The notes below the pieces were generated by a model, which did no database searches, was not told the origin of the DNA, and was given only the letters and a program-made list of their open reading frames with translations. This document shows positions 1 to 64,000 of a DNA stretch of 64,000 nucleotides, piece by piece; position 1 is the first letter of the stretch, and each line of letters begins with the position of its first letter. Both the position numbers and the translations under genes were made by a program. The stretch is from Auriscalpium vulgare (taxonomy: Eukaryota > Basidiomycota > Agaricomycetes > Russulales > Auriscalpiaceae): positions 372,001 to 436,000 of the forward strand of contig JAHBBC010000014.1 in NCBI GenBank assembly GCA_019915015.1, written 5' to 3'.

Positions 1-2036
1 AGTCGAACTCCTCCTCGACGTCCGCACCCGGGTAGAACGCGTCGGGGTACGCGCGGCGCAGCGCGAGCTGGCGCGCCTTGGAGTACTCGATGCCGAGGTT
101 CTTCCAGTCAAGCAGCGGCGAGAGGCGTTCGACGCGGTTGCGCTGGTTGATGCGCTGGCGCCGCGACTTGGTCGCGAAGGAATAGAGGTAGTCGGAGAGC
201 TGGTTCACGGAATCTTCAGCTGACTTCATGCGCCGGTCGACGATGTAGCAGCCTTCGTCCTCGGGGCGCTCGATCATGTCTTGCATGAAGCAGCCGAACC
301 CGGAGAGATTAGTCGTGATAGAGGGGATGCCCATCTGCCGATATTAGGAATGAATCGGGAATCAGCTCGACAGCATAAGGCTCTGACGTACCACCGTGCA
401 CTCCGCTGGGGTGTAGCCCCATGGTTCGTAGTAGCTGGGGAAGACGCCAAGATGGCAGCCGCGGACGAACTCTTCGTAGTCCATGCCGAGAACGGGGTTG
501 TTCGAGTTAAGGAAGTCGGGGTGGAAGACAACCTTCACGCGGTCGCTCGATGAGTTGAACAGTTTGACGCGGCGAATCTGGGTCAGGATGGGGTCGCCCG
601 CGTCATCGGCCATGTTGTGTGTCGTCACAGGAGGAAGGCTGTTGCGCTTCAGCGCGAAGATGCGGCGCTTGAGTTGCACTTTGTCTTCCTCTGATAGCAG
701 CTCATCCGGCGAGGGCAGCTTAGAGAAGTCCCTGGGGATATGTTAGCCCCCAGGTGCAGATCGCCAGTCGACGACAAACGCACCCATTGGATCTTGACGC
801 AAAGTCGAACAACCTCGCACCAATGCGATTTTGAATCTCCGTCACCGTGTCCTTCAGCTGCTTCGTGACCGCCTGGCCTTTCAACGAATCGATGGTGTAT
901 GAATGTGTTGAGGCGGGCGTGATGAGGAACGCGACGACGGTGATGTTGGATCCGGAGGTCTGGAGGCGGTAGTTGAGGCGCGCCAGGGATTCGATGAACA
1001 TGTCCAGGCCCTTGTTGCGATATTCATAGCGCCCTGCGGAGAACATGTAGAGAGTTTTGTCGAGGTCGAAATCCATATGTCCGTAGAAGTGTCCGCGCAC
1101 GAACTCGTTGATCTTCCCCTTGGCGGTGGAGTGAAGATTTTGGAATTCGTGCATGGCCTGGAACTTGATGACATTGAGGCCATTGGGAAGAACACCGTCG
1201 GGCTTGCGCTTGAGGAGGTGCTCGGCTTCGTACGCGGTAATGTGGGAGACGGTCGTGAAGACGTCGGCGCAGTGAGTGGCAGACCGCTCGATGCAGTAAC
1301 GATGGTAGATGCCGCGCTTCCCGGCTTCGTGGTCGACGTCGAAGTACTGGAGATTGTTGTAGAAGTCGACGCTACCGGCACAGAGATATCGCCCGAGAAG
1401 CGTTGCGTGCGTCGTAAAGACGGTGGTAACATCGATATGCCGTTTCCGGCTGAGGGCGATGGCGATTCCTGCCTGCCATTCGTGGAAGTGTGCGATGACG
1501 GCCGTGTGCCGCTGGCGAGCAACGTACTAGCGCGGATCAAACGAGGAAAAATCAGAAAAAAGCGCGGGCGAGCAAGTGGGGCGGGAGCGTACTTCGCCGA
1601 GGAACCACGCGACGAGGTAGCCGAAAACGATGGTTTCGTTGGTTTCGTGGTCGTTTGGAGGAGTGGGAATGCCCGCGAGGTTCCAGAGGTCGCCCTTCCA
1701 CTCGTCGATGCGGTGATATTGGCTGCCGGTGTCGAAGAGGAGGACATGGGGTGCACCTTCGATGAGCCAGCGACCGTAGAGAGATTTTACGCCCTTTGCG
1801 CGCATGGCCTCGAGACTGGCGGCGACGTGGGGGTCTGCTGGCTCCTCTGCCTCGACCTCCATGGGGGCTGTCTTGTAGGAGAGCGGGCCGATGAGGGTGT
1901 AGCGGTCGCCGAACTCGGAGACGGTGACGGGGACCTTGGTCTTGATGACGGTGTAGATGCCGCCGACCTTGTTTGCGACCTCCCAGGCGCACTCGAAGAG
2001 GATGGGGTTGCGCACGTCGCGCTTGTCGTCTGCCAT
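1..2036 (-). CDS. gsy1: Glycogen synthase (GT3), 3' end beyond window
   Basis: Cytosolic glycogen synthase, which adds glucose from UDP-glucose to the non-reducing ends of glycogen. Exons in transcript order are 2036-1593, 1526-784, 731-392 and 334 to the window edge; all introns are GT-AG (66, 52 and 57 bases) and phases join cleanly, giving about 620 visible residues. The N-terminus has the nucleotide-sugar loop KVGGIYTVI. Around residues 495-512 is the GT3 signature [15 protein letters not shown] with the two conserved glutamates. The visible C-terminal part ([32 protein letters not shown]) matches the arginine cluster and tail of fungal enzymes. The start MADDKRDV is the first ATG of the conserved frame. 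The last residues and the stop lie left of base 1. No break is seen. Symbol follows yeast usage. Confidence 0.95.
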
Positions 2037-2672
2037 GGCTGCGGGAGGGAAGAGGCGGCGGTGGACTCGGGAAAGAGGAGGACGGCCAGACTCGCGCACG
2101 GGGCGGGCCGTATATGGTTCGTTTTCCATGACGTCAGACTTCCCACGTACCCCGCATCACGTGGAGCGTCCGACGGCCGGCCCTGGGAGCCGGCGCTGGG
2201 CGGACAGCGGCCGTCGACTTGTCCTCGGGCGACGCCTGTGGCCCAGTGCCGCTTGCCACTTGCTTGCCACACCGCAAAGCAACGATGCTGCGTCCACGCG
2301 TACACTGCGGGTACACCGATCACGCGAACTCACTGCCGATCTCACCGTGCGTCGGCATCGCAGCCCTGCAAATCACTTTGAGTCCGGTCCCTGGGACCTG
2401 CGATGTGAAAAAAAAACCGCCGTCCGATTATAATACTGACAATGGCCTTTTTGCCCATCTCCCAACAAACCTGTCGATGATCTCCCACCCTCCATAACAC
2501 ACTCCCCCTCTTATGCTTCACCTCTCTTCGACACTTCACCGGCTCACCAGTTCTCCATTATTTTACTCCGCCGGCCCTCCCAGATCACCCAGCCCTGATA
2601 GGCCCGCTTGCTGCAGAGTTCTCGGCCCTTCCCTTCGGTCAACGGCGACTCAACGCCCACTAGCGGCCCTCC
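2037..2672. promoter_or_regulatory. Divergent promoter region between gsy1 and the DUF6533 gene
   Basis: This 636-base gap separates two head-to-head genes, so it should hold both promoters and 5' leaders. It is pyrimidine-rich on the plus strand around 2490-2600. No convincing TATA box, repeat or RNA gene was recognised. Function is inferred from gene orientation alone. Confidence 0.5.
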
Positions 2673-4552
2673 ATGGCCATCGAGGCTGTCGCTGGGCTGG
2701 TCCAGGATTCACCCTATCATGTCCGTCCCCCCTTCTACTCTGGCTTCCTGCACTCATCCCCGTTTAGAACGTTGTGCCATACTCGGTAGCAGCGATTGGC
2801 GCCCTCCTTGTCGGTCCACCCCCAATTCAATCCCTCGAACGTTAAAATGCTAATTGGGCGGATTAGGTTTGGGACTGGTTGTGCACGTTCGACCAGGAGG
2901 TGTGTTCTCATTCTATCTCGCGGCCTGCACACCGATCGGATACAATCGAAGGTCGAGTATGTATGGTCCGGCTCGTGGAACCTCGGCCAAGTCCTCTTCC
3001 TGCTCAATCGCTATCCGCCGTTCATCGACACGTTCATATCCCTCCATCGTGCGTGCCTCCACGGTCGCTGTGCTTCTCTGTGCTGACTCCCTATCAGTGT
3101 TGACGGCAGTTCGCATATCTGCCGAGGTATGTCCCCATAACCTTCCTCCTCCCTGGCTCTCATCGCCCTCCGGCAGGAATGCAAGCGGCAATTCACCGCC
3201 GTTACCTGTGCGTTGTCGGGTTCTGCTCTTCTCTGCCCCCGTTGACGCGGTTTGCCGATGTAGGGTTGATAACCAGCGGCGTGTTGATATCAGAATGTGC
3301 GCACCCATCTCCGCGCTATCGTCGCCGGTCCGGACTCATGCCACCGCTTCCTCCCACCAGTCATCCTCCTTCTCCGAACTTACGCTATCTGGGAACGCAG
3401 ACGTTGGGTCCTGATCCTGTGCTGCTCCATCGCTGCCTTCCTCTACGTACCCGCCATCCTCGTAACGGAGCTCGAGGTCAAATCGCTGAGATGTACGTGC
3501 ATGATTGATTGATGCCTTGGTCTGAAGAATCAGACGCTCAACCGGTCTATCACAGTTGCGGATGCTCGGACAGATGGACGCCCAGGGTGTGCGCTAGAGC
3601 ATGCTGGCAGCATCATATTTATATCTTATGTCCTCCTGATGATATCCGAGACGAGTAAGTTGTGCTGGCATGCATCTGTCGTGCTACTGACGGACGTTCG
3701 GCCGACCTCGCAGTTATTTTTGTCTTGACGGCGATCAAGGCAGTGCAACATCGTGCGTCCATTCGCCTCTGCGAGGGTTGTAGCGCGCTGACAGGCCATC
3801 ACAGTGAGACGTACCCGCTCGCCTATGGTCGTCGCGTTGTACCGTGATGGTAAGTGTCGCCCCCGACGTCTGTCTATCCACGCGCTGACAGCCCGCAGGC
3901 GTATTGTTCTACTTTTACATATTAAGTGTGTCTAGACCACTTGTCCCACGCGGGCCCCACTCCAACTGACGGCCGTCCACAGTCGTCACCCTAGCTAATG
4001 TCATAGTCCCGGTGGCAGCGCCGGTGCGTGTCGAGCTGTCTCCGTCCCGACTGTAACCCGCACTCACGCCCGCACCGCACCGCGCACCCAGGCCGCCTTT
4101 GCCAACTGGCTGGCAACGTGAGTCGACACCTCGATCGTTGTGCTCTGCTGACGGGCGTTGTCTTATTTGCGCGCAGCCCGCAACGAGCGCTGCACAGCAT
4201 CATGTGCACGCGCGTACTGCTGTCTATTCAGCGCGGGCGCTTCAACGCGGCGACGACTGTCGCTGAATCCGACAGGCTGGACACGATGCTCTCGTCGCTG
4301 TGGCTGTCGAGCGGCACAGCGGGGAGCGGCGGCGGCAGTGGGCGTCTAAGCGTCGTGCGTGACAGCACGTCGGACGAGGTGCCAATGACAGACGAGGCGA
4401 TCGAGATGGAGACGCGACCGATCAATGTGGGCGGTACGAAAGACAGAAGTAGGAGTCGCCGGCGCGCGGGCAAGGAGAAGGCGGTCGACACCGTGGCTGT
4501 CTCCGTGGTGGAGAGCGACGACGACGCGGTAGTGGGAGAGTACCCCGTTTGA
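2673..4552 (+). CDS. DUF6533 seven-helix membrane protein, 15 exons
   Basis: Predicted integral membrane protein of the large basidiomycete DUF6533 family, whose function is unknown. Exons: 2673-2720, 2768-2809, 2867-2899, 2952-3048, 3098-3126, 3177-3207, 3264-3296, 3361-3492, 3556-3654, 3714-3752, 3805-3849, 3899-3925, 3983-4023, 4092-4117 and 4177-4552. All introns are GT-AG (47-69 bases) and phases fit, giving 365 residues. The family signature is clear: VAAIGALLVWDW, then FDQEVEYVWSGSWNLGQVLFLLNRYPPF, then FILLLRTYAIWERRRWV, later hydrophobic helices, and the LHSIMCTRVLLSIQ segment. The tail is hydrophilic and acidic. The first exon is the least certain piece. Convergent with the OTC gene, with 276 bases between the stops. 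Confidence 0.9.
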
Positions 4553-4828
4553 ATGCATGATTCTAGCGTGTTGCATGGACACTCACGATGACGATAGGCG
4601 ACGTTCACGCGGTACGATGACAGAATATGTCTTGTAAGTGTACTTTAAACATATTCTGCGCAACATCATCCTTGTATATTGGATCAAGATGAGGGTTGTC
4701 ATATAGCGTCCCGGCAGGCCAGGTTTTGGAGGGAGCGAGTGGTATGGATCTCAGCTTTCGACTTCAACAGGGAGAGCCTGGTCCTCTCCGAGATTCCATT
4801 TACCGAAGAGTAAACTAGGAGAGGTTGA

Positions 4829-6053
4829 TCAGCAATGGCCCGAGATCATAGCACTATAAGCGTACTCGAATGCCGCCATGATCGTCCATTTGCGGTTCTC
4901 AGCTTCAGGGAATACAAGGGAGCGCCCCCCGTAGAACACCTGCAAAAAAATTGAGTGGACATGGTAGAAAATGATGGACTCGAGGTCATACGTCGTCGTC
5001 AACCTCATGCGCTTTCCGCGGGAGACAGTGGAGGAATTTCCAGTCGGGATTCGCACCGCCCTCCCGGCACAGCGCTTCAGTCACCTGGTAGCCCTGGAAG
5101 TCCTTGAGCCGTTGCTCCTTCTCGGCTTCTTGACCCATGGAGATCCTGCGGACGTGAGGTCATCGTTATTGTGAGGGCGCGCGCGACTGGACATACCACG
5201 TATCTGTCACCACGACGTCCGCGCCTTTGACAGCTTCACGGGGGTCGGTACCCCACCAGATGCCCTTGTCACATTGCAGCTCAACAACACGGTTCCAGAC
5301 AGCTTCCGGCGCCTGGTAGGCCGACTGTGGAGGCGTCGCGACGCGTAACGAGTGGCCGAGCCGTGGGTATGTGACCAGCATGTCGTGGAGGACGTTGGCA
5401 GAGTCCCCGACATATGCGATTGTGAGCGGACGGAGGTTGGGCAGCGGGGCAATGCGCGACCTCTCGTCCGCGCGCAGAGGTTGGAGGGTCGGGTCGAAGA
5501 GATGCGCGTGCTCATGCAGCGTCAAAAGGTCCGCCAGAATCTGGGTCGGATGCCATAGCGAGGAGAGCGCGTTGAGGACGGGCACAGGGGAGTACTTTGC
5601 GAGTTCCTGGAAAACGGACAGCACGTCGGTATCTGGTTTAGCTGCGATCGACGGAGAGGGGCACACCTCGATTTCAGCGTGCTCTCCGACGCGGGCGAAG
5701 ATGCCTTGGCACATGCCCCCGATGACGGCCGCGGTGTCCCGCGCGGACTCATTTACGCCGAGCTGGATGTCCTCCTTTCCGAGGAAAAGCGCACGCCCGC
5801 CGAGCAAGAGCGCTGCGGTCTCCGCCGCGACGCGGGTGCGCGTGCTGCGCTTGGAGAAGAGGAGCGCGATGGACTTGTTGAAGAGCGACTGGGACGGGAG
5901 GCGCAGCTTGACGCGTTTGCCGCCGGGCTTGTACTGCTGGGGCGCGAGCCAGGGCAGGGAGCGGTGCTTGAGGTGGTGGGCCTGTGTGAGGATACGGGTG
6001 ATTTGGCGCGGTGAGAGGTCGGCCAGAGTCATCAGATGGGGAACGGTGGCCAT
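4829..6053 (-). CDS. ARG3: Ornithine carbamoyltransferase
   Basis: Arginine biosynthesis enzyme making citrulline from ornithine and carbamoyl phosphate. Exons are 6053-5197, 5145-4992 and 4939-4829 (introns 51 and 52 bases), giving 373 residues. Visible motifs are FSKRSTRTR (carbamoyl-phosphate binding), [21 protein letters not shown] and the catalytic HCLPRK. The start at [15 protein letters not shown] matches the family start. The same frame stays open to an ATG at 6182, which would add 43 arginine-, alanine- and serine-rich residues that could act as a mitochondrial presequence; this is undecided. No damage is seen. Many fungal homologues are mitochondrial. Confidence 0.95.
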
Positions 6054-6671
6054 GGTGGAACGTTGGGCGCGGTGAGCAGACGCGGAGCAGTACGCGGTGA
6101 CTCGTCGACCTGGTGCGGCAGTTTCCGCACCGCGTCTAGTGTCGACGCGCTCACATGCTCTCTGCCCAACGCCCGCCAACAAATCTCATATATCCTGAGA
6201 TTTCCATGGCTGGTAGTCGCCGTACGTTCCGACTGCGCGGTATCAGCCGCCTCGCCCATTCAGCACCGCTCGCTGTGTTCCCAGCCTCCGTCCTCCCTGT
6301 TGCCTCCCTGCCATAATGCTACATTTGCCGCCCTCCTCCCATCATTTCCTGACATAAAATTATCTCCGATTGCTAGGCAGCGCATGGGGGCTTCTTGTTT
6401 CGATATACCGTGTACGTTCTCGTGCTGTCTCCGGCCAAGGACCATCAGTCGCTTGACCATGGTGGGACCCGGCTTGTCATCGGCATTGCATTTCCGGACT
6501 AACAACCTCCTTGCTTGTTTTACCTCAACCCCGTTCTTTGCCCACCGATTATGTATCATTTTCATTGGCCCTGCGACATGTGAGCCTGTAGCGACGGCGC
6601 CCAGGCTCTTTTGCGCAGGCGCTGGGGTATAAAATGGCCTCGCTGCGCCGTCTAGTCTCCTCAGTTCCACA
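6054..6671. other. Intergenic region, OTC to secreted protein gene
   Basis: A 618-base gap between divergent genes. It contains the TATA box of the downstream gene at its right end and no other recognisable feature. The part from 6054 to 6182 may be coding if the OTC gene uses the longer start. Confidence 0.5.
6628..6634 (+). promoter_or_regulatory. TATA box of the secreted-protein gene
   Basis: TATAAAA lies 38 bases before the ATG at 6672. This spacing implies a very short 5' leader. A strong TATA box is usual for highly inducible fungal secretome genes; that link is inference. Confidence 0.6.
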
Positions 6672-7587
6672 ATGCGCACTTTCATCTCCACCGCTTTCTT
6701 TGCGCTCTCGCTCTCACTTGCCGGCGTCGCCGCCGCTGCGGAGTCTGTCGACGGTATGTATTCTTCTGTCTTACGCACGCCGAGTCCTACAGTACTCATC
6801 ACGTTCTATCCTGTGCAGGTCACACCCCGAACCCGGAAAAGTGCCCAGGGGCCAAGGTGCTGAGCACCTTCCAGGTCCCAGCACAGGGCGCGGAAGGCAA
6901 CATCACCATCGCGCATTTCGACTGTGATCAGAGTGCCGCGCCCCCGGCGGCGCGCTCCGTCAGTCGTGTATCCGCTGCGCGTGGCACCTTGATCCAAGGC
7001 CTGGAGAAGCGTGACCAAGCAGAGTGCACGGATGAGGCGGAGTGCAAGTGTGGGGAAAGCTGTATGTCGAAGCATGTCCCACCCCAGGCAAACGCTTACG
7101 CTTAGCAGGCATCGCCACTTGCACAAAGACCACTACCACTGCGCCTGCGGCCTCGAACTGCAACACTATCGCTACGTCTTTCTTGATTCTGGGGACGAAC
7201 AATGGTCCGTATGGAGTTGTTTGGCACATGGCGGTCACTGACGTGCTTTTACCACAGCTATCGGCCAGACGTTCTTCGTTTCGAGTGGCAACTCGGTCCT
7301 GGCGTTCTTCAGCGACTGCGAGTATGAATGGGATAACCTCAGCAGCACAGAGATCGAATTCTGCTGGGACGACTTCGTGGGTATCGGTTCGTGCTATCTG
7401 TCGAGCGTGTCTCTCATCATCTCGCGCTAGGCCAACATCGACAACTCCATCGTCAGCAGCTGCCTGGCGGCCAAGGACACCGGCGGAGTTTGCAAGTCGG
7501 TCAAGAACGACTGGCAGCTTTCGTATGTCGATTTCTCTGCCGACGATTATTGAAGCTGATTTTGGTCGCAGGTTTGCGTTCGCGTAA
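6672..7587 (+). CDS. Small secreted cysteine-rich protein with Kex2-type site
   Basis: Predicted secreted protein of unknown role. Exons: 6672-6753, 6819-7061, 7109-7204, 7258-7376, 7431-7522 and 7572-7587. Phases fit and give 215 residues. Residues 1-23 form a classic signal peptide (MRTFISTAFFALSLSLAGVAAA). A dibasic GLEKR site near residue 97 looks like a Kex2 cleavage point. The segment after it has ten cysteines, an even number that would allow five disulphides, including the cluster AECTDEAECKCGESC. A short threonine run follows. The fourth intron uses a GTGGGT donor at 7377 to keep frame. I do not recognise the family. Confidence 0.8.
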
Positions 7588-7926
7588 CCGTGCTTGCCTT
7601 GAGATCTCTGACGGGAACTTCAACTAAGGGTGTCGTCTTCTGCGTAGTACACTGGGAATATAATCATGGCTTTTGGTTTTGGGATTGTTCGCGTGTTATG
7701 TAATCACAGTGAACGCGACAAGACGCGCATGCATAGCTATCACTTGCTGTCAACCCTTTTGCTCCCCGCCACCACCTCCGCCGTGCGTTGAATCCGTCTC
7801 CGGGACGCCAGAGAGCTCCCTTCATAGACAGACTGGTCACTTCCTCTGGTGTGCAGGTTTCGTTGGGTGCGTATATGCGCCCGATGTGCGGATCTTGGTC
7901 CTGACCGCTGTGCTCGGCAGGACAAA
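7588..7926. other. Intergenic region upstream of the GT69 gene
   Basis: 339 bases between two same-strand genes. It must hold the 3' end of the secreted-protein gene and the promoter of the mannosyltransferase. No motif was recognised. Confidence 0.4.
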
Positions 7927-9786
7927 ATGGTGTTTGGACTACGGCGGAGGAACCTTACGCGCATATTTCTCATAGTGTCAGCCGGCGTGCTCATCCGCCT
8001 CGCGGTGTCATGGTCAACTCCCTCCTCGTCGGGGCGCAGCGGGCAGACCAGCCACGAGATCCAACCCCACAACGTATTGGACCTCGTTGGACGCACGGAA
8101 GGCGTACTAGACGTCCATCGGCACAAGTTTCTTCAAGTTCGGATGGGCAGGGACGAGAGGGAGGACCTGATGTCGGACATCGTGCGGAACGGGGTAGATG
8201 ACTATTGGGAACGGTTCCAAAAGCCTTAGTGAGTCGCGAATGTATGCGTGCTGGACGTCATTCTTACCTCAAACAGTATATTGAACAAAGATACGGCCCA
8301 GCTTGACGCGCAGAGCGTGATGAGCTCCATCGAGCAGCTTCTGTCTTTGAACGGTTGGGTCGCCGCGCTGTGTCCCACCCTCGTGCGCCCGTTCGGGCAG
8401 AACAAGCACGAAAACGCGTACGATGACCTTGCCAGCAAGGACCACATGTACTTCATTGGCATCGTCATTCACTCTGCCGACCACTTCCTCGTCGACCAGC
8501 TCGCCGTCATCGTCCAGCTTGCGAAGCGCCTCGGTCCTTCAAATCTCTTCGTGTCTATGCTCGACTACGACTCCACGGACTCCACCGCTACCCTCACGGA
8601 TCTCTCTGAGGCAGTCCTCATTATGCTTGGCATTCCATATCGTATACGACGCGTCCCCGGCATGACAGAAGACCCTGCCATGGCGTACTATCCTCTAGAG
8701 GAGGCGCATATGCGCAACATGGCGCTAGCGCCGCTCCAGGAGCTTTACCAGAGGCGCAAGATCAAGTTCCATAGAGTCATTTGGTTGAAGGGCTTTACAT
8801 GCCCGAATGACATCCTCGAGACCATCAAAGTCAGCGAAGCCAACAACGCGGCGATGGTGTGCGGCATGGACTGGGCGGAGCACAACGGGTTCTTCATCTT
8901 CTCTGACCGGTACGCCTTTTTTTTCACACGAGCAACTCATCGCGCTTACGGCCTCACTAGGTGGCGGACGCGCGATATCAACGGGGACCAGTTCCGCCAG
9001 TCAAAATCATCCTCGAAACCCGACGCCGTTCCTCCACGCGACAAGACCGGCTCTGCTCGCTACTCTCAGCATCTGCCCTTCCAGGTGTTCTGCTGCGAGT
9101 CCGGAACGCACGTCGTCGACCCAGCGCAATCGTACTATCAGGGCATATCCTACCGCGCGGGCCTCGACTTCCACAACGTCTCACTAGCAGAGAACATGCT
9201 TGACCGGCATCCGGAGGCTTCATGTCTCGACAGCAGCCAGGCGTGGTTCTGCCGCGACCTGTGGACGAGCAAGGCCAAAGCAGCCGTGCGAGACATCGAG
9301 GCCAGCGATCGTCCGGCGAGGCGGAAGCGCGATCTCGGCGACGGCGTCGTCAAGGAGGGCCATGCTCACCGGCAGGCAGCGGAGGGCGACCCCGATGCGA
9401 ATGCGGGCTCCGACTACGACGCCATGCCGGACTCGGACGTTCCCCTCGAGGCAGCCGTGCCGGCGAAGTTCTCCATTCCGAACTCGCTGTTCACGCCTGC
9501 GCGGATTCTGGTCAATCCGCGCTGTGTGACGACATATGCAGGGGTCAGCCACACGCAGCTCGCGCTTGACTTGTTCGGTGCAGAAAGGGATGGGAGCGGT
9601 CCGGAGGGCGCAGGTAAGTACGTATTGGAGGACTGGGAGGGTGCCCCGGAAAGCTTTGTGTGTCAGGAGCAGAGGTATGTGGGGTTTTGCCAGATACACG
9701 AGGATTGGATTGAGCAGGGTTTACAGGCAAACTGGCGGGCGGAAGGCAACAAAGACTCAGCGACGTTTGGGTTTTTCTATACATGA
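7927..9786 (+). CDS. CAP59/CMT1-like alpha-1,3-mannosyltransferase (GT69)
   Basis: Type II Golgi-type glycosyltransferase of the CAP59/CMT1 family, named for capsule enzymes of Cryptococcus and probably transferring mannose from GDP-mannose. Exons are 7927-8228, 8277-8909 and 8961-9786, giving 586 residues. Residues about 10-29 form a single signal anchor after an arginine-rich cytosolic end. The catalytic domain shows NLFVSMLDYDSTDST, HRVIWLKGF, CGMDWAE and LPFQVFCCESGTHVVDP. The second intron is 51 bases and in frame, so retention would still yield an open protein with 17 extra residues. An intron-like stretch near 9615-9667 was not used because the protein there is conserved. Acceptor glycan is unknown. 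Confidence 0.88.
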
Positions 9787-10785
9787 TGAGCTGCAGACAC
9801 TTTGAATCTTAGTGCATGACCTCTCAACAGGAACCGTATGCATTATTGTAAGGTAGGCGACAGCCTAGCCCCTAGCCCCTGCCATATTGCATGGTGGGTC
9901 CCTTGCATTCCGTCGAGGAATCCACAAGCATTTTTATGGTCAATGACAAGGCCAGCTTCCAAGAATTTCTCAATCTCCTCGCATTACCATCTACATGAAC
10001 CTCGACAGTGTGACGGCGGCGGCGAAAGATTCCGATGCGCAGGCAGCCCGCCGTGCACAACTCGGGTTCGAAGCGCCATCGCAGGTGCTCCGCCGTGCTG
10101 CAACTGAGGCAGCCATTATTTCCGTGGTACGAGCAGTATAAGTGGCCAACACCGAAGAGAGAACCAGCGCAGTGATGACAATTGGTGTCCCGGACGTGGT
10201 CTTGCAGGTGAAGCCCAGTGAGAACCGGTCCTGCGCAGATCTACCCCCGTATGCGTACGTATGCGTACATATGCGGACTGCAGATCTAGTAAAAACTTGC
10301 CCTGCGCCCTTATGCGCTGGTCTGCGCAAAGAGAGAGAATTATGCCCCAATCTGTGAATTTCTGCGAATCCCGGGAATCCGCAGAAGTGTACTCTGCGTC
10401 ACAATATTGTTCGATTGTCGCATCACATCGCATCTCGCCTCAGCGTGAAGGGACGTCGCACGCAGCTCGTGCACTGCATCGACGCATAGCTTGACATTGT
10501 GCAAGGCACGTCGCAGTACACCCGGCCTGAGCCCGTCGCGTCGCATTCCTCTGCTCCACCTCTGCACCTCTCTGTTACACTCTAGCCCACACGCGAGATG
10601 CGGGGAGAGGGTATCGGGGTCACGCACTAACAACACCGCGAGGAGTTGTAGTGGTATTGATGCAAGTCTAGATCGACCTGTCTGAGGGCGAGGGTACAAG
10701 ATGTGAGGAGGTAGCCCTGCGCCATTCTTGTAACGTCGATGCCCTTGTACTTAGGTGATCACGCCTGCAGAATCGTACCCACGTG
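9787..10785. other. Gene-poor stretch before the repeats
   Basis: About one kilobase with no supportable gene. At about 10245-10275 there is a short palindromic run of alternating GTATGC and GTAC words. The only ORFs are short and lack family features or plausible splice partners. Confidence 0.5.
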
Positions 10786-11030
10786 TATATCAATGCTAAT
10801 TAGCTTGGAAAATGCAAAATACTCGCAGACACGAGTGTCTTTTGCAGTGCAAAGGTGTGTAAATCACAGGGCAGGCAGGAGCTACTTAGCTAAGAATTAC
10901 AGAATTAGGCAGATGGGACAACACGACTTGACTTTAGTCCAAGCTTTGGGACATATCTCCTAGAGCATTCTTTCTAATGCATGCATTTTGCCTGACTGAT
11001 GGAGGAAATAAACGATTAGGAGGAATCATA
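10786..11030 (+). repeat. Diverged dispersed repeat, copy 1
   Basis: It starts with an AT-rich segment containing AAAATGCAAAATACT (near 10808), followed by a short CGAG-GTCTTTT block. It ends at a potential stem, CGATT at 11013 with AATCA at 11024. The second half (from TTAGCTAAGAATTAC near 10888) recurs with many changes at 11095-11242, and both ends recur at 25960-26174. No ORF. Probably a non-autonomous mobile element. Confidence 0.55.
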
Positions 11031-11074
11031 ATTAAGGGTACTCGTAATGAGAACCATGCTAGTGCTATAGTTGA

Positions 11075-11250
11075 AGTGTGAGGATCCTGCAAGGTGCGGC
11101 AGGACCTGCTTAGCTAAGAATTACTGAAAAAGGCAGTTGGGACGACACAACTTGACCGTGGGATCTATTTCCTAAAGCGACTTATAATGTGTTTACATTT
11201 TGGCCTGACTTGGTTGAAGAAAGAAACGATTAAGAGTAATCGTAACGAAT
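11075..11250 (+). repeat. Diverged dispersed repeat, copy 2
   Basis: Direct repeat of the second half of copy 1. Shared words include TTAGCTAAGAATTAC, GGCAG-TGGGAC, ACACGACTTGAC (here ACACAACTTGAC) and CATTTTGGCCTGAC. It ends with a perfect six-pair stem, CGATTA at 11227-11232 and TAATCG at 11237-11242. Confidence 0.55.
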
Positions 11251-11301
11251 TGCAGCATATCCTGATTCACCCGCCACTTCCTGAACCGCTCTCCGAACCG
11301 A

Positions 11302-11840
11302 TGTCCGCCTCCGGCCCCACCCCGGACAACCAACCACAGCTTCGATTCCTCGGCATACACTCCTCGATAAATCATACCAGCGAGATGCAGCTCGACGGCT
11401 GGAGGAAGTCCTTCATGTCTGTCTGCGAGCTCTACAATGCAAGCCCGCTAGGCACGCGCAAGCCCCTCAATCTCTCTCACATTCTTGCGCGCCTCAAGGG
11501 CATGTGCAGCAACCATGCGGAAGACCAGAAGAAGCTATTTAAGCTTTTTGAGGACCGGAAAGCGCGCATTGAGAGGAGAACACGCGGCGAAGAGCTTCTG
11601 CTGTCAATGACTTCACCTGAGCTCCTCGACGCCCTCTTCAAGTCTACTGAGGAGAAGATACATGCTGCGGGTGGAGCTGATGCCTGGGACGCACTGTCCG
11701 ATGCTGAGAAGAAGGAGCGGAACTCTGCAGCGTTCAATAGCATCTGCCACGCACTTGGCTCGGCCAACTGTGGAGACAACTGTAGTAATACTAAGTCCTA
11801 CAAGAGTAGGGAAAGCATAGTGCTCTATGCAACTGCATAG
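11302..11840 (+). CDS. Hypothetical protein, 179 residues
   Basis: Uninterrupted ORF from MSASGPTPDNQPQ to a TAG at 11838. The frame is open further upstream to 11187, but that part lies in the repeat just before it. The product is soluble, charged and probably helical (MCSNHAEDQKKLFKLFEDRKARIERR). It has no signal peptide or membrane helix, and I do not recognise a family. It sits between dispersed repeats and the tandem array, so it may belong to a transposable element. The end could be spliced; a GTAATACTAAG stretch occurs near 11781. Codon use looks coding up to about residue 155. Confidence 0.45.
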
Positions 11841-11913
11841 TAAAGTAGTTTAGCTGTGTGTATAGTAATATAGTTTGCTCTAAATAACACTAGGGATAGC
11901 TCCTCAGTAATAC

Positions 11914-12420
11914 AATTCACTACATCCTGCAGATATCACTTACTACCGGTGTAGCCCCGAATTCTACTAGCAATTCACTTTATCCTGCTGAAATCACTTA
12001 CGGCCTGTGTAGCCTCGAATTCTACTAGCAATTCACTTTATCCTGCTGAAATCACTTACGGCCCGTGTAGCCTCGAATTCTACTAGCAATTACTTTATCC
12101 TGCTGAAATCACTTACGGACCATGTAGCCGCACTAGCAATTCACTATGTCCTGCTAAAATCACTTACGGACCGTGTAGCCGCACTAGCAATTCACTATGT
12201 CCTGCTAAAATCACTTACGGACCGTGTAGCCGCACTAGCAATTCACTATGTCCTGCTAAAATCACTTACGGACCGTGTAGCCGCACTAGCAATTCACTAT
12301 GTCCTGCTGAAATCACTTACAAGGCTTGTAGTGCGATATTCCACTAGCACTTCACTAGAAATCACCCGCCGGCCCGATATATGCTGCCAGCAAAATCACT
12401 ATAACCTCCAGAAATCACTG
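11914..12420. repeat. Tandem array with 58- and 51-base periods
   Basis: Unit starts (AATTCACT or close) fall at 11914, 11972, 12030, 12088, 12138, 12189, 12240, 12291 and 12349. Spacing is 58 bases for four units, then 50-51 for four, then 58. Each unit carries AAATCACTTACGG and GTGTAGCC words; the shorter units lack the CGAATTCTA segment. Decayed words with CACT and TTGCTAAGTC continue to about 12560, beside KDZ copy B. It may be that element's subterminal repeat zone. There are no unique spacers, so it is not a CRISPR array. Confidence 0.85.
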
Positions 12421-12564
12421 ACTAGCTTAGCCGCCTAGTATATAGCACGTCGAAATCACTTAAGGGCTTTTGCAGAGGCTACTGATCACTTAACAGATTT
12501 ACTACGTGTCTGAAAACATTGCTAAGTCGAGGCTGATATTTACTTGACAGCCTACAGTTTCACT

Positions 12565-13501
12565 ACCGCGGTTCAAAGATGTTGCTAAGTCCCGTACACA
12601 GCTTTCACTTCGGGCTAGAATGCATCGAGTTTTACTTCATCGTGAGCACGCGCAAATATCCAATTTCACTACACTACAGAACAAAAACACCGCCATACAT
12701 GATGTCTATCTGCCACGCCAACACGACTCTCGTCACAGCGCCGTCGCGAGTATGGAGCCCTTGCATCCAAGTCAAAGCAGTCAAAAGTTGTCCTCGGCAT
12801 TGTCCTCGTCGCTCTTCGTACTTGACGCATCGGACTCCTCTGAATCCGAAGGGACTGCAACAGTGGGGAGGGTGAAGGAGGAAGGAAGGGATGCCATGAC
12901 GCCTGTGGGGCCATGAGAGCACGCCGGTGAATCTTCAACCGCGATATTGGAGGCATCATCGTGAGTGCTGACTTCCGTACTGATGTCTGCTCCGGTGTTG
13001 GCGTTGCGGTTGATGTTGGCGTTGCGGTTGACATTGATGTTGCCGTTGATGACGTCGTCATGGTTGATGTTGGCACGGTTGGTGTCGCGGTTCATGTTGA
13101 CGTCCTCACTTGTGTTCGTGCTGCCGGCGGTGGCGGCGTCGATGATGTCGGTGTCAACATCCATCTCCTCCCACACAGCCTTCGAATCGAAGTAGATGGA
13201 GAGGTCAGGGCGGTCGGGAGATGGTGAGGCCCATGGTATAGACAGGCCGTGTATTGCAAGCACTTTTGTCCACTGTTCTCAAAAGGTACAGGCGAAGCTG
13301 GAGTACATAGACGCTTGCCGGGCAGAGTAGGCTGTCAGACCGCGAAGGATATCTGTCGGCCTATTGGGCTGTACTGGGGCACGATCCCACCACCAGTCCG
13401 ACTTCCAGAGAAGGAAGCGGATGGTTTGATGCATTTCCACCTGGAGTAGAATAATCTCCTCTGCCCACCGGCGCACACAGGCACGAGCCTTCATCCATTC
13501 G
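12565..13501 (-). pseudogene. KDZ transposase copy B, 3' segment
   Basis: Minus-strand copy of the C-terminal part of the KDZ transposase found intact in order at 57955-58880. The reading frame at 13263-12781 (MLAIHGLSIPWAS... to the acidic DSEESDASSTKSDEDNAE tail) is nearly identical to the plus copy, including an Asn-rich run of NINVNRNAN-type repeats. The segment ends at 13501 where Gypsy-1 begins; bases 13497-13501 (ATTCG) are the target site. The next part of the gene is at 33449-33919. An in-frame TGA between the HTF-like and EQWTKV residues is shared with copy A. Confidence 0.85.
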
Positions 13502-13690
13502 TGTAAGGCGTGCACCTTCCAGGAAGAATAAGTATAGGGTTAGGGGAAGATAGGGTTATGAGTCAGCGAGGGTCATAGCGGAAGCGAGCCCGAGATGAGG
13601 GGCAGCTTTTTCATACTTGTACTACATCCATCTGAACAGAGACGGATCGTGTGTACTACGTTTGATCTAAGAAGCTACCCCAACGTTACA
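13502..13690 (+). repeat. Gypsy-1 5' LTR
   Basis: 189 bases, TGTAAGGCGTGC at the start and CAACGTTACA at the end. Differs from the 3' LTR at six positions, four of them CpG against TpG or CpA. I could not identify a confident tRNA primer-binding site just inside it, where the sequence is CTTTTTTACACATCC. Confidence 0.93.
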
Positions 13691-14054
13691 CTTTTTTACA
13701 CATCCTTATATCTTTGTTACCAGTTGGATACACACGGACTGTAAGAGTCCAATTACACCGAGCGTCATCCGAAGACGGATGCAAGCATCCACCCCTTATC
13801 CTAACTCGAAAGTACCAAAAGAAGGCCGTACCATATACAATTCGATTAAAGCAGGCTCAGAGAGAGCGCTATCTGTACATACAATACGTATGTCGAACCA
13901 AAAAATCCGCAAAGAGCCTGCAGAGGCGAGCAGGCGTGCAGAGGAGACGCCGGGCCGCCAGGAACCGGACCCCGAAAGGGGAAGTGAAGAGTAGAGACGG
14001 CGCAGCACGAGCAGCGAACAGGACGGAGGGGCTGGAGATCAAGGTGTGGGCGAA

Positions 14055-14595
14055 ATGAGCGCCCCGCAAGATAAAGGTAAGCAGAAGGCAAACCCGCCTG
14101 TGACGCATCCGGAGGTGGAAGGCGAGGATGATGACAAGTCATTTCTGAAGGTGTTAGAGGAGTTCAATCGCACCATCGATGATAACTTAAAGGTTACGAA
14201 TGGGGCGATTGAGATGGCCACAGAGGCCATGAACCGCGCGAATGCGGCGCGTGATAGTACGCAACAGCTGCGAACGCATTGGTCAAGCATACACCGCAAA
14301 CTGCAGAAGTATAGAGGGCTTGAGGCACTCGACGACGAGCGGACCTTAAGCTCAGCCAATCGCGAGAGCACTGAAGATCTGGGAGAGATCCGAGTTAGCG
14401 AACTGAGGCTCGACAGAGAACCCAGATTCAAGTACATGGGTATCACGTACTCGCTAGCAGAGTTAGTCGCACCTCGAGGAGAGGGCGAGTCAGCGGAGAG
14501 CCATGCATATCGCGAGAAAGTCGCGGATGGCTATTACGAATGGAAGAAGTCAGCCAGGGAGAAGTTGCTCTCCGCATACGAGAATTTACTCACGG
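14055..14595 (+). pseudogene. Gypsy-1 gag, N-terminal part cut by LINE
   Basis: The ORF starts MSAPQDKGKQKA and continues with acidic and helical sequence to ENLLT at the LINE junction. Bases 14580-14595 (GAGAATTTACTCACGG) are repeated at 23574-23589, where the same frame resumes with ENLLTEKELEED. The ORF itself runs on into LINE sequence and stops at 14849, so the last 85 codons are not gag. Confidence 0.85.
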
Positions 14596-15387
14596 GGGGG
14601 GACCTTGAACCTGTACCACCACCATGGCAGGTTCTTCCCACGCTCAGACGTGGGGAGGTTGGCTGTCAGACCACCGAACAAGACGACGAGCTCGTCCTCT
14701 CTGGTCCTCACGACAGCCTCAGCTGCACCCGCTGCCCCCCACAAGCCGACCGAAGCACCTCGACGTTATGGGGTACCGTGACGGAGGAGCATCACGACGC
14801 TTTATGTGGCCGTCCACCCACATCACAGCCCACCCGGCGCGTCCCCTAGCAACCCGCCCACCCAGCGTACCCTCCACATAGACCCCGTTGACCACAACGT
14901 CACCATTAATGTACGTAGAGTACATTGCCAACTGAGCATGCCACGGCGCAACGCCCTAAATAGCCTGAACACCAGCGCACAAGCCGAACGACTGACACTC
15001 CACACCGGAGTCAACTGTCCCGCCCCCATGCCGCACCAGCTCGACACCGCCCCACTGCGGTCGCCCGCAGGACCCCCCAGAACTCGATATGCTCCCCTAG
15101 CCCGTCGACACCCACCTCGACAGAAACTCCATCGGCGATCCCGATGGATAAGATACACGCGGAGCAGGCGTGCGCACACACAAAGGACGAACACGCCCAC
15201 TTACCCGAGGAACACGACCTCTTACCAAAACGGATCAAAGGGATCAAGCACAAAGGCAAGCCTCATGGTACCTCCCTATTTAACGGTGTCGCCGCCCCGA
15301 CTCATTTCCCTCGGACTTCCCAGGACGTCTACCATCACAGAGCCACTGCACTAAGCTACCGACAACGTCCCCACGCCCACTCGAATC
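14596..15387 (+). other. LINE 5' leader
   Basis: 792 bases before the first ORF1 methionine. GC-rich with proline-codon-like composition on the plus strand. Overlapping short ORFs occur, but none has a recognisable product. It should contain the internal promoter if the element is full length. Confidence 0.5.
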
Positions 15388-17624
15388 ATGCCAGCCGAAA
15401 ACAACAAAACATCCACGACCGCCCGGAAGGCGAACCTCGATAGCCCACACGCCACTACCGCAGAAGCCAGGCGCGCGTCCAAAGCCCCCATGGACGACAC
15501 TCCAGGTAAGCGCCCACACAACCCCAACCAAACCAAACGCTAACCTTAAAGAACCCCTTCACAAGAACAATCGTACGCTTCTGCCGCCGGAAGAGGCCTC
15601 CGGCGCTCCCAGAGAGGCTCCCGCGCTAGCATGCCGATGGACACTGCGGCCGATAACGCGGTCAAGGAGGACCAGACCGCGGACACGAAGGGCACTAAAG
15701 GCACCCCGGGTGAGCCAACCGAACAACCTGACGCAATAACAAGAAGCTGCTAACACCCGCACCAGATATCGCATCAAGGAACCCCTTCGACATCCTCGAC
15801 GGTGACGAGACCATGTCACCCCTCTCGGACGAGGAGGACGGCGACGCCACGCCCACCCCTAACGACGCGCCTGCCAAAGAGGAGGCCCCCACCCCTAGCG
15901 CCGCGACGCCCGCGCCGGAGCAGACGACCCCCGAGCCGACCCAGGCAGCCCAACAGGACCCCGCAGTAACCAAGGAAGAACCCTCCTCCCTCGACACGCC
16001 GCACGTCAAGGAGGACGTACCTTTCACCCCAGTGCCTAAGACGAAAGGCAAAGGCAAGGGAAAAGCCCGCGCATCCCACCCCAAGACCCCTCCCCCTCCG
16101 TCCCCATCCACGATACCCGACTCTTCCCCCGTCCACGGCTCGTCGGGCACAGCCGACTCACATCGCGCCGGCAGTCGCACCGCCGCCGGCGGCGCCTACC
16201 CGGGCGACTGGGCCGAAGGCGCCTTTGATTTCATCCACGACCTCCAGGGCGAATACGCCTCTACGTACGCGGCACAACCCGCGCCCACCCCCGCCTTCCT
16301 CTTCGCCACCTCAGTTGGCCTGACGCCGGATGGCAAGGTACGCCCCACAGCCTCGATGGAGGAAGTAGAAGATGAAGACGCCGAACCTGCCCGCAAGAGA
16401 CGCCGAGAAGCGTCGGGCTCCTTCGTACGATCGAGCCCCCCGTTGCCAACCCCTACGCGGTTCCGAGCCCGCACCCCTCCCCGCCACGTCCCACGCACTC
16501 AGAAGAAAGCGTATACCCCGAACCCAACGCCAGATGACGGCAACAACCCCGCCCCCGCCCCTGCCGCAGCGAATGCCGCACCAGCCGCCAACAGATCAAC
16601 GGCGAGCAGGCTGAGACAAGCCCTCGTCTGCCCTGCCGCTGTCGCAGGATTGTCCACCGCGCACGCGTCGAACGGCCTCACAATCGCGGACTTCCCCGTC
16701 ATTCACTACACCCACTCCGGCAACCTACTCCAATACGTCGCCATGCACCAAGTCGACCGGTGGGACGAAGAAGAAACACCACACCTCCTCCTCGACATCT
16801 TCGACCAGCAAGCAAAGAACCCGGACGCCCACGCCACAGTAGCTGCGGTCATCTGCAGCAAAATCACGGAGTGGACCGGAGAAGAGGACCCTCACGTCGC
16901 TCCCCCAATCCAGTCGGACGAAGGCGCCGCAGCAAACATCTTCCCATCTGTCTTTTTCGTATCGAACATCTCTGCACGATCACGCGACTTCCTCCTCCGC
17001 CAGCGTATCCTCGACTGCGACAAATTCTCGGCGCACGCAGTCCCACACCGGCTCATATCCCCCGCATACCTCTTCCCACTCGGAGGTTTCACCACCACCA
17101 GCGTGACGAAAGTCGCCGCCATCGTAGCGGACAAGTGGATATCGCAGGAATCGTGCGATGGACTGGGCAAGATCATACAGGACAACGCGAACAAGCCCGT
17201 GCCCCTGACGGACGAGCATGTCCGCCGCTTCATCCAATCGCTACACGTCAAGCGCGTCGACACTAAAGGCCCCGGCGGCGTCCTCATCCCCCGCTTCATA
17301 ATCCTCATCGACCCGACCACCATCCCCGACGACGATTTCTGGTACCTTCTACGCGACCACTTCCTGTCACTCACTTACCAATCGCCGATGGAAGGCACTG
17401 GGACACTTCAACAACCCCTCTACTGCCTCATCTGTCACGGATGCGACCACCCACGGGGCCTCTGCCCATTCCCCAACGTCCCCGGCTGGAAGGGCCCGGA
17501 ACACGACACGCCTAACCGCGGCAACACCAGCAACAACAGCAACGGGCGGGCCCGCGGTCGCGGGGAGGACAATTTCGCCCCACGTGGAGGATTCTTTGGA
17601 GCACGCAGGGGCCGCCGTTTCTAG
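15388..17624 (+). CDS. LINE ORF1, gag-like protein with CCHC knuckle
   Basis: RNA-binding-type ORF1. The uninterrupted part is 15766-17624. Its N-terminus extends to an ATG at 15388 only if two intron-like gaps are removed, 15506-15565 and 15710-15765, both GT-AG with matching phases; the result is 706 residues. If unspliced, the likely start is 15813 (603 residues). The first third is disordered, Pro/Ala/Glu-rich with a KGKGKGKA basic run. The middle contains a folded domain (HYTHSGNLLQYVAMHQVDRW). Near the end is one CCHC knuckle, CLICHGCDHPRGLC, followed by an Arg/Gly-rich tail. No stop or frameshift inside the main block. Confidence 0.78.
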
Positions 17625-18525
17625 GCCCACTAAGTACGGCACACCGAATCACTGAGCGCAGAGACACGACACGACACGACTTACTTAGCACGCACACACC
17701 TTACGACCTTCCCTCCTTCCACGAGCACGTTTATGACACCTCATGACTACCAACGTAACTAAGGCAGCGCGTACATACTCTCATTAATAAAACAGACCCG
17801 CTTATGCCCACGAACTAATGATGACGGACCAAACCGCCGCCACGCCGCCTCCTCGGATGAGCGACGGTAGACTCGAGCGGCGGCAAAGAACGTATGACGG
17901 CGGAGAGTCCCGAGGTGCTCCCAAGCCCGGAAAATAGGACACGAGCCCGCGCCCAAATATACTGACCGGAAACGGGACAGGAAAGCGTGGGTGTCCACTC
18001 ACCAAGATGACTGGCAAAGCGCCACCATAAACGGAGGCCTCTTTAGGTCCTGGGCTAGCCGTGCCGAGAGGCTGAAGTTGTATCAGTACTGCCCCGAGGA
18101 GTTCCGAGACAAGTCGGGGAAAGGAAGCTACGACATGTGCTCACCTTTGGTGGCTAGGTTAAGCCACCCACGCCCGCTGATAGTCGCAGGCGGAGCGAGG
18201 ATGACGACTGCTACTCCCACCCCCCCCCCCCACATCAACACAAGCAGGGTTCAGAAACGGCGTTGGTTCGAGCTTCTCGGACCGCGGAGAGGGGCCATCT
18301 TCGACCGCCGAGATCCCCTCAAATGATGCGGTCCGAGAGAGTGCAGGCGGAGCTGGATCACCAGCACAACGACCTCAGCCCGATCGCGGGCGTCCTCATC
18401 GCCAGGACACGGGAGAACACCCGAATACACTAGGACTTAATAGAGTAGACCGAGCAAAGATAATCAACCGCTCACAAAAGAAAAAGAAAAACGTCAAAGC
18501 GCATGTCAAGATAGCGACACAAAAT
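17625..18525 (+). other. LINE inter-ORF region
   Basis: Non-coding stretch between ORF1 and the first ORF2 methionine. It contains a C10 run near 18221-18230. The ORF2 frame is open upstream of 18526, so ORF2 may begin earlier by a non-standard mechanism. Confidence 0.5.
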
Positions 18526-21500
18526 ATGAACGGACGCACCTTCCAGACAAAATCAGGTCAGACCCGCAGTAAATGGCTGGAAATACACAGGGCCATGAGG
18601 GAATACAAAGTAGGCATCCTAGCGCTACAAGAAACTCACCTGACGGAGGAAGAACTGTCGGATATACAAGTGAAATATGCAAAATCATATGAAATTTTCA
18701 ACTCACACCTGCCAGACAACCCCACAGGTTCCGCCGGGGTAGGTTTTGTCCTGAACAAAGGAATGATCAACACAAACGACGCACACACGACCCCGCTCAT
18801 AGAGGGAAGGGCAGCCCTGCTAGAAATCAAATGGAACGAATCAGAAACCCTGAGAATACTAAACGTGTACGCACCTAACGCACCACGCGAACACCCCGAC
18901 TTCTGGGACGAGCTCGAACTTAGACTCAAAGACCACAACATAACCCAAATTGACTACCTCCTGGGCGACTTTAACCTCGTTGAAGACGCACGAGACTGAG
19001 CCCCGCAACGGCCAGATGATGAACGAGCAGTTGAGGCCCTGCGAGAATTCCGCCAAACGTACGATCTAATTGACGCATGGAGAAACGACAACGAAAAAGA
19101 ACGAGTATTCACGTACCGCCACACCTCGAACCAGAGGAAATCCCGACTCGACCGGATCTACACGACCAAAGAACACAGCAAAAATGCATACGAGTGGGAA
19201 GTGAACACAAAAGTGATATACTCCGACCACGACATGGTGAGCGTCAAGCACTCGCTAAAAAACGCGCCACATATAGGAAAAGGACGATGGACATGGCCGA
19301 TATTCTTGATCGAAGACAAGAAACTCATCAGCTCCATAGTAGAGAAAGGAAGAACCCTGGAAGAGAAACTAAGAGGACCCTTTGCGAACAGGCAGGAAGA
19401 GAACCCACAAGTCCTATGGCAAGATTTCAAAGACGACATAACAAAGGAAGCAAAAAAAGTAGCGAAAGCCGCAGTAAACCGCATCGCGACTAAGCTCAAG
19501 AAACTAAGGGAAGAAGCCCATCGACTGGCGAACGACCCGACCATAGACGATAAGGAGGAAACCAGGAGAGAGGAAGCCCTCATCGTAGAGGAGATCGAGC
19601 ACCTGGAAAAGAAACGCCGCAGCGCGTCAGAACGGAACGCCCAGGCACGATGGCACGTAAAGGGAGAATCAGTAGGAAAATACTGGACGAAGGCAAACAA
19701 GGAACAGAAACCGCGCGACATAATCACGCGGCTACAAATGCCCCATATACCCACTAACCTACCGAGAGCACGCACATACGAAACACACTCGCAGAAAATG
19801 GCCGAGCTAGCAGCGCAGTACCATTCGAACCTGCAAGAAGACGATCAACACATTGAAGGCGAGAACCCGCAAGTGAATATTGATAATGTCGACAGAGTAG
19901 TCGGCACTATTCCACAAGGCCAAAAGCAAAAACCCTACGAAGGAACAACCCTGAAAGATGAAGTAACTGAAGAACAAATCCTAGAAGCACTTAAGTCATC
20001 GAAGAACGGAACTGCGACTGGGCTAGACGGCTGCCCGTATGAAATATGGAAAAAGCTCCTTGAGGAGTACGAATCTGCGGTGAAAGATGAACGACCGGGC
20101 TTCAACATAGGAGCGGCCCTCACCATAGTATTCCAGGACATACAACGATGTGGAATCGACCCACGCACCAAATTCACAGCGGGCTGGATGTGCCCTATAT
20201 ACAAGAAAAAAGATCGGACGGACATAGCCAATTACCGGCCAATCACCCTGCTGAACACAGACTATAAAATACTCACGAAGACCCTAGCAATGCAATTAGC
20301 TCAATGCATCAGTCCACTCATCCACCCAGACCAGGCGGGCTTCGTACCGGGACGCTCAATATCAGACCATGTCCGACTAGCACAGACAATAATTGACTAT
20401 GCGGAGGCGACAGAGCAGGACGGAGTAATCATCACTCTAGATCAAGAAAAAGCATACGATAAGATTAAACACGAATACCTGTGGAAAGTACTTGAAACAT
20501 TCAACCTACCAAACACCTTCATCCGAACAGTGAAATTCATCTACGAACGAGCCTTCACATCTGTAAACATAAACGGGTTCCTCAGCAGCCCATTTCAGGT
20601 AACCCGAGGGGTCAGACAAGGCGACCCACTTTCGTGTCTCCTATTCAACTTGGCAATCGAACCATTAGCGTGCATGTTCCGAGCATCCCCAAATCTCCAA
20701 GGATATAACATACCAGGTCTGATGAAAAAACTGATAATCAACCTTTTCGCCGACGACACTCTACTATACCTCTCAAAGGAAGACCGATACACAGACGTCC
20801 AGCCTATCCTTGACGACTGGTGTGAAGCGTCAGGGGCGCACTTCAACACAGACAAAACTGAATACATACCGATCGGAACTGAGAAACACCGGACCGAGGT
20901 AGTAACAACGAGACGTCTATCTGTGAACGACCACGTTCTACCCGCAGCAGCGCGGATTGCGAAAGATGGTACGGCAGTCCGATACCTAGGAGGGTACGTC
21001 GGCAACGACATAGATGATACAATACCGTGGGGGCCAGTCCTCGACAAAGTGAGCAAGAAACTGAAGCAATGGAGTCACTTCCACCCCTCCCTTCGAGGGA
21101 AGAAAGCAATAGTCCAGATGTTCGTGGGAGGCTGCACACAATACCTCGCAAAGGTGCAAGGCATGCCTAAGCCCGTCGAAAAAGCCCTGGTCAAACTGAT
21201 AAGAAACTTCCTATGGACAGAGGACGTCAAACGCGCACCGATAGAAATATCACACCTATACCAACAGACAGCTAAAGGAGGGCTCAACCTGCTCGATATC
21301 CCATCAAGGAACAAAGCAATCGAGATAACATGGCTGAGAACTTACCTCGATCTCACCGACACACGCCCAACATGGGCCTTCGCGGCCGACGTCCTGATCG
21401 CAAAGATCTCCGAGGCACACAACATCGCAAAGTTGAATACCTTCCTCCAGACATGGTCTGTCCCGACAAGAGGAAAAAACGCCGCAACCCTACCCAAAGG

Positions 21501-23370
21501 GGTGATCAGAATGCTTGACACTGCAAAGACATACAACCTCAACTTTGCATGCCTGAAACTCTCCGACAGCTTGAAACGTCAACTCCCGGCATGGTTCCAC
21601 TTGGGCACAATCAGAGCACGCCCCATAACCGACCGAGCGAAATGCCTCCTCTACACGCACAAAATTAGCCGCGTAATAGATATGGTTAAAACGGCTAAAA
21701 GACTTACCAACCAGGTAAATGGCCGCCCTCACTATGCAAGATCGAACTGTGCCTGCGGCGACTGCGCCACGGACAGAACACGAGGTTGCCCGAACCCTCA
21801 TAAATGTGCGCAAGAAGCTCAGCTGATCCTTGACAAAATGGACGAAAAGACAAACCCGGACCTGGACGACCCTATCGACGGGCTGACCCTTACACGACAT
21901 AGGAAAGCCACGAACCAACAAGCGATAGCAAACAAAGGGGAAGTCCTCTTCGACCCGAGTGTAACGACGAAGACGCTTGAGGATGGCTTCAGAATCTTCA
22001 CGGACCCCGCATGCCTAGCAAGAGTGCCGGCGCTCCGCATAATGGGAGCAAACAGAGGCCGCAATAACCTACGAACCCCAAAGATAGTATACACAGACGG
22101 ATCGTGCACCAACAACGGAAAACTGAACTCACGCTGCGGCAGCGGGGTGTGGTTCGGACACGACCACCCGGACAACCTGGCTCTCCGCATAGGAGGGAAT
22201 GCAGGAACAAATCAGATCGGAGAAATTGCAGCCATAGTAGCCACACTGCAACACACGGACGAGATCGTGCCCCTCAGATTTAGAACCGACTCAGAATCCG
22301 TCATGAAAGGACTCACCGAAAACCTAGAAGATTGGGAAAACCGAGGATGGATCGGTGTAGCGAACGCCGAATATTTCCAAGCCGCAGCATACCAAATGAG
22401 AATCAAATCAGCAGCCGTGACCTTCCAGTGGGTAAAAGGGCACAGCGGAAACGCAGGAAATGATGGTGCCGATGAACAAGCAGACCGAGGTGCACGGAAG
22501 AACAGGCCAGACCGGATCGACCTCTATGTCCCCCCGGAGTGGCGGCTAACAGGCGCCAAACTAGCGACGATCACACAATCAATAGCATACAGAGGAATTC
22601 GACTCAACGAAGAAAAGAAGCACCCCGACGGAAGATCTGGCCCCAGAACACAACTTGAAAGAGCGAGAGACGCGCTTGAAGCCTTCACAGGCTACCAGGA
22701 AACCAATGAGACCCTGTGGAAAGGCATAAACTGTGTCGACATAAGGAAGAACATACAGACCTTCCTATACCGCGCCTACCAACAAAGCTATAAGCTGGGA
22801 GAATTCTGGATACAAACACCAATGAATGAACGAGCGGTCTGCGGAGTGTGTAACGACCCCGTTGAGTCATTAGAACACATATTACTAGAATGCGAGAGCG
22901 ACGCACGAGATATAATTTGGACCATGGCCCGAGACCTCTGGCCGCACGGAGACGACACATGGCCCGACCTTTCACTAGGAATAATCCTAGCCACAGGGAA
23001 TCTGATCATAGAAGACCAACACCCGACGAACGAAGAGAGAGGAAAGAATAGAAGACAAGGACCGACACGCCTGCTTAAGATCCTTATCTCAGAATCAGCC
23101 CATCTAATCTGGGTCCTCCGCTGCGAACGCGCAATAGCCGGCAAGGCACACACACGAGCTGAAATACAGCGCCGCTGGACAAGAAAAATCAACGATAGAA
23201 TCAGCATCGACAGATTCAGCGCGAGACTGACCCCTAGGAAAGGCAAAAAGCAAAAACCGACCTACGAAACGTGGAAAGGCACACTGGATGATGAAGACCA
23301 AGCAGCAGAACTATGGGCGAAAGCCAAAGAGGTTTTAGTGGGTATAAGAAAACCGAGGGTCCCCCCATAG
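18526..23370 (+). pseudogene. LINE ORF2: APE endonuclease, RT, RNase H; one stop codon
   Basis: 1,614 codons in one frame. The APE-type endonuclease opens with ATQNMNGRTF and shows LQETHL, LNVYAPN, GDFNLVEDARD, SRLDRIY and YSDHDMV. The reverse transcriptase has GLDGCPYEIWK, YRPITLLNTDYKI, DQAGFVPGRS, TRGVRQGDPLS and the catalytic FADD near 20750. RNase H follows, with acidic residues in YTDGSC, GEIAA, RTDSES and NDGADEQAD (about 22090-22490). A zinc knuckle, CGVCNDPVESLEHILLEC, lies near the C-terminus. A TGA at 18997-18999 interrupts the frame just after the endonuclease GDFN motif; a C-to-T change in CGA would explain it. Everything else reads through. Confidence 0.92.
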
Positions 23371-23573
23371 ACCGCGGCGGACGGAGTCCCACACTCCCCT
23401 GTGATAGGGCGTGCGTAAGCGCATTTTCTCCTCGGACGGGTCCCCGGACCCACCTTAGCGGATGAGTGGGAGTCGACGGTTGTAGGGGAAGCTGGTTCTT
23501 TATTGCGCTAAGTAACTCCTTTATACCCTAGTTGTCGTACACCTACAAAATCAAATCGCTTGTCCAAAAAAAA

Positions 23574-25313
23574 GAGAATTTACTCACGGAGAAGGAACTG
23601 GAAGAGGACACTCTCACCCTGAAGGAGATAGAGAATATGCTAGTCAAGCAAGGTGACATCGCCGCAGGACATGACGAGAGACGTCAGAGAGACCTGGAGC
23701 GTGGTGCGGTTGTTTATGGGTCCATAGAGGCTGCAGCTAAAGTATGGGACGAAAGCCTGAAGCGAGGCGAATGCGAAGCGTTCAAGAATAGACCCAGAAG
23801 GAAGCAGAGGGAGGTTAACGAAGCGACCGGGGATGACCGGCGCCAAGGGCAGCATCAGGATCGCAGAACAACGGGGGAGCACGATGTCAACCGCAGTAAC
23901 GGGCGGGATCGGTACTTCAGCCACGAATATCGTGGGATGGGATACGACCGCGACCGTCGCGAAGACGGCCATGGAGATGGACGTCGCGGAGATCAGGAGG
24001 ACCGCCATGAAGGCCGCAATAACGGCAGAGGGCGAGACGAACGGTCCGATAGTCATGGAAATGATGGCGGGCGAGGCAGGCACCAAGAAGACCGCAGAGG
24101 AGGCAGCGGGGCGCCAGGAGGAGACGACCACGGCGACTCGTCGGACGACAACGACGGGTCGTACCATGGGCAAAGGGACGGGTTCCCACATGGTAAACCA
24201 CGCGATGAGCGGGGGCGAGGAAACGCCATGAACTGGCGTGAAATCACACCAGACTACCAGGCTGGTGGTCGCGACAGCGCGGCGGTCATGAAAATCAGGC
24301 AGACGGTGAGGGAAGGGCTCACCGACGAGCTACCGGAACTGCCGAAAGGCTTTAAGGTGCCCGCGCAACCCAAGTACGATGGGTCAGACAAACCTGAGAT
24401 GTTCGGAACGTTCACGTCCGATTTCATTACGTGGGTACAGCTGAGCCGGCTGGTAGATCCCAAGTATCAGGCAGCACAGATCATGGCATTAGGTACCGCG
24501 CTTGAAGGAGAAGCGTCAGAGTGGTACATGCAGGAGGTGAAAGACCCTGAACGGCAGAAACGCACCTGGACGCTCGAGGAGGCGATCATGGCGCTATATG
24601 GGCGGTTCATCCATAAAGCCTCGATACAGGAAGCGTTTATAAACTTCCGCAAGACGCGGTATGACCCTAATAGAGGGTTAGTGGCATATTACAAGGACTT
24701 GCGCAAATGGGCGCAGCGTATGGCCGAGCACCCTGACAGCTATACGTTCAATCGTAAGCTAATGCAAGGGATACCTCAACACCTGCTGGGACCTGCGATG
24801 TTGAGTCGTAACTTGAGTGCAGAGTACTCGACTGCGGAGGAGATCATGGACGCAGTCATTGCCGTGCAGGACCGCAACGAATTCTTGAATACACTCACTC
24901 GTGGGCGTAGGGTGCCTGCATATGACACGCAACCGAGCGCGAGAAAGGAGCAGAACTTCAGGAGTCGGCAGCGAACAACGCACATGCGGACAGCCGGACA
25001 GACAGCGGGCTTGACCCCGATAACGGAGAGGGCGACGAACGCTAACCCGGGAGCGGCTCGAGGGACGACAGGTGTACGTACCAGTGGGAATGAAGGACGA
25101 CAGGCGCAAAGCAGCGCGCCGAGACATAACGCCGGGCGTTTTGACACCAGGAATAAACCTAGTGAGTCGGGTCAAAATAGACCGGGGTCAGGTCAGAATC
25201 GACCGAATGGAGGAAAAGGGGTAACCTGTTATGCATGTGGACAGGTGGGACACTACGCGTCCGACCCCAAATGCCCACAGTATGGCAACTTGCTGGTAGT
25301 GGGCCGGTGCTAA
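23574..25313 (+). pseudogene. Gypsy-1 gag, C-terminal part
   Basis: Continues gag after the LINE. A charged segment is followed by an Arg/Asp/Gly-rich disordered stretch (about 23850-24230), then the retrotransposon gag domain (FTSDFITWVQLSRLVDPKYQ, EGEASEWYMQEV, FRKTRYDPNRGLVAYYKDLR) and a single zinc knuckle, CYACGQVGHYASDPKC. After CPQYG near 25285 the sequence is SINE-like rather than gag, so the last few codons before the TAA at 25311 are foreign. Confidence 0.88.
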
Positions 25314-25474
25314 GCACGGCAGGTACGATTCCATTTCTAATGGTTTGTAAATATCATTATGTAGTTAATGTGAGTACACCCTACTACATGTGGGTGCCCA
25401 TCATCGCTGTGCAAGAACTTGCTCAGCAACATTGTGCCTTGCTCCGTGAAACATGGACCCAACCATGCCCCAAT

Positions 25475-25524
25475 CAATACCTGGCCGGCCTCGCTCGCAA
25501 GCTCGCGCAGGCCGTCAGGTATTG
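25475..25524. repeat. Strong inverted repeat
   Basis: CAATACCTGGCCGGCCT pairs with AGGCCGTCAGGTATTG across an 18-base loop, with one bulge or mismatch. It lies inside the SINE-like patch. It could be a transcript hairpin or a remnant of element ends. Confidence 0.6.
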
Positions 25525-25713
25525 ATCAAGGGCACGGTCTGCAGTTCAATTTCTAATAGAAACACTTATATGTATTTCACTCTAGGTAGTACGTTGGCTA
25601 GAGCTCAGACATGACATTATTTCTGGATGCACGAATGAGGTGACAGACTTAGAGGCTTTGAAAAGCCTACAGGAATAGTCTATAGATTATGTATTGATGT
25701 ATATATTGTCAAT

Positions 25714-25790
25714 GGCTCTATAGTCTAGTGGTATCTTACAGTCTTCAAAACTTGGAGGTTTGCAGTTCAATTCCTGTTATGAACAGTTTT
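25714..25790 (+). ncRNA. tRNA-like SINE head (A and B boxes)
   Basis: TAGTCTAGTGG fits a pol III A box, and GCAGTTCAATTCC fits a B box 40-odd bases later. The D-arm region resembles tRNA-Glu/Asp types. However, the acceptor stem does not close (GGCTCTA has no partner near TTATGAACA) and the T stem is poor, so it is not a functional tRNA. The downstream sequence is repeated in diverged form from the copy near 25540. Confidence 0.45.
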
Positions 25791-25959
25791 GAAAAGATTG
25801 GTAATCGAGTCCGGGTAGTACAGTAGCCGGAGTAGAGAGGAATGACGTGGTTTCCGAGTGCACTTGTGCTGTGCATCCGAGACTGACGTCATGGGGTCGA
25901 GCGTGGGAATTATTTACCGGAAATAGCAATTATTGAGCATTTTCATCGGACTTAGGAGC

Positions 25960-26174
25960 AACTGTAATTATATGCATATCTATCCTAGTTAGCCTACAAA
26001 ATGCAAAATACTGACAGAATCGAGAGTCTTTTGAGGAGAGAAGAGGTAGAAATGTGTTTACAAATGAAAATGAATCGTGAGAACATATTTCCATTTTGGA
26101 GGACAAGATGAAGGTTACAGGGGGGGTCAAAAACCGCGACTGGTGCTTACATAAGAAACGATTCAAGGGAATCG
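25960..26174 (+). repeat. Diverged dispersed repeat, copy 3
   Basis: Shares AAAATGCAAAATACT and the GAGAGTCTTTT block with copy 1 at 10808-10853. It ends in a perfect stem, CGATTC at 26159-26164 with GAATCG at 26169-26174. Its last stem pair is C-G where copy 2 has A-T, a compensated change. Confidence 0.5.
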
Positions 26175-26183
26175 TAAAGCACC

Positions 26184-29100
26184 GCAAGTGCCCAGGCTAC
26201 ACACCGTTGACGCCATTGAAACGGGGGAGACGGTGGCCGATGACAGGCCTGTTGAAGTGGTTGACGTCCAAGATGACGAATACTACAGCATACAAGAGGT
26301 GCAAAGTGAGGAAATCATCGAGATCCTCTCGGACTATGAGAGTGAATATGATGGGTCACAATACGACCCGGATGATCAGCCAGCCGCGATCACTGAGTAC
26401 GAAACGGACGACAAGTTCGATGACGTGCAATACCTCGGGGGAATGACACTCGGAGAGGACAGACGCCGGGCAGAGCAAGAGGAACTGTTGGCGAAAAACA
26501 GGCAGGTACTCGATGAGACAGAGGAGTACCACCGACAGCGGAGGGCTGACGCATGGAAAGAAGGATGGATATCCGCGTTGCATAATGTCGAAGGAGCACT
26601 GGACAACGTCCTAGGCGACCGAGCACCGTCGCGTACGGCAGAGTCTATACTTCTGGTCGCAGAGATCCGTGGGATCGTCCGCGGATTGAGGCGCACACCG
26701 CCAGTGGAATTCCGCCATTGGTTTGGCACGGCGCAAGGTGGCCCGACAACGACGGGTGCCGCAGTCGACACACTTGCCAGACGTTTTGGGTGGTCTGAAG
26801 ACCAACGGGCAAGCGACGACGAGAGTCGCAACGATTATGCATCTATGCCTGATCTTATTAGTCTGTCCTCAGAAGATGAGATTGAAGAACAGCTGCGCGC
26901 GTTGTCTGAGCACGCAGCTGATGGGTCGATGGATCTCAAACACGCTCCACCTTTTGCGAAGGACCGTGTATATCGCTCAGCAGTGACACAATCATACCCA
27001 ACGGGGGCACGACCAGTCCGGAACGCGCAGAACCAATTATGTTTAGCCGCGACACCACCGGTGTCCAAGATTCGACACATTCCGTGCGCTCGCGACGAGT
27101 CTCGCACGTCGGGCAGGCTCCAGATCGTGTACGTGACCGTGAACGGGCAGCGCGCGTTGGCTCTGTTCGACAGTGGATCTACAGCGGACCTGGTCAGCCC
27201 GGACTTCGCTTGTGTGGCGAACTTACCACTGTTTGCCCTGGACAAGCCCGTACCCTTGCAACTAGGGTGTGTCGGTAGCCGTTCTGCAATTAACTTTGGC
27301 ACCGAACCTACGATTACGTTCGGCGACGTTCACCAGCAGTGGTACTTCGATGTAGCAAACATCGACCGCTATGATATGATTATTGGCACACCTTTTCTGT
27401 CGATAATCGGGGTAGTACTCAACTTCAGGCGGCGTGAAATTGTGTCGCCGCACGAAAACGTGCGCGCCCTCTTGGAGGGGGAGGAACCTCGGCTCGAGAG
27501 AACCAAGGTCAAGAAGATTGGGAAAGCGACTCCGAAGAGTAAGCCGCAGTTGAAGTCGGAATGACTACCTGCAGGAGAGATACTGGCAGTGTCAGCAATG
27601 GCTGACACGGGACAGAAGGTCCGAACAGTAGAGAACGAGAGGAAGGAGTATCGCACAGAGGAGATACCGCAACTACGGGAGAATTGGTACGCCAGGTTTG
27701 AGGACATAATGAATGGAACGCCTAGTCGGCTACCTCCGATGAGGGAGGTGAACCACGCTATCCTGTTAATAGACGAGGATATGAAGTATCGATATCACTT
27801 ATCTCGATGCCCGGAGGCACTTCAGGAGCAACTGAAGCAAAAAATAGCCCGCTACGTGGAGGCAGGCTGGTGGGGTACGGCCACCACCGCACAGGCAGCG
27901 CCGCTGCTATGTATACCCAAAAAGAATGGGTCACTGCGCACAGTTGTCGACTGCAGGAAGCGAAACGATAATACCGTAAAGGACGTGACGCCGCTACCGG
28001 ACCAAGACCGCATCCGAATGGACACGGCCAGGGCCAAATATCGGTCAAAGATTGATTTGACAGACGCCTACGAACAAGTACGCGTCGAGCCGTCGGACGT
28101 GTGGAAGACTGCATTCTCGACGATATACGGGAATTATGTCAGCTACACCATGCAACAAGGAGATTGCAACGCACCAGCTACGTTCCAGCAGTTGATGACG
28201 GCGATATTCCGAGAATACATCGGAATATTCATGCACGTTTATCTCGACGACATCTTCGTATTCTCGGACACGATAGAGGATCACGAGAAACATCTCGGCC
28301 TCGTCCTTGAGCGCCTCAGAGAGGCGGACTTGTACCTGAAAAAGGAGAAGTGTGAGCTGTACGCAGAGAAGATGGACTGCTTGGGTCACGTAGTGGATGA
28401 CAAGGGACTGCATGCTGATGCAGACAAGATGGTCAAAAATCCGAGAATGGCGAACACCGAGGAACTATCACGACATACAACGGTTCCTCGGGCTGGTACA
28501 ATACCTGGTGCACTTTATGCCTGACGTGTCGGCGTACACAGGGCCACTGTCAGCGATCACGAAAGGTGGTCAGTCGTTTCATTGGAGACCCATACACGCG
28601 AAATGCTTCGAAATGATCAAAGCATTAGCATGCAAACGGCCAATACTTCGACCGGTGAATTTCTCACAAGATGAGAAAGTTTGGATTATATGTGACGTAT
28701 CGGCGTCGGGGGTTGGAGCGGTGTATGGACAAGGGCCGGACTGGACCAATTGTCGGCCAGCGGGCTTCATGTCCCGGAAATTCACCACCGCTCAGCACGT
28801 GTATCGCGTCTTCGAGATGGAGACTATCGCGATATTGGAAGCACTCCTAAAATGGGAGGATAAATTACTCGGTCGCAAAGTAACGATTGTTACTGACCAT
28901 AAAGCGCTTGAGTTTTTCAATACTCAACGTAACCTGTCGAGCAGGCAAACGAGGTGGTCGGAGTACCTCAGCCGATTAAACTACGAAATCGTTTATGTTA
29001 AAGGGGACAGCAACAAAGTAGCGGATTGTTTGTCACGATATTACGAAAACGATGCAGGCGACGAGGACGTGCCTGACCACGAATACGTGAACGCGGACAC

Positions 29101-30967
29101 CCGTCTGGACCCAGACAGCGAGGACTTACCGCACATGCGCGTGCTTGAGCTGCGAGCACTGGACACGCGTGGGGTACGCGCGCTTAATGAGGCGGTGGAG
29201 CCACAAAGGGTTGAAGCCGAGGGCCTCAATGTGAGGAAGGACGCCGATGGGGCATCCGACAGAGCCACCACCGGGGGTGATATTACGTTGGCCACGTCTA
29301 TAAGGACAAGTGGGACGGCCCCTGAGGAGGTTTCGCAAAAGGCGGAGCTGTGGGAGCAAGTAAAACTTGCATATATGAATGACACAACATTCGGGAAGGT
29401 GGTGGAGAACGTGAAAGCGTACCCCACCTTCGCCCTAGAGGATGGGCTCCTGACGACAGATAATCGGGCTGGAGAGCGTGTTACGTGCATACCGAAGGGA
29501 GCGTACGGGAAGCGATTAATGATTGAATTCGTAATCGACCACGGTCATCGAGTGGTAGGGCACATGGGCCCGCAAAAGACCACAGAATATCTGCGACGAT
29601 GGTACTGGTGGCCTGGGCTTGGGAAAGATGTTGACAAGTTCTGCCAGTCATGCGAGACTTGCCAAATGTCGAAAGCGAACACGCGCGCACCTGCAGGTTT
29701 ACTTCACAGTATGCCCATACCGTACGCGCCGTGGCAATCCATCGGAATGGATTTCGTTGGACCCTTTCCACTGTCTCGCGGATTTGATTACCTATGGGTG
29801 GTCATCTGTCGTTTGACGAGCATGGTAGACCTCGTACCTGTTCATACTACGATAAAGGCGGCAGAGTTGGCGTGGTTGTACGTCAAGGAGATCGTACGGT
29901 TACACGGGATACCGGAGTCGATAGTCTCCGACAGAGATCCCAAATTCACGTCGATATTCTGGAAAGAGACACACCGGCTGTTGGGTTCGAAGCTGCTGAT
30001 GTCCACGGCGTTCCACCCACAAACGGACGGAGCATTGGAGCGTGTAATTCGCTCAGTGGGGCAGATCCTCAGAGCTACGGTCAATCCCAAACAGACGGAC
30101 TGGGTGGACCACGTACCGATGACAGAATTTGCCATAAACTCAACGATCAATGGCTCGAGCACTTTCGCGCCGTTCAAATTGAATTACGGGTACATGCCTG
30201 TGATGCATCGCGTTCCCCTCAATGAGAAGGCAGCGCGTGGCGTACAGGAATTTGCTGCTAGAGCACGCCATCAATTGGCTATGGCGCACGACACCATAAT
30301 AGCGAGTAGGGTGCAGCAGACGCACCAGGCCAACAAGCGTCGTCGAGCCGACCCAGGTGTTGAACCAGGCGGCAAGGTATTCCTGTCGACGCAGAATTTG
30401 TCGCTGCCTAAAGGGCGTGCACGGAAACTAATGCCGAAATATTTGGGACCATTCAATGTCCTGGCGTATGACGAACGCACATCCACGTATACTCTGGACT
30501 TACCTGCGGAGCTGAAAGAGCGACGCATACACCCTATGTTTCATGCGAGTCTAGTACGACCGCACGTACCAAACGACGACGCCCTGTTTCCGCACAGAGA
30601 ATCCAGGCGTGTGTTCGATTTGGGAGAACCTGATGAACAGGAGTGGTTAGTCGACGAGATAGTGGCACACCAATGGGATAGGAAAACTTACCATTTCCTC
30701 GTGCGATGGAATTATGGTGACAATACCTGGGAACCTCGCAGTAATTGCGAAGAGTTGGAAGCATTAGACAATTACCTTGCATTGCAAGGGGTGCGTACAG
30801 TGGAGGAATTGCCGCACACGCCGGCCCCTCGGAAGACGGGGCTGCAGAGTAAGCGGCCAGGTGGCGACGGAGGCAGGTCGAAATCGCCGCACAGGCAGGA
30901 GCCAGCCGCGGCGCAGCCCGCAACTCGCAAGTCGAAGCGACGGACAGCGCCACGCCGTCGGTCGTGA
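26184..30967 (+). pseudogene. Gypsy-1 pol with C-terminal chromodomain
   Basis: Protease, RT, RNase H, integrase and chromodomain in order. Protease: LFDSGSTADLVSP near 27163. RT: PKKNGSLRTVVDCRKRN, RSKIDLTDAYEQV and YLDDIF near 28240. RNase H: ICDVSASGVGAV, EMETIAILEAL and TDHKALEFF. Integrase: the HHCC finger (GHMGPQKT... CQSCETCQ), then MDFVGPFP, VSDRDPKF and the catalytic E in GALERVIRS. The end (about 30640-30790) is a chromodomain with EWLVDEIVAHQ, FLVRWNYGDNTWEP. Two breaks: an in-frame TGA at 27562-27564 before the RT, and a one-base shift in an A5 run at 28435-28439 after the RT core. By frame, pol appears to sit at -1 relative to gag once the patch is removed. Confidence 0.92.
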
Positions 30968-30973
30968 CTCGGA

Positions 30974-33058
30974 ATGCCCCGGCGTGGGACATGTTACGTT
31001 AGCAGCTGTATAGCAGCAAGCGTAATGATGACGCACCGAGGGCAGACTGCAAAAGAAGCCAATCCCTATCCATGCAATATGGACGCTCGACAATCGTCGA
31101 CGCACACAGATACAGCTGCGACTCTGAAGTGGCTATACGAGCCCCTCACGAAGCAGGCCCTGCACAGGAAGGGGTGCGTCCTCTGTCTTGAGTTCTTTCG
31201 CCACGCCTCGGAGGCGGTGCTGGCAGGCGACGTTACGTATATCGAAGCGTGCAAAGCACGCGAGGGTGCCAATCCGGACTTCAAGAAGGACATACAACGC
31301 CTCAAGGAGCGCGTACGACGACGCGACGACGAGATCGCACAGCTGCGCAGCCAGCTCGAGACGATGCATAGACAGCATGGCGACGACGCCATGATGATAG
31401 GCGACGAGCACACCGCCCCCACTGACGCGCGGACGAGCAAGAAGCGCAGGGCCGACGACGCTGTCGACCGGGGTCCGCGGGGAGCGGGAGCGCCGCGAGA
31501 GGCGGCTAGTGAGACTCCGCCGCCTGCAACGAGCAGCACCAGCGTAGCGGCCAGCGGCCCTGGAGTCTACGCGAGCATGAACCAGGGCATGCCGGGATCC
31601 GGCGGTGGACACCCGATGCAGCCGAACGTGTTCACCGCACCGATGCCAGGTGCGTTCATGCCGACCGGCATGTACGCCTCACCTGCCATGTACGCGCCGC
31701 CTGGACACCCTGTTGTATGGCCGGACGGTGCTACTTGGATGCCGAACGACGGCGGGCCAACGCCCCACAGCGGATGGGGTAATGCACCGAACTGGGCCGC
31801 CGACTGGGGGCCCGGCAACACGTATACATCAGGCGCGCGCGCGATGGACAATACTTGGGCTTCCTCGTCGCGCGCGCCAGACTGGTCGAACCATCCCTGG
31901 GACCCGCCGTACAACGACCCGAACATAGTGATGGGGCCCGATGTGGGGTCGCCCATGCCGGTGGTACAGGCTGGACAACCACCCGCGCGCTCGGTTCACG
32001 CGAGTCCGTCGGGTCTCGACTTACCGCGCGGCACACCCACGGGACCGCGTGCGACAACGCTGGGTCGTGGCACGACACGAGCCGGCGCTGGTCGACGCAC
32101 AGCACCGCCTACTCATCGTCCACCGGTCAACCCGGAGATTGAAGCGTTCCTTGCAGAGGACGACGCCACCGCTGCGCCGCCGGCTTCTTCTTCGGGGGGA
32201 GGGGCCAGTGCTGCGGAAGATACTGACAAAATCCCAGATGTCGACGAAATACGCCGCATGTTCGAACAAGTGAAGATACCGGGCAACGAAGACGCCCTTC
32301 GAACACTGGGAAGGTGGCGCAAGAAGGCATGCGCTGTTCTACGAGACAATCGACAGCCACAACACTGGCTCATAGTGCGGGAGTACAAGCGGCCGCACTG
32401 GGCGAAGGTGAACGATCAGACAAAGCGTCTGCCTTCCCCACGATTAGGGGACGAGGCCAAAGGATGGCATGCGTACTTACGCAGATACCCGGGGTTCAAG
32501 CGACGCGGGTTATTCGGGGGCATCAACGTGTCGCCCATGGACGACGTGGTATCGTACTTACGAATCACACGAATGGTGCATGTTGGACCAGAGAAGGAAT
32601 GGTCACAACGCAAAAAGGTACGCGACGCGTTTATCCTGACCGCAGCCGCAATCCTGGAGACACCAGAGACCTATCAGCGGCTGCTGGATCAGTACCGCGT
32701 CCGCACCAATCGCCTAGCGTCCAATCCGGACTTCGGGGTGCGCAACCTGATCAACGAGCAGACGGTTGTCACGCACCTAGCCAGGGCAGGCTATACCGCA
32801 TACGAGGCGGCCGCGGCGTCCCACCTGTCGCACGCTATGCTGACTGACGCACGCTATGAGATCGGATCACAGGATTCCGAGTCAGAGCAATCAGGGTTGG
32901 AAGACGACCCAGGCAACCACGGTACCTCCATCGTCGTAGACGAACCAGTCGTGGCTGACGGCAGCCCTATTACCTCAGGGAATCCACATACCGTCGCACT
33001 CGACGTGGTCATGACTGGGGAGGACACCTCGCCGCCATCACCTGCGCCCAGCACGTAA
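30974..33058 (+). CDS. Extra ORF of Gypsy-1 after pol (694 codons)
   Basis: An uninterrupted ORF starting seven bases after the pol stop and ending 201 bases before the 3' LTR, where some retroelements carry env. I see no signal peptide or membrane helix, so it is not env-like. Layout: N-terminal domain with GCVLCLEFF and a coiled coil (IQRLKERVRRRDDEIAQLRSQLE); a basic SKKRRADD segment; a long Pro/Gly/Met/Asn/Trp-rich middle (about residues 190-330); and a compact, conserved-looking C-terminal domain (WLIVREYKRPHWAKVN, KGWHAYLRRYPGFKRRGLFGG) followed by an acidic tail. It is open while pol is broken. The start could also be MTHRGQ at 31028 or MDARQ at 31079. Family not recognised; nucleic-acid binding is only a guess. 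Confidence 0.75.
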   Translation: MPRRGTCYVSSCIAASVMMTHRGQTAKEANPYPCNMDARQSSTHTDTAATLKWLYEPLTKQALHRKGCVLCLEFFRHASEAVLAGDVTYIEACKAREGANPDFKKDIQRLKERVRRRDDEIAQLRSQLETMHRQHGDDAMMIGDEHTAPTDARTSKKRRADDAVDRGPRGAGAPREAASETPPPATSSTSVAASGPGVYASMNQGMPGSGGGHPMQPNVFTAPMPGAFMPTGMYASPAMYAPPGHPVVWPDGATWMPNDGGPTPHSGWGNAPNWAADWGPGNTYTSGARAMDNTWASSSRAPDWSNHPWDPPYNDPNIVMGPDVGSPMPVVQAGQPPARSVHASPSGLDLPRGTPTGPRATTLGRGTTRAGAGRRTAPPTHRPPVNPEIEAFLAEDDATAAPPASSSGGGASAAEDTDKIPDVDEIRRMFEQVKIPGNEDALRTLGRWRKKACAVLRDNRQPQHWLIVREYKRPHWAKVNDQTKRLPSPRLGDEAKGWHAYLRRYPGFKRRGLFGGINVSPMDDVVSYLRITRMVHVGPEKEWSQRKKVRDAFILTAAAILETPETYQRLLDQYRVRTNRLASNPDFGVRNLINEQTVVTHLARAGYTAYEAAAASHLSHAMLTDARYEIGSQDSESEQSGLEDDPGNHGTSIVVDEPVVADGSPITSGNPHTVALDVVMTGEDTSPPSPAPST

Positions 33059-33248
33059 TCACGTACCGATTATACCCAAAGTCCGCTCACAATGAGCAAG
33101 GGGTAGTAATTACCCAGCGCGCTGCACGATACTACGGGCATACAAACGCCTACGCCGCGATCACTCGCGAAGGAGGCACAACCCTCACGACGCATCAAGA
33201 TTCCCGGGTGTTCAACCACCCCTTCAATCCACCGCGGGGCCTTCTCTT

Positions 33249-33259
33249 GAGGGGGAGGG
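33249..33259 (+). promoter_or_regulatory. Gypsy-1 polypurine tract
   Basis: GAGGGGGAGGG directly abuts the 3' LTR, the expected site for plus-strand DNA priming. Confidence 0.85.
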
Positions 33260-33448
33260 TGTAAGGTGTGCGCCTTCCAGGAAGAATGAGTATAGGGTTA
33301 GGGGAAGATAGGGTTATGAGTCAGCGAGGGTCATAGCGGAAGCGAGCCCGAGATGAGGGGCAGCTTTTTCATACTTGTACTACATCCATCTGAACAGAGA
33401 CAGATCGTGTGTACTACGTGTGATCTAAGAAGCTACCCCAACATTACA
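33260..33448 (+). repeat. Gypsy-1 3' LTR
   Basis: 189 bases, TGTAAGGTGTGC to CAACATTACA, followed by the duplicated ATTCG at 33449-33453. Same length as the 5' LTR, with no indels between them. Confidence 0.93.
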
Positions 33449-33919
33449 ATTCGACTCGTAAGCCTGCGATGAGTTGTCAGCACATAGCATCTGCACCAAC
33501 CGCAACAGATGTACTTACTTTCGTGGACTTCCTCCTGAGACACTAGACCGGCGCTGGTTAGAAGATCGCGCGCGTCGGGCCTCAGCACTCTCCAGATCCA
33601 CGGCATCTCCCGATGACCCTCGCCCAGACGCTCCCGAATTTCTTGAAGCCTGCGCTGCCTTGCACTTTGAGGACCTTCACCAATATCCTCATCAGCGCCC
33701 CTCGGCGCACGAATATCTTCTTCGCGAAGCGGGCGCAGGTGCGTCTGCCACGAACCCCCTGTGTCCAGTCTTTCCAAGGCACCGTGCGACGCTCGGTAGC
33801 GTGAGACAGACAGGTGGAGCTTGTCATTGAACCGTTTGAGGGTGTCGCGTACACGGGTGTTTGACTTCTGGTCAGGGCCATCAACATGTACGTGTTTGTA
33901 GTATATTAACCCCATGCGT
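33449..33919 (-). pseudogene. KDZ transposase copy B, middle segment
   Basis: Minus-strand match to 57478-57950 of copy A. It encodes YKHVHVDGPDQKSNTRVRDTL, FNDKLHLSVSRYRASHGALERLD and EMPWIWRVLRPDARDLL, a conserved stretch of KDZ transposases. It is bounded by Gypsy-1 on the left (ATTCG) and Gypsy-2 on the right (GCGT, 33916-33919). Confidence 0.88.
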
Positions 33920-34575
33920 TGATAGGTTCAGGCCGCGGGCAAGCGTGTAGCGAGACGTCGCGAGACGGGGAAGCAGCATGCGAGGCGCAGGGTCGCGGGA
34001 GCGGGGGTGATGGGAACGTGGTCCGGCGACCCAGGAGCAACCGGGACTGGCGACGGAACGGATCACCGGAACGGGCTAGATCGGGAGGGCTTAGCGACGT
34101 AGGTAGAGCCACTACTTAGGGAGCTGCGCGAGACGTAGCAACCCAATCAACCTGTGGGCGGCGCAAGCCACCCACACCCTTTACCTCACAGAAACTGTAG
34201 CCTGAGGCGCTACCAGACTTAGGAAGGCAGGACCCCACCGATGTGGGAACAGGTAGGCAGGCGGACAGGCAAGAGGGGGTGCGACGGCCCATAGGCGGAC
34301 GCTTCGCACACGGGTGCGAAGCACTCGGAGGAGGATCCCGTAGAGGGCATCCCCAGGCAGGTGAGTGTTTAGTTTGGTGTTTAGGCGGTAGGAGGTGGCC
34401 CCGCACGACCGCGGGGAGGGCACGAAGCGCAACAGCGACACGAACACCTTCCCCCTCAGCAAGTCTAGTCACCCAGACTGGATCGCGACGTATAGGAGGC
34501 AGTGTTGGTGGTTGTTGTCCTGTGAGGCACTCGCCGCACGCCCCGCTAGGGTCCGTCCCGGGTGATAGCGTATCA
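33920..34575 (+). repeat. Gypsy-2 5' LTR
   Basis: 656 bases, TGATAGG to GTATCA. Its two differences from the 3' LTR are CpG against CpA in each case: GTGCGAAG here against GTGCAAAG, and CCCAGAC here against CCCGGAC. Confidence 0.93.
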
Positions 34576-34578
34576 TTT

Positions 34579-34596
34579 TGGAGCCCACCGCGAGGG
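34579..34596 (+). promoter_or_regulatory. Candidate primer-binding site of Gypsy-2
   Basis: TGGAGCCCACCGCGAGGG starts three bases after the 5' LTR. It begins with TGG, as expected for pairing with a tRNA CCA end, and its complement looks like a tRNA acceptor and T-stem. The tRNA is not identified. Confidence 0.5.
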
Positions 34597-34665
34597 GTAT
34601 GGTGATGATGATCGTGTTCGAGCTTTAAAATCAGCCTCGTAGACGGCACCCGGTCGCTGATCAAC

Positions 34666-34992
34666 ATGGCGCCGAAGCCCAAGATAGCCCACCTCCCAAC
34701 GCGAACACAGCCGCAGAGGACCACGAGGGCGGACGCTCGCAATACGTTGCGACAGGCGGCCATAGAGACAGAAATCGAGGAACCACAAGACGAACGGGGG
34801 GAAGTCTCATCGCTATCAAGTCTGCCATCAGAAGAAGAGGATCCGCATGGACCGACCCTCAGTAGGGAGATCCGACGCGCCGGAGAGGACCCTAGGTCCC
34901 TGATCACAGGAGGGGATCGCGTCACGATCGAGGGACTAGAAGGTTTGCTTCTGAATTCTGATGGTGGCGATAGCGACCATCACACACGGCAT
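34666..34992 (+). pseudogene. Gypsy-2 gag, N-terminal part
   Basis: Starts MAPKPKIAHLPTRT and runs through an acidic segment (SSLSSLPSEEEDPHG) to the CAT at 34990-34992, where the CACTA-type element begins. The frame resumes exactly at 36981 (DPEGECSRNERV) when the insertion and one CAT are removed. Confidence 0.8.
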
Positions 34993-36977
34993 CACTGCGT
35001 GTTGACACCGGATTTGAGACGGGCGAGGAATGGGCGAAAACCCGCTTTTCGCCCGTTTTTCGACCAATCCGCTGAACCACTGAGCACCCGCTCAAATGCG
35101 GGCGAAGGGCCGAATTTCGACCGGTTTTCCACCGGCGATGCCTCAAATCACCCGCGCTCAACGTGGATGTAATCTGGCCTGATATCTGCCGCCGCTGCCG
35201 GTTGCTTTGCATTATATTCGTATCATAACCCCTTATATTATCAATATAATACTGTAAATGGTACACATATGCTGCCCGGCCCTGCCGCTTTATGGTCCTA
35301 GCCTCGACAGCACCGCGGATACTCGCCACACTCGCGCGCGGCCCCTCGCCACGGTCCAAAGCGGCAGGTTGACGGACATTGTGCGTATGAGAGTGGTGCG
35401 GGAGTCGTGCGTGAGTCGTGCGGAAGTGTCATCGGGTTTGCTTGCACAGGTAGCGCGGGCGCGGGCACTGAGGAACGATAATCAGTCTGTTGCATAGTCT
35501 CCGTGGAGACTGCAACGCACCTGCCACCACCACTGTCGCATGCGCGTCTCGTTCTTGACGACCCTGGTCTTCTTGTTGCGAGCTGCGCGCCTTGAGGTAC
35601 CCGGAGGCATGAATGGTGAAAGGGTGAGGGCGTATGCATGCAGGAAGGAGGCACAAGGTGGGTCAGTGGTGTCGAAGAAAAAGATGGGTACGCACCTGCC
35701 ACCACTGTCGCATGCACGTCTCCTTGACAACCCTGGTCTTCTCGCTGCAAACTGCGCGCCCTGAGGTACCCGGAGGCGTGAACGGTGAGAGGGTGAGGGT
35801 GTATGCATGCAGGAAGGAGGCACAGGTGGGTCAGTAGTAGACGTTGAAGCAAAGGACGGGGTACTTACAGAGCGCATGTAGCATGTATGCGTCGAGTGTC
35901 ATGCCCCCAAGACTGCAATAAGAGCCTGAGTCAGTATCTGATTGATAGAGAGACCGCGATGACATACCTAGTCGCCCAGCGAGATCAGTGGCATCCGACA
36001 GGAAGATGAGGGTATGGCAGGGTGACGAGGCTCGAAGAGAGTGCGTCAGCGCACTCGTTAGCACCAGGCATGTCACCCATGCATAGAAGGAACTCTTGAT
36101 GTGTTTTGTGGGTCTTGAAGCATCGGCTGCTCGAGAGACGAAGCTTGAAGCTGGAGCTTGATGTGCTGCCGAAGTGTCGACCACGGCTATGCGCATACAA
36201 CGCCGCAATCAGCACATCTGCATCAACTCGAATAATGAATTTACCACTTAGCTGTGCTGCCTGCTCTCATTAACAGGGTGCCGAAGGTCAACAGAACGGA
36301 GAGGGCAAGTCTTGGGGGACGATGGTGGAGGGCAGAGGCAAGACGCGTCGAGCCTGCCTCGCGATCGCAGCACCTTCCTAATACGGACAACGTGTCGCTG
36401 GGATCTGCGACTTGTCAATTCAAACTCTATGCTCTCTGAGCGCGTTTTCTCTCTTGTCTTTGCATTCAAAACACTAAGATACATCTCTGGTACGTTGTCT
36501 ATGGCTCGGTACATTTTTCCAGTCCACCGAGCTCACTTCACGAGGGTCAGAGACGCTGTGGCAATGGCACCGCCGCCGAAGCCTCCTCCGCCGAAAACTC
36601 TGCCAAAATCAAAACCGACTTCCACGCAGAACCCAACGGCATATGGATACAAGCTAGATTGCGTGGCTCAAGAACTAGATCAAGGGCTAGCGCATAGAGT
36701 GCATGTATGCAGTACGGAGCAGCAGGAAATGGCTAGTCGCGACCCGCACGCGCGGGCGCTACTGGACGCGCACACAGAATCACATGCACGCGGGTTGCGG
36801 GCCCGTACTCCGGTAATCACCCACAGTCACCCCACCCGAGAACACCCTCGAATCAGCCGTCGTTCACGCAAAATCACTGCTATCACCTGCATCGGATGAA
36901 AACAAGCTCAAAGACGGTTCATCAACCAATTTATATCCATTCCTTGCCCCGCTCAAATCCGGTGTCAACACGCAGTG
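34993..36977. mobile_element. CACTA-type DNA transposon, apparently non-autonomous
   Basis: 1,985 bases with terminal inverted repeats starting CACTGCGTGTTGACACCGGA. The first 26 bases match perfectly, and similarity extends to about 43 bases with a few mismatches. A 3-base duplication CAT lies at 34990-34992 and 36978-36980. CACT ends with a 3-base duplication are the mark of the CACTA/EnSpm superfamily, to which Plavaka is related. Inside are GC-rich subterminal words, a direct duplication at 35516-35864 and only short ORFs, so no transposase is encoded. Confidence 0.88.
35516..35864. repeat. Direct duplication inside the CACTA-type element
   Basis: Two adjacent copies of about 170 bases, each starting GCACCTGCCACCA and containing GAGGTACCCGGAGGC and GTATGCATGCAGGAAGGAGG. 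The copies differ by small indels and substitutions. Confidence 0.75.
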
Positions 36978-38708
36978 CATGATCCGGAAGGGGAATGCTC
37001 GAGGAACGAACGGGTCAGTCCGGGATGGGGACGGGCCGTTTCCTTACAAGATAGGACTTCGCGAAACGTCGCGGAAGCTAGCAACAATCCCCAAGAAGCT
37101 CCATCAAGCTGTTCGAACCCCAGCAACCCAAAGTCACCAACACAGTCAGGAATGAGCACACAGCAACAAGGAACAGGAACGGGTGGAGGAGGCGGCGGCG
37201 GAGGCGGAGGCGGTGGAGGAGGGGGAGGCGGCGGCGATGGAGGAGGGGGAGGCGGCGGACAACAGGCAATACCGCCTCAGCCCAACGTCGCGCCAGTCGC
37301 AATGCCTACCCGCGGGGACCGCAACGCACCGTCTTTCAATCAGAAAGCCCGCGAGTTACCGCGTTACTTCGACGAGCTGAACCATCTCTTTGCCCGGGCT
37401 CAACTAGCGGATGATACGGCGAAGAAGGGCCACGCAGTGCGTTACCTAGACGTCGCGACGGCTGAGGAGTGGGAAGCGAGGCCGGAGTTTAAGGATCCCA
37501 CCAAGACCTACCAAGACTTTCAGGACGCCATTGTTAAACTGTACCCGGGAGCCGATGAGGACCGCAAGTATACCATCGCGGACATGGACGCGCTTGTAGG
37601 CAGTCGGTACCGTCTGGGCATTGCGTCCGGCGGCGAGCTCAGCGAATTCTATCGGCAGTTCTTCGCGATCACCGACTTCCTGGTTAAGAAAAGCAGGATC
37701 TCGACCCGTGAGCGCGATATCGCGTTCCTTCGCGCTTTCCAGGACAGCCTCATGAACAGGGTGGCGACGAGACTGCAGATCAAATTGCCGGACCACGATA
37801 AAGAAACACCGTACCCCATGGCCGACGTACTAGAGGCAGGAGAGTACGAGCTGAGGGGCACTCCCTCAATCGTACCAGCGGTCAGCGCAGGTCCGGCAGT
37901 GGCGGTTGCAACGACGGAGCCTGTAATCAAAATAGAACAGTTTCAAGAAGCAATCAAAGCCGCGGTCGCCGAACAGTTCGCGCGGATGCTCGTCAACCAG
38001 GGGAACGGCGGAGGTCAGAGGGGTTATGGGGGTACCTCGGGAACTCAACAGCCGCGCGCCACGCAAGGAAATCAAGGCGGACAGGGAGGGCCGTCAGGAT
38101 GCCTTTTCTGCGGCCAAACGGGGCACTTCGTCAGGGAATGTATGGTGGTCCAGGACTACATCGCGACGGGTCGCGTATCTAGGGACCACAACAACCGGGT
38201 CGTTCTGAAGGGTGGAGGACTTATCCCGCTAGGAGAAGGCCCGCTGAAGCAGCGTGTGGATGCGTACTACGCCGGGAATCAACACGGACAGTCAGAAGCC
38301 ATGATGCTGACGACGATGGACTACGAGCCGGTGCCGACCAAAGTGCAGACAGTCGCCGGCCTAATCCAACTGACGCCGCAATTGACCGACGAAGACAGAA
38401 TGACGGAGCTCCAGCAGGAGATGGCAGTGCTCCTGACGGCCCGAGCGGAAAGGCAAGCTCAGAAGGAACGCCGGCAGGCCGCACTGGACGCGGGCGAGTT
38501 TCCCCAGGCAATAGGGCTGCTGCCTGGCGAGCGCGAAAGATCGCGACGAATTCCAGAGGTGGTCATTCCGAAGAGAAGCCGTTTACGCAAGCCAAGAAGC
38601 AGGTTTCCTTCGAGCCGGAGGCAGTCGACCGACCAGGGGAGACTGGGGATAGCGCAGACAAACAAAGGCAGGCCGACGAAGACACCACAGCGGGTGAGGA
38701 GCCGTTAA
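36978..38708 (+). pseudogene. Gypsy-2 gag, main part
   Basis: Gag after the CACTA insertion. It contains a long glycine tract (about 37184-37260), the gag domain (ELPRYFDELNHLFARAQLADDTAKK, AFLRAFQDSLMNRV) and a zinc knuckle, CLFCGQTGHFVREC, near 38100. Near the end, at roughly 38540-38580, the frame that makes sense changes to the next ORF (KPFTQAKKQVSFEPE), so the last 40-50 codons to the TAA at 38706 are probably out of frame. That shift could be mutation or programmed frameshifting. Confidence 0.85.
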
Positions 38709-39700
38709 CACCTCCGATCCATCCTTTCGCGAAGGTGCCCGACGCGGCGTACATAGGGCCGGCAAGTTACCAACGAAGCGCGGGGCAGCGCAAGGCGGAC
38801 CCAGCATACAATAAGGTCGCCCCGGTCCGCGACCCCGTAATAGCAAATAAGGTTTATGAGAGGGCCATGAATGCGGAGGTCACCTTGACACAGAGGGAGC
38901 TCATGTCCATTGCCCCGGAAGTACGCGCTCAAGTTCGCAACGTGGTGACCCCTAAGCGGGTCCCAAACGAGGCAAGAGTACCAGTAGTCCAGGCGATGGT
39001 GGAAAGCGAACCGGAGCTCTTTCCGTTCGACTTTGACCAGGACGAAGGGGCAGGAGAGGAAGAGAAGGTAGTGAGGGGATTCGCGGACCATATGCCCGAA
39101 ACCTTTCTGCAAGCCCTGGGACACCAGCCAACGGAGTTGCCCGAGGGGACGCGTGTAGGAGAGGTCATTGTGGAGGTTCTGATAGGAGATCTAGGAGAAG
39201 AAGGAGACGGGGAACCAGACCCCGAGCCGTTGGAAGTCGCCAAAGAATCGCTGGCCCTCCGTTCGGTTTTGCCACTAGTCGACAACCAAGCGCACATCGA
39301 GGCAGTCGTGGATCCCGGGTCGCAGATTATTTCCATGTCCGAGGACGTATGCCATTACCTCGGGCTGCATTACGATCCGAACGTTCGCCTGGATATGATA
39401 TCGGCCAACAAAAGTCGCGATAGGTCGCTAGGCCTGGCTAGAAACGTCCCGATGAAGATTGGGGGTATAACGCTGTACGTACAGGTGCATATCATCCGCA
39501 ACCCGGCGTACGACATGCTCCTGGGGAGGCCCTTTGACGTTCTCACGGGAAGTACCGTGCAAAACTTTGCAGACGAGAGGCAGACAATCACGATCACGGA
39601 CCCAAACACTGGAGTCATGGCGTCAATCCCCACTATTCCACGCGGCCGCAAGCGCATCTCGCGAACCCAGAAGCAGGGGGTGGAGGGTTTTCGCGACTAG
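38571..39700 (+). pseudogene. Gypsy-2 protease region
   Basis: A frame beginning with KPFTQAKKQVSFEPE and continuing through the ATG at 38735. It has the retropepsin-like core AVVDPGSQIISMSEDV near 39307 and the LLGRPFDVLTGS motif near 39520. The usual D-S/T-G triad is DPGS here. The frame ends at FRD-stop at 39698-39700, and pol continues in another frame that overlaps it (SRLEDLLEDQEEV), so a one-base shift lies near 39685-39700. Confidence 0.75.
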
Positions 39701-39705
39701 AGGAT

Positions 39706-42700
39706 TTGTTGGAGGACCAGGAGGAGGTAGGGCTGGTCGTGGGGTTCGAGCCCGATAAGCCTGATACTCTTAGAATGGAATCCCTGGTGTACCTCGAATC
39801 CTCGCCTACAATCGAAGATGTGCAGTCAGCTTATTTGTCAGTGTGCGACCTACCGGAGGAATACGCGGGAGTGTTCGCGAAGCGAGCGGAAGAAGGAGAG
39901 GAAGAGGAGGAACGAGCAAGAGCAGGGACGTTTATTTGGACGGCGGCAGACTGGGGAGACGGCGAGAGTGGGAGAGAAAGAGAGGAGGAAACGGACAGAG
40001 GTGAGCTACAGCCGACCGCGATGCAGCGCGAAGTCTTTGCGGCCACGAAGAAGCGTTACAAGCCAGCACACCTCAAGGTAAAGCCCATTCGTACGGACCT
40101 GCCGGAGCACTTCCGGATCCTCAGAGAGATCAGAGGGGACCCCCTGGCGGATATGCCGCCGCTCCCAGAGAAGCCACCGGACTTCGTACCCACGGGAAGG
40201 TACACCGCGGAACGTCGCGAACAATTTGACCGAGTCCACGACGGAGATTTCCTATGGCCGGAAGAAAGGAAGCTCATGCATGTGTTTATGTGCGCACAAA
40301 ACGAGGCATTTGCCTGGGACGACTCGGAGCGGGGGCGCTTCCGAGAAGACTTCTTCCCCCCCGTCACAATACCAGTAGTTCCGCATCGGCCATGGGTTCA
40401 GCGAAATATTCCGATTCCGCCAGGGATATACGACAAGGTCATGGCGCTCATCAAGACCAAGATTGCCGCGGGAGTCTACGAGGACTCAAACTCGTCGTAC
40501 CGCTCTAGGTGGTTCTGTGTGGTTAAGAAGGACGGGACCAGCCTCCGTATAGTCCATAGTCTGGAACCCCTGAATGCGGTGACCATCGCGCACTCAGGAG
40601 TACCCCCCTTCCCAGATCATTTGGCGGAGCAGTTTGCGGGGCGGCCGTGCGGGGGAATTCTGGACCTCTACGTGGGCTATGACGAAAGGAGACTAGATGA
40701 AGCCTCAAGGGACCTCACGACTTTCCAGACGCCGTACGGCGCAAAACGGCTGGTGACCCTGCCTATGGGGTCGACGAATTCCGTCCCGATCTTCCACGAC
40801 GACGTGACCTTTATTCTCCAACCGGAAATCCCGCATATTACGGTGCCTTTCATAGACGACGTCCCCCTGAAGGGGCCGGACTCGGACTACAGGACGGAAG
40901 GCGGAGGATACGAAACGATCCCCGGCAACAACGGCATAAGGCGGTTCGTATGGGAACACTTTAACAACGTTAACAGGGTAGTCCAACGAATGCGCTACTG
41001 TCATGGCACGTTCTCAGGATGGAAATCACAGCTGTGCGTACCAGAATTCTACGTGGTAGGGCATCGCTGCACACCGCAAGGAAGGATAGCAGACAAAGAA
41101 AAGGTCGCGAAGATTCGCAATTGGGGGCCGTGCACGGACCTCTCAGACGTACGGGCTTTCTTGGGGACAGTTGGAGTCCTGCGCATCTTTATCCGAAACT
41201 TTGCGCACCGAGCCCATGCCTTGACACACCTGACGAGGAAGGACGTCCCGTTCGAATGGGGACCCGAACAGTCGCGAGCTATGGAGGACCTCAAGGAGGC
41301 AGTCCTCGCATCACCAGCGCTCCTACCGATTGATTACACGTCGGAGGCCCCCGTGATCCTAGCGGTAGACACCTCGTACATCGCGGTGGGTTTCCTATTG
41401 AGTCAGGCGGACCCCAACGTTCCCCAAGACAGGAAGAGACGCCGATATTCTCGATTTGGTAGCATCGCGCTAAACGATCGCGAAGCGCGGTTCTCGCAGC
41501 CCAAGCTGGAGCTCTATGGTCTTTTTCGAGCCCTGCGGGCCCTTAAAGTCTACCTGATAGGGGTGAGGAACCTGACCATTGAGGTCGACGCCAGGTATAT
41601 CAAAGGCATGCTGGAAAATCCTGACCTCGAGCCATCGGCCAGTATGAACAGGTGGATTATAGGCATCCTGATGTTCCATTTTGAGCTAGTGCACGTGCCG
41701 GGACTCTTCCACGGGCCCGACGGCCTATCCAGGAGGCGTAGGCAACCAGGAGACGCTCCGGAACAGGAAGACGACTTCGACGACTGGGTTGATGCGGTGT
41801 ATGGTTTCGCACATATTGTAAACATGGTAGTCCCGAAGACAGCGCAAGAGAGAGCCTCGCGACGGCAAGCTGGATGGACGGGGCCAGGAAGCATACCAGA
41901 CGAACATGGGGCTGGTTCAAGCCAGGACGCGATACGTCGCGAGGAGGCCCGGCGCTCCCACGATGAACCGGCCGATGTCTGGGCAACTACGGTCCAAATG
42001 CAACCCGCACCAGCACAGGACGCGACGTATCGCGATGTTCCCAGATCAGACAAGGCTCATGAAGCTGATAAGCGGCTGGAACTAGTCAGGGACTGGTTAG
42101 GGACCCTGGCGCGGCCGGCGGACTTGACCGACGAACAGTTCGCTCGTTTCGCTAGATACGCGCTCCAGTTCTTCAGGGATGGGGACCGCCTTTTCAAAAG
42201 GCACCACCAAGGCAGGCACCAACTCGTGCTGGGAGGAGACCGACGTATCGCGGTCCTCAAAGCAGCTCATGACGATGTCGGACACAAAGGCGTCTACGCG
42301 ACGCGGATGATGCTGTTGGAGCGTTTCTGGTGGCCATACGTGGACGCAGACGTGGCCTGGTGGGTGAGAACGTGCCATATTTGCGAAACCCGACTAGTTC
42401 GCCACAGCCTGATACCGCCAACGGTGGCAACGCCGGCGAACCTTTTCGCAAAGATGTATGCAGACACCATGCATATGCCAGCAAGCGACGGATTCAAATA
42501 CATCGTGCAAGGACGCTGCTCCGTAACCCACTATCCAGAGTGGAGAATGCTAAGGGCGGAGACGGCGGACGCCATCGCGAAATGGATTTTCGAAGACGTC
42601 TTGTGCCGGTGGGGCGCCCTGCGAGAAGTGGTCACGGACAACGGCGCACCGTTCATGTCGGCCTTGGAATCCCTGTCGCATAAGTATGGAGTCCGGCACA

Positions 42701-42826
42701 TTCAAATATCGGGATATAATTCGCGAGCCAACGGAATAGTCGAGCGGTCGCACTTCGACGTACGTCAAGCGCTCTACAAGGCAGCTGATGGAAATGCTGC
42801 AAAATGGTCCTCGGTCGCGTACTCGG
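39706..42826 (+). pseudogene. Gypsy-2 pol: RT, RNase H, integrase (5' part)
   Basis: RT with WFCVVKKDGTSLRIVHSLEPLN, GGILDLYVGYDERRL and the catalytic FIDD (in VPFIDDVPLKGPD near 40850). RNase H shows LAVDTSYIAVGFLL, KLELYGLFRALRALK and VDARYIKGML. The integrase finger is HDDVGHKGVY... CHICETRL; its core has ADTMHMP, VTDNGAPFMSALE and GYNSRANGIVERSHFDVRQ with the catalytic glutamate. The ORF is open but is cut at AYSV by the solo LTR beginning at 42827; its last codons to 42846 are foreign. Confidence 0.9.
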
Positions 42827-44203
42827 TGATGGGTACCAGCCGGTAGTAGGGCGGTAATGTCTTGTATACCTATCCCTAGAGCACAGTGCACGGTACCGTT
42901 GTGTGAGGAGCGAGTCGTCAGTGGTCCCGAAGTCTCCGGGAGCGTCTCCGAAGTGGGAATGGGGTGGTCGTAGCGTGATAGCAGTGAGTTCGGGAGTGAT
43001 CCAAACTAGGAAGGACGAGGAAGTGTGGGGATGTTACGATCTGCGGGGTGTCGAGTGGTCGTGCAACGTAGGCAAAGTCGAAGTTGAATGCCGTGGTTCC
43101 GAAGTGCCGAGGTGATGGAGTCGAAGTGCCGAAGTGATGGAGCCGAAGTGCCGAAGTGATGGAGCCGAAGTGCCGAAGTGATTGGGTCGAGGATGGAGTC
43201 GAAGTCGAAGTTGAATGACAAAGGAGGGTACGAAAGGCGAATACGATACGTGCGTCAAAGGCGAAGTCGAAGTCGGAGTCGAGATCCAAAGTCGAAGTCA
43301 AATACTATACGTGCGGCGTGCGGCGAAGGCGAAGTCGAAGTCGAAGTCGAAAGGTGCAAAGTCAGAAACGCTTTGACAATGCGAGAGGTCGAGGAGAGTC
43401 TCTAGCGTGAGTCTCACTATGAGGGGGAAGAAGGGGGCATATGATATGATGCAGAATATTGTACTGACAAGTCCTATATATACTACGAGTGAGTCCGAAG
43501 TAATATACAACCGTGCGAACAAACAAGGGCATAAGTAGAACGAAACACGAAGCAAGTGGGTCAAGATCACAAGAAATGAGTAAGTCCCAAGCAAACGGTA
43601 AGTCGAACGCCATTGTTAGGAAGCCTGAGAAGAGTAGTCATGAACCCTAAGACAATGAAACATAAGGGACTCCACAGTGGGATTGTGCGCCTAACTTCGG
43701 AACGCGTTCCGAAGTCGCTGCGGCTATCGTCCGAAGTTCCGAAGTATTGCGTTGCATAGCGGTTCGACGCAGCTAGAAACGCAGCGAACCACATCTGGAG
43801 GGCTCGAGGTAGGGTCGGAATGGAGGGGACAATACTGGGAACGAGGGGGCAATGTTCTGGAGTGGATATGGCCTAGATGTGGCATAGCCCAACAATCTGT
43901 GAGTGTTTCGACTCTGGATCACGTTTGGGGCGTGTCTGATGATGATGGTCTTGTAAAGTCTGGACCGAATCACGTGCGGGCGCTTCGGAAAGATCCGTGG
44001 AGGCTGTGCTAGCGGGCCGAGACCGGTGCGAGTTCGGAATCCGAAGTCACGTGACTTCGGAAAGTTCCGAAGTGACTGGGTTGAAACCTCGGAAACTGCT
44101 GGCCAAATTCCGAAGTCAGGTGACTCTGAAGCGAAACTCTCGACTTGACGAAAGTTCGAAAATTGAAGTGAGATCTCCGCACACCGCAGAACCAGGCGTA
44201 TCA
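42827..44203 (+). mobile_element. Probable solo LTR (1,377 bases) in Gypsy-2 integrase
   Basis: Starts TGATGGGTACC and ends GGCGTATCA, the same TGAT/ATCA ends as the Gypsy-2 LTR. It is flanked by TCGG at 42823-42826 and 44204-44207. Removing it restores the integrase frame (TCG-GTA-TTC-TGG). No coding region is seen. It holds a TATATATA word near 43476, a 22-base tandem repeat (43103-43190) and GAAGTC-rich low-complexity sequence (43195-43350). It is unrelated in body to the Gypsy-2 LTR. Confidence 0.8.
43103..43190. repeat. 22-base tandem repeat, four units
   Basis: Units of AGTGCCGAAGTGATGGAGCC plus GA start at 43103, 43125, 43147 and 43169 with one to three changes each. They lie inside the solo LTR. 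Confidence 0.85.
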
Positions 44204-44207
44204 TCGG

Positions 44208-44857
44208 TATTCTGGTCGGACAGGATAACGATCAGGCGGAGGATGGGCTGCTCGCCATACTTCGCGGTAACAGGAACGCAGCCGCTAATGCCGCTGGATA
44301 TCATCGAGGCTTCATACTTGATGCCTCCGCCCGAGTCTCTACTGTCTTCCACAGACCTCATAGCGCGCAGGGCAATCGCCCTACAAAAGAGAAAAGCGCA
44401 GTTAAGGACCATCCACGACAAAGTCTTTGAAGCGCAACGTATCGCGGCGGTAAAATTCGAACGTGACCACGAAGCGACGATTCGCGACTACAATTTCAAG
44501 AGAGGCGACTTGGTCCTCCTACGGTTCACGCGGTACGAGAAGTCATTAGATCGCAAAATGCTTCCGCGCTACGATGGACCGTTCGTGGTAATTGGCCGAC
44601 GGAAAGGAGGACCTTACGTGCTTGCGGACCTCCACGGTGCGCTCTTCGACCGACCGGTCGCGGAGTTTCGCGTCCTGCCTTACTTCGCGCGAACGAACAT
44701 TGCGCTGCCAGAGTTGCCCGAATTTCTGGACGTCCCACAGTCCAGGGTGGACGAGCTACTTCATGGAGATAGGCAGGATCACGATGCCATTCATGAAGAG
44801 GAAGCAGACGACCCCATCCGGGAAGACGATGACAAGGACGACGAGATCACCGTCTAA
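44208..44857 (+). pseudogene. Gypsy-2 pol, C-terminal part
   Basis: Continues the integrase (FWSDRITIRRRMGCSPYF, TGTQPLMPLDI). Then comes the C-terminal SH3-like region (FKRGDLVLLRFTRYEKSLDRKMLPRYDGPFVV, GPYVLADLHGALF) and a strongly acidic tail ending EDDDKDDEITV. No chromodomain follows. Confidence 0.88.
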
Positions 44858-44877
44858 AAAGTACCGCCCAGCACTAC

Positions 44878-44914
44878 GGCGACTGAGGACAGTTGATATT
44901 TCAGTTGGGGGGAG
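44878..44914 (+). repeat. First copy of the polypurine-tract region
   Basis: Matches 50165-50201 at 32 of 37 bases and shares GGACAGTTG and TTTCAGTTGGGGGGAG. It lies 20 bases after the pol stop, where a normal element would have its tract and 3' LTR. Confidence 0.75.
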
Positions 44915-45329
44915 GATTAGACGGTGGTATTTAGGACTGAACAGCTGGAAGTACGGATGGAGACGAGTCAGCACGATAAGTCGAGGTCGCGAGCGCTAGC
45001 GAAGCTCGGACTGGGCAAGCACCGACTAAGGCTTCAAGGGTCTGGAACAAGGCTGAGGTCGCGCCGGAAACACGATAGGACACGCTCACACTGTGACACA
45101 AGCAATTGACTCTATTCACAACATAGCAGGATAGCAAATTCTATGTACACAGCAAAGAGGTAGCGACGGATAGCGAACAACTATGAACAGACCGATAACG
45201 AGCGGACAACACGACAGCGAGACGCCGAAACCCCCACCTAGGACACGAGGAACGCCCCCCGCATCGAAGCACCAAGGCCCTCTGCTGTTGAAGCAGGGGT
45301 GACTCCTTTTGAAGAAGGCTCGCAAGCGG

Positions 45330-47030
45330 CTAAGCGGCGGGCGCGGGGTCAGCGGGACCATCAGCCGCGGCGGAGGGCGGCGTGCCGACATCCTTGAAGG
45401 AGGGAGCGGCGGCGGTAGGCATGGTAGGGCCGGGGGCAGGGTCCGACGCGGGAGGAGCGGCAGAGGCGAGCGGCGAGAAGGGCGCAGCGGGAGCAACCGG
45501 AGGCACGGGGGAAGGAAGGCGAGAAGCGCGACCGACGAGAGGCACGACGGCGGCGCTAAGCAGCGGGAGGGAAGAGGCGATGAGAGCTGACGAGGGTGGC
45601 GCGAGGAGGAGGCGCGAGGCAGGCCTGGCCGGCGCGGGAGAAGCGGCACGCGACGCGGGGGGAGCAGGGAGAGGGATGCGGCGCGGCGGATCGAAGGGGC
45701 CAACCTGCGGCGAGATGAGGCCCCCGGCAGGCGCAGGGAACGCGGGGTCGCCGAGCTGCTGCAGGGTCCGCCAGACCCAGTTCCGCTCAGCGACGATGCC
45801 GCGGGCCCGGGCGTCGAGCGTCGCGTAGTTGACGCTGATGGTGTTGAGCTCCTCCGTGAGCGCGTTGTAGGTTCGGAAAAGCTGCGGCGGGGAGTCGTAG
45901 CGGAGGATGGGGACGGCGCCGGCAGGGTCGGGGTGGTCGGCCCAGTCGAAGGCGGAGGACCGGGGACGGACATGGATGCCGGCAGGGTCGACATCCTGCG
46001 AGACTCCGTCGCTGCCCACCACGTAGAAGTGCGTCCCGCGGACACCGTCGTCGCACTTGTGGTGGCCCACGAAGCAGCGATGGCACTGGCGGCCGCTGAC
46101 GTCCGTGAAGAAGCACGTGGGGTGGGAGTCCATCGTGGCGCAGCGGTAGCAGGGGGCGGAAGCCTGAGGGTCGGAGTGTGAGCGGCGCAACACGACGGAC
46201 AAGAAAAGGGCGACGTACCTGAAGGCGGCGGCCCGGGAAGGTGTCAGCGACGGGGATCTTGGCGCCCTTGACGGAGGTGGAAGGGTCGGCGGCGGGCGCG
46301 GGGGAGCCGGCCTCGGAAGAGGGGACAGTGGCGGCGGGCGGAGGCACGAGGGAGCCGGAGGGGACGTTGGCGGGGCGCTTGGAGCTGCGGACGGCTTTGC
46401 CCTTGCCCTTTGACTTGGCGGCGGCGGGGACTGATCGGGGGGCGGGGAGTTTGGTGGCGCCGCAGGTGCGCTGCGCGACGGGCTCCTGCGGGTCCCCCGC
46501 CTCATCTAGCTCGTCGACCTCGGCCTCGGCGTCAGCCTCGGAGGGGGCGGACTCGCGGTTGCGCTTGGTGGGCGGCGGGGAAGCGCGGGCGGCGGCGCGG
46601 TGAGGCGTGGAGGAGACGGGGGGGCGGACAGAAGGCGCGGGGAGGGCACTGTCGGCGCGGGCCCGCTTGCCAGCCTGACGGGAGAGGGGAGCGGCGACGG
46701 GAGTGGAGTAGGGGATGGCGGGTGAGGACGGCGTGGGGGAGAGGCCGGAGGACGGCCAGGCGTCGACAACGGCGGACACGGCCCCGATCCTGTCTAGCAC
46801 CTCGGACGGCGGGGGGTCCTCCCCCAACACCTCAGCATAGGCGGACTGGACACAAGGGAGGGTCAGCAGAGCGTCGGGAGCGAGAGGCCGTGGGCACTCA
46901 CCGTGGCCGACTCCCAGTTCGCGGCGAACTCGCCGTAGTGGGCGGAGTCGACGGTGGGGAGGGAGGCGACGAGCGCTTCTACGGCGGACAGCCGTTTCCT
47001 GAGGTTGATCGGGCGGGAGAACGCAGACAT
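45330..47030 (-). CDS. Antisense gene A: Zn2Cys6-like protein
   Basis: Exons 47030-46902, 46845-46219 and 46163-45330; introns of 56 and 55 bases are GT-AG and phase 0; 529 residues. Starts MSAFSRPINLRKRLSAVE. The second exon is disordered and Pro/Ala/Ser-rich with basic runs (KSKGKGKAVRSSKRP) and an acidic DAEAEVDELDEAGD. Exon 3 opens with six cysteines spaced C-x2-C-x8-C-x9-C-x2-C-x6-C (residues 257-289), close to the fungal Zn2Cys6 pattern (x6 rather than x8 is usual for the third spacing). A helical region (LTEELNTISVNYATLDARARGIV) and a long Ala/Pro tail follow. It is probably nuclear and DNA-binding, by analogy only. It lies tail-to-tail with pol. Confidence 0.78.
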
Positions 47031-47308
47031 GGCCAGGGAAGGGGGAGATAGGGAGAGGTGAGGGGAGGAAAGAGAGAGACGGAGAGGTCAAGGCGCAACG
47101 CGTCGCGTTAAGAGGGGGCGCCGCGCCAGCGTGTGGGTTTTTGCTTCCGACGTGGAAGCAGAGCGGGCCCGCCGGGCCGCGACAGGTGCGGCGCTTACCT
47201 TCACACGGCTTAGCGAGCGTTCGCGCGCGAGTCAAGAAGAAGGGATAGGGAACGGAATGGCATTACTGGGCCCTAAGGGCGCCTTGGGCAAATTACAGGA
47301 ATCGCTCG

Positions 47309-48544
47309 CTACGCGGGCGCACCGGACCCAGACGCGCCATTGGGCGTGGGAGTCCGGGCGCGGTTAACCCCATTCCTACGACCAGCCCGTCGACTCAGGG
47401 CATCAGGAGGCCTCGGGCCCACGACCTCAACAAGGTTGGGGACCCCCCACGAGAACGCGATAGAGCCGCGGCGGATGACTCGGTGAGTAAGCGGCGGGAA
47501 GGGAAGGGCGGTAAGCATACGGCGCATAGGACCGGCACCGGCGAGGTGGTCGAGGACCGCGGCAACTTCGCAGGCATCGTACAGCAGCTTTCCCGCGGTG
47601 CCTTCGAGGCGAGTGACGGCGTGGCGCAGGTGGCTGGCGTTCAATTGGTCCGCCCAAACGAAGTCGCGAAGCTCCGCGACCAACTTGAGGCCGGGAACGA
47701 GATAGTCGGTGGCCTCACGGACGTTCGCACGATGGGCAGCCTGCAACGAGGGACTCGCGGCCGCAAGGAAGTCGAGGACGCCAATGTCGCGGGGGTGGGT
47801 CATTCCGATCACGGCGCGGTTCAAGGGGAGCATGAGGGCCCCGACCAGCCCGTCGGCGTGGTCGAGGTCGTCACTCAAACGATCGAGGTCGCGAAGGAAT
47901 AACTCGGCAACACGGGTGGCAAGGCCGTCGGGACGGGGGGCAAACTCGGGGCCGAACAGCGCTGCCAAGTTGACCTCGAAAGTTGCCCGGCCGTGAAGTT
48001 GGTGACGGTACAGCAACCAAACGGAGCGCTCCACCAGGTGGGCCAAGGAGTCCACATGGACCACGTGAGGAAGCAGAGCGACGCTGGGTGGCTGCCCCGG
48101 GGCGTTGTCCCCTCCGAACGGAATATTTCCTACGATATTCGCGCGAATGGGGGCGGTTTGTTCGTACGTTTCGGGAAAGCGCTCCGCTAGGTAGGAGAGC
48201 GTCGAGACGACGGTCATGGACGCGAGGGCCGGTAGGGTAAAATGCGACGTCTCGCGATGGTCCTGCTGAAAAGGGGGGAAGGAGCGAAGACAACGTCAGT
48301 ACGAGGCCGGAATGAGGGAAAAGAGGGCCGCGGGACGACGCACCAATAGGTCGGAGATCTCCTGAAGCCAGGCAACGGCGGCCGCGGGAAATGAGGAAGC
48401 GTCGGCACCAGGCAAGGGCACCTCAACCGGATGTATCAACAGCTGGTACAGCCGGAAACGCGAAAACGCGCGGAGTAGGACGGCCTGCATGTGGAGGAGG
48501 TAGTCGGACGGACTGGGGCGTTGAGGGTTTTTGGAAAGGGCCAT
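47309..48544 (-). CDS. Antisense gene B: helical protein, paralogue of C
   Basis: Exons 48544-48344 and 48265-47309; the intron has a GTGCGT donor, 78 bases, phase 0; 385 residues. Starts MALSKNPQRPSPSDY; the frame stays open upstream to 48811, so a longer start is possible. The product is rich in leucine and alanine and predicted helical (LAERFPETYEQT, LAHLVERSVWLLYRHQL, LVAELRDFVWADQL), without signal peptide or membrane helix. It shares HFTxPxLxxM, LAxRF and an equivalent intron position with gene C. 284 bases separate its start from the end of C. Family not recognised. Confidence 0.75.
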
Positions 48545-48827
48545 CGTCGCAGCCCCCTCATATAGGCGGCGCGAGTAGGGGAAGAGGCACACCATCGCGG
48601 CGTCGCGATACAGCGCGAAGACCAAAACACGAGGGTCTCGCCGGAGTTCCGGCCAACGTGGGTTATCGCGACAGATCGCGACCCAGACGGAGCCTCCGGC
48701 ATGGGCCCAGGAGCTTATCGCAAGGCATCGCGAAACGTGGCACAGGGACAGGGGGAAGCCGCACATGGCTCCTGGTTCCATTTCAATAGCTATGGAACAT
48801 TCTACAGACATTGGCCCGGGAATATAC

Positions 48828-50076
48828 CTATTCCTCGCGCTCCATCAGAAGCTCGATCACCTCCCCCTCCTCGACTTCTTCCGAGCTGGCGATGGGCGGC
48901 GGTATCTCCCCGGCGTAGGTAGGAGACGCGGAGGGGGCCGTCGGCGCTGGTACCGTGGGGTGCGCGGGGAAGGGAAGAGGGCCCGGCTGGTCCGAGGGAT
49001 GGACTATGGCATCGAAGCCTAGGGGTATCTCAGCTATGGCTTGGGAGGAGGAGATGTGCGAGAGGCGCGCAGAACTGATCTGCTCGATGGCGCGAATCGA
49101 GGCCACGCTGATATCCTGGACCAGGAAGTCTGCGGGCTGGAGGTTGGCCAGGAGGCGGGACCCTAATCCCCATGCGTCCAGCATCCCGCCCATACAGGTT
49201 GCCATCGCGGCCCAGCGCATGTCGAGGCGATCCAACACCAGTGGCCAGTCCGCCCAAATATCGCGAAACGTGTCGAAGGCCTCGGAGATGGTGGTAAAGT
49301 CCCGTAACATATCCACCGAGTCCTCCGCGAGGCCCCCCAATAGGTAGTACACCACGCCCGTGGTGAGGCGGCCCGCGTAGGCACGAGAGTGGGGGGAGCT
49401 GGAGGCACCACGGACGTGGTAGGCCAGGGCGCGGCACACGGCGTCTTCGCGGGTAATAACAAACATCCCATGGACGGCCCGGGCGTCGAAATCACGTAGG
49501 AGCCAGCTCTGCATCCCCTGAGGACGCAGGGTGGGGAAGGCGCCATGCAACTCCGTGATTTCATGGAGGTAGGATTCGACAGAACCGTCTCCGAAGTAGT
49601 ACACGGTCCAGAGCCCAGCCTCCACGATGGTGATCAAGACGTGGAGTTCCGCGTCGGTAGCGTCGGCAGGGAAAGGGGAGAACATCTGGGACCACCGCGG
49701 GCTGGCGCGCGCTGAGTCGGGGAGGGTACGCATGAGGGTGCCCTCGAAGCGCTGGGCGAGAGGGGCGGACGCTGGAACGAGCTTCACCATGAACTCGAGG
49801 ATCGGCGAGGTGAAGTGGAAGGCAAGATCGCGCAGGCTGCGGGACGCGCGGATTGAAGAAAGGGTCTGGAATTGAGTTCATCATCAGCCAAGCCGGGAAA
49901 AGACGCGGTCGGGGACCAGCACGCACCACGAGCTGGTTGACTTTGTCGGCCCACTCTAGACGTAGCGCAACCTCCCGTTCGGCATCCCCAAGGTCAAAAC
50001 CAGCGAAGGGGGCCTGCGTCAGCAGGCGGAGGAGGTCGAGGTTGTCGGCGGTGGCAGACGCTGCGGGGAGGGACAT
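48828..50076 (-). CDS. Antisense gene C: helical protein, paralogue of B
   Basis: Exons 50076-49927 and 49865-48828; intron 61 bases, GTGCGT donor, phase 0; 395 residues. Starts MSLPAASATADNLDLLRLL. Motifs alignable with B are HFTSPILEFM, LAQRFEGTLM and VEAGLWTVYYF. Other segments include FDTFRDIWADWPLVLDRLDMRWAAM. The C-terminus is Pro/Ala-rich and then acidic (SSEEVEEGEVIEL). The start is 129 bases inside the 3' LTR edge; an ATATAAGG word on the minus strand near 50140 could serve as its TATA box. No family recognised. Open throughout. Confidence 0.78.
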
Positions 50077-50164
50077 CGCGGGACAGAAATCGGCAAAGGG
50101 ATGCTACAAGCGACGTTACCGCAAAAGGTCGCGAGCCCTTATATGCCGCTTCCGCACGGTTCCT

Positions 50165-50204
50165 GGCAACTGGGGACAGTTGCAGTTTCAGTTGGGGGGA
50201 GAAA
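50165..50204 (+). promoter_or_regulatory. Gypsy-2 polypurine tract and second copy of its flank
   Basis: TTGGGGGGAGAAA abuts the 3' LTR at 50205, as expected for plus-strand priming. The 37 bases from 50165 resemble 44878-44914. Confidence 0.8.
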
Positions 50205-50860
50205 TGATAGGTTCAGGCCGCGGGCAAGCGTGTAGCGAGACGTCGCGAGACGGGGAAGCAGCATGCGAGGCGCAGGGTCGCGGGAGCGGGGGTGATGGGA
50301 ACGTGGTCCGGCGACCCAGGAGCAACCGGGACTGGCGACGGAACGGATCACCGGAACGGGCTAGATCGGGAGGGCTTAGCGACGTAGGTAGAGCCACTAC
50401 TTAGGGAGCTGCGCGAGACGTAGCAACCCAATCAACCTGTGGGCGGCGCAAGCCACCCACACCCTTTACCTCACAGAAACTGTAGCCTGAGGCGCTACCA
50501 GACTTAGGAAGGCAGGACCCCACCGATGTGGGAACAGGTAGGCAGGCGGACAGGCAAGAGGGGGTGCGACGGCCCATAGGCGGACGCTTCGCACACGGGT
50601 GCAAAGCACTCGGAGGAGGATCCCGTAGAGGGCATCCCCAGGCAGGTGAGTGTTTAGTTTGGTGTTTAGGCGGTAGGAGGTGGCCCCGCACGACCGCGGG
50701 GAGGGCACGAAGCGCAACAGCGACACGAACACCTTCCCCCTCAGCAAGTCTAGTCACCCGGACTGGATCGCGACGTATAGGAGGCAGTGTTGGTGGTTGT
50801 TGTCCTGTGAGGCACTCGCCGCACGCCCCGCTAGGGTCCGTCCCGGGTGATAGCGTATCA
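50205..50860 (+). repeat. Gypsy-2 3' LTR
   Basis: 656 bases, same ends as the 5' LTR, followed by duplicated GCGT at 50861-50864. Because gene C starts just inside it, antisense promoter activity of this LTR is plausible (inference). Confidence 0.93.
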
Positions 50861-51240
50861 GCGTACGCGCAGATGGCGCCTGACATCGTGCAGCGCATCT
50901 TCAGCCTGTGCTTGCCGTAGGCAAGTTGAGTTGCCTTGCTGATGACGCCGGCAGTTATTCCCACCGGCCAGAGATCGCGGGGAACCTCGGATGGAAGCCA
51001 GAGCTGCTCGTCTTCGGCAGACGGAGGGGTGGGGGTGCCAGGGGATGCTTTCTTGGCAGCGGCTTGCTCATCTTGCGCACGTAGCACGACAACGACAGGC
51101 TTGTAGATAAGTTGAATGGCACGCCAGGCTGTTATTCTATGACGGAGGGCGTTGCGCTTGTTCTGGAGCGCGACCTTGCCCGAGGCGGTCTTCGACTCTT
51201 CAGATGACGCCCGTGCACGTAACGCTCGCCTGCAGAAGTA
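50861..51240 (-). pseudogene. KDZ transposase copy B, 5' segment
   Basis: Minus-strand match to about 57110-57478 of copy A. Reads ELRARVSSEQ-like, then NKRNALRHRITAWRAIQLIYKPVVVVLRAQDEQA, WLPSEVPRDLWPVGI and RCTMSGAICAYA. Similarity to copy A ends about 12 bases beyond the intron acceptor, at about 51240, so the 5' half of the transposase is missing here. Confidence 0.88.
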
Positions 51241-51249
51241 CCCGCGGGC

Positions 51250-51576
51250 ATGTCAGAATCCAACGGCGTGGGCGCGTCAGGATCCAACGGCGCCGGCCCC
51301 TCAGGCGCAAATGACGCCCAGAATGCCGCCACGACGTTACCCCTGGGTGAGGCGTTCTTCGCGACCACAAATGGTCATATCGACGGAGTGTTCGAGGGAC
51401 CCTGGTACGTGATCCCCCGTGCCTCCGACCATTCTCCTCTCATTTGCTCGTCTCTTCATAGGAGCAACATCAGCGATTTGGTCTCGGACTATCCCGGTGC
51501 CTTCTTCCGCGGCTTCAACAAGCTTCATCTCGCTGAAGAATGGTTCTTCGAGCACATCAACGACTTTGATGTGTGA
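51250..51576 (+). CDS. RNase H1 N-terminal (viroplasmin-like) domain protein
   Basis: Exons 51250-51404 and 51462-51576 (intron 57 bases, GT-AG) give 89 residues. A Ser/Gly/Asn/Ala-rich head is followed by GHIDGVFEGPWSNISDLVSDYPGAFFRGF and NKLHLAEEWF. This is the pattern of the RNase H1 N-terminal domain (G-x-x-x-G-V-F-x-x-W ... V-x-x-x-P-G-A-x-x-x-x-F). That domain binds RNA-DNA hybrids in RNase H1. No catalytic RNase H follows, so this is a stand-alone binding domain if expressed. It begins ten bases from the truncated end of KDZ copy B. Confidence 0.7.
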   Translation: MSESNGVGASGSNGAGPSGANDAQNAATTLPLGEAFFATTNGHIDGVFEGPWYVIPRASDHSPLICSSLHRSNISDLVSDYPGAFFRGFNKLHLAEEWFFEHINDFDV

Positions 51577-52671
51577 CACTGTCTTCTTGTGTATGATTTT
51601 CTTGCTTGTGTATGATTTTCTTGTCATGGTCATCTCGCCGTGCTGACCCTGTGCATATACTGCTGTGCTCACCGTCCCGTGTCTTTTAGTCAGTTGTGAC
51701 TTGTAGTCAGTTGTGTCTCGTAGTTGGTCATGTTTCATAGTTGGTCATGTTTGCAGTCGTGCCTTGTCTCGTAGTTGTGTCTTGTAGTGAATGAATGAGC
51801 TCGCTGCGTCATTCCTTGTTTGGTTGTGTGCCAGAGCCTGTGTGCCGCTGTATGCCATCGCGTGAACATATCCATATCAACGTGAACTGATACCTGAGCC
51901 GTGCGGGCCGCCCTCGCCGCCAGGATTAAAACATGGTGAACGTTAGATAGAACGGAATGACGACCGCTATAAAATCTCGTACTTCGCCATTGAGTGATTT
52001 ATGTATGCCCCGAGCTGCAGGAATTTATTGAGCTTTGTCTGCGGACCATGGTACCGTGAGCGTGCATGCTTGGGTTCGGGCGTAGCTGACTAGAGCAAAG
52101 GCTGCGACACGCCGTGTGACCTCACATCTGTCCTCTTACAGACAAGCCCCTTCCACGTCTCGCACTTTCAGCACAATTGCACAGCCCACTAAGAACAGAA
52201 TGACATCATATTACGATTAGTGAGATTTCCTTCGCCTTGTCCCAGGCTCATTCGTACTGACAGTCGTGCAGAAACAAGTCGCGACTGAAGGACTATCAAA
52301 ACCGGTACAATGCCGTCAAGCATGGAATAGGCCGGAGGAAGATCTCCAATGTGAAGAGAGAGGACAAGAGAGTGTCCCTAAAGGAAAATGGCCAGCTTCC
52401 CAGCGAGTGCGTAGCAATTTTGTCCGGCTCAACCTTTTGATGAATCTTCTGAAGGTACGCGTATATCACACGGATAGTCTACAAGAGCTGTGAGAAGGAT
52501 CCGCTCCTCACAATGCACATGCAGGAGCAAGAAAAGGCACTCTGGCGTCAATGCCAAAGCATTGAGGATGATGTGCGCGCAGAGACGGTGATGACCAAAC
52601 TCGTCGGACAGGCGGTCAGATGACAAAACCAAACCCTGCTCGTCGAGTAGTACTGTTTTAGTTGGGGGGCG
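51577..52671. other. Gene-poor region with a polypurine-tract remnant
   Basis: About 51640-51790 is a degenerate series of CGTAGTTG and TTGTGTC words, probably the 3' UTR or simple repeat. Near 52655-52671 the sequence TTTTAGTTGGGGGGCG resembles the polypurine tract of Gypsy-2, followed by TGTCCCAGG as an LTR might start. No retroelement ORF is recognisable before it, so it is at best a remnant. No gene was supported. Confidence 0.4.
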
Positions 52672-54100
52672 TGTCCCAGGTCTACCAGAGGGCTCGGAGA
52701 GTCGCAGCTGTCACTGGGGAAGTGTAGCGAGCGATGGGGGATGAGGGGGAGTGTCGGCGAAGGTGTGGGGGGCAATACAAGGCTTGGGGTGGCGTAGCGA
52801 GAGTCGGGGAGGTAGGGCGAAGGTCGGGGACGATAGGCGACGCTGGGCGACAATGGGCGACGATAGGGCGAAGGTTCTCAATATGCAAGTGCGTAAATGA
52901 TGCGCTGCGAAGGTGAATGCGATGTCAATGTTGATAAAAGGGCTAAACGATGCGCTGCGAAGGTGAAAGACGATAGTTCTCGAGGTTTGAGGTGCTGTCT
53001 CTGGGGGGAGAAGTTCCTATTGCATGCAGACACTGCTAGCTACACTTATACATGGGAAAATGCGTCGGAGTAGCTACACGAGTCATGCGATGCAGTCAGC
53101 GAAGCCGTGCGAAGTATCGGCGAATTATAGCGAATGAGAGAGAAGAGATATCAAAGGCCTAAACACAAAAGCGGAGATATCTCCAGCAAAGTCTCCGAGA
53201 CACTTGGGGCGCATCAGCGACGCGTCAAAAATGGTCGTTGATCCGGATAACTGATGGCTCGGGCTTGGGCACTGTCTCCTGCGTTGCTGAGCGATATCTC
53301 GATGTTCTGCGAGTGACTGTATCGTTGGCGAGTTGCTGAGAGACCCTAGACGTGTAGCTGAGCTCGCTGAACATAGGCAAACATCGGCGAACGGCTGGGA
53401 CATGAGGGGACAGTATCGCGACGGTCTAGGCGCAACTATGATGCTATCTTCGGCAAAACCTCCGGGATGCTCGGGATGCGACAGCGATGCATCAGAAGTG
53501 GTTGATGATCCGGTCCGCTGATGTCTCGGGCTCAGGGATCGTCTCCGATGTCGCTGGGCAATAGCTCGATGGTCTGCGAGTCTGCGCTGCATCTCTGAGT
53601 CGCTGGAAGGTCGGGCATGTGCAGCTGTGTCCGCTGAGTACAGGCGAGCGCCGGCGAACGGCTGCGACGATGTGGACGGGGTCGCTATCTCATGGCTCTG
53701 GCTTCGGCGATGTGGGCTAATTGATGTGAGACATGGCCAAGATCCAACGGACTATGCAGTTTATGGACTGCTCTAGATGCTCGGACGAGTCGGGCGACCT
53801 CGGCAATGACGTACGTGGCTGGCTCAGGCGGACGGTGCAAACACGTAGCGATGCTCGGGCAAAGCAGCGATGTCAAGTGCGAGTGTGCGCGAGCTGTGTA
53901 TGCACGCCTGAACGTATAGCGAGTCGGTGCGACCTTGGGAGAACATTGTCTGACTGCTGATGAGTGACTAGGGTGCAGGGGACGTGGTGTGACTTTGGCG
54001 ACTGTCGTAGGATGATGTGCGAGTGAGAGCGAGCGTCGGCGAACTGCGAACGATTGCGTGGACAGCTACAGAGCTAGCTGTTGTGTGAGTGTTTCGGCGA
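52672..54100. repeat. Low-complexity GC-rich repeats, possible decayed LTR
   Basis: Dense short words (GGCGAAGGTC, GGCGACGAT, CTCGATGGTCTGCGAG, CGGCGAACGGCTG). A diverged direct repeat with a 267-base offset spans about 53180-53700; GCGACGCGTC at 53217 matches GCGATGCATC at 53484. No coding region. The texture resembles the internal repeats of the solo LTR at 42827-44203. Confidence 0.5.
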
Positions 54101-54121
54101 GAACGATAGAGTCGGGGATGC

Positions 54122-54553
54122 ATGGCAACGGTCGGAGCCACTGTGCGAGTGCCACAGTGCATCGAAAATGCGCAAACAGTAGCCACTCGCGTAGCAGGCG
54201 TATCAACGGATGTCGACTGGGTTGCACGGTACATCAAAGCCCTCGAAAGTCTCAAGGCGGAGGTTCTTCAAGATGCGCTGTTGATTGTTGATTGTGGGGT
54301 GGAGAAACTGAAGACGGGCTCTGCTGCCATCCATGGCCAGCGTCGCCTTGTTGCCGCTGTGCATCAAGAGATTGAGCTCTACGAGCAAGGTGCCCACGCT
54401 GCCGCAGGGGCGGCCATGAATAGGGTGCTGGTGTTTACAGGCTGCCGGTGCGTCATAGCCATCTTTCCCTCACCTATTCACCCACTGATTATGTCCCCAT
54501 ACTATCTCATTAGTCTCAACAAGCCCATGTTCCGCCGTCTCTACCATTTCTGA
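54122..54553 (+). CDS. Doubtful hypothetical protein
   Basis: A 143-codon ORF whose first 110 residues look protein-like and helical (WVARYIKALESLKAEVLQDALLIVDCGVEKLK, LVAAVHQEIELYEQG). The last part reads like intron or UTR sequence and a GTGC donor occurs near 54448. No family recognised, and no partner exon was found with confidence. Confidence 0.3.
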   Translation: MATVGATVRVPQCIENAQTVATRVAGVSTDVDWVARYIKALESLKAEVLQDALLIVDCGVEKLKTGSAAIHGQRRLVAAVHQEIELYEQGAHAAAGAAMNRVLVFTGCRCVIAIFPSPIHPLIMSPYYLISLNKPMFRRLYHF

Positions 54554-54578
54554 CTCCTGAGGCAACCACCATCCATTT

Positions 54579-54724
54579 AATCCGTCCATTGCATCAATTT
54601 ATAGGCTAAATATTGTATTCCATCTTGTACACCTCTGAATGCTCTTGTATCTAATCCGTCCATTGCATCAATTTATAGGCTAAATATGTATTCCATCTTG
54701 TACACCTTTGAATGCTCTTGTATC
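54579..54724. repeat. Tandem duplication, 74- and 72-base units
   Basis: Both units run from AATCCGTCCATTGCATC to GCTCTTGTATC and are nearly identical. One copy has lost two bases and carries one substitution. Recent local duplication. Confidence 0.9.
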
Positions 54725-55008
54725 GCTCGTAATACCATTGTTCTCGCTCGCGCATGACTTAGCGAGGGTGTGCTCGACGCGGTCACATGATACGAGCGCG
54801 CGTGGCAATGTCGGAACAATGCACCCACTGCTGAGCAGGAAGGCTTCGTTACTGGAAAGGATCCAGGATGTCTTAGGATCCATCTCAGCACCATTCTGGC
54901 AACTTTCGTCCATTAAAATGACGAGATCGCACCTGCACAAAACTTCTTACGGCGGTGTGACAATGTGTCGGCATTTTCCGAGGCGCCGCGCACGATCAAC
55001 GGACTGCT

Positions 55009-58000
55009 ATGCAAGAGTCGTTCATGCTTCAACTCTGTCCGCGCTATGGTACAGAAGTACACTCCCAAAACTGTGCCAGGGGTCTCCATGTACAGAGTTC
55101 CCTGCCGCTCAGCCGACTTGCACAACCCAAAGCTCGGCACACATCCATCTCGATTCCCTCCCAACGCCGCAAGCCTCGACACCACACCTCGCACTTTGAC
55201 GCACCGTTACCAACTGCCGATGAACCTCCTGAATCAACAGAGCCTGGCCATTCAGCGGAGTCAGCGAGCAGCGCCTCTGACCTGCTTGCAATCAACGAGC
55301 TGGAGGACTTGCCCACCAGGACGAACATAGACGTGTACATAACCGACAAGATGGGTGGGCGGAAGAAGAGGAGAAAAACCAGGGTATGTTTCTTTATTTC
55401 TTCCGCAATCCTCAGCTCACACGGTCGTCTTGCTCATCCAAGGTTGATCTTCTCCTGGAGTGGGTCGCTGTGCGCGACCGGTTTCTGGATGAGATCATCC
55501 GCCATAACGGCTGGGGATCTGTTGAGCCCGACTCTATATGCCCGGTATGCAATTCTGAAACAGCCTCGATCAAGTGCGAAGATTGTGTCGGACAGGAAGT
55601 TGTCTGCAACGCATGCTGTTGCGAGGCGCACACAACACTTCCTCTCCACCGCATCAAGGTGCGTTTCTTTCCTGTGTAGTATCCAGGCAATGCTGACGAG
55701 CATCTTAGAAATGGAACGGCCATTTTTTCGCCAATTGCTCTCTTGCCAATATCAGCCTGTGCTTTCAGCTGGGCCACGTCGGCCGTATATGCCCCTGCCC
55801 ACGCGACCAGTTGACCGCGGTGACATTTCCGGAGTCAGCACCGTGCGCGTTCGTTTCTGCGACTGCAAGAACGAGCGCACTGCAGACACGTACATCCAGT
55901 TCCTTCATGCAGGATGGTGGCCAGCCACGGTGTCGCGTCCTTGCACTGTGACTACACTCCGAACACTCAAAATATTCCATGCCATGTTGATCCAGGGGAA
56001 ACTCAACGCATACGACTTCTGATGCGGACTGGTACAGGGTACTGATGGAACCGGACTGTTTCGGCCGAAGGTTTGTGTGCACGTCATTGCCGTGGGCTGA
56101 TGCTAATGTTCCGACACAGGATCACTAAAAGGACTTTTTACAAAGGGCACGCTGCTTCTGAAACGTTCGGGCTTGCAAACGTGCCGGACGCGCACACGAT
56201 TCCACCGGCATAATGCGTAATTTGGTCTACAGATACTACAATATGGACTACCTGTTTCTGTCAACTATTGCAGGGCCGGCTTCAGGCATGAAGAGAATTG
56301 TACTCACCTATGACATTGCCTGTCAATATTCGAAGAATTTCCTCCGATGCATGGCGCAGTTCCCCAAGGAATTTCAAGTTGACATCTCGGAGACAGTGTT
56401 CATAATGTTGATCCCCAAGTTTCATCTCCTCGTGCACGGCCTGCCCTGTCAAATAGGATTCGACCTGAACAAGACCGAGGGCATGGAACAGACATGCGGA
56501 GAAGGAATCGAAGCCGGCTGGTCCGTCACGAATGGCGCGTCACTGAGCAAGCGTGAGATGTCAGGCGATGGAAGGCGTGAGGCCTTAGATGACCAGTTCG
56601 GGGCAATCAACTGGCGAAAGACAACAATGCTAGGTGAGTCGTGTTCATTGCTACGACTTGATTTCCCGCTCATGCTTGATCAAATAGGTCATCAACTCTC
56701 GCGATCGCTCAAGATTGCTATTGCGGCATACTTCAGGCAACACAAGGCTCTGGAAGAAGCTACAGCGACATTGCCAGCTGCAGTAATCAAGACATGGGAA
56801 GCGATGGTCCAGGACTGGGATACTGACAAGTCAAAGCCCAACCCGTATGATGAGCCCGTCAGCTGTGCGAGTCACGATTTTGCTTGCCCGCCCCTTCTAA
56901 CAGACCTTATCACATAGCGACAACTCTTGCAGACGTACGCCTTGAGCTAGCGCGCCAAGAGGCCGCCGAGATGGCGCAGGACGGCTTATTATCCATCCAC
57001 GAGACTTCAGCGAGCGCCTTTCTGACTACTGGGTTCGATCTTGAGGACCAGCAGTGCGTCTTCCTTGCTGTACTCCCTGACTATTCTTCAGAACTAACGA
57101 GTACTTCTGCAGGCAAGAGTTACGTGCACGGGTGTCATCTGAACAGTCGAAGACCGCCTCGGGCAAGGTCGCGCTCCAGAACAAGCGCAACGCCCTCCGT
57201 CATAGAATAACAGCCTGGCGTGCCATTCAACTTATCTACAAGCCTGTCGTTGTCGTGCTACGTGCGCAAGATGAGCAAGCCGCTGCCGAGAAAGCATCCC
57301 CTGGCACCACCCCTCCGTCTGCCGAAGACGAGCAGCTCTGGCTTCCATCCGAGGTTCCCCGCGATCTCTGGCCGGTGGGAATAACTGCCGGCGTCATCAG
57401 CAAGGCAACTCAACTCGCCTACGGCAAGCACAGGCTGAAGATGCGCTGCACGATGTCAGGCGCCATCTGCGCGTACGCATGGGGTTAATATACTACAAAC
57501 ACGTACATGTTGATGGCCCTGACCAGAAGTCAAACACCCGTGTACGCGACACCCTCAAACGGTTCAACGACAAGCTCCACCTGTCTGTCTCACGCTACCG
57601 AGCGTCGCACGGTGCCTTGGAAAGACTGGACACAGGGGGTTCGTGGCAGACGCACCTGCGCCCGCTTCGCGAAGAAGATATTCATGCGCCGAGGGGCGCT
57701 GATGAGGATATTGGTGAAGGTCCTCAAAGTGCAAGGCAGCGCAGGCTTCAAGAAATTCGGGAGCGTCTGGGCGAGGGTCATCGGGAGATGCCGTGGATCT
57801 GGAGAGTGCTGAGGCCCGACGCGCGCGATCTTCTAACCAGCGCCGGTCTAGTGTCTCAGGAGGAAGTCCACGAAAGTAAGTACATCTGTTGCGGTTGGTG
57901 CAGATGCTATGTGCTGACGACTCATCGCAGGCTTACGAGTCGAATGGATGAAGGCTCGTGCCTGTGTGCGCCGGTGGGCAGAGGAGATTATTCTACTCCA

Positions 58001-58673
58001 GGTGGAAATGCATCGAACCATCCGCTTCCTTCTCTGGAAGTCGGACTGGTGGTGGGATCGTGCCCCAGTACAGCCCAATAAGCTGACAGATATCCTTCGC
58101 GGTCTGACAGCCTACTCTGCCCGGCAAGCGTCTATGTACTCCAGCTTCGCCCATACCTTTTGAGAACAGTGGACAAAAGTGCTTGCAATACACGGCCTGT
58201 CTATACCATGGGCCTCACTATCTCCCGACCGCCCTGACCTCTCCATCTACTTCGATTCGAAGGCTGTGTGGGAGGAGATGGATGTTGACACCAACATCAT
58301 CGACGCCGCCACCGCCGGCAGCACGAACACAAGTGAAGACGTCAACATGAACCGCGACGCCAACCGTGATGCCAACATCAACCATGACGACGTCATCAAC
58401 GGCAACATCAATGTCAACCGCAACGCCAACATCAACCGCAACGCCGACACCGGAGCAGACATCAGTACGGAAGTCAGCACTCACGATGATGCCTCCAATA
58501 TCGCGGTTGAAGATTCACCGGCGTGCTCTCATGGCCCCACAGGCGTCATGGCAGCCCTTCCTTCCTCCTTCACCCTCCCCACTGTTGCAGTCCCTTCGGA
58601 TTCAGAGGAGTCCGATGCGTCAAGTACGAAGAGCGACGAGGACAATGCCGAGGACAACTTTCGACTGCTTTGA
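55009..58673 (+). pseudogene. KDZ transposase copy A (CxC2-type), decayed
   Basis: KDZ (Kyakuja-Dileera-Zisupton) transposase remnant. Recognised pieces: basic head GGRKKRRKTR; DLLLEWVAVRDRFLDEIIRHNGW; CxC2 zinc cluster (CPVCNSETASIKCEDC ... CNACCCEAH, 55540-55640); KWNGHFF; QLGHVGRICPCP; AGWWPATVSRP; KRAGRAHDSTGI; YYNMDYLF; YDIACQYSKNF; PKFHLLVHGL; DQFGAINWRK; then the C-terminal half shared with copy B. Introns such as 55384-55442 and 55659-55708 are still recognisable. Damage: a frameshift near 55795, stops at 56020 and twice in 56150-56185, an internal deletion near 56212 (the block between GRAHDSTGI and NMDYLF is missing), a shift near 57478 and a TGA near 58162. Not functional. Confidence 0.88.
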
Positions 58674-59035
58674 CTTGGATGCAAGGGCTCCATACTCGCG
58701 ACGGCGCTGTGACGAGAGTCGTGTTGGCGTGGCAGATAGACATCATGTATGGCGGTGTTTTTGTTCTGTAGTGTAGTGAAATTGGATATTTGCGCGTGCT
58801 CACGATGAAATAAAACCCGATGCATTCCAGCCCGAAGTGAAAGCTGTGTACGGGACTTAGCAACATCTTCGAACCGCGGTACATCAGTACTTTGTCCGGC
58901 TCTGCCGCGCTGAAAATCGCTGACAATTTTACTTCAGCTTCATTAGGTGTTCAGCTTGTCGGACATCGGTCAGAAGCGTTAAGCTCGCTGGGCACTGGTC
59001 ATCTCTTCAGCGTATCATAGCGGCGCAAGGTGCTA

Positions 59036-62000
59036 CTACTGTACAGTCTCGTGTGTATAGAAATCTATGTACTTGTTAACAAAGAATGAAGCAAACTCTA
59101 TTAGAGATCGAGAGAAGTGAAATGAGGTAGGTAATCGTGCAGCACGGTAGCACGGCATGAGATGACAAGCACGTATGACACAATCTATATGAACGAGCCC
59201 CAGAGTGCGCCGACCGTCTGCTCTGCGCTCGGGTGAGACTTCCCACAAGCCAAAGGTGGGATCGGGTCTATCAGATATTGGTACCAGCCAATTGACGAGT
59301 GCACATGGATATGTGACACCATCATGAACAAACGAGAGGAAACGGATGGCGCGCCCGACAAGCAGGCCGCCCATCGGATCCTCCTCAGGCCCATTATCAA
59401 TCAGCACCGTATCACGGCGCTCAGCTTCTTGGTACCAGCTCGCCGTGCTGCGGATTATCTCGTGATGCATGCCCTTGGGTCCCGCAAGCTCGCTAGGAGC
59501 GTAAAATGTTGACGATGCGGAGGAAAAGATGGAAAGATGGCCGTGGAAGTTGGGCAAATCATTCAGGGCAACATCCATGGCTGCTGCGTCTTCGTCACCA
59601 TAAAGCTGATCGTACAGGAACCGGCGTATGATGTTTTGAAGGTTCGGCTCTTGTAGCTCGGCGGCAAGTGCGTTGACAGTTCGCGTTGCCGCTGCAACGG
59701 AGTTAGCAGGGTGGGTGCAAATAAGAGACAGTACACACCTGGCTTCACAGCCAACAGCGTGACCGCAGCTACACAGGGACCATCGACCGCAGCAGCATCG
59801 AGAGCATCTGGACCCTCATGATCAACATCGAGCTCGTTGTCGGCCTCCATGTTGTCATCAAGCTGACCCAGGCCGGCGCAATGCAGTTCATATGAAAGAA
59901 CATTACCACGGAGCATCCCGCGGCGGCCAAAGTCTGCGCGAGCCCATGCCAGGTTGCTGAGCCGGCTGTTCGTGCGAAGCATCTGGCCGAGCGGCTTGTG
60001 CTTGCTGGACCGGCGCCACGGTCGCTTGACGGCGACAATATGCTTACTCTCCGTGATCAAAGAGCACAGCCCATTGGGGGAGCCGAAAAGCTTGATACTA
60101 CGAACGTAGTGTACGAGGGAGTGTTGGCAGGGGAGGGAGAAGCCGTCGGGCCGAACACCAGTTTCCTTGAAGACTACGCGGAGCTCATGAAAGCGCGCCA
60201 GTGCTTCTTCCATGGCCGTGAAGGATGCACTGTTGTGTGCTGATCTTCGAGCAACATACGTGAAGTCTAGTAGCGCGGAGATGCACTGGATCATCTCGTT
60301 GGGAACGTGGCCCGACAGCGCAGGAAGAAACACCTAGGATGCATAGATATGAGTTTCATTTTAGTAGATATAATTGCGGATTGACGCACCTTCATCAGCG
60401 CCTTTGAATCGTCTCCGGTCCACTGCTTGAAGTTCCGGCCTTCCTTGAAACGTCTAAGGCCAGGAAAACTGGGTGCTGCTGCGATTCTGTGATTGAATTA
60501 GAACATGCAAGAAACGCACACGTATTACGGCCAACGAACCTTCGGTCGATATCGTCCATGATCCGGTCACCTTCTGTCTTCCCGTGCTCAATCTTGATGT
60601 ACTGCTCCACCCAGGTAACAATGTGGTCCTTGAACGTCCCCTTGATGAGCTGGTGGAGGAGATCCGATGAGAGGAGCTCGTGGATATCGGCACGTGGGAA
60701 GTGACTTGTGAACGGCTGTTAGATTTGAGAACCGTGAGCACGGACTGTAGCCGACGATAGGGTAAATGAAACGGCGCACCACTACATCCGCATATATTCC
60801 AAACCCGTCCCAGAGAATCCCAGGCGTGAAGGACTCATGCATAATTTCTATCTGTTCGTGCGTACGTTGCTCGCCCATGGAGTGAAGCTCATTGGGCTTG
60901 GCAAAGCATCTATGTGAGATTGAGCACAGAAGACACGAAAACTCGCCCCAACAAAGACAAGCTCACTTTGGGCACCACCCATACACAACTCCTGCAAGAT
61001 ATACCTGCTCCGGATAGTCAGCTATGATGCAAGCAAGCTCAAAGATGGCCCGGCAAAAATGACCATCTGGACATTGCAGAACAACTGGCGTCGTCATTCC
61101 AGCACGAAGCGGGTGGAGGATCCGGGCAATCAACGCATGGTAAAGTTGCTTGCGGAAGATCTTGTATTCCTCGTCACCTTTAAATTCACGACATGCTAAT
61201 ACAATAGTCAACCCGTAGGTGTCACGAGTGAATGCAACGCAACGTACATTTCGGAATCGAGAGAAATGCCAACGCCATGACGCCATCGCCGTGCGCGCGC
61301 CGCATATCGTTGTGGATGTTGTCGGGAGATATGTAGAATGGGAGATATTCTTGCTGGCCAGTGGCGACTGAAACTGTGGTCTTGTCCGCACCGGTGATGA
61401 TAGGCACGAGCATTGCGCCATGTGCTGGATCACGCGCAATAGTGTCCTGTCAGAGAAGGATCATCATTAATCACGGATTGGCAAAGAAAATACATAACAC
61501 TTACGGCCTGCTTCCAACTCCAGTGCCCGGATATTAGATCCGACCAGCGTCGTTGATGACGGCTAGTGTACTCTTCAAATGGCCGCGTATGCCATTTCCC
61601 ATTGAAGTTGGGGTTGCGGGCCATATGCTTGATGACGTCCAGGGCATTGAGAGTATGCACAACGTAGTCGGCACGCTTCCATGCGGGTGAGTCAGGCCCG
61701 ACATCTCCGTTGTAGCTGGCTAAGTGTGAGTACACGCAGCAAGGTCGATATTTGACAAACAAGACCCACCAGACACGGAATGAGCTCCAGTTACCAAATG
61801 CACCCTCGATGGCGTCTTTAGTCGAGTACATGCTATTTGCGCCGTTTGCTATAGGTTCGTCTTGATGGCCGTCGTGGACATTCTGAGCCTTCAGAATCGT
61901 GAGAAGCTCGTCCAGATCGCCTTCAGAAGCCTCCATTTTTTCGAAGAGATGCTCTGCAAACCGGAAGGATGGCCGGTCTTTGAAAGGCGACCAGTCCTCA

Positions 62001-62258
62001 GGCTCGTCGTCATCTGCGGGTTCCGGTGGCGCACCGGGTGGGAGGAATTGGCCTTGCAAGTCGCACGGTGTACCTTAACGGGGTAGAGTGAGCTCGAGGT
62101 GATGGGGACGATTGAAGAAATTTACCAGAAAGGAGAGGGTGGTACAGATACGTTGACGTGTGCTTGGGCTTTGGATCACGGTGCACGGAACGGCGATGAC
62201 TGCCAGCCAACCGGGATGTTGGAAAGCTGCGATGGCATGGCGTACAGTGAAAGCCCAT
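59036..62258 (-). CDS. Plavaka transposase, apparently intact
   Basis: DNA transposase of the Plavaka group (CACTA-related, common in Agaricomycetes). Exons: 62258-62126, 62073-61777, 61719-61505, 61446-61248, 61195-60967, 60909-60780, 60715-60540, 60486-60390, 60333-59739 and 59691-59036; all GT-AG and phases fit, 908 residues. Starts with a C2H2 finger (MGFHCTPCHRSF ... H-x4-H). Family blocks: LQGQFLPPGAPPEP, DWSPFKDRPSFRFAE, GADKTTVSVATGQQEY, HNDMRRAHGDGVMALAFLSIPK, CPDGHFCRAIFELACIIADYPEQV, HFPRADIHELLSSDLLHQL, KQWTGDDSKALMKVFLPA, GLCSLITESKHIVAVKRPWRRSS and STFYAPSELAGP. No stop or frameshift was met. The donor at 61776 is the weakest call. Element ends were not found. Confidence 0.88.
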
Positions 62259-62461
62259 CTCATAGAATTTGAGCGGGGGGCGGCAAGACAAGACAAGGAG
62301 TCGAGCTTTGCTGGCAGGGCTTGAAGCGGCTGGTGGCAGGAGCGGCTGACAGGTGTGGCGGCTGGCTCCTGTCAAAGCAAATATTTGGCAAAGTCAGTTG
62401 ATGCCAGCTTATCAAATGTGGTACGACTCACTCTTCCGCCGCTCAAGTACCATCATCCATC
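62259..62461. promoter_or_regulatory. Divergent promoter between Plavaka transposase and partner gene
   Basis: 203 bases separate two head-to-head ATGs, short enough to be one shared bidirectional promoter. No clear TATA box. The arrangement suggests joint expression. Confidence 0.5.
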
Positions 62462-63870
62462 ATGAAGGTCAAGCCCGTCACCGCGCTGGCTAGCACTGGC
62501 GCCGTCCGCACTCGCTCGCAGAGGGCTACAGCCGAAACTATTGCTCCCGAGGTAGACCCTCCCCCAAGCACGCGCAAGCGCGCAGCCTCGAAGCCCAAGA
62601 ATATCGACATTGAGAAGTCTGCCCCGAAGGCAAAGATCCCAAAGGTCACCCGTAAGAAGGCACTGCATACCACAACAGACACAGGCGTTTCGGGCAACGC
62701 TAGCACCGCCGTGGAATTGTGAGTTGTTATTGATAACTCGCATTTGTCGGTATCCGTACTTACATGAACAAGGGCTGAGCTCTTGGATCCCGAGAACCGT
62801 GAAGATGAAGGCCAGGAATACCACGATGTTGAGCTCATATGCGAGACTGATGAGATCGAACAGACGGAGACTGTCAACGACGAGTCAGTCTCTCTTTGCG
62901 CCTGCTTGATAACAGCAATTGACCAAAATACCTGTTCCAGCGACTATCCACCAACTACATCTGCCATCAGCAAAAGTGACGGTCTTTATGAAGAGGACGG
63001 CGAGTCTGAGCCTGAGATAGTGGTCGACAACAAGTAAGGTCAAAGTTCAACATGGAGAAGTCACGCTCACCGTGGTCCATGACAGCTATCCGTCAGCGGC
63101 GTCGTCCCATGCGCATCTCAGCTCAGCGTCCGACCAGAGCGGGTGTTCATATTGCCAAATCAATTGGGATAGCTCGCCGAACGCAAGAACAGATATCAGC
63201 AGAGGCAGCGAAAAAGCGGCAGGAAAAGGAGCGCACCATTAACAAGAAAAATATCTCTGCAAAAGAGTCTGAGGAGCGACAACAGATAGGAGTTTTGAAG
63301 CTAGCCCGTATCAAAGACCATCTTGTTGACGAGCATCGCGCCAAAGAGGCAAACTTCAGACGTGGGTCGGGGATGGATGCCAGCGATAAGTCTGACGCTG
63401 GCCCGGGACTGGCAGCGCCAGCCAAAAAGAAGGTGAGAATCACCAACGTAAGTTGTTGATGGTTAGCTCACCAAGAATTTTCCCATCAGAAGTCAACCGT
63501 CAAAGAGAAGAACAATCAGGCCAGCACAGCTATCTCAGCAGTGATAAAGCAAGCCCGACGCACCGTCCCTCCGCCGCTCACAGCGACTCCGAGTCTTCTA
63601 AAGGGCTCTATACATCAGTGAGTCGTCGGTCTGTGACATACAAGTTGCACACTTACATGAAGGTGCCTACCCAGGAAAGGAACGAAACCGAAGGCAAAGG
63701 CCAGAAAAGATGATGTATTTGAAGCGGACCTGCAGGTAGCCACGGCTCGTCCTACTGCTAGCATGACGGCGCCCGTTGTCCAGCAGTTCGCATTGTTCAC
63801 GATGAAGCCTTTGTGGAGAGGCGTGTGCAGGGAGCGTTGTTGGGGGATGATGAATAGGTGGGATGGATAA
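62462..63870 (+). CDS. Lysine-rich partner gene of the Plavaka element
   Basis: Predicted exons are 62462-62719, about 62773-62882, about 62940-63033, 63138-63449, about 63494-63620 and about 63664-63870, ending at a TAA. The frame carries through when the third intron is taken as 63034-63137 (104 bases). The product is charged: a basic head (RTRSQRAT, STRKRAASKPK), an acidic middle (DPENREDEGQEYHDVEL, EEDGESEPEIVVDN), a coiled-coil-like basic stretch (AAKKRQEKERTINKKN) and a second basic region (KPKAKARKDD). No enzymatic motif seen. Head-to-head with the transposase, it is probably the element's accessory protein. The last two exons are less certain; an alternative stop is at 63711. Confidence 0.6.
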
Positions 63871-64000
63871 GGGGGACGTGCGGGTCTCGTCGTCGGGTCC
63901 CGCCGATACCATCTTGCGTTGGAGTAAACTGCAGAATCGGCCCCGCGAAAAGCGGCCTCTGTAGAACACAGCCCACACATCTCAGACGATCGTCAGGATG
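63871..64000. other. Right edge
   Basis: 130 bases with nothing recognised. The right terminal repeat of the Plavaka element, if present, is probably beyond the window. Confidence 0.4.

Follow-up and report, generated by a model that had tools for sequence, protein, structure and literature searches.

Three intron-bearing antisense genes are conserved in a Gypsy-type LTR retrotransposon of Auriscalpium vulgare

A Ty3/Gypsy-type element in the 64-kb window (the whole stretch of Auriscalpium vulgare DNA analyzed) carries three intron-bearing genes, A, B, and C, on the minus strand between pol and its 3' LTR, which raises the question of whether they belong to the element and, if so, what they do there. 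The element spans positions 33920-50860. Its 656-bp LTRs (33920-34575 and 50205-50860) differ by 2 substitutions, have TGATA...TATCA termini, and are flanked by a 4-bp target-site duplication (TSD), GCGT, located at 33916-33919 and directly after the 3' LTR. The host repeat has an inverted copy at 57098-57945, which served as an empty-site proxy; its two arms overlap by 4 bp, in agreement with the TSD. The plus strand encodes a gag-type open frame (36900-38708) with a CCHC zinc knuckle (PF00098, scoring under the curated cut-off), an aspartic protease open frame (38183-39700; PF13650), and pol (39538-42846), in which RNase H-type reverse transcriptase (RT) domains (PF17919, PF17917) precede an H2C2 integrase domain (PF17921). 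Both the TG..CA LTR pair with its TSD and the order of protease, RT/RNase H, and integrase are those of Ty3/Gypsy elements. RNase H also precedes integrase in the pol of L036 and L037, and the RT core domain (PF00078) gave no match at E 0.01 in pol of the window, L036, or L037. The pol of the window copy is interrupted by an inserted repeat (42860-44180, plus strand) and continues with its C-terminal part up to the stop codon (44200-44857); most other copies have a long, uninterrupted pol frame. Since this repeat often occurs elsewhere as pairs approximately 3.2-3.3 kb apart, it probably represents a solo LTR from a different element.

Gene A (45330-47030; 529 aa) comprises three exons (47030-46902, 46845-46219, and 46163-45330) separated by introns of 56 nt (46846-46901) and 55 nt (46164-46218). 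Gene B (47309-48490; 367 aa) has two exons (48490-48344 and 48265-47309) around a 78-nt intron (48266-48343), while gene C (48828-50076; 395 aa) has exons at 50076-49927 and 49865-48828 and an intron of 61 nt (49866-49926). An earlier note on this DNA had predicted these four introns as short, frame-keeping GT-AG introns, and all four indeed run from GT to AG in phase 0. Several frame-keeping GT..AG pairs were available per gene; we picked the one with the usual GTRNGT-like donor, and the positions then agreed. For B, translation from the ATG at 48490 gives a 49-codon first exon, the same as in both sister families described below. The upstream ATG at 48544 is out of frame in most copies and was rejected because it would leave B broken in them, whereas B is intact in 18/21 aligned copies with the start at 48490.

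The models were compared across the window copy and 20 additional ones. The latter were drawn from roughly 50 near-identical copies by their high rank for C, so that copies with a well-kept C are over-represented. The GT..AG boundaries of the C and B introns were kept in 21/21 copies and those of each A intron in 20/21, the exception being L021, which lacks A. Variable columns were more frequent in introns (19/250) than in exons (92/3936; p = 2e-5, with L021 and L024 left out), as they were for C alone across 36 intact copies (10/61 intron columns versus 81/1185 exon columns; p = 0.01). Two A. vulgare gene models, P0001 and P0004, which are annotations rather than transcripts, join their exons at the same place.

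Between copies, pN/pS was 0.445 for A (31 synonymous and 36 nonsynonymous changes; p = 9e-4) and 0.216 for B (10 synonymous and 6 nonsynonymous; p = 0.003), each across 20 copies. For C, it was 0.37 (39 synonymous and 43 nonsynonymous; p = 9e-6) across 36 intact copies, a set obtained by adding 20 later-ranked copies and then dropping 5 that were truncated or broken (41 to 36). Three other estimates were set aside: a C value of 0.077, which was biased because its 20 copies had been chosen from the top of the C protein-similarity ranking; a C value of 0.58, which included truncated copies; and an A value of 0.81, which took in L021. A comparison of C between two related families, fam29 and L033, gave a dN of 0.057 and a dS of 0.855 (dN/dS of about 0.07). 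These values, including the between-copy comparison that the earlier note had suggested, indicate purifying selection on all three genes. Chance open frames in GC-rich DNA were ruled out by pN/pS, the intron/exon contrast, and the homologues. Together with the gene models and the copies, these data bear out the idea that a Gypsy-type element harbors three antisense, intron-bearing genes.

The same arrangement recurs outside the window. The pol-side junction of the block was detected at 54 places in the genome and a block-less junction at 3, ruling out a nested insertion limited to the window copy. In two divergent sister LTR families, fam26 and fam29, whose pol is 71-79% identical, A, B, and C likewise follow one another in this order, antisense to pol; the LTR pairs of the three A-B-C families lie 12.9, 13.4, and 13.6 kb apart. 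A more distant LTR family (53% identity in the pol C-terminus) carries A. Between families with a pol identity of 71-79%, the A, B, and C proteins share 21-34% identity, and on sequence comparison the genes appear to evolve fast but under constraint. In a check that the note had suggested, the block thus sits in the same place in almost every copy that has the junction, and copies without it are confined to three that look like losses. Among these three, LTR pairs differing at 0 and at 1 position, with TSDs of CCGG and GCGG, were found, so the block is dispensable in cis.

The introns are also shared between genes. Those of B and C both lie 8 codons downstream of a conserved Trp, in phase 0, a position (W+8) occupied in 7/7 B and C genes examined (B and C of three families, plus C of L033). 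It is likewise occupied in 2/4 A genes, with A of fam29 and of L043 fitting and A of the window and of fam26 not. Intron 2 of A lies 4 codons before the first Cys of the cluster described below, and an equivalent exists in L043 as well as in the two sister families. Because one W+8 intron is common to B and C of three families, these introns survived long retrotransposition. This supports the original reasoning on how antisense introns escape removal: in plus-strand genomic RNA, they would go unrecognized and would pass through reverse transcription.

Protein A of the window has a mid-protein cluster of six cysteines, C-x2-C-x8-C-x9-C-x2-C-x6-C, a pattern with a single occurrence across all six frames of the window. 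In an alignment of five A sequences, the six cysteines were the only invariant columns, and among A sequences the first Cys loop spans 8-10 residues and the middle loop 9-14. Zn2Cys6 domains have the spacing C-x2-C-x6-C-x5..12-C-x2-C-x6..8-C. The order and pairing of the cysteines in A are those of fungal Zn2Cys6 transcription factors of the Gal4, PPR1, and Leu3 type, although A differs in its longer first loop, its mid-protein cluster, its retroelement carrier, and its failure to match PF00172. That search gave no match at E up to 10 for the window A and three A exons (the L043 exon being in the wrong frame), and a sequence search of the cluster against PDB chains returned 0 matches. All 14 Foldseek matches of the modeled Cys domain at E up to 10 were Zn2Cys6 DNA-binding domains, including 1cld, which we take to be one such domain; none was significant. 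The model of A therefore weakly resembles a fungal Zn2Cys6 DNA-binding domain, and the protein probably binds DNA in the nucleus as a member of this type.

An hhalign comparison identifies B and C as paralogues, at a probability of 98.8 and an E of 1e-16, and C is predicted to be all-helical. Searches with B and C returned no known relative and no confident fold, and the structure model of C exon 2 (pLDDT 57; best PDB match at E 0.44) yielded nothing usable. The view of the block as a regulatory cassette thus gains some support from A but none from B and C, and the note's exclusion of structural retroelement proteins goes further than these results.

A hairpin and polypurine tract lie on both sides of the block on the plus strand, at 44880-44914 on the pol side and at 50166-50204 adjoining the 3' LTR, with each tract preceded by its own hairpin. 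Both sister families have a further hairpin and tract between B and C; the interval between A and B showed none of this form. A stem by itself is weak evidence, since 941/2000 random 45-mers also hold one (stem of at least 5, loop of 3-6). When 10 distinct rows were aligned, with the fam26 pol-side hairpins in a shifted register, the stem paired in 85% of cells compared to 26-38% when slid by 1-3 columns, and two pairs were changed on both sides. The block-less copies fit recombination within the hairpin-tract repeat, at two different points. Sireviruses, which are Ty1/copia elements, and Athila4/Calypso are described as having extra polypurine tracts between pol and the 3' LTR and an inverted repeat at the terminal tract (PMC2829016). 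In contrast to these plant elements, each tract here has a hairpin, the tracts flank or separate antisense genes, and the host is a fungus.

Antisense accessory genes are documented in the plant Gypsy elements Grande, RIRE2, and Retand, which, as described, share with the present case the location and direction of the genes, their occurrence in most copies, and proteins suspected to bind DNA or to be nuclear (PMC7264820; PMC11963269). Action in trans on the element life cycle has been proposed for antisense genes of plant Gypsy elements. Unlike those elements, the one described here has three genes, two of them paralogues, with conserved introns and a fungal host. Pfam searches with A, B, and C gave no match to the Retand TRP28 domain (PF04195), and the main text of the Retand paper does not mention "intron." In fungi, the Gypsy-type element Boty of Botrytis cinerea is reported to carry an additional gene, brtn, in antisense (PMC7264820, PMC8365987, PMC4227169), which contradicts the earlier impression that nothing of the kind was known in fungi; one antisense gene is reported there versus three here. 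A search of mainly open-access literature found no fungal three-gene or spliced antisense set. The novelty is therefore the conserved, putatively spliced three-gene set, antisense accessory genes as such being already known.

The data directly support the three genes and their introns, inheritance common to several families, purifying selection, and loss of the block from a few copies that nonetheless transposed. We propose that A, B, and C form an inherited accessory region of protein genes on the opposite strand. We infer its transcription, splicing, DNA binding, function, and trans action: host RNA polymerase II would read the genes from promoters of their own, the host would splice the transcripts, A would be a Zn2Cys6-type nuclear DNA-binding protein, and B and C would be diverged duplicates of one helical protein. 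The three would act in trans on the element, through control of transcription or access of element DNA to the host genome. Because they have been kept through long evolution, they are probably of use to the element, possibly as regulators, and we consider this proposal as a whole somewhat probable. A more elaborate version, offered tentatively, is an "accessory operon" of a Zn2Cys6-type regulator and paralogous helical effectors, each spliced, delimited by hairpin-polypurine-tract modules through which template switching by reverse transcriptase could add or drop antisense genes.

The proteins might instead act on the host, for example if B and C counter silencing, or if the set aids movement between nuclei or cells, with A merely regulating them. 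Host-interacting proteins often diverge fast, as A, B, and C do relative to pol, and no relatives of C were found outside Auriscalpium; however, such divergence fits relaxed accessory genes too, and the low dN/dS of C between two related families argues against this reading, which we regard as rather unlikely. It is improbable that antisense transcription itself is what matters, with antisense or double-stranded RNA limiting the element and the proteins secondary. This possibility is raised in a review of plant cases (PMC7264820), but codon-level purifying selection, kept introns, and conserved cysteines would be unexpected of a non-coding role. More improbable still is that the block is host sequence, nested or captured, that hitchhikes without selection for the element. 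The recent transposition of three block-less copies and the breakage of A in 9/21 aligned copies would suit it, but the same place at 54 junctions, a common gene order in three families with divergent pol, and pN/pS below 1 do not. An accessory region acting in trans on the element remains our preferred interpretation.

To our knowledge, antisense genes of plant LTR retrotransposons have been recognized for years without a known function. The element described here is a compact example from a fungus: its three genes have conserved introns and come with selection data, young copies that are nearly identical, and others that naturally lack the block, a combination that opens function to genetic testing. 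The common intron shows directly that introns lying antisense in a retrotransposon can persist. Should A prove to be a Zn2Cys6 factor encoded by the element, a retroelement would be carrying a regulator of a fungal type. If the hairpin-tract modules do permit template switching, gain and loss of accessory genes would be modular and built in, an organization comparable with that of complex retroviruses, but written backwards.

The window (G000:C14:372001-436000, within the 51.6-Mb genome of 96 contigs) holds an element whose LTRs, at 33920-34575 and 50205-50860, differ by two bases in pairwise comparison. The element is flanked by a 4-bp duplication, GCGT; the repeat around it also occurs in inverted orientation at 57098-57945, and there the empty site is visible. 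Protease is followed by RNase H-type reverse transcriptase domains and integrase, the Ty3/Gypsy order; the reverse transcriptase core model, PF00078, was not reported in the domain search of the element's pol. The pol frame is 1312 aa in many other copies, and the window copy is damaged by a repeat of approximately 1.3 kb that interrupts it at 42860-44180. Since this repeat recurs elsewhere in the genome, often as pairs ~3.2-3.3 kb apart, it probably represents a solo LTR from a different family. The window copy also exceeds the usual 12.9-kb LTR spacing by ~3.4 kb; subtracting the pol insert leaves about 2 kb, perhaps located in 34580-36900, where two 102-nt direct repeats lie at 35554 and 35723.

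Three genes occupy the minus strand between the 3' LTR and the pol stop (44857), in the order C, B, A from the LTR side. All four introns predicted from the sequence in the earlier note proved sound, with GT..AG boundaries, phase 0, and lengths of 55-78 nt. Across the window and 20 further copies, chosen among those ranked highest for C, the introns of C and of B were retained in 21/21 and each A intron in 20/21, with intact frames in 20/21 (C), 18/21 (B), and 12/21 (A). Adding 20 later-ranked copies gave an intact C in 36 of 41. The only protein relatives found for C were hypothetical proteins of Auriscalpium vulgare (one match in one search, four in another); P0001 is 86% identical to about one-third of the window's C exon, and the best genome match of P0002 is 83% identical. 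Going by these identities, the genome probably belongs to a relative of A. vulgare rather than to that species.

Two divergent sister families, fam29 (loci L031, L037, and L038; LTR pairs 13.4 kb apart) and fam26 (L032, L036, and L039; 13.6 kb apart), likewise have an open pol leading toward antisense A, B, and C in the same order. Among the three families, pol is 71-79% identical, but A, B, and C only 21-34%. The flank of one fam26 copy (L032 1-946, minus strand) encodes a transposase-like protein, which we take to be of the Plavaka/KDZ type. Multi-exon antisense A-type genes also lie beside pol in the more distant Gypsy families L043 and L045 (pol 53-55%). That of L043 (pol C-terminus 53%) has a further intron just before its first Cys, while in L045 (pol 55%) the six-Cys motif falls within a stretch containing stops. 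A was not seen in the one flank examined of L042, a 59% family.

In 20 copies, A had a pN/pS of 0.445 and B one of 0.216; for C, the value was 0.37 (36 intact copies; 39 synonymous and 43 nonsynonymous, p 9e-6). The weakest A exon was exon 3 (0.61). Variation was higher in introns than in exons, and C of fam29 compared with C of locus L033 gave a dN of 0.057 and a dS of 0.855, with 343/387 residues identical. Together, these sequence comparisons indicate that the A, B, and C frames have been read as protein over time.

The earlier note had treated the block as part of the element, to be abandoned if other full copies lacked it. Exact-pattern searches, whose counts are lower bounds because zero mismatches were allowed, found the pol-side block junction at at least 54 places in the genome and a direct pol-tract-LTR junction at at least three. 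Some of the 54 places carry a rearranged block. At L035 (G000:C19:514800-520500), the A end is joined to C and B is missing, and several relatives of this subfamily appeared in the C search at 87-89% identity.

The block is bordered on both sides by TTTCAGTTGGGGGGAG with a hairpin (core CTG-NGGN-CAG) ahead of it; the pairing of this hairpin is supported by the alignment of a small set. In fam29 and fam26, such modules stand at three places, past pol, in the B-C interval, and on the LTR side of C, and an LTR query taken directly after the last module returns LTR pairs. Modules of this type were not found between A and B, nor, for the window copy, in the interval from B to C. Each of the three block-less junctions combines parts of both repeats, and the crossover takes one of two positions: on C18 it falls within the hairpin-tract spacer, and on C87 and C88 it lies ahead of the hairpin. 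These mixed junctions fit loss of the block through template switching between the repeats, which would have occurred at least twice. The opposite direction, with the block-less state as the starting point and the block gained, is strictly speaking conceivable and the less favored reading of the same junctions. Two block-less copies of 8.2 kb, G000:C88:4483-12695 and C18:976892-985155, have normal target-site duplications (CCGG and GCGG), and their LTR pairs are nearly identical (0 and 1 differences); at G000:C87:7474, one junction only was seen. The two copies show the block to be dispensable in cis.

Antisense accessory genes and extra tracts are of a kind already known. In Retand elements, TRP28 is almost always encoded in antisense and is proposed to bind DNA (PMC11963269). 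Sireviruses carry additional polypurine tracts, the terminal one with an inverted repeat, and Athila4 and Calypso have an extra tract (PMC2829016). The literature searched yielded neither a conserved, spliced three-gene antisense set with paralogues nor tract-hairpin modules between antisense genes.

Profile comparison identified B and C as homologous (probability 98.8, E 1e-16). Exon 1 ends exactly eight codons past a conserved Trp, in phase 0, in B and C of the window, fam29, and fam26 and in C of L033. An intron at this position is also present in A of fam29 and L043; A of the window and of fam26 do not fit. A second A intron, 0-4 residues ahead of the Cys cluster, is common to A of the three families and L043. 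The simplest history is a single ancestral intron-bearing gene that was duplicated inside the element. By the established course of retrotransposition, introns in the sense orientation would be lost from the genomic RNA through splicing, and the survival of the present ones fits the antisense position of their genes.
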